This document shows positions 1-40,127 of a stretch of 40,127 bases of DNA, piece after piece; position 1 is the stretch's first letter, and every line of letters starts with the position of its first letter. The stretch covers positions 1 to 40,127 of the forward strand of contig JALSUJ010000166.1 of assembly GCA_027071355.1 (NCBI GenBank). Reading direction: 5' to 3'. A program made the position numbers and the translations under genes. Under the pieces are notes generated by a model, which was given only the letters and a program-made list of their open reading frames with translations, did no database searches and was not told the DNA's origin. This stretch comes from Gammaproteobacteria bacterium. GTDB lineage: Bacteria; Pseudomonadota; Gammaproteobacteria; GRL18.

Positions 1-34
1 AATTATAACAATGTTTTTTCTTATTGTTATAATT
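1..34. repeat. 12-bp inverted repeat at window edge
   Basis: Positions 1-12 and 23-34 are perfect reverse complements (AATTATAACAAT and ATTGTTATAATT) around a T-rich 10-base loop. No T-run follows on either side, so it is a weak terminator candidate. It could be an operator or promoter-overlapping palindrome for a gene to the left or for the SYLF gene at 190. The role is unknown. Confidence 0.4.
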
Positions 35-166
35 CGCATCATTTTGCTCTCTTATTTTTGATCTCTTATATAGTTTTAAATAAATAATTTGTTCAAAATA
101 CTATAGCATATTAAGATTAATTATTTTACTCGTGTTATATTTAAAAATTGTATACGACTTATTAAA

Positions 167-196
167 AATGAGAAAAGAATGAGAAAAGAATGAAAG
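167..196 (+). promoter_or_regulatory. Tandem repeat with two overlapping minicistrons before the SYLF gene
   Basis: The 11-mer AATGAGAAAAG occurs at 167-177 and 178-188, followed by a partial copy at 189-196. Each full copy supplies an ATG and an A/G-rich ribosome-binding stretch. The ATG at 168 reads Met-Arg-Lys-Glu-stop, with its TGA at 180-182 overlapping the ATG at 179. The second ATG reads the same four codons, and its TGA at 191-193 overlaps the gene's ATG at 190. This is seen directly; any role in translational coupling is inference. Confidence 0.5.
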
Positions 197-849
197 TAAT
201 GTTTAAAATACTATTATCAGGCTTATACCTTAGCGCCTGTCTGCCTGCCCTGACAATGGCCAGCGATGATTTTATTACGGATCAAAGAAGTGATTTTGAT
301 ACCCTGTCTCAGGAAGATATTATCGAAACCCGTAAACACCTTTTAAGCATGTCTGATGACACCCTTAAAGAATTATATCAGAAGTACCCTGATCTAAAGC
401 AGAAAATTGACAGTGCATATGGCTATGGGGTTTTTGAAGGACAGGCTGTCAATCTCATTCTATATGTTGCTGGAAACGGTCTGGGAGTGGTTTATGATAA
501 TAAAACGAAAACCCCCATCTTTATGAATGCCGTAAGAGCGGGTACCGGTCCTGGTGTAGGATACAAATCCATGCATGGTATTCTAATTTTTGACAATAAA
601 ACCGTTTTTGATCAGTTTACCAATATTGGTTTGCAGATGAGTGCATCAGGTGATGCCATGTTAAAAGTAGCGGGTAAAGGAGCTGGTGATGGTAAAGCTA
701 TATCATTGATCCCCGGCGTAACCATGTACCAGATGGTGAATAACGGCCTGGTTTTACAGGCCAACTGGGGAGCCACCGAATTTCTTAAAGATCCAAATCT
801 GAACACTATTAATGAACCCGCTAATACTCAGGAAAAAACAGAAAAGTAA
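190..849 (+). CDS. SYLF (Ysc84-like) domain envelope protein
   Basis: This 219-residue exported protein resembles the SYLF/DUF500 (Ysc84) family, which binds lipids in eukaryotes; bacterial members are poorly characterised envelope proteins. The start has a positive n-region and a hydrophobic stretch. LSAC at residues 14-17 fits a lipobox, although cleavage after TMA near residue 24 is also possible. Family-like features are YGYGVFEG near residue 77, the glycine-rich AGNGLGVVYD near 93, and a C-terminal GKGAGDGKAISLIPGVTMYQ stretch. The start at 190 is set by overlapping minicistrons; an in-frame ATG at 199 is an alternative. It converges on the DUF389 gene with about 105 bases between. Family assignment is from memory of the pattern. 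Confidence 0.65.
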   Translation: MKVMFKILLSGLYLSACLPALTMASDDFITDQRSDFDTLSQEDIIETRKHLLSMSDDTLKELYQKYPDLKQKIDSAYGYGVFEGQAVNLILYVAGNGLGVVYDNKTKTPIFMNAVRAGTGPGVGYKSMHGILIFDNKTVFDQFTNIGLQMSASGDAMLKVAGKGAGDGKAISLIPGVTMYQMVNNGLVLQANWGATEFLKDPNLNTINEPANTQEKTEK

Positions 850-954
850 CAGGCTCCGAAAAGGATAACAACAGCTCAGGAGTATGGGCAGGATGACCAT
901 GCTCCCAGGATAAATTATGACAGACAATTCGGTCTGAGTAGTCAGGAACTGGCT

Positions 955-2883
955 TTATAAAAGATATTTTACTGTTATTCTTAACTGATCCTTACTGCCA
1001 AAACGCTGTTTTATCTTCTGCCTGAGTAATTGTAAATCCTGATACTTCAGGCGTTCTCTTAACACAATAGTAATATTTATAATTCGCTGGTTATGTTTAT
1101 AATCAATGCTAGCACCTTCAATTAAAACACTCTGATTATTTATTATAACCTGCTCATTAGCAAGTGCCTGTGTCAGGTGATATCGCTGCAGGCTGTCATC
1201 ATAAGTTCTGTAAAGCGGGTAGGATAAAATTAATAAAGTGATCACCACAACGGACATACTTTTTTTGCTTTTTACGGTACTGGAAAAGCCCAGAAACTGA
1301 AAGGTAATCGTCGCGGCGAGCATAATACTCACCAGGTTTGTGACAAATAATAATATGGCACCTTCAAACACATAATATTCGCCCCGCCCAATCCCGATTC
1401 CTGCACAGGCTAACGGTGGTACTAACGCCACCGCAATAGCCACACCTGCCAGGTTGCTTAATAACTCCTTATGCGCTTTAGTATAAGCCGCAGCGACTCC
1501 GGAAAATATCGCAATTGCGAGATCAATTAAATTGGGATGAATTCGAGCTCTTATTTCAGCGCTTAAATCCATCTGCGGCATAAATAGAGTCAGTAAAAAA
1601 GATGCCAGTAAAGCCAGACTGATACCTAAAAAAAGCTTTTTTACGGACTGATAAAACAGCCTGTCTTCCCCTCTGAGCAAACCCATAGAACAGGAAAGAA
1701 TAGGCGACATCAGAGGTGCCAGCAGCATCGCTCCAATAATTACTGCTGAGCTATCTGCATACAGGCCTAAACTGGCCAATAAAGTACTTAATAGCATTAA
1801 AATAACATACAGAGAATTACTATGAGCATCTTCACGTAGCTGCAAAAACAATTCTTTAAAACGTTCTTCTGATGCCACTGAAAAAAATGGGATTTTTTTC
1901 TCATAATATTTTCCCGACTCTTTTTCATCGGGCAAATTATCAATACGAATCACTTCTTTTTCTGCAGTAACGGCAGGATTAAGTTCCCAGAATTTCTCTG
2001 CAGCATTAATTTTTACGGCTTTTTTAAGTACTTTAAAATGCAGTGGGAAAGAGGTCGATTTTATATCATCCAGTATTACTTCCGGCAGCTCATTGCCCAG
2101 GGTTTCACACTCCAGTTTTATTTCACTGCTTTGAATATTGGCTACTGCATGGGGTAATCGATTATCCTTAGAGATATGGAAAATCAGTGGGAACAAAAAC
2201 ATAAAATATTCGATTGCTGAAAATGGTGATATAACCATTAGAGATAACATTTCAGATCGCATTGAACTTTTTTGCTGTATGGCATGAGTCAGATGACTGC
2301 CGCGATTCTGATTTACCACAAAAACACCATTGGCAACACTGCTTATTTCTTTTCCATGATGGGTTTCAATACTGATTTTATATTTTGACAATTTGAAAAA
2401 CTGTTTTAAACCCAGAAAGATATTTTTTATAAAAGCAACCGAACTGGCATCCGAATGCCAGGCTTCCAGTAAGGGGATCTCGCCAATGACCGCTTTAAAC
2501 TGATAAATTTTATTATTACAGGACTGCAAATTAACCGAATGAACGTCATTTCTTAAGGCAATTTCAATATTTTCTTCCATCTCATGGGATAACTGGTACG
2601 CCTTACGCAGGATCCGCTGTTCCGCTAAAGGCAAAAATCCCAGACTGCACAGCTGCCCATTTGCACTTTGAGCAATAGCATATTCAAGAACTTTATCAAT
2701 CATTTCCAGTGTACCACTGAGTACAAAATGAGTTGAAAACTCTATATACTCAAGCGGATCAGATAGAAATACGGTCTGTTCTACAGCCAGAATATTACAG
2801 CCATAGCTGTTATTTTTTATTTCATCAATATATTGTTCTGAGTTTTCATCGTAAATAAACAATGCCTGAGACATATAGTCCAT
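955..2883 (-). CDS. DUF389 (TIGR00341-type) membrane protein with degenerate lipid-kinase-like N-domain
   Basis: This 642-residue protein appears to have two parts. Residues about 360-560 hold several membrane segments and the DUF389 signature SSAVIIGAMLLAPLMSPIL near 378-396, followed by a conserved VALVPPLACAGIGIG segment near 485-499. The function of DUF389 is not established. Residues 1-290 read like the diacylglycerol/sphingosine kinase fold: VLSGTLEMIDKVLEYA aligns with the GGDGT loop but lacks GGDG, LGFLPL near 81 matches the LG-PLGT strand, and NGVFVVNQNRGS near 185 resembles the NG-GGG region. Kinase activity is therefore unlikely. The start ATG has AAGG 7-8 bases upstream. Downstream gene context gives no function. 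Confidence 0.75.
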   Translation of the reverse strand: MDYMSQALFIYDENSEQYIDEIKNNSYGCNILAVEQTVFLSDPLEYIEFSTHFVLSGTLEMIDKVLEYAIAQSANGQLCSLGFLPLAEQRILRKAYQLSHEMEENIEIALRNDVHSVNLQSCNNKIYQFKAVIGEIPLLEAWHSDASSVAFIKNIFLGLKQFFKLSKYKISIETHHGKEISSVANGVFVVNQNRGSHLTHAIQQKSSMRSEMLSLMVISPFSAIEYFMFLFPLIFHISKDNRLPHAVANIQSSEIKLECETLGNELPEVILDDIKSTSFPLHFKVLKKAVKINAAEKFWELNPAVTAEKEVIRIDNLPDEKESGKYYEKKIPFFSVASEERFKELFLQLREDAHSNSLYVILMLLSTLLASLGLYADSSAVIIGAMLLAPLMSPILSCSMGLLRGEDRLFYQSVKKLFLGISLALLASFLLTLFMPQMDLSAEIRARIHPNLIDLAIAIFSGVAAAYTKAHKELLSNLAGVAIAVALVPPLACAGIGIGRGEYYVFEGAILLFVTNLVSIMLAATITFQFLGFSSTVKSKKSMSVVVITLLILSYPLYRTYDDSLQRYHLTQALANEQVIINNQSVLIEGASIDYKHNQRIINITIVLRERLKYQDLQLLRQKIKQRFGSKDQLRITVKYLL

Positions 2884-2948
2884 AATATACCTTATTGAAA
2901 TACAAAAATTATGCTGAGTAGTTACAAATTTTATTTATCATAGCACAT

Positions 2949-2981
2949 AAAAAACCAGCAATGAGTTAATCATTGCTGGTT
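2949..2981 (-). terminator. Rho-independent terminator of the flagellin gene
   Basis: A perfect 12-bp stem (2953-2964 with 2970-2981) encloses the 5-base loop GTTAA. Read on the minus strand it ends in six Ts (A-run 2949-2954). It lies about 28 bases past the flagellin stop and before the DUF389 start at 2883, so it should separate the two transcripts. Confidence 0.85.
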
Positions 2982-3008
2982 GAAAATCGGTACATCGGAC
3001 AGAAATAT

Positions 3009-3824
3009 TTAGCCTGTTAATAAACCCAGGATCTGCCTGGAGGAAAAATTTGCCTGAGCATTTAATGCCGTTGCTGCATCTTTTAAAAGTAATTCTTTAT
3101 TACGTTCACTAACGGTTTTAGCATAGTCGGTATCCTGAATCCGACTTTTTGATGCGGCAAGGTTTTGTTCTTTATTGAGCAGATTTCGACCGATGCTTTC
3201 AAAGCGATTCATGGTACCGCCCAGTTCTGCCCGATAATTATTTACCTGAGCCATGGAGCTGTCCAGAGGCTTAAACGCCGCACCGGCTCCGGATTGACTG
3301 GCAATATCCGCAGAGAAAAAACCACTATCGGTTAATTTTGTGAGTAAATCCGCCGTTTTTACGGTGACCTGATCACCCTGATTGGCATCCACCTGAAATT
3401 GTAATTCTGCATTTTGATTTAATAATTTCTGGCCATTAAACTCAGCTGAATTAGAAATTCGTTTAACCTCATCCTGCACCATGGAAAATTCAGTCTGCAA
3501 TGCTGCTCTGTCGGTATCACTAAGACTGCCGTTGGCACTTTGAACCGCCAGCTCTCTGCCGCGCTGCATCAAATCATTAATTTGTGAGCTGTAACCATCG
3601 GATGTCTGAGCCAGAGAAATACCGTCATTAACATTCTGATAAGCCTGATTAGAGCCCAGGATCTGAGCCGCAAAACGTTCTACAATTGCCAGTCCCGCGG
3701 CATTATCTTTGGCACTATTGATTTTTTTGCCTGAAGCCAGGCGTTCGAAAATGCTTTCCAGTCGATTATCCGTCTGATTCAGATAACGCCCAATGGAATT
3801 TGAGCCATTAATGCCAATTCCCAT
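3009..3824 (-). CDS. fliC: Flagellin, short form (D0/D1 only)
   Basis: This is the filament subunit, exported through the flagellar type III apparatus. At 271 residues it is a short flagellin with the conserved coiled D0/D1 ends and almost no variable D2/D3 middle. N-terminal features include LASGKKINSAKDNAAGLAI near residues 29-47 and the long D1 helix to about residue 140. The C-terminal helix ends in NAQANFSSRQILGLL. The ATG follows AGGAG by about 7 bases. It has its own terminator and no flagellar chaperone, cap or hook gene next to it, so it is a monocistronic flagellin away from a main flagellar cluster. I found no convincing sigma-28 promoter. Flagellin identity is very secure; the symbol is by analogy. 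Confidence 0.93.
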   Translation of the reverse strand: MGIGINGSNSIGRYLNQTDNRLESIFERLASGKKINSAKDNAAGLAIVERFAAQILGSNQAYQNVNDGISLAQTSDGYSSQINDLMQRGRELAVQSANGSLSDTDRAALQTEFSMVQDEVKRISNSAEFNGQKLLNQNAELQFQVDANQGDQVTVKTADLLTKLTDSGFFSADIASQSGAGAAFKPLDSSMAQVNNYRAELGGTMNRFESIGRNLLNKEQNLAASKSRIQDTDYAKTVSERNKELLLKDAATALNAQANFSSRQILGLLTG

Positions 3825-3844
3825 AGTCTGCTCCTGTCAATTTA

Positions 3845-3955
3845 TCTTTTGCACCATTTCAGCGTTATTTTCGTACTCAAATGGTCATGTATGTTGCCCA
3901 CGTCGATCTTCTACATTTTGACTTCGTCGATTGCCTTGCCAACGCACGGATTTTT
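3845..3955 (-). other. Coding-like relic or structured leader upstream of flagellin
   Basis: This intergenic stretch is less AT-rich than other gaps here. Read on the minus strand, one frame gives a credible peptide broken by a single TAG (...GKAIDEVKM, stop, KIDVGNIHDHLSTKI...), ending in TAA shortly before the flagellin RBS. ATCGACG occurs twice as a direct repeat about 29 bases apart (near 3902-3908 and 3927-3933). No start codon or RBS supports a live gene. It may be a gene remnant or part of the flagellin 5' leader. Confidence 0.3.
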
Positions 3956-3971
3956 TCCTTTAATTTTATAG

Positions 3972-4316
3972 TTATTCATCAAAACTGCGATAAAAAAAGA
4001 CATATTGCCCCTGATTAAAATCAACTTTTAATTTCGCACCATGATAAATACCATAATCCACATAACCCGGAATAGCGGAATCTGCATGACATTCACTGGA
4101 ATGCTGGGGAGATTCAAAGTCCCGATCCTGGTCAGACCAGGACAATAACATAAAATTTTCCAGTTTTTCCTCGGCTATTTTACCGGCTATCTGCATAGCC
4201 TGCTGATAATCCTTAACCGTTTCATTCAGCTGTCCGGTATCCAGTTCAATTATTTCTATACCACTATAATCGGCCTCAGTTTTAATTTTACAGGCCGGCT
4301 GCTGAAATTCTGTCAT
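3972..4316 (-). CDS. Small conserved protein, possibly AF1514/DUF5619-like
   Basis: This 114-residue soluble protein has no signal peptide or membrane segment. A helical segment (IAGKIAEEKLENFMLLSW, residues 43-60) is followed by a striking polar stretch, DRDFESPQHSSECH, near 64-77. After that comes AIPGYVDYGIYHGAKLKVDF and an aromatic C-terminus. The Asp/His/Cys-rich centre looks conserved and could bind a metal. The whole reminds me of small proteins annotated AF1514 or DUF5619, but this is from memory. AAGGG lies 8 bases before the ATG. It follows the aldehyde dehydrogenase by 14 bases on the same strand, so the two are probably co-transcribed. Function is unknown. Confidence 0.7.
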   Translation of the reverse strand: MTEFQQPACKIKTEADYSGIEIIELDTGQLNETVKDYQQAMQIAGKIAEEKLENFMLLSWSDQDRDFESPQHSSECHADSAIPGYVDYGIYHGAKLKVDFNQGQYVFFYRSFDE

Positions 4317-4330
4317 TTTAATAACCCTTA

Positions 4331-5704
4331 TTAATTTACAACAATCGTTTTAATATTTACAAATTCATACAGGCCAAATTCTCCGATTTCACGGCCATAA
4401 CCTGATTTTTTTATCCCGCCAAAAGGTAATCGGGGATCACTTTTTACAAAACCATTCACCACACAGGTACCGGCATTAATACCATCTCTGGCTATCTGAC
4501 GCCCCTTATCAGGATCCTGAGTAAATACCGCAGCACCCAGACCATAGTCTGTCTGATTGGCCAAAGCAATAGCTTCCTGTTCATTGCTGACCCGGATCAA
4601 TACCGATACCGGACCAAATATTTCTTCTATAAAGGCCGTCATTTCCGGCTTTATACTGGTCAGTACGGTAGCCGGATACCAGGCGCCTGGCTGCTCGGGT
4701 ATATATCCACCCAGCTTAATTTCTGCACCTTCCTCTACACTGCGTAATACCTGTTGATGTAAGGTATCGCGCAGGCTGATTTTAGCCATCGGACCGAATG
4801 AGCTGGCATAATCCAGTGGCTCACCTAATGCATAGGTGTTCATTAAAGCCAGAATTTTGGCTTCAAATTCCTGATAAACCGCATCAACGACAATAAAACG
4901 TTTAGCGGCAATACAGACCTGACCACCATTGAGCATTCTGGAAGCCCCGCAACTGGCAACAGCCGCATCAATATCCGCATCTTCCAGCACTATATAGGGG
5001 TCACTGCCGCCCAGTTCCAGAACCGATTTTTTCAGATTACGTCCGGCTTCCATGGCAACCTGCTGCCCGGCCCGTTCACTACCGGTCAGGGTCACCGCAC
5101 GGACTTCCGGCTGAGCAATGATTGCTGCTGAGCTTGCGGCTCCGGTTAGTAAAGTATTAAACGCTGCATCAGGAAACCCCGCATCCTTAAATAACTGTTC
5201 AATAGCCAGGGCACAGCCAAAAACATTAGAGGCGTGCTTTAAAACCAGGGTATTGCCTGACATCATTATAGGTGCAGCTCCCCTGAAGACCTGCCAGAAT
5301 GGAAAATTCCAGGGCATAATCATAAAAATTACGCCCAGAGGTTTAAAACAGATAAAGCTTTCACTATGCTCTGTTGCTACCGCACGATCCTGAAGATAAC
5401 GGGCAGTGTTTTGTGCATAGTATTCACACACCAGAGCACACTTCTCAATTTCCATTTCCCCCTGACTGACAGGTTTACCCATTTCTTTTGCCATTATGCG
5501 GGCATATTGTGCTTTACGCTGCGTAAGTAAGGCAGCCAGCCTGATAAAATATTCGCCACGCTGCTTAAAACTTAGCTGCTGCCAGTTTTCAAAAGCTCTG
5601 TCCGCCCGTTGAATAACCGGTTTTATTTCAGCCATCCCCCAGTTTGGATACTCTTCCAGGAGTTCACCATTTGCAGGATTAATGCTTTTGATAGTATTTT
5701 TCAT
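4331..5704 (-). CDS. NAD(P)+-dependent aldehyde dehydrogenase, succinate-semialdehyde type
   Basis: This 457-residue ALDH-superfamily enzyme oxidises an aldehyde to an acid with NAD(P)+. The catalytic set is complete: Asn133 in MPWNFPFW, general base Glu230 in LELGGSDP, and nucleophile Cys264 in [17 protein letters not shown] and the C-terminal [13 protein letters not shown] motif are also present. Length and motif wording resemble the Sad/YneI branch of succinate-semialdehyde dehydrogenases, but substrate cannot be read from sequence. It is the first gene of a probable two-gene unit with the small protein at 3972-4316. The gap to the divergent DUF4136 gene is only about 84 bases and must hold both promoters. 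Only a weak AAGAA precedes the ATG. Confidence 0.9.
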
Positions 5705-5788
5705 AGGTTTTTTTTCTTATAATAAATTAATGGTAACAACTCAAATACGGCCTTTTTGCCGCCAAAAACTACAATTTTAGGGATTTTC

Positions 5789-6433
5789 ATGATTTATAAG
5801 ACTTTTTATCGCAGAAAACCTTCGGCTATAGCCCTTATATTTCTGCTTAGTCTGTTATTAAGCGCCTGTTCTTCATCGGGGACCACTGTCAGCAGTCTTA
5901 TTGGCGGACGCATTAAATACGATTATGCCCAGAACTTTGAAAGTATGCAAAAATATGACTTTATGCCTGTTCCGGCAGTCGTTAAAACCAATCCTGATTA
6001 TCAGTTTATTCAAAGTCAGGGTGCTACCCTGGCCATTGAAAACGCCATGGCATCTAAAAAAATCCGCAAAGAACATCATGCTCAGCCTGACTTCTGGGTT
6101 AATTACTATTTTGTCGGCAGCCGTGATATTTCTGTCGGGCAGCTGAATGAACTTTATGGCTATAATCTGGGCCTGTCCTGGGATGATGAATACGGAACCG
6201 GCAAGGGTCTTGCCAACACCAGCCATACTTTCTCTGAAGGTACCTTTATTGTTGATCTGATTTCCAGTGAAGGTAATCGACTGATCTGGCGAGGTTCTGT
6301 ACCCACCAGCATTGATCACGACAATACAGAAGATGAAAATAGAAAATTAGTCAATAAAGCTGTTGATGTCATCCTTGACTCCTTCCCACCGGAAAACTTT
6401 TTTAAATCCTTAAAAGAGGCCGTACCACTGTAA
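5789..6433 (+). CDS. DUF4136 outer-membrane-type lipoprotein
   Basis: This predicted lipoprotein has about 214 residues. I chose the ATG at 5789 over an upstream ATG at 5756 because AGGG lies 6 bases before it and the product then starts with a clean signal sequence. That sequence has basic KTFYRRK, a hydrophobic core and the lipobox LSAC, with Cys27 as the lipidated residue. The mature part matches DUF4136: YDYAQNFESMQKYDF at the front, QPDFWVNYYF in the middle, EGTFIVDLI and LIWRGSV, and a C-terminal amphipathic helix ending ILDSFPP. DUF4136 proteins are widespread proteobacterial lipoproteins of unknown role. It is convergent with cls, with 14 bases between stop codons. Confidence 0.82.
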   Translation: MIYKTFYRRKPSAIALIFLLSLLLSACSSSGTTVSSLIGGRIKYDYAQNFESMQKYDFMPVPAVVKTNPDYQFIQSQGATLAIENAMASKKIRKEHHAQPDFWVNYYFVGSRDISVGQLNELYGYNLGLSWDDEYGTGKGLANTSHTFSEGTFIVDLISSEGNRLIWRGSVPTSIDHDNTEDENRKLVNKAVDVILDSFPPENFFKSLKEAVPL

Positions 6434-6447
6434 AATTCCAGAATTAA

Positions 6448-7902
6448 TTATAGAATTGGGGAAAGTAAATAAAATAAACGGCTGCCGGCACGAAACCAGA
6501 AAGGTTTTGTGTCTATGGTTTCAAGTGCTTCAAGATAACTGCTGGACATATCTTCTTCAAGCATAGTGCAGACTTCATGAGCAAAGTTTTTATCCGCGAC
6601 ATAGGCCGCCACTTCAAAGTTAAGGTAAATTGAGCGATTATCCAGATTGACGGTACCCACACCCGCCAGAACATCATCTACCAGAATAACCTTTTGATGA
6701 CAAAAACCCCTGGTATAACGGTAAATTTTAATATTATAGCCCTGCAATTCTTTGTAATAAGCATAAGAAGCCATATAGACGTAAAAATGATCGTATTTTT
6801 CCGGCAGGATCAAACGCACGTCTACCCCTCTTAAGGCCGCATTTTTCAACGCCTGAATAATTTCTACATCCGGTACAAAATAAGGGGTGGCAATCCACAG
6901 TCGATCTTTAGCATGATTAATTAAGGTACAGAAAAATAATGAACAAACCGGTTTTATATCTGCCGGCCCGGTGTGCAACACCATAATATTCTGCCGGGCA
7001 TTATGTTCTGCGGACTGTATAGACCAGTTCAACTGTGGCACTTCACCGACACTCCAGTACCAGTCTTTGACAAATGCCACCTGGCTGGTCTGAACAGATG
7101 GTCCTTCTAGCATCACATGAGTATCCCGCCAGAAGCCCATAGTTTCATCTTCACCAAGATATTCCCGTCCCAGATTAAGCCCGCCAACAAAGGCTTTTAA
7201 ACCATCCACGACTATAATTTTTCTGTGATTACGAAAATTAATATGCAGATATTTGCGCAATCCTTTATGGCCATTAAAACTACTCACCTGTGCACCGGCC
7301 TGCTTGAGCTCTTTTATATAATGATATGACAGCCGATGTGAGCCAACTTCATCGTATAAAAAATAAACCCGTACACCCTGCTGCATTTTACGGCTTAATA
7401 ATTTCCGAAAAGTTTCCCCTACATGATCATTGTGGATAATATAAAATTGCAATAACACATAATCCTGTGCTTCTTCAATTGCCTGCAGCATTGCCTGATA
7501 GGTTTTCTGACCATTGATTAATAATTTTGCTGAGTTTTGGGAGGTAAAAGGGATAATATTAAGATGCTTAATGGTATTGCTGATATCCTCCAGAGCCTGC
7601 ATATCTTTAACATGATAAGGCTCCATCTGAGACAGAGCAATTTTAGCAATTTCCAGATGCTCCTGTGTGGCTTCATGAAATTTTTCCAGATAACCATAAA
7701 AACGACTACTGCCAAACATCCAGTAAAGAGGCAGTACCACAACCGGCACCGTCACCAGAGTAATGGCCCAGGCAATAGCCGCCTGTGAAGTTCGGGAATT
7801 TAACACCGCATGAAAGGCAAAATAAATACCCGCTGTTTCTATAATAAAATACAGAGTTGCCAGTATATAAAACTGATGCTTAATTAAATTGATTTCAAAC
7901 AT
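6448..7902 (-). CDS. cls: Cardiolipin synthase (phospholipase D family)
   Basis: This enzyme condenses two phosphatidylglycerols into cardiolipin at the inner membrane. Its 484 residues fit bacterial ClsA. Two N-terminal membrane segments span residues about 12-35 and 40-62. Two HKD motifs follow: His226-x-Lys228-x4-Asp233 in HRKIIVVDG and His402-x-Lys404-x4-Asp409 in HQKVILVDD. GGLNLGREYLG and GTVNLDNRSIYLNFE follow the two motifs as expected. The ATG at 7902 is preceded by AAAGGA. It is transcribed divergently from mobA and converges on the DUF4136 gene. No terminator is evident in the 14-base gap. Confidence 0.93.
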   Translation of the reverse strand: MFEINLIKHQFYILATLYFIIETAGIYFAFHAVLNSRTSQAAIAWAITLVTVPVVVLPLYWMFGSSRFYGYLEKFHEATQEHLEIAKIALSQMEPYHVKDMQALEDISNTIKHLNIIPFTSQNSAKLLINGQKTYQAMLQAIEEAQDYVLLQFYIIHNDHVGETFRKLLSRKMQQGVRVYFLYDEVGSHRLSYHYIKELKQAGAQVSSFNGHKGLRKYLHINFRNHRKIIVVDGLKAFVGGLNLGREYLGEDETMGFWRDTHVMLEGPSVQTSQVAFVKDWYWSVGEVPQLNWSIQSAEHNARQNIMVLHTGPADIKPVCSLFFCTLINHAKDRLWIATPYFVPDVEIIQALKNAALRGVDVRLILPEKYDHFYVYMASYAYYKELQGYNIKIYRYTRGFCHQKVILVDDVLAGVGTVNLDNRSIYLNFEVAAYVADKNFAHEVCTMLEEDMSSSYLEALETIDTKPFWFRAGSRLFYLLSPIL

Positions 7903-7933
7903 TATTCCTTTCCAGCTGATTTCAGTTTTCTGT

Positions 7934-7939
7934 TATAAT
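7934..7939 (+). promoter_or_regulatory. Candidate -10 element (TATAAT)
   Basis: A consensus TATAAT sits in the cls-mobA divergent gap, but only weak -35 candidates lie upstream (TTTCCA at 7909-7914). A transcript started here would meet the hairpin terminator at 7965-7988 after about 20-40 bases. Confidence 0.3.
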
Positions 7940-7964
7940 TACAAGTTTAGAGCTAACAAAAAAT

Positions 7965-7988
7965 GAGCCCTCAAAATGGCTCTTTTTT
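7965..7988. terminator. Hairpin with T-run between divergent cls and mobA
   Basis: GAGCC (7965-7969) pairs with GGCTC (7978-7982), followed directly by six Ts; a run of As precedes the left arm, so it could work on both strands. No annotated gene ends here, which makes it an attenuator, the end of a tiny RNA, or an insulator. It overlaps the first codons of the longest possible mobA reading frame and argues for the later mobA start. Confidence 0.6.
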
Positions 7989-8031
7989 CGTTATTCAGGG
8001 CTTTATAGTTTATCAGGCTATCAGTATTTGT

Positions 8032-8622
8032 ATGCATGTAACAGGTCTTATTTTAGCAGGTGGTCGTTCCAGCCGCATGAACGGCAATGATAAAGGCTTA
8101 CTCCGGCTTCTGGATCGACCTATGATTGAACATGTTATAAACCGCCTGAGTCCCCAGGTTGATAATATACTCATTAGTGCCAATCGATTTATTGAACAAT
8201 ATCAGCAATATGGTTATAAAGTCCTGCTGGATGAATTTGATGATTTTCGCGGACCTCTGGCCGGTATGTCTCAGGGACTTACAAACAGCGAAAGTGAATA
8301 CTTACTTACTGTACCCTGTGACGGTCCTCTACTTCCTGCAGATCTGGCTCAGAGAATGCTGGATACCGCTCTGAAGCATCAGGTTCGTATAGTACTTGCC
8401 TTTGACGGCCAGTATAAACAGCCCACTTATAATTTAATCCATCACAGTCTACTGGATGACATTAAACACTCCTTACAATGCAATGAACATAAGCTGGGTA
8501 AATGGCTGATGGATCACGGCGCACTTAAAGTTGATTTTTCTGATCAGAAAAAGGCCTTTATTAATGTTAACACCCCGAATGATCTCGCCACCCTGGCCGA
8601 ACAATTATCCTGTGAAAATTAA
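8032..8622 (+). CDS. mobA: Molybdenum cofactor guanylyltransferase
   Basis: MobA attaches GMP from GTP to Mo-molybdopterin, giving the guanine dinucleotide cofactor used by DMSO-reductase-family enzymes. The product starts MHVTGLILAGGRSSRMNG, which holds the nucleotide-binding LAGGxSxRM loop, then DKGLL. DFRGPLAGM and LLTVPCDGPLLP (metal-binding Asp) follow, as in the nucleotidyltransferase fold. The frame is open back to an ATG at 7963, but that ATG lies inside a terminator hairpin and would add 23 untypical residues, so I place the start at 8032. The RBS is weak. About 196 residues is the usual length. No other cofactor gene is adjacent; the nearest related gene is the tungstate/molybdate-type binding protein about 19 kb away. 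Confidence 0.88.
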   Translation: MHVTGLILAGGRSSRMNGNDKGLLRLLDRPMIEHVINRLSPQVDNILISANRFIEQYQQYGYKVLLDEFDDFRGPLAGMSQGLTNSESEYLLTVPCDGPLLPADLAQRMLDTALKHQVRIVLAFDGQYKQPTYNLIHHSLLDDIKHSLQCNEHKLGKWLMDHGALKVDFSDQKKAFINVNTPNDLATLAEQLSCEN

Positions 8623-8706
8623 CTATGAATAAAACTTTCTGTCCTATATCAAGGAATTAAGCTGCTAACTTCTATAAACTAACTGATTTTGTTCAAAGCA
8701 TAATTT

Positions 8707-8720
8707 TTACGACTTACGAC
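8707..8720. repeat. Two heptamer repeats (TTACGAC) ahead of exbB
   Basis: TTACGAC occurs twice in tandem (8707-8713, 8714-8720) and ends 8 bases before the exbB ATG, where an RBS would be expected; no Shine-Dalgarno sequence is visible. A near-identical heptamer, TAACGAC, is repeated three times in the glmU-glmS gap. Confidence 0.45.
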
Positions 8721-8728
8721 TAAATTAT

Positions 8729-9397
8729 ATGATTGTTGCAGATATTTTTGATAAGGGCGGTATTATCGTCTGGATTCTGGCCGGTTATTCCGTGCTGGCA
8801 CTGACTATTTTAATTGAGCGCATGCTACGCTTTATGTTTATGGGCAGTCCGGCCCGTAATACCGAACAACAACTGACCAGAGCTCTTAGGGAAGGACAGG
8901 CTGAAGCCATTATTCAATCCATTCGCGGTCCTGAAGGTAAACTATTGCAGGGCATTTATCAGGCCTGGCAGGAAGGCGTATCTGATTTAAACCGGGTCGC
9001 AGTGCGTATCGGTAGTATGGAGCTGAATAATATGGAAAAAGGTTTCCGTACCTTAGGTTTTCTGGGAAATACCGCTCCCCTGCTGGGTTTATTAGGCACT
9101 ATCATCGGTATGATAAAAGCCTTTATGGTCATTGAACAGGCCGGGGGACTGGTAGATGCTCAGGCTCTTGCCGGTGGTATCTGGGAAGCCATGCTGACCA
9201 CGGGTGTGGGGCTGGCCGTTGCTATTCCCGTGTTATTGCTATTACATATTCTGGAGTCTGTCACTGATAAACGGGCCCATAGTATGCGCAATTACGCCTC
9301 TTTACTGCTGGAACATCTGGGTAAAAACCAGCAGGATGGCGGCAGCGATGATACCGAGGCCGTACATCATAGAAATGGTGTTGTACATGCAGTTTGA
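8729..9397 (+). CDS. exbB: ExbB/TolQ/MotA-family proton channel subunit
   Basis: ExbB is the inner-membrane scaffold of the ExbB-ExbD motor, which uses proton motive force to energise TonB. The 222-residue protein has a first membrane segment at about residues 12-30 and a long cytoplasmic loop. GFLGNTAPLLGLLGTIIGMI (about 109-128) is the signature segment, and a third helix, TTGVGLAVAIPVLLLLHIL, follows. Linkage to exbD and tonB makes ExbB more likely than TolQ, since no tolA, tolB or pal is present. It overlaps exbD by 11 bases. No ribosome-binding site is visible before the ATG; the heptamer repeat occupies that place. Confidence 0.9.
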   Translation: MIVADIFDKGGIIVWILAGYSVLALTILIERMLRFMFMGSPARNTEQQLTRALREGQAEAIIQSIRGPEGKLLQGIYQAWQEGVSDLNRVAVRIGSMELNNMEKGFRTLGFLGNTAPLLGLLGTIIGMIKAFMVIEQAGGLVDAQALAGGIWEAMLTTGVGLAVAIPVLLLLHILESVTDKRAHSMRNYASLLLEHLGKNQQDGGSDDTEAVHHRNGVVHAV

Positions 9398-9809
9398 AGG
9401 CAGACGGCGTACCAGCCATATTCCTAACCTGACACCACTGATTGATATTGTTTTTTTATTATTAATCTTTTTCATGCTGACATCTCACTTTGTGCGTGAT
9501 GAAGTGATTAATATTGATTTACCCGAGGCCGATAGTGGTGAAGCACTGGATGAACCGCAGCAGGTTGAAGTGGTTATTAATGAAAACGGTCAGTTTTCAA
9601 TTGATAATCAAATAGTGCCCTTAGAGTCTCTGCAAAGTGTTTTACAGGAAAAACTCAGCGTTCAGGAGGAAAAAGTCGTGCGCATCCGGGGTGATGAAAA
9701 TGTCGATCTGGGCATTGCCATTGAAGCTTTTGATGCCGCCAGAAAAGCCGGGGCCGTTGGCGTGGATATTGTCACCATTGACCATCTCGTTAAACCGTAT
9801 AAGCCCTGA
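9387..9809 (+). CDS. exbD: ExbD/TolR-family biopolymer transport protein
   Basis: ExbD is the rotor or stator partner of ExbB, with one N-terminal membrane helix and a periplasmic domain. About 140 residues follow from the ATG at 9387 (MQFEGRRR...). The key protonatable residue is Asp20 in NLTPLIDIVFLLLIFFMLTS. The periplasmic part contains VEVVINENGQFSIDN and the VVRIRGDENV segment typical of the family. The frame is open far upstream inside exbB, but those residues are unlike ExbD, so I set the start at 9387, overlapping exbB by 11 bases; an ATG at 9375 is an alternative. tonB follows after 22 bases, so translation of the three genes is probably coupled. Confidence 0.9.
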   Translation: MQFEGRRRTSHIPNLTPLIDIVFLLLIFFMLTSHFVRDEVINIDLPEADSGEALDEPQQVEVVINENGQFSIDNQIVPLESLQSVLQEKLSVQEEKVVRIRGDENVDLGIAIEAFDAARKAGAVGVDIVTIDHLVKPYKP

Positions 9810-9831
9810 TCATTAGCAGCATAATACACCC

Positions 9832-10632
9832 ATGACAGCACCCAAATTCTGGCAGTCCCTGAGAGATAATGACTATTTTATCTGGTTTATTGCCCTGCTA
9901 TTATCTCTTGCCGTCCATATTATTTTTTTTATCAAACCCGGTAATAGCAATGCCGCACCATCCAATGTCATCAAGGAAACAGTCACCCATGTACGCTTTT
10001 CCACTTTAGCACCACCTCCGGTTAAAGTAGTTGAACCAGTTACTAAACAACCCAGACCAGAGCCTGTAGTCCCCCCCAAACCCGTTGTTATAAAAAAACC
10101 TGAACCAGAACCTAAACCCATAAAAAAACCTAAACAACGAAAAACACCCAAACTGAAGCCCAAAAAAGCAAAACGGGCAATCCCTAAAAAACCCAGGCCA
10201 AAGCCTCAGCCTGTCACTCAAAAGCCACCCGTAGAGCAGCAGAAAAAGCCCGTCCAGCAGCCACTTAATGCGCAGAATAATCAACTAACAAAAAATCAGC
10301 CGGTCAGTGCTTCACCCGTTATTGCCAAAGCTGATCCCAGACTGCTGGAACAGACCCGCACATCCTATCTATCGTTATTAATGAACCATATTGAAGTCTA
10401 TAAGCATTACCCCCGGGTGGCTCGCAAGCGCAAAATTCAGGGTGATATTCTGGTTACTTTTACCTTATTAAAACAGGGCAAAATTACCAATTTACAGGTT
10501 GTTGGCAGTAAGTCCATCCTTAAGAGAGCCAGCATGGAGGCCGTTAATAATGCCTTACCTTTACCCACCCCACCCGATGAATTATCACTGCCGATGGAGA
10601 TTAAGTTTAAAATGAATTATTTTTTAAAGTAA
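9832..10632 (+). CDS. tonB: TonB energy-transducing protein
   Basis: TonB links the ExbBD motor to outer-membrane TonB-dependent receptors for siderophores, cobalamin or other ligands. The 266-residue product has a short cytoplasmic tail and a membrane anchor at about residues 17-34 (IALLLSLAVHIIFFI), with the His expected in this helix. A long Pro/Lys-rich periplasmic spacer (about 50-145) follows. The C-terminal domain has YPRVARKRKIQGDILVTF and the SILKRASMEAV segment. It is third in the exbB-exbD-tonB operon. No receptor gene is in the window, so the ligand is unknown. A separate promoter for the following ppk2 is likely because the gap there is about 93 bases. Confidence 0.92.
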   Translation: MTAPKFWQSLRDNDYFIWFIALLLSLAVHIIFFIKPGNSNAAPSNVIKETVTHVRFSTLAPPPVKVVEPVTKQPRPEPVVPPKPVVIKKPEPEPKPIKKPKQRKTPKLKPKKAKRAIPKKPRPKPQPVTQKPPVEQQKKPVQQPLNAQNNQLTKNQPVSASPVIAKADPRLLEQTRTSYLSLLMNHIEVYKHYPRVARKRKIQGDILVTFTLLKQGKITNLQVVGSKSILKRASMEAVNNALPLPTPPDELSLPMEIKFKMNYFLK

Positions 10633-10725
10633 GTAAAAGACTGACTTATACCCTTTATTTTATCAGTTAAATTGTCTATTCTTAAAAGATGATTTTAATA
10701 TTTAATAATCAGGAGCAAACCAGAT

Positions 10726-11547
10726 ATGGCTCAAAAAAAAACCAAAAAAAAATCACCTAAGATAAAAAAAATAACCAATGTAGTTTATGAGCGTGAATTA
10801 CTGAAACTGCAAAATGAGCTGGTTAAATTACAGGAATGGGTTAAATATAAGGGTCTAAAAGTCGTTGTGATCTTTGAAGGCCGTGATGCTGCCGGTAAGG
10901 GCGGCGTTATCAAGCGTATTACCCAGCACCTGAGTCCACGTATCTGCCGGGTTGCGGCTCTGCCATCACCCACAGAACGAGAAAAATCTCAGTGGTATTT
11001 TCAACGCTATGTCACTCATCTGCCTGCCGAGGGCGAAATGGTGTTATTTGATCGCAGCTGGTATAACCGTGCCGGAGTCGAACGCGTTATGGGTTTTTGT
11101 ACTGACAACGAATATCAGGAATTTTTGCGTTCCTGTCCTGAGTTTGAACGAATGCTGGTTCGCTCTGGTATTATTCTGATTAAATACTGGTTTTCAGTCT
11201 CTGACGAAGAGCAGGAAAGACGTTTCCGCAGTCGTTTACATGACCCGTTAAAACGCTGGAAACTCAGCCCGATGGATCTTGAATCACTGACCCGCTGGGT
11301 AGATTATTCTAAAGCTAAAGATGCCATGCTGGCACATACAGACATTAAACAGGCTCCCTGGTATGTTGTCAATTCTGATATTAAAAAACATGCACGACTC
11401 AATTGCATTTCACATCTTTTAAGCATGATACCTTATGAAGATCTGACCCCGGAAAATATTAAACTGCCCAAACGTCAGGCTGTTGGGGGTTATATTCGTC
11501 CACCTATTACAGATCAGACCTTTGTACCGGAGATTTATCCCGAGTAG
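10726..11547 (+). CDS. ppk2: Polyphosphate kinase 2 family protein
   Basis: PPK2 enzymes transfer phosphate between polyphosphate and nucleotides, usually making GTP or ATP from the diphosphate. Residues 52-60 are the Walker A loop GRDAAGKGG, and 107-115 hold the Walker B and lid start LFDRSWYNR. SPTEREKSQWYFQRYV and RFRSRLHDPLKRWKLSPMD are family hallmarks. The 273-residue length and single domain fit class I PPK2, which favours nucleoside diphosphates, but class is an inference. The start has AGGAG about 10 bases upstream. The first codons contain two A9 runs separated by CC (10733-10741, 10744-10752), giving a Lys-rich N-terminus and a possible slippage site. Confidence 0.92.
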   Translation: MAQKKTKKKSPKIKKITNVVYERELLKLQNELVKLQEWVKYKGLKVVVIFEGRDAAGKGGVIKRITQHLSPRICRVAALPSPTEREKSQWYFQRYVTHLPAEGEMVLFDRSWYNRAGVERVMGFCTDNEYQEFLRSCPEFERMLVRSGIILIKYWFSVSDEEQERRFRSRLHDPLKRWKLSPMDLESLTRWVDYSKAKDAMLAHTDIKQAPWYVVNSDIKKHARLNCISHLLSMIPYEDLTPENIKLPKRQAVGGYIRPPITDQTFVPEIYPE

Positions 11548-11574
11548 TTTTTTGTAACTATTTTAGTATTGATT

Positions 11575-11637
11575 CAGCATGATTTTAACTTCCTAATTGT
11601 GTCAGCCTGCAGGCTGATAAGGAAGTAATTCATGCTG
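11575..11637. repeat. Nested palindrome (three stacked helices) between convergent genes
   Basis: Three nested perfect helices share one centre: CAGCATGA/TCATGCTG (11575-11582 with 11630-11637), ACTTCCT/AGGAAGT (11588-11594 with 11620-11626), and the 16-base palindrome TCAGCCTGCAGGCTGA (11602-11617). It lies between the ends of ppk2 and the ElyC-like gene, with TTTTT at about 11648-11652 to the right. It may be a bidirectional terminator or an REP/MITE-like element. Confidence 0.6.
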
Positions 11638-11652
11638 GTTAATTACTCTTTT

Positions 11653-12417
11653 TCACATCCCCTGCATTCTAAGCTTATACCACCAGAATCCCATCAACTC
11701 ATGTAATGCCAGATAGTTCTCCCGCAGTGATTTGCTATTAGGTATAAAATCTCCAGGAATGTAATCAATTTCACTATGCAGAAAGCCTGTGGGTGCAGCA
11801 GTAATATTTTTTCCCATATGTGTAAAAGCCAGTAGTGCTCTTGGCATATGAAAAGCACTGGTAACCAGTAATGGCCGGCTGAATTGCTGCTCTGCCATTA
11901 TCTGCTGACTGAATTGAGCATTTTCCAGAGTATTCCTGCTTTGACGTTCCACAAAAATTTTCCCATTGACTGCAAACTCCTGCTGCAACACCTGCTTCAT
12001 TAATTCCGCCTCAGTCATTCCTCCCCGTTCTATTCCACCCGTTACAATAATGGGCAAGCCGGTCTGTTTCTGCAACCAGGCACCATAACGTAAACGCAGC
12101 AGACTGAAATAGCCTACATCTGGCCGATTATATTCTTTAGCCTGGGCTTTTATACCTCCGGCCAGAATAATAATGACATCATTATCCAGAGTTTTTATCT
12201 GCTGTGCTGTCAGCGGCGAAATAGTTTCCAGCGAAGCATACAGGTGATGAGTGGTGATAGAAATACTGAGCACATAAATAATGATCATCTGAAGCAGCAA
12301 TAATCGTTTAATTACTGCTGTTTTTTTTACCAGTACAATAGTCAGCAAAAGCAGGAAAATAAATAGTCCCGGCGGCATAAACAGCAATTCAAATATTCGG
12401 CTGAGATAGAAACTCAT
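11653..12417 (-). CDS. ElyC/YdcF-like DUF218 membrane protein
   Basis: This 254-residue inner-membrane protein is of the DUF218 (YdcF/ElyC/SanA) group. Two N-terminal membrane helices span residues about 10-30 and 38-55. The DUF218 domain is recognisable from DVIIILAGGIK near 79-89, GLPIIVTGGI near 119-128 and ERQSRNTLENA with Ser/Asn/Thr/Glu. LLVTSAFHMPRALLAF near 183-198 contains the conserved Ser-x-x-His-x-x-Arg. E. coli ElyC affects peptidoglycan and lipid-carrier metabolism; extending that role here is inference. It is divergent from topB, with 85 bases between, and has only a weak RBS before the ATG. Confidence 0.85.
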   Translation of the reverse strand: MSFYLSRIFELLFMPPGLFIFLLLLTIVLVKKTAVIKRLLLLQMIIIYVLSISITTHHLYASLETISPLTAQQIKTLDNDVIIILAGGIKAQAKEYNRPDVGYFSLLRLRYGAWLQKQTGLPIIVTGGIERGGMTEAELMKQVLQQEFAVNGKIFVERQSRNTLENAQFSQQIMAEQQFSRPLLVTSAFHMPRALLAFTHMGKNITAAPTGFLHSEIDYIPGDFIPNSKSLRENYLALHELMGFWWYKLRMQGM

Positions 12418-12502
12418 AGTCTATGTATTTTGTTCTTTTTGAGGTTACAATGCGCTATCTTGAAACATAAAAACACCAAACGCAAGTCGGAGATCAGCGC
12501 CC

Positions 12503-14497
12503 TTGGCAGGACCAGGAAAAAACCATTCATCAGACAACAAACAGACTCTTTATATTTGTGAAAAACCCTCTCAGGGTCGTGATATTGCAGCTTTTCTGGG
12601 TGCTCATCAGCGCTATAACGGCTATATGCAGGGCAACAACACACAAGTTTCCTGGTGTATTGGTCATCTGCTGGAACTGGCACCACCGGATGCCTATGAT
12701 CCGCGTTATAAACGCTGGCTATTAAAAGATTTGCCTGTTGTTCCTCAGCACTGGAAGCTGGCACCTAAAAAATCTACAGCAAAACAGTTAAAGGTACTCA
12801 AAACACTATTAAAGCAATGCCGCAATGTGGTGATTGCCACGGATGCGGACCGTGAAGGGGAAACCATTGCCCGTGAAGTACTGGAGTATCTGCACTATAA
12901 GGGTCCGATTCAAAGATTATGGCTCTCAGCACTGGATAAAGTCAGTATACAGCGGGCCTTTAATAACATGAAACCGGATCAGGATACCCAGCCTCTGTAT
13001 CGTTCCGGTCTGGCACGCAGCAGAGCCGACTGGCTTATTGGCATGAATCTGACACGTGCCTTTACTTTGCAGGCCAATGATCGACAGGTACATTCTGTCG
13101 GCAGGGTACAAACACCGACTCTGGCACTGGTAGTTAAACGGGATCGGGAAATCAGCCAGTTTAAACCTGAAAGCTATTATGATATCGAGGCTTTTTTTCA
13201 GGCCGCTGACGGTATCTTAAAAGCTCAATGGCTATTTGATCCCAAAGGCAAAAAACACTGTTTTGAAAAAGTCATGGCAAAAACGGTGCTTCAACGCTGT
13301 CAACAACAAAATGGAATCGTAACTACTGCCCGGACACAGGGTAAAAAGCAGTCGCCGCCGTTATTATATAATCTGTCTGCATTGCAACAGGAGGCTTCCA
13401 GGCGTTGGGCTTATGGGGCTCAGGAAGTATTAAATATCGCCCAGGCATTATATGAAACGCATAAACTAACCAGCTATCCACGCAGCGATTGTGAATATTT
13501 GCCTTTAAGTCAGTTTAAGGATGTCAGTTCTGTTTTACAGGCTATGTGTAAAACCGATCCATCTCTGTGCAGTCTGATCAGCCAGGCGGATCAGAGCCGC
13601 AAGTCACGGGTCTGGAATGATAAAAAAATTACCGCTCACCATGGCATTATACCCACCCAGGCCAGTACTCAGATCAACCGATTAAATCATAAGGAACTAA
13701 ATATCTATGATTTAATTCGACGCCGTTATCTGGCGCAGTTTTTTCCAGATTTTGAGTATGATCAAAGTGTTATTATAGTCACAATCGGGCGGGATCTATT
13801 TAAGGCAACGGGTAATATTACTCGTATTGAGGGCTGGAAACTGCTTATTAATGATAAAGCCGATAAAGACCAGATCTTACCCGCTGTCAGCAAAGGTGAG
13901 TCCTTATATTGTAAGCAGCTAGAACTGAAGGAAAAACAGACCAAGCCGCCCAGACACTTTACCGAAGGCACCTTAATTCGTGCTATGGAAACTATTGGCA
14001 GTCAGATCACCGACAAGGTAATGAAAAAAATCCTGCGTGATACTGCCGGCCTGGGTACTCAAGCCACCCGGGCTAATATTATTCAGACTTTATTACAGCG
14101 TAAATTTATTTATAAGGATAAAAAACTGATCAAGGCTACAACCCTGGGTTTTGATCTTATTGACAGCGTACCCGAAGCAATTAAGGATCCGGCCTTAACT
14201 GCACAATGGGAACAACAGCTAGATGATCTGGCCAATAATAAAATACCAGATATTCAGCCTTTTTTACAACAGCAAATAGATTTGCTCAAGAGCATTATCA
14301 GACAGTTAAAACAGGAAAAGTCACCCGTTCAGAACAGCCCCGGCACCGCAAAAGCCGGCTACCCGCCTGGCTCAGCCTGCCCGGAATGCGGTCAGCCGTT
14401 AGAGATCCGTAAAGCCATAAAAGGGAAGCGTATTGGACAGGATTATATCGGCTGCAGCGGTTTTCCTGAGTGTCGATTTTTTTCCTGGAAATTATAA
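12503..14497 (+). CDS. topB: DNA topoisomerase III
   Basis: This type IA topoisomerase decatenates DNA through a 5'-phosphotyrosine intermediate. Its 664 residues compare with about 650 in E. coli TopB. The TOPRIM domain shows TLYICEKPSQGRDIA (residues 15-29) and the acidic DxD pair at Asp114/Asp116 in TDADREGE. The active Tyr325 lies in LTSYPRSDCEYLP. The C-terminus is a zinc-ribbon segment (from about 628) with CPECG and CSGFPEC. No ATG is available: I use the TTG at 12503, which has GGAGA about 9 bases upstream, and the frame closes at 12461. It converges on pyk, with 45 bases between. Confidence 0.92.
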   Translation: MAGPGKNHSSDNKQTLYICEKPSQGRDIAAFLGAHQRYNGYMQGNNTQVSWCIGHLLELAPPDAYDPRYKRWLLKDLPVVPQHWKLAPKKSTAKQLKVLKTLLKQCRNVVIATDADREGETIAREVLEYLHYKGPIQRLWLSALDKVSIQRAFNNMKPDQDTQPLYRSGLARSRADWLIGMNLTRAFTLQANDRQVHSVGRVQTPTLALVVKRDREISQFKPESYYDIEAFFQAADGILKAQWLFDPKGKKHCFEKVMAKTVLQRCQQQNGIVTTARTQGKKQSPPLLYNLSALQQEASRRWAYGAQEVLNIAQALYETHKLTSYPRSDCEYLPLSQFKDVSSVLQAMCKTDPSLCSLISQADQSRKSRVWNDKKITAHHGIIPTQASTQINRLNHKELNIYDLIRRRYLAQFFPDFEYDQSVIIVTIGRDLFKATGNITRIEGWKLLINDKADKDQILPAVSKGESLYCKQLELKEKQTKPPRHFTEGTLIRAMETIGSQITDKVMKKILRDTAGLGTQATRANIIQTLLQRKFIYKDKKLIKATTLGFDLIDSVPEAIKDPALTAQWEQQLDDLANNKIPDIQPFLQQQIDLLKSIIRQLKQEKSPVQNSPGTAKAGYPPGSACPECGQPLEIRKAIKGKRIGQDYIGCSGFPECRFFSWKL

Positions 14498-14500
14498 GGG

Positions 14501-14540
14501 TTTAGGGGATGATTGGACGATTTAGGGGACAGACCACGTT
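14501..14540 (+). repeat. Direct repeat with GGGGACAGACCACG motif
   Basis: TTTAGGGGA occurs at 14501-14509 and 14521-14529; the second copy continues as GGGGACAGACCACGTTTTTT, ending beside the pyk stop codon. From memory, such GGGGACAG... tails are a dispersed intergenic repeat in many proteobacteria, sometimes linked to REP-associated (Y1) transposases. No transposase is present here. Confidence 0.4.
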
Positions 14541-14542
14541 TT

Positions 14543-15994
14543 TTATGGCACCGTTAATACCCGAACCATATTGGTACCACCCGCTTCCTGACCGGGACCG
14601 GCAGTCACAACAATCAGATCCTGTGACTTGATAAAACCGCAACGTTTACCTTCTTCCAGGGCAAAATCCAGCTTTTCGTTATTATTACCGCCTTCTTTAT
14701 AAAGGATGGAGTACACACCCCAGTTCATGGCCGAACGTAAGACTACTGATTCGGTACAGGTAACTGCAAGGATTAATGATTCGGGACGGTATTTGGAAAT
14801 CTGTCTGGAGGTAAAACCGGATTCAGTCAGGCTGATAATGGCTGCCGCTTTAAGATGATTGGCCATAGTAATGGCAGCCTGACTGACGGCCTCTGTCACC
14901 ACATTACTATTATGTGGACGAATGCTTTGCAGATAGCCGAACTCAGCCAGTGAAGCTTCTGCTCGTACTGCCAGCATTGCCATCATTTTAACGGCTTCAA
15001 CCGGATATTTACCCATGGCTGTTTCAGCCGAAAGCATAATAGCGGAACTGCCGTCTAAAATAGCATTGGCTACATCACTGGCTTCTGCCCGGGTGGGTTT
15101 GGGGTTATTTTCCATAGAAGCCAGCATTTCTGTGGCAGTAATAACCGGCTTGCCGCTAGTCACTGTGGACTGAATGATCCGTTTTTGCATACCCGGCACA
15201 TCTGCCAGCGGCAACTCTACCCCCAGATCACCCCGTGCCACCATAGTACCATCGGCTACGGCCACAATAGCACTTAAATGTTCGATACCGGCCCGGTTTT
15301 CAATTTTGGCAATAATTGGAATTTTTACGCCTTTATCTGACAGTATTGAGCGTATCTTAATGACATCATCAGCAGTCTGCACAAACGATGCGGCAATATA
15401 TTCCACATTATTTTCTGCTGCAAAACTGAGTTCTTTTAAAATCTCTTTCTGATTTTCCGGGCTAACAGCACTCATCTCCAGCTGAGTTTCGGGCAGATTT
15501 ACACTTTTATTTTCTCTTAATAAACCGCCATGTATGACCTTACAATGCACTTCTCCGCCATGAGTCTGTTCAATTTTTATTACTTCCAGTTCAATAGCGC
15601 CATCATTAAGTAAAATAGGCGTCCCTTCTTTCACTTCATTATGCAAATTGCTGTAATTTACAGAAACGCCCTGTTCATTGCCTTCCCGGGTATAGGAATA
15701 AAGTATAAAAATTTCTCCAGCGGTTAATTCTATTGTTGAATCGGCCAGTTTTCCAGTGCGGATCTCAATTCCTTTAGTGTCTGCCATAATGGCTATATGC
15801 TGACCCATTTCTCGGGCCACCCGACGTACCATTTCCAGTCTTTTCTGCTGTACCTCATCCACTCCAAAGGACATATTCAAGCGTGCTACATTCATGCCGG
15901 CCTGAATCATCTTTCTTAAAATTTCAGGGGAATCACTGGCAGGCCCAATGGTAGCTACAATTTTAGTTTTACGAAGTACGGGGAGATTGCTCAT
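14543..15994 (-). CDS. pyk: Pyruvate kinase
   Basis: This enzyme catalyses the last glycolytic step, phosphoenolpyruvate plus ADP to pyruvate plus ATP. Its 483 residues cover the TIM barrel, B domain and C-terminal domain. The start has KTKIVATIGPAS, the metal/PEP site is MVARGDLGVELP, and TATEMLASM and TRAEASDVANAILDG follow. Two usually invariant motifs differ: NFSHG reads N40-M-S-F-G44, losing the His near the nucleotide, and DTKGPEIR reads DTKGIEIR (Pro to Ile at 76). The K+ ligands Asn, Ser, Asp and Thr are kept. This may be a divergent isoenzyme. Its 5' region holds the hairpin at 16052-16093. The RBS is weak. Confidence 0.93.
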   Translation of the reverse strand: MSNLPVLRKTKIVATIGPASDSPEILRKMIQAGMNVARLNMSFGVDEVQQKRLEMVRRVAREMGQHIAIMADTKGIEIRTGKLADSTIELTAGEIFILYSYTREGNEQGVSVNYSNLHNEVKEGTPILLNDGAIELEVIKIEQTHGGEVHCKVIHGGLLRENKSVNLPETQLEMSAVSPENQKEILKELSFAAENNVEYIAASFVQTADDVIKIRSILSDKGVKIPIIAKIENRAGIEHLSAIVAVADGTMVARGDLGVELPLADVPGMQKRIIQSTVTSGKPVITATEMLASMENNPKPTRAEASDVANAILDGSSAIMLSAETAMGKYPVEAVKMMAMLAVRAEASLAEFGYLQSIRPHNSNVVTEAVSQAAITMANHLKAAAIISLTESGFTSRQISKYRPESLILAVTCTESVVLRSAMNWGVYSILYKEGGNNNEKLDFALEEGKRCGFIKSQDLIVVTAGPGQEAGGTNMVRVLTVP

Positions 15995-16051
15995 AGTAAT
16001 GTCTTTATGGCCAAGTAAACAGAGACCTATATTCTACCTGAATTGAGCTCT

Positions 16052-16093
16052 GGTTTCATCTTTCCTGCCCTAAACCGGGCAGGTGATAAAACC
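16052..16093. repeat. Long two-part hairpin in the pyk leader region
   Basis: GGTTTCATC (16052-16060) pairs with GATAAAACC (16085-16093) with one mismatch that becomes a G-U pair in RNA read from the minus strand. Inside it CCTGCCC/GGGCAGG (16064-16070 with 16077-16083) is perfect around a 6-base loop. It lies between the end of the GGDEF-EAL gene and the pyk start, both on the minus strand. There is no T-run, so it is a structured leader, an operator or an unusual terminator. Confidence 0.5.
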
Positions 16094-16124
16094 TGTCGCT
16101 TCATAGCCTGCTTAATTTAAATAA

Positions 16125-18878
16125 CTATGACCGATTCATTCCAGGTCTACGCTGGCGGAATATTTCTGACATTTCTTCAGCTGGCATAGGTTTATGAATA
16201 AGATAACCCTGAATATTTTCGCAATCCTCTGCCAGTAGGAATTCCTGCTGAGCACTGGTTTCCACACCTTCCGCAATCACTTCCAGATTCATACTCCTGG
16301 CCAGAGAGATAATAGCGCGGATAATGGCTTCATCATCTTCATCTCCGGGGATATCACGAATAAAGGACTGATCAATTTTCAGTTCACCAATGGGCAAACG
16401 TTTCAAATAAGATAAGGAAGAATAGCCGGTACCAAAATCATCAATAGAAATGGTAAAACCCAGATCCTTTAATTGCTGTAAGGTCTGAATAGCCTGTTCA
16501 GGATTAGTCATAATATAACTTTCTGTCACCTCAAACTGTAAGTAGCCAGGGTTATAATTATATTTATGCAGACCTTCAATAATTTTACTAATAAAGTTTT
16601 TATCCTGGATCTGTTTTACTGATAAATTGATCGACAGATGGCCGCTGCAATAGCCCTGTTCACTCCATTGCAGCATTTGCCGGATAACCTTATCAATCAC
16701 CTGCCAGCCAATGGGAACAATCAAACCATTCTCTTCTGCTACGGGAATAAATTTAGCAGGAGACACCAGCCCCATTTCAGGATGATTCCAGCGCACTAGT
16801 GCCTCCATACCCACAAATTTTTTAGTTCGGCTGTTATATTGCGGCTGATAAAAGACTGTAAATTCATCATTTTCAATAGCACGGCGAAGATTTTTTTCCA
16901 TTAATATTCGTTCAAATGCCTGTTCTGTCATATCACTGGTATAAAACTGATAATTATTACCGCCAACCCCTTTTGCCTGATACATGGCAGAATCTGCGTT
17001 ACGGATCATGACATCGGTTTCATTCTGTTCTGAACTGACGTCATCCGGGTATAGACTGATACCAATACTTGCGGCCACATAGAGTTCATGTTCCCGATAG
17101 TAAACCGGTTTAGTTAGTACATCAATTACTTTCTGAGCAACTTCTATCACACCGGACACTTTATCAACACTGGATACAATAATAATAAATTCATCCCCAC
17201 CCAGACGTGCCACAGTATCAGTACTGCGAATGCTTTGTTTTAGACGATCGGATATGGCTATTAATACTTCATCACCAACATTATGTCCCAGACCATCATT
17301 AATCTCCTTAAAGCGATCCAGATCTATAAATAAAATAGCAACTTTACTATGTTCTCTTTTCGCCTGTTTAATCGCCTGCTTTAAGCGATCAATTAATAAA
17401 ACCCGATTGGGTAATCCGGTTAAAGCATCATGATGTGCTCGCTTGTCCAGCTCATTTTTCTGCTGCTGTAATTGCTGACGGATCATAACATGACTGGTAA
17501 TATCATGACCCAGTTCAATAATCGCATCAATATTACCCTCAGCATCCCGCAGGGGTGTAGCGGTGATTTCTATAAAATGCGGTTTACCATCTTCGGATAT
17601 ATGATCATGAACGACGTTAATTATTTGTCCACTGGCAAAGACATCAGCATGCGGGCATTCATGCTGAGAACCGTCACAGGGTGTATCCAGATGATGAGCA
17701 ATCTGATAACACTTCATATCATCAGAAAGCATTTCTTCAATTCCGGATAACTTTCTGGCCACCTTATTCATCATGGTTACATTATAATTTTTATCAATAA
17801 CAACCACCGAATCTGAAACACCATCCAGAATACTTTGTAAAAACCCTCCCTGACGTATTAATTCCCGATTTTTTTCTGATACTTTATCTTCTAGCTGATG
17901 ATTTATTTCTATGACTTTCTGTGCCATATGAATGCTGGAAATATAACGCACAATTAAAAATAGAAATACGGCCAGAATAGCAATATAGATGAATTGCCGG
18001 TTACGTTTATCATAAATATCACTAAGACTAATACTATCCAGTGGTTTAAAGAGTATAAAATGCCCCATGGGCTGATTCTTTATATCCGGTAACTGAAATT
18101 GAGTCACCAGCAGTTTATGCGCCTTGTCCAGCAGCATATTGTCTTTTATAGTAATAAATTTATCAGGGCCTGACTGTTTAATTAAATTCAGATATACCTT
18201 TTCTGTATTACTATTAGCGACATAATAATCAGCAATAAAACGATTTTTTTTAGCTCGACTGAGTTGATCCTTATAGCGTCTGTCTACCAGAAATAGCGGT
18301 TCTATTCCCTGCTGTTCCAGAGTTCTGGCAATGGAATCAAAATTAGCAATAATTTCAACAATGCCGATAAAATTCTGTTTATCGTACACAGGAACCATGA
18401 CCTTAAAGGTTAAATTGTATTTCCCGGTACTGATGGAGCGTTTAATTTCAGGGTAATGCAGCATATCCGCAATATCCAGACGAGCCTTTAACAGGCTGTC
18501 ACCGCGTTTTTTAGTCCAGCTACGTTTAAAACTATTACCCTGCTTATCAATGACCTGAAACCAGAGGTGTTTCAGAGATGTATGGCGGGAAAATTTCTGA
18601 GCCAGTTTATATAATTTTAGCTCATCAGGACGATGGTATAGCAGTGCCTGCTGGATCTGGGGGTTTTCGCCAATTGCCAGTGCAATAAGCAGCATGGCAT
18701 TATGTTTTTCAGCAATCAATTTTTGCGTGGTTTGCTGCATATCTTTAGCCACACGCTCATATCGATCGTCAATATCAACGATTGAACGGGTATAGGCCAA
18801 TACCAGCAGTAACAGACTGATAACGGTAGCAATTATTAACGACAGCCTGAATGCACCCGTCATTTTTTTTAACTTCAT
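16125..18878 (-). CDS. Membrane sensor PAS-GGDEF-EAL cyclic-di-GMP enzyme
   Basis: This protein of about 917 residues can in principle make and degrade cyclic di-GMP. The N-terminus has a membrane helix (about 10-30), a periplasmic sensor of about 260 residues, and a second helix (about 295-315). Then come a coiled stretch, a PAS domain (about 345-460), GGDEF and EAL. The GGDEF motif is intact (RLGGDEFIII), and RSTD five residues before it forms the inhibitory I-site. The EAL domain keeps EALVRW, SINLS, EVTES, DDFGTG, LKID and AEGVET, so phosphodiesterase activity is plausible. The PAS domain carries a Cys/His-rich insert. I prefer the ATG at 18878; a GTG two codons earlier (18884) is possible. 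Neither has a good RBS. Confidence 0.9.
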   Translation of the reverse strand: MKLKKMTGAFRLSLIIATVISLLLLVLAYTRSIVDIDDRYERVAKDMQQTTQKLIAEKHNAMLLIALAIGENPQIQQALLYHRPDELKLYKLAQKFSRHTSLKHLWFQVIDKQGNSFKRSWTKKRGDSLLKARLDIADMLHYPEIKRSISTGKYNLTFKVMVPVYDKQNFIGIVEIIANFDSIARTLEQQGIEPLFLVDRRYKDQLSRAKKNRFIADYYVANSNTEKVYLNLIKQSGPDKFITIKDNMLLDKAHKLLVTQFQLPDIKNQPMGHFILFKPLDSISLSDIYDKRNRQFIYIAILAVFLFLIVRYISSIHMAQKVIEINHQLEDKVSEKNRELIRQGGFLQSILDGVSDSVVVIDKNYNVTMMNKVARKLSGIEEMLSDDMKCYQIAHHLDTPCDGSQHECPHADVFASGQIINVVHDHISEDGKPHFIEITATPLRDAEGNIDAIIELGHDITSHVMIRQQLQQQKNELDKRAHHDALTGLPNRVLLIDRLKQAIKQAKREHSKVAILFIDLDRFKEINDGLGHNVGDEVLIAISDRLKQSIRSTDTVARLGGDEFIIIVSSVDKVSGVIEVAQKVIDVLTKPVYYREHELYVAASIGISLYPDDVSSEQNETDVMIRNADSAMYQAKGVGGNNYQFYTSDMTEQAFERILMEKNLRRAIENDEFTVFYQPQYNSRTKKFVGMEALVRWNHPEMGLVSPAKFIPVAEENGLIVPIGWQVIDKVIRQMLQWSEQGYCSGHLSINLSVKQIQDKNFISKIIEGLHKYNYNPGYLQFEVTESYIMTNPEQAIQTLQQLKDLGFTISIDDFGTGYSSLSYLKRLPIGELKIDQSFIRDIPGDEDDEAIIRAIISLARSMNLEVIAEGVETSAQQEFLLAEDCENIQGYLIHKPMPAEEMSEIFRQRRPGMNRS

Positions 18879-19039
18879 AAACACATCAAAATAGTAATAT
18901 TACCCTTAAGAATAATTTGTTTTTTGCTTTCTGTCTATGTACAGTTAATAATGAAATAGATATTAATTTAGAACCATTATAATTTTAAAAACTGCAGTTT
19001 CACTGGTTATCCGGCATGATTCTTAAATTCAATAACTGG

Positions 19040-22000
19040 TTAATCCAGAGGATTCAGCAATTCTGCCAGATCCTCACGGGATAATTGAGTATCAGAGTCA
19101 CTATTTTGTTCACTGCCCTGCTGCTGTTTATCATTATACAGAGCATCTGCCAGTGCCTGTTTATGCTGCTGCATTAATAAAATTTTTTCTTCTACCGTAT
19201 CTTCAGTTAAGAGTTTATATACAAACACCGGCTTATCCTGACCAATGCGATACGCACGATCGGTCGCCTGCCGCTCTACTGCAGGATTCCACCAGGGATC
19301 ATAATGAATAACCGTATCTGCAGCCGTCAGATTCAGCCCCACACCACCGGCTTTAAGGCTGATTAAAAAAACCGGAATATTGCCTTCCTGAAAGCCGTTA
19401 ATAACCTCATCCCGGTTACGAGTAGAACCGGTCAGTTTAGTATAGCTAATGCCCTGTCCGCTTAATGCCTGTTCAATAATTTCCAGCATTTTTACAAACT
19501 GTGAGAAGATCAGGATCTTACGCCCTTCCTCTACCATTTCAGGCACCATTTCCATTAACATATCCAGCTTGGCAGACTGCTGTATATTTTTGGCCACCGT
19601 AAGCGACAGTAAACGCGGATCACAACAGACCTGACGTAACTTTAACAGGGCATCCAGGATCATGATCTGACTGCGGGCAAAGCCTTTTTTACTGATTTCA
19701 TCCTGCACCTTTTTATCCATTGCCAGACGGACTGTTTCATACAGATCTCGCTGCTTGCCCATTAGGGGAACGGTACGGATCATTTCTGTTTTTTCCGGTA
19801 GTTCTGTGGCCACCATTTCTTTGCTGCGACGCAACATAAAAGGCTTTATCCGCTTATATAATTGCTGCTGGCGATCCATATCAGACTGTTTTTCAATGGG
19901 ATTGCGGAACAGCCGGTTAAAGCGTTCCTGAGTACCCAGAAAACCCGGCATCAGAAAATGAAACAGGGACCAGAGTTCTCCCAGATGATTTTCCATCGGA
20001 GTACCAGTTAAACACATTCGATAACCGGACTTAAGCTGAAAAATAATTTGTGAGGTTTTGGAGCGGGCATTTTTAATATTCTGAGATTCATCCAGGATCA
20101 CATAATTATACTTCTGCTCCAGATGCACATCCTTATCTCTTAGAATCAGAGCATAAGTAGTTAACACAATATCGTAAGCCGGTATATTTTTAAATTCTTT
20201 TTTTCTATCTGCCCCATGCAGCAATAACACTTTAAGCTGTGGTGTAAAACGTTCTGCCTCACGTTTCCAGTTACCCATCAGACTGGTTGGCGCCACTACC
20301 AGGGTGGGTAATTCCGGTTTATCGTCCTGTGTTTTAGTTTGCTGCTGCAGATACAATAGATAGCTCAGCGCCTGTACCGTTTTACCCAGTCCCATATCAT
20401 CAGCAAGAATTCCGTTAAACTGATAATCGTGCAAGAAGTTCAGCCATTCAATACCAGCCTGCTGATAATCTCTTAAAGTGGTTTGTATACCTGCCGGGAC
20501 CTGGATGTTTTGTATGCCTTTAAAATCCAGCAGTTTTTTACTCAGCTTCTGCAGTTCCGTGGCTCCTTTCCATTGCATAGCCGGATCATTAAGCAGGTCT
20601 GCAAACTGCAACCCCTGATGTTGATTTAAGATCAGCTTGCCAGAGGTATTTAAAGGTTGAGAGTCATAGAGTTCTACCAGAGTATCATAAATACCCATAA
20701 CTCTCTGAGCCGGCAGTTTGATCCAGCGTGGACGACTATCTTTATCTACAACCGGTAAAATAATCTGTTCTCTGGATCGAATCTTTTCCCGCAATTGCTG
20801 AGGATCTTTTTCTGCCACCAGCAATTCTACCAGGGCGGGCAGCAAATTAATATTCTGCCCATTCAGCTCAATACCCAGACTCATCTCAAACCAGTCGTTA
20901 GCACCATCCTGTTCGATTTCACCATACCATTCATCGGCTTCATCGACCTGCAGAAAGAAGCTTTCATCAATTTCAAACTGCCAGCCCTGCTCCTTTAGTT
21001 CCGGAATCATCTGCTGCTGAAACTCATCCCATAACCAGACGGAATCATTTAAAGAATCTGCCAGCATTAACAGCTCCAGATGATGCATTTGTTTTAATCC
21101 TGCCTCACAGGCTGGAACAAACTGGCATTCTTTTAACAGGGTCAGACATTGTTGTTCAAAATCCAGATCCCGTTTAATAATATAGCGCTGGTGATGTTCA
21201 AGAACACCAAAACTGGGGGTAAAATTATCCGGCTGGATGATATGCCCGTCATAGTCAAAACGCAGACTTAAAAGGTGTACTCTTTGCTGCTCGATTTCTA
21301 TGCTATGCAATATAACGTTAACCTGTGGTGCGGCTTTAATGCGAATTGTTTCTATATCCGGCTGAACCGGCATGGGGACTTCATTATCCGGCCAGGAGAT
21401 GATTAGCTGTTTGCTGACCTTATCAGCCATGGTTTTAGGTATGGGCGGCGCAAGCAGAATTTTCTGTACCTGCTCTATAGTTAAACCAGGATGCTCCAGA
21501 AAACCAAGCTGACTCAATTCTATATCAATATAGTAAAACTGTTTTAAAAAGAACAGTTCCTGAGCTTCCGGTGTCACACTAACCATCAGTTGATACTGTT
21601 CTGCATTTAATTGCCAGTCAATATGAACTTGCCGACGTGCTGAAAAATTCAGTGGCTCACCCGCTTCATGACTTAACCAGTAACAACGCCCGCTGTTGAT
21701 TAGCTTATCCAGCGCCAGTTCGCCAATATCACCCTTAAGTGGGTAGATATTCTGCTTATACATCATGTCACGCCCAGTCATGCTATAAAGCAGACCTGCT
21801 ATTTCAAAATCCTGATCATCATGCTCATAGTTAATATACGGGGTATAGCTGTCCGTCAGTTCTTCAACACTCTGTGCTCTACTTTTTCCATAACCGCCCC
21901 GTTTAAGCCGCCGTGCGGTAATTGTTTCTACCTCAATACCTTTCTCATCCTGACTCGGACGCAGCAAATACAATAGCACATTGTTATAACCAGGCCTGGA

Positions 22001-22459
22001 CTGTGTAAAACCACTGCTGTCTTCTCCGCTATCGGGTGACAGACTATTAAGCCAGAGCTTTACTTCCAGCTCGGCTATTTTCTGCTGATCCGTATTTTCC
22101 AGCGGATCTTCCTGAGCCAATGTCAGGCTATTGGCATGTGCAAACTGTAAAATGGTTGCCACAGCATGTTTACAACGAAAACCAACCGGGCAGTCACATT
22201 CACCGATAATGCCTACAAAGTCTTTAAGGATTTTTAAGGTAACAATAGTATGATAGGAAAACTCCATACTGCCGAAAACATCTGCGTGAATACGTACATC
22301 ATGACCGGTCAGTGATTCAATATTAGTGATTTCTACCCGATCACTTTCAAAGTATTTAATGCCTCGCTGCAGTGTGACCTGACTGAAAGAATTTTCCATA
22401 CTACTTTCAGTAATACCCAGTCGGGCCAGCATCTGCAGGTATTGTTCTTTAATTAACAA
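19040..22459 (-). CDS. SWIM zinc-finger SNF2-family DNA-dependent ATPase
   Basis: This 1139-residue Swi2/Snf2 (superfamily 2) ATPase probably moves along double-stranded DNA or remodels protein-DNA complexes. A SWIM zinc finger sits near the N-terminus (Cys88-x-Cys90-x5-Cys96-x-His98). A long middle region of about 550 residues is of unknown fold. The helicase core starts near 660 with Walker A ADDMGLGKT (686-694), Walker B variant LDESQ (789-793), LTGTPMEN, and the C-lobe FSQFVKM, GGVGLNLTAAD and ERQATDRAYRIGQ. The frame starts at a TTG (22459) with AAGG 9 bases before it; the next in-frame ATG is at 22432. It follows the tandem-thioredoxin gene by 18 bases and is probably co-transcribed. 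Confidence 0.92.
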   Translation of the reverse strand: MLIKEQYLQMLARLGITESSMENSFSQVTLQRGIKYFESDRVEITNIESLTGHDVRIHADVFGSMEFSYHTIVTLKILKDFVGIIGECDCPVGFRCKHAVATILQFAHANSLTLAQEDPLENTDQQKIAELEVKLWLNSLSPDSGEDSSGFTQSRPGYNNVLLYLLRPSQDEKGIEVETITARRLKRGGYGKSRAQSVEELTDSYTPYINYEHDDQDFEIAGLLYSMTGRDMMYKQNIYPLKGDIGELALDKLINSGRCYWLSHEAGEPLNFSARRQVHIDWQLNAEQYQLMVSVTPEAQELFFLKQFYYIDIELSQLGFLEHPGLTIEQVQKILLAPPIPKTMADKVSKQLIISWPDNEVPMPVQPDIETIRIKAAPQVNVILHSIEIEQQRVHLLSLRFDYDGHIIQPDNFTPSFGVLEHHQRYIIKRDLDFEQQCLTLLKECQFVPACEAGLKQMHHLELLMLADSLNDSVWLWDEFQQQMIPELKEQGWQFEIDESFFLQVDEADEWYGEIEQDGANDWFEMSLGIELNGQNINLLPALVELLVAEKDPQQLREKIRSREQIILPVVDKDSRPRWIKLPAQRVMGIYDTLVELYDSQPLNTSGKLILNQHQGLQFADLLNDPAMQWKGATELQKLSKKLLDFKGIQNIQVPAGIQTTLRDYQQAGIEWLNFLHDYQFNGILADDMGLGKTVQALSYLLYLQQQTKTQDDKPELPTLVVAPTSLMGNWKREAERFTPQLKVLLLHGADRKKEFKNIPAYDIVLTTYALILRDKDVHLEQKYNYVILDESQNIKNARSKTSQIIFQLKSGYRMCLTGTPMENHLGELWSLFHFLMPGFLGTQERFNRLFRNPIEKQSDMDRQQQLYKRIKPFMLRRSKEMVATELPEKTEMIRTVPLMGKQRDLYETVRLAMDKKVQDEISKKGFARSQIMILDALLKLRQVCCDPRLLSLTVAKNIQQSAKLDMLMEMVPEMVEEGRKILIFSQFVKMLEIIEQALSGQGISYTKLTGSTRNRDEVINGFQEGNIPVFLISLKAGGVGLNLTAADTVIHYDPWWNPAVERQATDRAYRIGQDKPVFVYKLLTEDTVEEKILLMQQHKQALADALYNDKQQQGSEQNSDSDTQLSREDLAELLNPLD

Positions 22460-22477
22460 AAGTTATAACCTTTTTGA

Positions 22478-23611
22478 TCACTGAGCGGTAGAACTGCCTA
22501 CCGGTTCATCGTCAAATTCCATTGAATCCTCTCGATGATTGACAGGTGGCAGCATCTTACCGCCAAAGGTCGTATAAAAACGCCAGTCCATAAAATTGGG
22601 AATGTGTTGATAAGTACGAGTAGCAATAAACTCCAGGACACTATTAAGACGATAGACATGAGCCACTGAGTCAATACGAATAATTTCCCGACCATTTTCA
22701 TCAAAAGCAATCAGAGTGGGTGCATAAAACAGCTTCAGTTGTTCTGCCCATTGGCGGGCTGTAAGATGCTGGCCATCCGGAGTGATCACCGGAGTATCTG
22801 AATTCATATCCAGCTGCACCACATCAAATTTCTCCAGCAATTTTCTGGTTGCGGGGAATTCCAGCGGCTCTGAATGCAGTACATCACAGGCATAACAGTC
22901 CGGTTGTTCAAAAAAGACCAGCAAAGGTTCCTGGGCCTTAAACCGGGACCGATCCAGTGCATAAGGCGGAGACATAAAAAAATCTTCATGATTCATGTCC
23001 GAGACTTCAAACCTGGGGGGTGGATTAGCCCGCATCATATAGTTCCTGAAGGGTTCTTCCCGATAATAACCTTCTACTACATACTCCATTGCTGCCCGAA
23101 ATTTGTAGGGTGGATAATAGCCGCGCAGCATTAATAGTTTTTTGCCCTGAGCATCATAATAAATCAGGGTAGGAGTAAAATTAGCATGCTCCCGTATGGC
23201 GTATTCCCGTTCAGTCATAGTCTGACCATCGGGAGTGATCACTTCATTACTGCCCCAGATATTAATGGCAATGACATCAAAATTTTTACGCGTATAGGTT
23301 TCAATATCTTTTTGTCCAAAATCCTTATCAATTAACATTTTGCAATAGGCGCAATGTTTCTGGCCAAAATAGACGATAATGCCTTTTTTACCATTACTCA
23401 GTGCTTCACTGATATCCTCAGGAAGTTCAAGAAAGCTTTTTTTAAACCACTCAGGGTACACAATCTCCGGTAACACCGGGCTGTCATCAAAGCTATTCTC
23501 CCATTCCGGGTCCCAGTCATCATCTGACTGATCACTAGAACCTCCCGCCAGCACAGCCGTACCGGAAATAAGAAGTATAATCGCTACAATAATTTTTAGT
23601 GCATCATTCAT
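22478..23611 (-). CDS. Periplasmic protein with two thioredoxin-fold domains
   Basis: This exported protein of about 377 residues carries two thioredoxin-like domains in tandem. A cleavable signal peptide ends near AVLA (residue 22), followed by an acidic linker. Domain 1 (about 70-180) has active site CAYC at 87-90 and cis-Pro147 in FTPTL. Domain 2 (about 225-335) has CYAC at 239-242 and cis-Pro298 in YAPTL. Both carry the same insert, VITPDGQ followed by (T/H)(M/L)T-x-R, so they arose by duplication of a SoxW/thioredoxin-like unit. Thiol-disulfide exchange in the periplasm is likely; the partner is unknown. The ATG at 23611 is preferred to a TTG one codon upstream. It precedes the SNF2 gene by 18 bases. 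Confidence 0.85.
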   Translation of the reverse strand: MNDALKIIVAIILLISGTAVLAGGSSDQSDDDWDPEWENSFDDSPVLPEIVYPEWFKKSFLELPEDISEALSNGKKGIIVYFGQKHCAYCKMLIDKDFGQKDIETYTRKNFDVIAINIWGSNEVITPDGQTMTEREYAIREHANFTPTLIYYDAQGKKLLMLRGYYPPYKFRAAMEYVVEGYYREEPFRNYMMRANPPPRFEVSDMNHEDFFMSPPYALDRSRFKAQEPLLVFFEQPDCYACDVLHSEPLEFPATRKLLEKFDVVQLDMNSDTPVITPDGQHLTARQWAEQLKLFYAPTLIAFDENGREIIRIDSVAHVYRLNSVLEFIATRTYQHIPNFMDWRFYTTFGGKMLPPVNHREDSMEFDDEPVGSSTAQ

Positions 23612-23629
23612 CAAACTTATCCATACATC

Positions 23630-23652
23630 GACCTGCAGATAATCTGCAGGTC
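23630..23652. promoter_or_regulatory. Palindrome with 11-bp arms in the leader of the thioredoxin gene
   Basis: GACCTGCAGAT (23630-23640) and ATCTGCAGGTC (23642-23652) are perfect reverse complements about one central base. It ends about 18 bases upstream of the minus-strand ATG at 23611. It could be a dimeric regulator's operator or a leader hairpin that limits translation. No T-run follows. Confidence 0.5.
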
Positions 23653-23741
23653 CTAAAATCCGGCAATTTATTATTATAAAACAAATTCAGGTGGTATTGA
23701 AAAATATTAAATTAATTCTTAAAAATATCTGATACAGTCCC

Positions 23742-23770
23742 TTGATAATATATAAACTGTCTACGATACT
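23742..23770 (+). promoter_or_regulatory. Candidate sigma-70 promoter of the second GGDEF-EAL gene
   Basis: TTGATA (23742-23747), a 17-base spacer and GATACT (23765-23770) form a reasonable -35/-10 pair about 50 bases before the ATG at 23822. This is motif matching by eye. Confidence 0.35.
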
Positions 23771-23821
23771 AAAAGTTGACATACCTGATAATTATAAACC
23801 ACTGACAACGCTGTTTATTCT

Positions 23822-25849
23822 ATGGTTCAATATGAGCAACTTCTAATCCGTAAACAGGCTGATTACCTTTATCAATATTTAAATATTTCAGTTCTCGGAA
23901 TTTTTCTTTCCATTTCCCTGTTTGTTTTCCTGCTCTGGGATATCACTGCAATTCATGAATCCCTTATCAAGTGGTATTTTTTTAATCTGTTTATTCTTGC
24001 TCTACGCAGTATCAGCAATGTGCTTTATCATAATTCCTCGGATCGTCTTCAGTCTATCAACTGGATTTATCTTTTTGTCCTCGGTTCCTGTCTCAATGGT
24101 ATTTTAATTGCCATGCTCATTTTTATTTTACCTGACCATAATTATCTGTATTTTACCTATATTTTATTATTTCTGAGCATGATGATTGTTGCGGCTATCA
24201 CCTCTCTGGGGGTTATGCGTCAGGCTTTTTTTACCTATCTTGTGACTATAGCGGTACCAGTATTTATCTTTTATCTTAATCATTTTCATGAAGAATTATT
24301 AATTCATCTCTATGGATACCTGCTTATTTTTGCCTTTTCTTCTATGAGTATGTTGCGTTTTAATCATAGTCTTTTAACTGCTTTTAAGCTGGAACTGGCC
24401 AACCAGCAATTAGTTTCTCAACTGAATTATGAAACTGATACCCGTATGTTTACTCAGGATGAACTCTGGAAAAAGCGCAATGAACTGGAAGAATTAAATA
24501 TTACTCTGGAAAATAAGGTCAAAGAAAAAACCAATGAACTGGAAGCTCTGGCATTTTATGATACGCTGACACAATTACCCAATCGCAATAGTTTTTATAA
24601 CTACCTGTCCAGAACTCTGACCCGCAATAAACTCACTCGGGAACCCTTTGCCCTGTTTTTTATTGATCTGGATGAGTTTAAAACTGTGAATGATACCCTG
24701 GGTCATGATTTTGGCGACATGCTGTTAATTGAAGCTGCATCCCGACTACGCACCAGTACCCGGGTCGATGATTTTATTGCTCGTATCAGCGGCGATGAAT
24801 TTACTATTATTGTCAAGCATGTGGATGGCAAAGCACACCTGGCTACGATTGCCCAGAATATTATCAACACCATCTCACAACCTTATCTATTTCATGAAAC
24901 CCGTGCTTTTATCAGTTGCAGTATTGGTATTGCCATCTTTCCTGATGACGGAGAAAATGCCAGTACCCTGCTTAAATTTTCCGATCTGGCTATGTATCAG
25001 GCCAAGGAAAATGGCAAGAATGCCTTTAATTTCTATCATTATGAATTATATGAACAAAAAGCCAAAAAATTTATTCTGGTTAATGAGTTAAAAACAGCTC
25101 TCAAAAAGAATGAGCTCTATCTAGTTTATCAGCCACAGGTTCATTGTCATAATGAAATCATTAATAGTATGGAAGTATTGCTGCGCTGGCAAAATAAAAA
25201 AATAGGCCCTGTGCCTACGGATAAGTTTATTCCTCTCGCTGAAGAATCCAATCTGATTCTGGAACTGGAGGAATTTGTTCTAAAAACGGCACTGACACAG
25301 GTAAAATACTGGAATCAGTCAGGTAAGCAGCAATATACCGTATCCATCAATATCTCCGGCATTCATTTCCAGCGTAAAGACTTTGTACAGAAACTGGAAA
25401 GACTACTGAAACAACTGGATATTAATCCCAACATCCTGGAAATTGAACTGACTGAATCCACAGTTATGAAAAATACCCGCGACAATATTGATAAACTACT
25501 TTATCTGCAATCTTTAGGTATTAAAGTGGCTGTAGATGATTTTGGCACTGGCTATTCTTCCATGAGCTACCTTAAACAACTACCTATCAATACGCTTAAA
25601 ATTGACCGGAGTTTTATTGAAGGAATTCCCGGAGATCATGAAAATAAAGCCATAACCCAGGCTATTATTGTTCTGGCACAGCAGTTTAATATCAATACTA
25701 TTGCCGAAGGAGTTGAAACCCAGCAGCAACTGACCTTTTTAAAAGAAATTGACTGTCAGATGATCCAGGGTTATTTTTATTATAAGCCGTTAACTGCAGA
25801 AGAATTTGAAACTGAATTTAATATCCCCTCCAGCTCACAAATCGCCTGA
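23822..25849 (+). CDS. Membrane GGDEF-EAL cyclic-di-GMP enzyme
   Basis: This 675-residue protein has about six N-terminal membrane helices (residues 22-180), a coiled coil (about 187-240), GGDEF (240-405) and EAL (415-670). The GGDEF motif is SGDEF at 323-327, a variant often still active, with I-site RVDD five residues earlier. The EAL motif is EVL at 451-453, keeping the catalytic Glu. SINIS, EIELTES, DDFGTGYSS, LKIDRSF and AEGVET are all present, so phosphodiesterase activity is likely. The membrane part looks like a multi-helix MASE-type sensor, but no named family is certain. It is transcribed divergently from the thioredoxin/SNF2 pair. It is the second dual-domain protein within 10 kb, consistent with control of motility or attachment. 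Confidence 0.9.
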   Translation: MVQYEQLLIRKQADYLYQYLNISVLGIFLSISLFVFLLWDITAIHESLIKWYFFNLFILALRSISNVLYHNSSDRLQSINWIYLFVLGSCLNGILIAMLIFILPDHNYLYFTYILLFLSMMIVAAITSLGVMRQAFFTYLVTIAVPVFIFYLNHFHEELLIHLYGYLLIFAFSSMSMLRFNHSLLTAFKLELANQQLVSQLNYETDTRMFTQDELWKKRNELEELNITLENKVKEKTNELEALAFYDTLTQLPNRNSFYNYLSRTLTRNKLTREPFALFFIDLDEFKTVNDTLGHDFGDMLLIEAASRLRTSTRVDDFIARISGDEFTIIVKHVDGKAHLATIAQNIINTISQPYLFHETRAFISCSIGIAIFPDDGENASTLLKFSDLAMYQAKENGKNAFNFYHYELYEQKAKKFILVNELKTALKKNELYLVYQPQVHCHNEIINSMEVLLRWQNKKIGPVPTDKFIPLAEESNLILELEEFVLKTALTQVKYWNQSGKQQYTVSINISGIHFQRKDFVQKLERLLKQLDINPNILEIELTESTVMKNTRDNIDKLLYLQSLGIKVAVDDFGTGYSSMSYLKQLPINTLKIDRSFIEGIPGDHENKAITQAIIVLAQQFNINTIAEGVETQQQLTFLKEIDCQMIQGYFYYKPLTAEEFETEFNIPSSSQIA

Positions 25850-25953
25850 TACAATAAACTGGCATATATTATGCTGCCTGCTTATATCAGGGGCTAAAGC
25901 CCTAATAACTATTATCCTAGAAAAATCAGAAAATATATTTGTGAGTCACTATT

Positions 25954-27258
25954 ATGTCAGTCCAGGCTATCAATCAACCATCAGCTGTCCTCAGTAATGG
26001 CAGCAGACAAACGGCAAATAATATTGCTATGCGGCTGAATTTTGCCTACCTCCTGAGGCAAAATCATTCCAGCCTCAATAAACAGTCACAGACTAAAAAC
26101 AGTGGCAAGAAAGCTACTGAAATAACCTCATTAAACACCCATAATTATCCCTCCATCCCAAATTCAAAGCTGATCTCACTGGGATCTCTATCAGCCAGAA
26201 AACAAACGGTGGCTCAATTATTACTGGACAATCCGCAGTTAAAATCAAAAACCTGGTCTATTATTCATAACCCCGTCAACCAGGGCAAAAATTTTAATGC
26301 CATAGCCTCAGGCACGACAATTTTTTATAACCCCGCTACTCGGGAAATACAATGGTCCAGCCATAACCTCTTCAGCAGACGCACACAACTGAATCCCGTT
26401 ACTGCTAATGATACCAGCTTGCTCACTGCCCGCTCTGACAAGCCTGCCAAAAATTCACAGCCGACTATTAAACTGGGACAACTGAATCAGGACAGCCCCA
26501 ATATTGCCAGCCTCCTGGCCAAACTGCCTGAATATAAAAGTCAGCGCTGGAGCATAATTCATGCACCGGCCAATAACAATAAAACATTTACCAGAATCCC
26601 TTCCGGCAGTACAATTTATCTTAATTCTGAAACCAGGGAGCTGTCCTGGTCATCAGCGAAGGCTACTGAGCAAACCACAACTGCAGGCAATTTGAGTCAC
26701 CCTAAAGCTAAAACCCTGGATGATGCTGTAAAATCGCTAATGGGTACTGCTTATGACAAGATGGACTGTTACACCCTGGTGGTTCAGGGTTTAAAGAATA
26801 TGGGCGTGCGCTATCGAGGCAAGGGCAGTCTGAGCAGTGCGCTATTACAACGAGCCCGCACTGAAGGGCTGGCTGAAAACACCTATTTTACCGGGGAAGG
26901 GATTTCCGAAGCGCTGGGAAGTAAGGTATACAACAAAGCGATTACCCAGGTAAATAATATTGAGCAGCAAAGCCGTGATATATTCCAGGAGATGCAGCAA
27001 TTAATGCAAAAAGGCGATATTTTATCCTTCTCTCTGGAAACCAGAGGCCATACCGGTATTATTTCACAAAACCAGAAACAGTGGACTTATATTAACTCCG
27101 GTCGTCTGGATCACGCCATTCATAACAACGCGCCCCGCCACGGAGTTGGTGAAGAGCCTTTAATTAAGGAAATCAGCAACTGGATTAAACTGGCTAAAAA
27201 ACGCCGGGAATCGCTAACTATAACCGTAGGACGGCTGGATCGGAACAAACTGGTTTAG
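25954..27258 (+). CDS. NlpC/P60-like cysteine peptidase candidate with two internal repeats
   Basis: I do not recognise this 434-residue protein as a named family. It has no signal peptide: residues 1-70 are polar and low-complexity. Two similar units of about 57-60 residues follow (about 76-135 and 173-233). Both contain W-S-I-I-H-x-P-x-N then F-x-x-I-x-S-G-(T/S)-T-I-(F/Y), N-x-x-T-R-E and W-S-S. The C-terminal part (about 255-420) looks like a papain-fold NlpC/P60 or CHAP domain: Cys272 in MDCYTLVVQGL is the likely nucleophile, and GDILSF then His366 in RGHTGII suits the base, followed by WTYINSG. Peptidoglycan or amide hydrolysis is plausible. The RBS is weak (GTGAG). It is convergent with the next gene, 17 bases away. 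Confidence 0.7.
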   Translation: MSVQAINQPSAVLSNGSRQTANNIAMRLNFAYLLRQNHSSLNKQSQTKNSGKKATEITSLNTHNYPSIPNSKLISLGSLSARKQTVAQLLLDNPQLKSKTWSIIHNPVNQGKNFNAIASGTTIFYNPATREIQWSSHNLFSRRTQLNPVTANDTSLLTARSDKPAKNSQPTIKLGQLNQDSPNIASLLAKLPEYKSQRWSIIHAPANNNKTFTRIPSGSTIYLNSETRELSWSSAKATEQTTTAGNLSHPKAKTLDDAVKSLMGTAYDKMDCYTLVVQGLKNMGVRYRGKGSLSSALLQRARTEGLAENTYFTGEGISEALGSKVYNKAITQVNNIEQQSRDIFQEMQQLMQKGDILSFSLETRGHTGIISQNQKQWTYINSGRLDHAIHNNAPRHGVGEEPLIKEISNWIKLAKKRRESLTITVGRLDRNKLV

Positions 27259-27263
27259 GCTAA

Positions 27264-27289
27264 AGAGCACATGCTCTAAGAATTTTTTT
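27264..27289 (+). terminator. Weak terminator candidate after the repeat/peptidase gene
   Basis: AGAGC (27264-27268) pairs with GCTCT (27273-27277) around a 4-base loop, and a run of seven Ts ends at 27289 after a short gap. It overlaps the end of the convergent 93-residue gene. Confidence 0.35.
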
Positions 27290-27557
27290 CGTTTTCCACT
27301 GCTTTTTCAGTAATTTCATGATACAGACCAATAACCCTGACAAACAAGTCTTTTAACTGAGCATCCGCCTTGTCCAGATAATATTCATTTTCTCTGGCAT
27401 CTTTAAACACTTCATCCAGAAAATCCAGTTCATGGGCAGAAAGTTTTTTCCCCTCATGAACATTTGTTTTTATTTCCAGTAAACGCGGTAAACGCTGTTC
27501 ATCAAAACGTTTTAAAATTGCCCTGATAACGGCCTGATCTTTCTGATTTTTTTCCAT
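27276..27557 (-). CDS. Small helical protein of unknown function
   Basis: The 93-residue product is highly charged, with no Cys, signal peptide or membrane segment. It is predicted by eye to be mostly helical: AVIRAILKRFDEQRLPRLLE, then a turn at HEGKKLSAHE, then LDFLDEVFKDARENEYYLDK and a last helix. The pattern is of a small helical bundle or a dimeric adaptor. The ATG is preceded by AAAAAGA. It is divergent from the tungstate-binding-type gene and convergent with the peptidase-like gene. I recognise no family, and no neighbour suggests a role. Confidence 0.6.
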   Translation of the reverse strand: MEKNQKDQAVIRAILKRFDEQRLPRLLEIKTNVHEGKKLSAHELDFLDEVFKDARENEYYLDKADAQLKDLFVRVIGLYHEITEKAVENEKNS

Positions 27558-27660
27558 ATCTTTTTTAATTCACTTTTTTGTCATTATGGCTTGATTATTG
27601 GTTATATAAACGATAAATTCAAGAATTAAATTTATTATGATTTCACATGGATTGCTTCTT

Positions 27661-28539
27661 ATGCGCTCTTTTTATAGATATTTTTTGTTAATTATTTCTG
27701 CCTGTTTACCAATATTTTTCTCCATTAATGCACTGGCTACTCAAAATCATGCTGATAATGAAATCAATACGGTCATTCGTCTGGCAACCACTACCAGCAC
27801 TCAGAACTCCGGTTTATTACAAAGTATCTTACCAATTTTTGAACAACAAAGCGGCTATCAGGTTCATGTCATTGCTGTAGGCACCGGCAAAGCTCTAAAA
27901 ATGGGACAAAATGGCGATGTAGATCTATTAATGGTACATGCTCCCGGTGCCGAGAAAAAATTTATAAAAGACGGTTACGGCATTAAACGTTACGGCCTGA
28001 TGTACAATGACTTTGTATTAGTCGGCCCGGCAGATGACCCCGCAGGACTAAGTAAAGCCCACAACATTGCTGAAGCCATGTCAAAAATTACCCAGAACAA
28101 GCCTCTTTTTATTTCTCGTGGTGATGATTCCGGTACCCATAAAAAAGAACGCTCACTCTGGCAGCCATTTATCCGAAACGGTCTGCAGCTGCAAAACAGT
28201 GACTGGTATCGGGAAGCCGGACAGGGTATGGGAAAGGTACTGCAAATAGCCGATGAACTGAATGCTTATACCCTTACCGATCGAGGCACCTGGCTGGCAC
28301 ATCAAAACCAGTTACATCTAAAAATTGTATTTTCCGGTGACCCTTTATTATTTAACCCCTACAGCATGATTTTAATAAATCCCGCTCGTTACCCTGATTT
28401 AAATCATCAGGGAGCCAGAGCCTTGACCCGCTGGCTGATTTCACCTCAGGGACAGAAATTGATTGGTGACTACCGGGTACATAATACCCGCCTGTTTACG
28501 CCTTCTGCGGATAGTAGCGATTTATCGGATTTTAATTAG
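27661..28539 (+). CDS. tupA: Tungstate/molybdate-type ABC substrate-binding protein, orphan
   Basis: This exported binding protein has about 292 residues from the ATG at 27661; an in-frame ATG at 27637 adds eight. The signal peptide runs through FLLIISACLPIFFSINALA. The mature part has the TupA-like ligand pattern: RLATTTSTQNSGLL, VIAVGTGKALKMGQNGDVDLL, HAPGAEKKFI, NDFVLVGP and RGDDSGTHKKE. TupA binds tungstate and passes it to TupB/TupC; the phosphate-binding PstS family is a more distant alternative. No permease or ATPase gene lies next to it, so the protein is an orphan here. Its proximity to mobA (19 kb) may be chance. It converges on the next gene, 39 bases away. Confidence 0.85.
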   Translation: MRSFYRYFLLIISACLPIFFSINALATQNHADNEINTVIRLATTTSTQNSGLLQSILPIFEQQSGYQVHVIAVGTGKALKMGQNGDVDLLMVHAPGAEKKFIKDGYGIKRYGLMYNDFVLVGPADDPAGLSKAHNIAEAMSKITQNKPLFISRGDDSGTHKKERSLWQPFIRNGLQLQNSDWYREAGQGMGKVLQIADELNAYTLTDRGTWLAHQNQLHLKIVFSGDPLLFNPYSMILINPARYPDLNHQGARALTRWLISPQGQKLIGDYRVHNTRLFTPSADSSDLSDFN

Positions 28540-28578
28540 TTCTGACTGTTGTTTTGGCAGCCGACGTCTTTATGCTGT

Positions 28579-28854
28579 TTATTCGACATATTTTTTAAGC
28601 ATCTTTTGAGCCTGTTCAATGGACTTCTGATGCTTAAGAATAGCCTGCTCCTGTCTGGAAATAAATTCTCTGATACAGACTTCGTATTTTTTTACATCTA
28701 TTTCATAGCGATTGCGATAACGCCCAGGAGAAAACATTAACGGTTTATTCGGCTCGAAACACAGAGGTTCAGGAATAAAAGCATCTGCTAAGACCATGTT
28801 TGGAAGAACAATCACAGCTATCAATATGGCAATTCTGTGTATAAATTTAATCAT
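28579..28854 (-). CDS. Small exported protein of unknown function
   Basis: This 91-residue product has a clear signal peptide (IKFIHRIAILIAVIVLPNMVLA, cleavage near residue 23). The short mature part has two Cys residues (about 32 and 60), in EPLCFEP and YEVCIRE, which could form a disulfide. It ends in a charged helix rich in Gln and Lys. The Pro-rich stretch PNKPLMFSPGRYRNRYE is distinctive. A good RBS (AGAGGA) lies about 7 bases before the ATG. I recognise no family. It is likely periplasmic, and the tandem-thioredoxin protein elsewhere in the window would be a conceivable but unproven partner. Confidence 0.7.
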   Translation of the reverse strand: MIKFIHRIAILIAVIVLPNMVLADAFIPEPLCFEPNKPLMFSPGRYRNRYEIDVKKYEVCIREFISRQEQAILKHQKSIEQAQKMLKKYVE

Positions 28855-28912
28855 AATTATTCCTCTTCCAACAAAATGTATTCATCCCCCTGACAAACTA
28901 GAACCAGTATAA

Positions 28913-29074
28913 CCCATATTTTTATATTCTACGGCTGGTAATAATACGATTTTTTTTAAGGTAACTACCTATATACTCCAACTTGAATGTTGTCTAATTC
29001 CGGGTTCGCCAGGTGAAAAGTTAAAAGAACAGGTTAACGAACTGAATAAAGTCATTAATCATTTTAAAGTTTAA
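28913..29074 (+). pseudogene. Possible gene relic upstream of the hemerythrin gene
   Basis: The gap 28855-29154 contains a frame open from 28913 to the TAA at 29072-29074 with no ATG, GTG or TTG. Its last 34 codons look coding: LQLECCLIPGSPGEKLKEQV, then NELNKVINHF. This could be the 3' end of a gene whose front has been lost, or a chance frame. The family is not recognised. The rest of the gap is very AT-rich and must contain the hemerythrin promoter. Confidence 0.35.
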
Positions 29075-29154
29075 TTTTTTTATTTCAAAAATATATTTTT
29101 TATCTGAAAAAAATATATTACTATATACAATATTTATATTAACAGGCAACTACA

Positions 29155-29697
29155 ATGGGTTTATTAAATTTTTTCAATCTTTTCAAAACCAGCACTACTA
29201 AAGATCCCGTCAAAAAAGCAAAAGCTAAAACCGTACAATTACCCGGAACTGAGCTTTACTACGACCCTGATCTTATTGATAATTTAAAAGATGATCATCA
29301 AAAACTGTTAGAAATTTATAACCATATGGGTGAAACTCTGGCTAGTAATAATTTTGATAAACTGGTCAGCCTGTTTACTGATTTTAAAACTCAGTTACAA
29401 AAGCATATTTTTACTGAAAATCTCAAGCTTTATATTTATCTAAGTCATGCTATTACCAACGATCCCGCTAGTTTGGCTAATATTATCGAGTTGAAATCTG
29501 AAATGCAGAAAATTGGCCGTGCAGTGAATAAATTTTTAAACCACTACTCCGAAATGCCCTGGACTGATGAACAAATCCACCTATTTCCTGAAGAATTTAA
29601 TAATATTGGAAGTATCCTTGTTGATAGAATAGAGCGGGAAGAAAGTAATTTATATCCGCTTTACATGCACCCTTCCTCTTATATTTCTGCACATTGA
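29155..29697 (+). CDS. Hemerythrin-domain protein
   Basis: This 180-residue protein has a short Lys-rich N-terminal extension and a four-helix HHE-type hemerythrin domain (about 38-170). Candidate di-iron ligands are His48 in DDHQK, His84 and Glu88 in KHIFTEN, His130 in LNHYSE, and an acidic cluster DRIEREESN near 157-165. In bacteria such proteins bind oxygen, sense oxygen, or respond to nitric oxide or iron stress. It resembles the Rsd/AlgQ-like regulator fold only loosely. AGG lies about 8 bases before the ATG. It is convergent with glmS, with only 4 bases between stop codons and no terminator in between. Confidence 0.75.
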   Translation: MGLLNFFNLFKTSTTKDPVKKAKAKTVQLPGTELYYDPDLIDNLKDDHQKLLEIYNHMGETLASNNFDKLVSLFTDFKTQLQKHIFTENLKLYIYLSHAITNDPASLANIIELKSEMQKIGRAVNKFLNHYSEMPWTDEQIHLFPEEFNNIGSILVDRIEREESNLYPLYMHPSSYISAH

Positions 29698-29701
29698 CAA
29701 C

Positions 29702-31528
29702 TTATTCCACGGTAACACTTTTTGCCAGATTTCGTGGTTGGTCAACATCTGTTCCCTTAATAACAGCTACGTGATAGGACAGTAACTGTAAGGGAATGGT
29801 AAAAACCATAGGGGCTATCAGTGAATCTATTTCACCTACCTTGATTACTTTAATCGCTTCCTCTTCTTCTATATCCGCATTAGTATCTGCAAATACGTAG
29901 AGTTTTCCACCTCGGGTTTTCACTTCCTGAAGGTTGGATTTTAATTTACCTATTAAGTCATTATTAGGGGCCACAGAAACAACCGGCATATCGGCATCGA
30001 CCAGTGCCAGAGGACCATGTTTTAATTCACCGGCAGGATACGCTTCTGCATGGATATAGGAGATCTCTTTTAACTTTAGAGCACCTTCCATAGCAATAGG
30101 ATATTGAGTGGCTCTGCCCAGAAACAAGGTATGGTTTTTATCTGAAAATTCTTCTGATAATAATTTTATTTCTTCATCCAGTTTAAGTGCCTTTTCTATC
30201 TGACCTGGGAGTTTTCTTAAATTTTCTACCGCTTCTTTTTCCAGTTTGGTATTGCCCTTTTCTTTTGCAACACAAACCACCAGCATTAATAATGCTGTTA
30301 ACTGGGTTGTAAAGGCTTTAGTGGATGCTACGCCAATTTCCGGCCCGGCATGGGTGATAAATGAGAGACTTGACTCTCTTACCAGTGAACTTTCTGGAAC
30401 ATTACAAATTACCAGTGAATATTTTGCACCCTGCTTTTTTGCTTCTCTTAATGCTGCCAGTGTATCCGCTGTTTCTCCCGACTGTGATATGGTTAAAATC
30501 AAAGTCTTTTCATTATAGACCGCTTTTCGATATCGAAACTCACTGGCCACCTCTATCATACAGGGTATTCCAACGATCCCCTCAAACCAGTATTTTGCTA
30601 CCAGCCCTGCATGATAACTGGTTCCACAGGCTATAATATAAACAGAACTGATATCCTTAAAAATTTTCTCTGCTTCAAAACCAAAGGCATTAGTGAAGAC
30701 ATGTTCTTTATCAATCCGTCCTTCCAGGGTATCTGCTACTGCCTTTGGCTGTTCATAAATTTCCTTAAGCATATAGTGACGATATTCACCACGCTCTACT
30801 GCATCAGCACTAATTTCACTTTTACGCATGGGACGTTCAACTTCATCCCCGAAAACATCATATATTACTATGGATTCCCGACTAATATCAGCAACGTCAC
30901 CTTCTTCAAGAAAAATAAACTGCTGGGTAACAGGTAACAGTGCAGATACATCTGAGGCAATAAAATTTTCACCAATACCCAGACCAATTACTAGCGGACT
31001 ACCACTACGTGCGGCAATAATTCGTCCTTCGCTATTATCAATTACTCCCAGTGCATACGCACCTTCTAGCTCTTTGATGGTTTCCAGTACCGCATGCAGT
31101 AAATTATGACCCTTTTTTTTATATTCACCGATTAAATGTACTATTGTTTCACTGTCTGTATCTGAACTGAATTCAATACCTTTTTTTTGTAAATCTATTT
31201 TTATCTGTTCATAATTTTCTATAATCCCATTATGTACCAGTGCTACATCATTTTCATACATATGAGGATGCGCATTTCGGGTGGCAGGCTCACCATGAGT
31301 TGCCCAACGGGTATGTGCTATACCCACATGCCCTTTCAGGGGAATTTTTTCCAGTTCATCGGCTAGTTTCGAAACCTTGCCCAGTGCTCTTTGTCTATTG
31401 ATGCACTGATCGCTGCCCTGAATTGCCAGACCCGCTGAATCATATCCCCGATATTCCAGCCGCCTTAGTCCCTCTATCAAAATAGCTTCAACATTACGCT
31501 CTGCTACTGCACCAACAATCCCACACAT
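29702..31528 (-). CDS. glmS: Glutamine-fructose-6-phosphate aminotransferase (isomerising)
   Basis: GlmS makes glucosamine-6-phosphate from fructose-6-phosphate and glutamine, the entry step to peptidoglycan and LPS amino sugars. Its 608 residues match the family. The N-terminal glutaminase starts MCGIVGAVAERN, with Cys2 as nucleophile after Met removal; HTRWATHGEP and NGIIEN follow. Two SIS domains follow, with IIACGTSYHAG, TISQSGETADTL and EVASEFRYR, and the C-terminus ends LAKSVTVE. It lies downstream of glmU on the same strand, 51 bases apart; that gap holds the TAACGAC repeats. I see no glmS ribozyme or GlmZ-like site, though this is only by eye. Confidence 0.97.
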   Translation of the reverse strand: MCGIVGAVAERNVEAILIEGLRRLEYRGYDSAGLAIQGSDQCINRQRALGKVSKLADELEKIPLKGHVGIAHTRWATHGEPATRNAHPHMYENDVALVHNGIIENYEQIKIDLQKKGIEFSSDTDSETIVHLIGEYKKKGHNLLHAVLETIKELEGAYALGVIDNSEGRIIAARSGSPLVIGLGIGENFIASDVSALLPVTQQFIFLEEGDVADISRESIVIYDVFGDEVERPMRKSEISADAVERGEYRHYMLKEIYEQPKAVADTLEGRIDKEHVFTNAFGFEAEKIFKDISSVYIIACGTSYHAGLVAKYWFEGIVGIPCMIEVASEFRYRKAVYNEKTLILTISQSGETADTLAALREAKKQGAKYSLVICNVPESSLVRESSLSFITHAGPEIGVASTKAFTTQLTALLMLVVCVAKEKGNTKLEKEAVENLRKLPGQIEKALKLDEEIKLLSEEFSDKNHTLFLGRATQYPIAMEGALKLKEISYIHAEAYPAGELKHGPLALVDADMPVVSVAPNNDLIGKLKSNLQEVKTRGGKLYVFADTNADIEEEEAIKVIKVGEIDSLIAPMVFTIPLQLLSYHVAVIKGTDVDQPRNLAKSVTVE

Positions 31529-31550
31529 GTCATTTTTATCCTGTTTTAAC

Positions 31551-31571
31551 TAACGACTAACGACTAACGAC
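31551..31571. repeat. Three tandem heptamers (TAACGAC) between glmU and glmS
   Basis: TAACGAC is repeated perfectly at 31551-31557, 31558-31564 and 31565-31571, with an imperfect TTTTAAC before it. It occupies the glmS leader, 23 bases upstream of the glmS ATG. The same motif with one changed base occurs twice before exbB. Confidence 0.6.
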
Positions 31572-31579
31572 TTTATCTA

Positions 31580-32971
31580 TTATGATTTATTTTTCTCTGG
31601 CCGTTTCCAGCCATTTATGGTTTTTTGTGCTGCTCTGGTAAACGTCAGTTTTTCTGCTTCAGCATATTTACTTAATGTCGAACCAGCACCAACAGTTGCC
31701 CCTGAACCAACCTCAATAGGTGCTACCAGTGCGGTATTAGAACCGATAAAAGCATTATTGCCGATTTTTGTCAGATGCTTATACGCACCATCATAGTTGC
31801 AGGTTATGGTACCCGCACCTATATTTACATTTTCACCCATTTCTGTATCACCGATATAGCTCAAATGATTTACTTTAGAGCCTCTGGCAATATAGGATTT
31901 TTTTATTTCTACAAAATTTCCAACTTTGGCCTGCTCATCCAGTTCAGTCTCAGGTCTCAGGCGTGCAAAGGGTCCAATATTACACCCATTACCTATCCTG
32001 GACTGTTCGATAATGCAGTTTTCCAGGATAATCACATTATCTGCAATGACTGCATTTTTAATAATACTGTTAGCACCAATACTCACATTATTACCAATAA
32101 CACAGTTCCCTTCAATAATAACGTTAATATCAATCACTACATCCTGTCCGGCCTTAAGTGTTCCACGCAGATCAAAACGGGCCGGGTCCTTCAGTGTTAC
32201 ACCCTGTTCCATTAATATACTGGCCTGACGGTTTTGATATTCCCGTTCCAGTTCGGCCAGTTGTTTTTTATTATTGATCCCTTCAATTTCCTTACTGTCC
32301 TGCACAATATAGCTATTAACTGTTTGACCTTCTGTGACAGCTAATTCTATTAAATCGGTTAGATAATATTCACCCTGAGCATTATTATTGCCAATTTTAT
32401 TCAGCCAGTGTTTTAATTTATCGCCATTAACCACCATAACTCCACTGTTAATTTCTTTAATCTCTCGAATATTATCATTGGCATCTTTTTCTTCGACAAT
32501 TTTCTGTACTGCCTTATCTCTATCTCTGACAATTCTTCCATATCCACCCGGCTCATCCAGACAGGCAGTCAGTAAGGCTATCGACTGTTGGCCTTTAGCG
32601 ATTATCAATTTTTCTAATGTCTGAACACTTAATAAGGGTACATCGCCATAAAGTATTAAAATATCAGCATTATCATCAATATGCTTCATTGCCTGCAGCA
32701 CTGCATGCCCTGTGCCCAGTTGTTCTTGCTGTTCACACCAGATTAGCAATGGATCGGCCAGTGTTTCTTTAACTAATTCCCCTTCATGGCCATATACCAG
32801 ACTGATTTTCTCTGCTTTAAGCTGTTTGGCACTGTCTATAACATGCTGTACCAGGGCTTTGCCTGCCAGCTGATGCAGCACCTTAGGTAGACTTGAGTAC
32901 ATTCGGGTGCCTTTTCCAGCGGCCAGAATAATAACTTGAAGTGGTTTATTGCTTGGTATTGCTTTGCTCAT
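31580..32971 (-). CDS. glmU: Bifunctional GlcNAc-1-P uridylyltransferase / GlcN-1-P acetyltransferase
   Basis: GlmU carries out the last two steps to UDP-N-acetylglucosamine. Its 463 residues fit the family. The N-terminal pyrophosphorylase has IILAAGKGTRMYSSLPKVLH (residues 14-33), then QLGTGHAV and LILYGDVPLL. The C-terminal left-handed beta helix runs from about 255, with repeats such as VIGNNVSIGANSII. It then has GPFARLRPE, the acetyl-CoA site region NHLSYIGD, and GAGTITCNYDGAYKHLT. Gene order atpC-glmU-glmS is common in gammaproteobacteria, and here a small opposite-strand gene interrupts atpC and glmU. Promoter position is uncertain within 32972-33226. Confidence 0.97.
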   Translation of the reverse strand: MSKAIPSNKPLQVIILAAGKGTRMYSSLPKVLHQLAGKALVQHVIDSAKQLKAEKISLVYGHEGELVKETLADPLLIWCEQQEQLGTGHAVLQAMKHIDDNADILILYGDVPLLSVQTLEKLIIAKGQQSIALLTACLDEPGGYGRIVRDRDKAVQKIVEEKDANDNIREIKEINSGVMVVNGDKLKHWLNKIGNNNAQGEYYLTDLIELAVTEGQTVNSYIVQDSKEIEGINNKKQLAELEREYQNRQASILMEQGVTLKDPARFDLRGTLKAGQDVVIDINVIIEGNCVIGNNVSIGANSIIKNAVIADNVIILENCIIEQSRIGNGCNIGPFARLRPETELDEQAKVGNFVEIKKSYIARGSKVNHLSYIGDTEMGENVNIGAGTITCNYDGAYKHLTKIGNNAFIGSNTALVAPIEVGSGATVGAGSTLSKYAEAEKLTFTRAAQKTINGWKRPEKNKS

Positions 32972-33084
32972 GGATAATTTTCTCTGCTTGTGCTGTATTT
33001 ATTTAAATTTTTGTTATTCAGCATCTATCTAATAATTTTGTTAACAGGCTAATTATCGTCTCTTTTGCTCTTTTCTTATATGAG

Positions 33085-33116
33085 ATTTGTCTTACATTTG
33101 TCTTACATAGTACACT
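33085..33116 (+). promoter_or_regulatory. Pho-box-like direct repeat with candidate -10
   Basis: ATTTGTCTTAC occurs twice in perfect tandem (33085-33095, 33096-33106). The 11-base period and the TTGTCTT half-sites resemble a PhoB box (half-site CTGTCAT, 7 bases plus 4). TACACT at 33111-33116 could be the -10. Read on the plus strand it would drive the small exported peptide gene at 33227. PhoB dependence is inference. Confidence 0.4.
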
Positions 33117-33226
33117 GAATCACAAATATTAGGGTTTACCCTCGCATTGTAGGATTTATCCCTTGATTTTTTATGAATTCATGACTATATTACTAAACAA
33201 TAATATTATTTAATAAGGATCTAGCA

Positions 33227-33502
33227 ATGTTAAACAAAATTATGATTTATATAATTGGGTTAACATTCAGTTTTTTTATTTCTGGCACAACTCATTCTGA
33301 TGCACTTGCTATCGAACATGAGGTAAAAACTGTTTCTTCAGTTTTAGATGGTTACTATAAAGAGTTCGACAAGGTTATTTCTAGCAATATCGAAAAGGCA
33401 TCAAATACTGCCGCTAATAATAAAAAGCTGGATGCTCTTAAACAACAATCTGGGCAACAGAATTTACTTAGTAGTTATTATTCTGAGTATTTACCAAAAT
33501 AA
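33227..33502 (+). CDS. Small exported protein of unknown function in the atpC-glmU gap
   Basis: The 91-residue product has a signal peptide (MLNKIMIYIIGLTFSFFIS..., cleavage near DALA at about residue 28). The short mature part of about 63 residues is hydrophilic and helical, without Cys, and ends LLSSYYSEYLPK. A good RBS (AAGGA, 7 bases before the ATG) and a dedicated terminator at 33562-33615 support a real gene. The upstream 255-base gap contains a Pho-box-like repeat. It lies on the opposite strand to the atp and glm genes, where most gammaproteobacteria have nothing or an unrelated gene. I recognise no family. Confidence 0.7.
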   Translation: MLNKIMIYIIGLTFSFFISGTTHSDALAIEHEVKTVSSVLDGYYKEFDKVISSNIEKASNTAANNKKLDALKQQSGQQNLLSSYYSEYLPK

Positions 33503-33561
33503 AGACTGTAACTGCTCAGCCGATTACACCATCTTTTACAATATGTTATTACTCAAACTTT

Positions 33562-33615
33562 TCAACAGGCAAAAAAAAGGTCGTATTTACATACGACCTT
33601 TTTTTTGCCTGTTGA
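33562..33615. terminator. Bidirectional terminator with a perfect 25-bp stem
   Basis: Positions 33562-33586 and 33591-33615 are perfect reverse complements around the loop TTAC. An A8 run in the left arm and a T8 run in the right arm flank a GGTCGTAT/ATACGACC core hairpin, giving a U-tract in both directions. It ends 6 bases past the atpC stop, so it terminates the whole atp operon, and it lies 60 bases past the small plus-strand gene. Confidence 0.93.
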
Positions 33616-33621
33616 CGACAC

Positions 33622-34050
33622 TTAATGACCGGAACGGTGTTTACGCATCTTCTCAATCAATTTCAATTGCGCAATAGCCTCTGCCAGAGTAGCTTCTGCC
33701 TTGGCAAAATCAATGCCTGATTCCTGATCTTTCAAAGCTTCTTCTGCTCGTAGTTTAGCCTCTTTAGCTGCCGTTTCATCCAGATCACTGGCTCTAAGTG
33801 CCGTGTCTGAAAGAATAGTTACGACATGCGGCTGAACTTCCAGCAAGCCACCGGATATAAATATAGATTCCTGATTGCCGCCTTGCTCAGTAATAATGAC
33901 TTCACCGGCTTTCAGGGTGGATAACAACTGGGAATGCTGGGGTAAAATACCCAGATCTCCCTGTGCTCCTGGAACGATTACCATCTCTGCTATATTAGAG
34001 AAAATCTCTTTTTCAGCACTGACGATATTTAATTTCATGGTCATTGCCAT
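33622..34050 (-). CDS. atpC: F0F1 ATP synthase subunit epsilon
   Basis: Subunit epsilon belongs to the central stalk of F1 and regulates ATP hydrolysis. Its 142 residues match the family. The N-terminal beta sandwich has MKLNIVSAEKEIFS, EMVIVPGAQGDLGILPQHS and GGLLEVQPHVVTILSDTA. The C-terminal helical hairpin starts near AAKEAKLRAEEAL. The ATG at 34050 has AAGGAG 8 bases upstream; two more in-frame Met codons follow closely (codons 3 and 5), so a slightly later start is possible. It is the last gene of the atp operon, 11 bases after atpD. Confidence 0.95.
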   Translation of the reverse strand: MAMTMKLNIVSAEKEIFSNIAEMVIVPGAQGDLGILPQHSQLLSTLKAGEVIITEQGGNQESIFISGGLLEVQPHVVTILSDTALRASDLDETAAKEAKLRAEEALKDQESGIDFAKAEATLAEAIAQLKLIEKMRKHRSGH

Positions 34051-34061
34051 GACAGTTCTCC

Positions 34062-35441
<1,380 letters not shown>

Positions 35442-35465
35442 TTAGTTCCTCTTCAAATCTTAATT

Positions 35466-36377
35466 CTATACAGCGGCTGCACCGGCAACAATTTCGGATA
35501 GTTCCTGAGTAATGGCAGCCTGTCTTGCCTTGTTATAAACAAGCTGCAGATCATCAATCATATCGCCTGCATTATCGGTTGCGCTCTTCATTGCCACCAT
35601 TCGTGCTGACTGTTCACAGGCCAGATTCTCAACCACACCCTGATATACCACAGATTCAATATAACGCATTAATAATGCATCAATAACTTCTTCTGCTTCG
35701 GGCTCATAAATATAGTCCCAGTGATATTTCATATTGGCATGATTATCTTCTTCAGAAATGTCATGATATCGGGTACGATTCTTATTTTCTGTCTGTGATA
35801 ATGCAATAGGTAATATCTGTGCCACAATCGGCTGCTGCGTCATGGTATTAACAAATTTATTAAACACCACAAATAAACGATCTATTCTGCCTTCAGCATA
35901 GGCATCCAGCATTATCTTGACACTGCCAATCAAATCTTCCAGACAGGGTTCATCACCCAGATGTTCAGTATGGGAAACAATATTACCGCCGACACGTTTA
36001 AAGAAGGCACTGGCTTTAGAGCCAATAACACAAATATCTATTTCAACTTCTTTTTCATTACAGAATTTCATGTCTGAAATAGCTTCTTTAAACAGATTGG
36101 TATTCAATCCGCCGCATAAGCCTCGATCCGATGAAATAATAATATATCCCACCCGTTTCATCTCCCGCGCCTGCAGATACGGATGTTTATATTCTGTGTG
36201 TGCATAAGCCAGATGGCGAACCACATCAATCATTTTTTCAGCATAAGGACGTGACGCACTCATACGATCCTGAGCGCGTCGCATTTTACTGGCCGCAACC
36301 ATTTCCATTGCGCTGGTGATTTTCTGGGTATTTTTAATACTGCTGATCTGACTACGAATTTCTTTTCCGCTTGCCAT
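35466..36377 (-). CDS. atpG: F0F1 ATP synthase subunit gamma
   Basis: This is the rotating shaft of F1. The N-terminal helix has the expected [31 protein letters not shown], shown here in two pieces: [19 protein letters not shown], then [12 protein letters not shown]. The C-terminal helix holds [20 protein letters not shown] and [15 protein letters not shown]. At 303 residues it is about 15 longer than E. coli gamma, the extra lying in the central domain (about 200-235, [20 protein letters not shown]), a common variation. It is 15 bases downstream of atpA. Confidence 0.97.
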
Positions 36378-36392
36378 ACTCAGGTCTCCTGT

Positions 36393-37934
36393 TTACCAGC
36401 TGCTATTGGATTTAAATGCTTCAACTGCTTCATTCAAAGCCTTTTCAATATCATCATTATAATCACCGGATTCATTAATCTGGCTCATTAAATCAGCATG
36501 ATTGGCTTTCATAAAATCCTGCAGTGCATCTTCAAAATCGACGATTTTTGCGACCTCTATATCATCCAGATAACCTTTGGTTGCTGCAAACAGTGATACC
36601 GCCATTTGAGCAATGCTATAAGGAGAATACTGGGTCTGCTTCATCAGTTCTGTCACTCGCTGACCACGTTCAATCTGACTGCGGGTTGCTTCATCCAGAT
36701 CCGAAGCAAACTGGGCAAAGGCCGCCAGTTCACGATACTGAGCCAGGTCAAGACGAATACCACCACCGAGTTTCTTAATGATTTTGGTCTGAGCTGCACC
36801 ACCCACTCGAGATACGGACAAACCGGCATTAATCGCAGGCCGGATACCGGAGTTGAACAGGTCGGTTTCCAGGAATATCTGACCATCGGTAATGGATATT
36901 ACATTGGTTGGTACGAAAGCTGATACGTCACCTGCCTGAGTTTCAATAATAGGCAAAGCGGTTAATGATCCGGTTTTACCCGTTATTTTTCCATCAGTTG
37001 CTTTTTCAACAAAATCAGCACTGACACGAGAAGCACGTTCCAGCAAACGTGAATGCAGATAAAACACATCACCTGGATACGCTTCACGACCCGGTGGACG
37101 ACGTAATAATAAAGATACCTGACGATAAGCCCAGGCCTGTTTGGTTAAATCATCATATATAATCAGTGCATCTTCGCCCCGATCACGGAAATATTCGCCC
37201 ATGGCACAACCGGAGTATGGTGCAATATACTGCATTGCTGCCGCATCAGAAGCCGTAGCAGCAACCACAATAGTGTTTTCCATGGCACCAAATTCCTCCA
37301 GCTTACGTACTACTGCAGCAATACTGGAGGCTTTCTGTCCTACCGCAACATAAATACATTTAATACCGGAACCTTTCTGGTTGATAATGGCATCTACCGC
37401 AACGGCGGTTTTACCTGTCTGGCGGTCACCAATAATCAGTTCACGCTGACCACGTCCAATTGGCACCATGGCATCAACAGATTTCAGACCGGTCTGTACC
37501 GGCTGATCAACAGACTGACGGGAAATTACACCTGGTGCGATTTTTTCAATGGGCGATGTCTCCTGGGCATCAATCGGGCCTTTGCCGTCAATGGGATTAC
37601 CCAGTGAATCAACAACACGACCTAATAAAGATTCGCCAACAGGCACTTCCAGAATACGACCGGTACATTTAACCTTGTCACCTTCTGAGATATGTTTGTA
37701 ATCACCTAAAACCACGGAGCCGACAGAATCACGCTCCAAATTCAGTGCCATACCAAAGGTGTTGCCGGGAAATTCAATCATTTCCCCGGACATGACATCA
37801 CTTAAGCCGTGGATCAGAGCAATACCATCGGTCAGACTGACCACAGTACCTTCTGTATTGGCTTCGGTTGTTACATCAAAATTTTCTATACGACTTTTAA
37901 TCAGGTCGCTAATTTCTGATGGATTTAATTGCAT
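36393..37934 (-). CDS. atpA: F0F1 ATP synthase subunit alpha
   Basis: This is the non-catalytic nucleotide-binding F1 subunit, 513 residues, the same length as in E. coli. The N-terminus [20 protein letters not shown] interacts with delta. The P-loop is GDRQTGKT at 169-176. [34 protein letters not shown] spans the Walker B and alpha-signature region (read here as [17 protein letters not shown] and [12 protein letters not shown]). The signature [17 protein letters not shown] is also present. The gap to atpH is 42 bases. Confidence 0.98.
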
Positions 37935-37976
37935 TTTTTAATCCTCTTGTTCCGACTTGCTCAGCTGTTCTATTTG

Positions 37977-38513
37977 TTAGCCAAGCAGGGAATGTGTAAT
38001 TTTTTCCAGCTGTGTTTTTACTGAACCATCAATTACCATATCGCCTGCGCGAATGATGACCCCACCGAGTAATGATTTATCGGTTTTGGTGGTTATTGTC
38101 ACTTCACGACCGAGTTTCTTTTTCAGTGCTTCTGCAATGCTTTTCTTCTGCGTAGCATTAACAGCATAGGCTGAAATCACCTGAGCTTTAATACTACCTT
38201 CAGATTCTGCATGCAATACTTCAAAAGCATCAGTAATCGCGGGGATAATTTCCAGACGACCATTTTCTGCTGCCAGTTTAAGAAAATTCATACCCTGCTC
38301 ATCCAGCCCGTCTTTACAGAGCTCCTTAAACAGTGATAAAACCTGTTCATCAGAAATATCCGGGTTGGTGATCACCTCGATCATGGACTCATTCGAAGCT
38401 ACTTCTTTAAGAAGAGCCAGCTTGTCAGACCATGCTTTAAGATTTTTATCGGCAACTGCCAGAGAAAAGATTGCCTGAGCATAAGGTCTAGCTAATGTGC
38501 TTATTTCTGCCAT
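37977..38513 (-). CDS. atpH: F0F1 ATP synthase subunit delta
   Basis: This peripheral-stalk subunit holds F1 to the b subunits. It has 178 residues, as in E. coli. The N-terminal six-helix domain starts TLARPYAQAIFSLAVADKNL. The C-terminal part has the family segment SLLGGVIIRAGDMVIDGSVK near residue 147. It is 12 bases downstream of atpF and upstream of atpA. Confidence 0.96.
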   Translation of the reverse strand: MAEISTLARPYAQAIFSLAVADKNLKAWSDKLALLKEVASNESMIEVITNPDISDEQVLSLFKELCKDGLDEQGMNFLKLAAENGRLEIIPAITDAFEVLHAESEGSIKAQVISAYAVNATQKKSIAEALKKKLGREVTITTKTDKSLLGGVIIRAGDMVIDGSVKTQLEKITHSLLG

Positions 38514-38525
38514 TATTAAGTGTCC

Positions 38526-38996
38526 TTATATCTGCCCGACAACATCTTTCAACAATGCGCCATGTGCTTTGGCATCGATCTCTTTCTTGATGATCTTGCC
38601 TGCTGCGGCTACGGTGATATCAACCACCTGGGCACGCAGTGTTTCTTTTGCACGATTCACTTCTTGTTCAATCTCAGCATTTGCAGCTGTAATCAGACGT
38701 TCACCTTCGGTCTTGGCATCAATTTTAGCTTCATCTATTATTTCCGCCGCACGTTTCTGTGCCTGAGCAAGTATTTCTGCTGCCTGCTCTTTGGCTTCCT
38801 TAATATGTTGAGCTGCTTTTTGCTCTGCCAGCTCCTGTTCGTGTATTCCACGTTCAGCAGCAGCAAGACCATCGGCAATACGCTTCTTACGATTGTCCAT
38901 CATCTGGGTCATTGGTTCCCAGAGATATTTACCTATGAACCAGACCAGTATCGCAAAGGTTATTATCTGGCCTATAAGAGTTGCGGTAATGCTCAT
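38526..38996 (-). CDS. atpF: F0F1 ATP synthase subunit b
   Basis: This subunit is the membrane-anchored peripheral stalk, 156 residues. One N-terminal membrane helix (about 5-26, ATLIGQIITFAILVWFIGKY) is followed by WEPMTQMMDNRKKRI. A long Ala/Glu-rich coiled coil ending in the delta-binding region completes it. Only a single b gene is seen, so it probably forms a homodimer as in E. coli. Confidence 0.97.
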   Translation of the reverse strand: MSITATLIGQIITFAILVWFIGKYLWEPMTQMMDNRKKRIADGLAAAERGIHEQELAEQKAAQHIKEAKEQAAEILAQAQKRAAEIIDEAKIDAKTEGERLITAANAEIEQEVNRAKETLRAQVVDITVAAAGKIIKKEIDAKAHGALLKDVVGQI

Positions 38997-39052
38997 CGCC
39001 TAATTCCTGTTGTTTGTTAAGTTAATACTTTATGTGTTTCACTAAAAACAGA

Positions 39053-39331
39053 TTAACCGCCAACAGAGGCTTGAACAGCTGCAGCAAACGGGTTAGCAAA
39101 TACAAACCACATTGCCATACCCAATACGATCATTGGGAATGCTTCCATCAGACCACCGGTAAACAGCATTTGCCCCATTAATTGCGGGCGCATTTCAGGC
39201 TGACGGGCAATACCTTCCAGGAACTTGGAACAGATTAAGCCCCATCCCAGTGCAGAACCCAGACCTGCCGCAGCCAGAATAATACCTACTGCGATTGCTG
39301 TGTAACCATAAACTAAAGCCATTGCTTCCAT
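39053..39331 (-). CDS. atpE: F0F1 ATP synthase subunit c
   Basis: This is the ring subunit, 92 residues, with two membrane helices joined by the polar loop ARQPEMRP. The ion-binding carboxylate is a Glu in GGLMEAFPMIV, where E. coli has Asp61. The residue after the Glu is Ala rather than Ser/Thr, so the Na+-binding signature is absent and proton coupling is expected. It is somewhat longer than the 79-residue E. coli protein because of N- and C-terminal extensions. It is 56 bases upstream of atpF and 63 bases downstream of atpB. Confidence 0.97.
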   Translation of the reverse strand: MEAMALVYGYTAIAVGIILAAAGLGSALGWGLICSKFLEGIARQPEMRPQLMGQMLFTGGLMEAFPMIVLGMAMWFVFANPFAAAVQASVGG

Positions 39332-39394
39332 TAGTTTCTCCTAATATTTAAAGTTTGAATATTTAAAGGTTTTGAATAGTGTGTTCGTTGCTGT

Positions 39395-40127
<733 letters not shown>

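Follow-up and report, generated by a model that had tools for sequence, protein, structure and literature searches.

The window, that is, the whole 40,127-nucleotide stretch of DNA that was analysed, carries a real and conserved gene on its forward strand. As judged from the sequence, the encoded protein consists of two copies of an unrecognised 59-residue module followed by a probable cell-wall-cutting cysteine peptidase domain, and so far it is known only from one small family of uncultured Gammaproteobacteria (Table 1). The reading that we prefer, with a probability of about 45%, is that the two-repeat protein is an accessory cysteine peptidase of the flagellar regulon, which would be exported via the flagellar type III apparatus and would act by cutting peptidoglycan. 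As a rule, the flagellum carries FlgJ-type glycosidases as its wall enzymes. If our reading is true, flagellar biology would include a second kind of wall cutting, performed by a cysteine peptidase that lacks a Sec signal and has a new binding module of its own.

Table 1. Positions of the two-repeat gene, its parts and neighboring features in the window.
Feature	Position	Strand	Basis
434-aa two-repeat NlpC/P60-like protein	25954..27258	+	ATG start; orthologues found, purifying selection
Residues 1-75, S/T/N/Q-rich, probably unfolded; candidate flagellar type III export signal	25954..26178	+	composition
Repeat 1, residues 76-134	26179..26355	+	internal alignment and unit alignment
Repeat 2, residues 174-232	26473..26649	+	internal alignment and unit alignment
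NlpC/P60-like catalytic domain, residues 252-434	26707..27255	+	profile comparison
Cys272, predicted nucleophile	26767..26769	+	invariant; sole cysteine in protein
His366, predicted catalytic base	27049..27051	+	invariant; aligns with His of NlpC/P60 'HVGI'
Asn381, candidate third catalytic residue	27094..27096	+	invariant in WT(Y/F)INSG; role suggested by position
Sigma-54 (RpoN)-like promoter, TGGCATATATTATGCT (GG-N10-GC)	25860..25875	+	present in 10/10 orthologues
Possible intrinsic terminator, AGAGCACATGCTCT then T-rich tail	27264..27285	+	directly after stop codon
Conserved 93-aa protein	27276..27557	-	no Pfam match
Lone short flagellin, 271 aa	3009..3824	-	Flagellin_N and Flagellin_C

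A conserved protein with two unrecognised repeats

Compared with the nearest orthologue, dN/dS was lowest in the catalytic domain (0.08), followed by the repeats (0.16-0.25) and the linker (0.41), and the values of the domain and the repeats indicate purifying selection on the coding sequence. Variation among the orthologues is free in the linkers and at the N-terminus. Searching Pfam, NCBIfam, PHROGs and PADLOC with the two-repeat protein gave no match above threshold, and the protein, the repeat profile and the domain profile found only chance-level matches among PDB sequences, including WW-like hairpins. For all of these collections, the statement of the first-pass annotation that no described family has this architecture holds. 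Hairpins resembling the possible terminator behind the gene occur at chance frequency in the surrounding region.

The two repeats that had been proposed from the sequence are real, since their gap-free alignment scored 147, whereas none of 2000 shuffles exceeded 48, but each unit is 59 residues long instead of about 57. Both motifs that had been quoted for them, one beginning with W-S-I-I-H and the other ending with T-R-E-x-x-W, are present exactly as written. When 16 units from eight genomes were aligned, 13 of the 59 positions were invariant (G2, L14, L15, W26, I28, I29, H30, N34, K37, F39, I42, E56 and W59). The first and the second units fall into two distinct classes, and the duplication is therefore older than the split of the genera.

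No family in the domain libraries matched the repeats, and the 59-residue repeat would be a new domain family if our reading is true. LysM-containing NlpC/P60 enzymes likewise have two small N-terminal modules ahead of an NlpC/P60-type domain, but the repeats of the two-repeat protein do not match LysM (PF01476), which had been named at the outset as a known family that they might hit. Against a LysM profile built from genomes of the class, they scored 10.6 in hhalign, within the range of the shuffles (mean 9.3, maximum 14.8), and there was no Pfam LysM match, so that this identity was rejected. We also rejected the matches of the repeat profile outside the family in 399 genomes (best E = 0.0015), which were a cobinamide-kinase-like protein and an unrelated repeat protein.

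The C-terminal domain resembles NlpC/P60 peptidases

PF00877, the NlpC/P60 family, was touched by all nine members compared, each time below the cut-off (best E-value 0.0062), and the domain of the window protein reached 14.9 bits where the curated Pfam cut-off is 23 bits. We built an independent NlpC/P60 profile from members of the class and compared it with the domain by hhalign, with 200 column shuffles as a control. The local score was 29.0 (shuffled mean 12.9, maximum 26.9; reversed columns 14.4) and the global score was 31.3 (shuffled mean 1.8, maximum 11.2; reversed columns 4.4). The papain-like, NlpC/P60-type C-terminus of the first-pass annotation is thus borne out by profile scores above all shuffles but not by Pfam's cut-off, and for this reason we call the domain NlpC/P60-like and not a member by Pfam's rule. 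An NlpC/P60-like fold is probable.

In the profile alignment, MGTAY...DCY lies on GTPY...DCS and GDILSF...GHTGI lies on GDLVFF...HVGI. The domain thus shares with NlpC/P60 a Cys at 'GT-Y...DC', then 'GD(I/L)...F...H-(T/V)-G-I' and then a third polar residue. It differs from PF00877 in the distance of 94 residues from Cys to His, about 40 more than in ordinary members, in a conserved insert YFTGEG...G-K-Y between these two residues, and in the Asn at the putative third position, while the protein as a whole differs in the lack of a Sec signal, in its new N-terminal repeats and in that all its members fall below the cut-off. CHAP amidases/peptidases (PF05257) show a likeness in a weak match over the His region in 6/9 members, whereas NlpC/P60 matches more members (9/9) and also spans the Cys motif.

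Identity of the catalytic domain between the window protein and its homologues was 67-90%. Cys272 and His366, the catalytic candidates named beforehand, both exist and are invariant, as is Asn381, in all homologues covering these positions, and Cys272 is the single cysteine of the protein in every homologue. A domain that is catalytically dead or structural and used for binding would suit the match below the Pfam cut-off and the roughly 40 extra residues between Cys and His. Considering that Cys, His and Asn are invariant, that the cysteine is the only one of the protein, and that dN/dS is lowest in this very domain, we regard a loss of catalysis as very improbable.

AlphaFold, run from two sequences only, gave poor models with mean pLDDT of 34 and 58, the latter for the catalytic domain. 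Foldseek with this domain model found no match below E = 0.2, and several of the top matches were Josephin/USP cysteine proteases; as the models were too poor, the Foldseek result was not used as evidence. The poor models and the sub-cut-off Pfam match were both counted against the flagellar wall-enzyme reading.

A sigma-54-like promoter shared with flagellar operons

Upstream of the gene, the element TGG(C/T)A(C/T)A-N4-ATGC(T/A), which has the sigma-54 promoter spacing GG-N10-GC, was found in each of the 10 orthologues with upstream DNA. It mostly lies 38-78 bp from the orthologue start, and the surrounding upstream DNA has diverged. The site is farther upstream in genome G004 because the first part of the ORF is out of frame there. 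The N-terminal part of this orthologue (L022 = L015, 2373-2540) also carries stops, so that the 5' end of this copy may be truncated or decayed.

In flagellar loci fetched from G000, G013 and G016, sigma-54-like sites precede flgB, flgF, flgI and flhA at 50-80 bp from the starts. Across the window and 15 loci, we counted the ORF starts that have a site with 11/12 matches or more no farther than 120 bp away. Such a site was present at 12 of 262 starts, seven belonging to the two-repeat gene and five to heads of flagellar operons (flgB, flgF, flgI in two genomes, and flhA), against 1 in 2620 (0.0004) after shuffling, although this enrichment is not an unbiased genome estimate because the flagellar loci were chosen on purpose. 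The non-flagellar neighbors at the fetched flagellar loci were without a site. A genome-wide search for the pattern in G000 gave nine matches, about the chance number, and two of these precede an apparent NapC/NirT-type cytochrome gene and a NirB-like gene (L073, L074). That apparent nitrogen- or cytochrome-metabolism genes are among the matches counts against a flagellar assignment, since sigma-54 has other targets. No good match to a sigma-28 promoter was found upstream of any homologue, and this candidate was dropped.

In Pseudomonas, class II and III flagellar genes are transcribed with sigma-54 and FleQ or FleR (PMC8036289). Based on the predicted promoter, the two-repeat gene probably belongs to the flagellar sigma-54 regulon, and having the same kind of promoter as flagellar genes suggests a wall enzyme that accompanies the flagellum.

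Association with flagella and relation to FlgJ

FlgJ or FlhA is present in all 11 genomes that carry the gene, and none of the four genomes that have neither FlgJ nor FlhA carries it. Expressed as 0/4 against 11/20, this is a weak association when taken alone (about p = 0.07). Fully flagellated relatives without the gene also exist (G005, G006, G007 and G015), and in G002, G003, G005 and G022 the home site cleanly lacks it, which shows that flagella do not need it. The gene lies outside any flagellar cluster. The lone flagellin gene of the window, about 22 kb away, is likewise outside a flagellar cluster. Extra FHIPEP (FlhA-like) matches were seen in G013 (C120) and G015 (C1), and some relatives possibly have a second type III system, flagellar or otherwise.

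The window's genome has a separate FlgJ with a PF10135 rod-binding domain and a PF01832 glucosaminidase domain. The two-repeat protein matched neither of them and is not FlgJ. Both would share the flagellar regulon and a non-catalytic part joined to a wall hydrolase domain; however, the predicted fold and chemistry of the two-repeat protein are different, and its gene is dispensable. FlgJ acts in the wall at the growing rod (PMC8036289). The flagellated relatives without the gene, the glucosaminidase domain of FlgJ and the position outside a flagellar cluster were all counted against the flagellar wall-enzyme reading. As FlgJ already has a glucosaminidase domain, a peptidase would complement FlgJ and not replace it, and the two-repeat gene must have a conditional role, since flagellated relatives manage without it.

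Possible export and mode of action

None of the homologues has a hydrophobic N-terminal segment, in agreement with the earlier remark that the N-terminus is not a Sec signal. Ser, Thr, Asn and Gln make up 48% of the first 50 residues in the window protein and 40-48% in most orthologues, and this content exceeded that of all 123 background proteins in the window protein and in 7/10 orthologues. The first-pass annotation had offered a cytoplasmic location, release by lysis, or export by a type I or flagellar route; among these, the promoter and the N-terminal composition favor the flagellar route, with export itself remaining putative.

The NlpC/P60 superfamily has cytoplasmic members. A cysteine peptidase or amidase that acts on small peptides or wall fragments, with motility-linked expression and never exported, would accord with such members and with the lack of both a Sec signal and a membrane segment. 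On the other hand, two repeated modules joined by fast-evolving linkers have the look of a binding protein with its site of action outside the cytosol, and the extreme S/T/N/Q-rich N-terminus together with the single cysteine suits export better, which leaves the cytoplasmic location with perhaps a minor share of the probability.

Flagellar apparatuses are known to export non-flagellar proteins via an N-terminal sequence (PMC2764114, PMC5223770). In its proposed route of export and its candidate N-terminal signal, the two-repeat protein is likened to Cia, FspA and FlaC of Campylobacter (PMC2764114, PMC5223770), without a claim of sequence relation, and differs from them in its catalytic wall-type domain. 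On balance, we lean slightly toward export of the two-repeat protein by the flagellar apparatus. An exported protein could also act outside the cell, with neighboring bacteria, a host or the surface of the cell itself as its target in place of the basal body. The sigma-54-like promoter, the N-terminal composition, the flagellar export of non-structural proteins in Campylobacter (PMC5223770, PMC2764114) and the accessory nature of the gene, which is lost in several relatives, would all fit an extracellular role, but nothing points to an external target and peptidoglycan enzymes are the nearest match of the catalytic domain, so we consider it unlikely. Given export, peptidoglycan is the probable substrate.

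For a peptidoglycan-cutting enzyme of the flagellar regulon, the following course can be proposed. RpoN, which in this lineage apparently also reads the operons of flgB, flgF, flgI and flhA, would transcribe the two-repeat gene as its own unit. The S/T/N/Q-rich, cysteine-free N-terminus would remain unfolded as it passes the flagellar type III export gate. Beyond the inner membrane, the two repeats may hold the protein to peptidoglycan or to the growing rod, and the Cys272-His366-Asn381 domain would cut peptide stems as an NlpC/P60-type endopeptidase, beside the muramidase domain of FlgJ. That this would constitute a previously undescribed class, a flagellum-exported peptidoglycan endopeptidase with a new paired binding module that works beside or beyond FlgJ, is a tentative and rather doubtful proposal.

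Distribution and genomic setting

Of the 24 genomes of the host family, 11 carry an orthologue; they belong to genera g1 and g4. Scanning genome contigs with the single protein sequence recovered the nearest orthologue only. The full-length profile found nothing outside the family above chance in a sample of 369 genomes of the class, nor did the repeat and domain profiles in a sample of 399 genomes of the phylum. Similar proteins may occur in Desulfobacterota. Searches of phages, plasmids and IMG/VR gave no homologue, and a phage or plasmid origin was rejected on this ground.

In most genomes with an orthologue, the gene follows those of an SNF2 helicase, a thioredoxin-like protein and a GGDEF/EAL protein. 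Where it is cleanly absent from this site, in G002, G003 and G005 of the same genus and in G022 of g4, the GGDEF/EAL gene directly adjoins the gene of the 93-aa protein. Because the position is the same in g1 and g4, the simplest history is presence in the ancestor and repeated loss. The conserved 93-aa protein adjoins the two-repeat gene in most relatives and is kept where that gene is absent.

The setting also bears on whether the protein could be a sigma-54-controlled type VI secretion effector, a Tae-kind NlpC/P60 amidase fired at competitors. Known antibacterial amidases of the NlpC/P60 fold also lack Sec signals. Genes of the T6SS sheath occur in 13/24 genomes of the family, including that of the window. 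Some T6SS clusters are under sigma-54 control (PMC8036289). However, four genomes with the gene are without a TssC/VipB gene, an immunity-like gene is not a constant neighbor, VgrG or PAAR genes were not noticed in the vicinity, and the gene sits at a stable position next to housekeeping genes. As three of the four genomes (G009, G010 and G011) are 99-100% complete, a type VI effector was judged highly unlikely.

Beside the thioredoxin-like neighbor in G015 (L165), the GGDEF/EAL and two-repeat genes are replaced by others, some of them transposase-like. In G016 (L128, 12300-18300), short regularly spaced repeats are read as repetitive ORFs (FLSCLYGSE / SLPYRQLRK), and these arrays are apparently a CRISPR array adjoining large ORFs.
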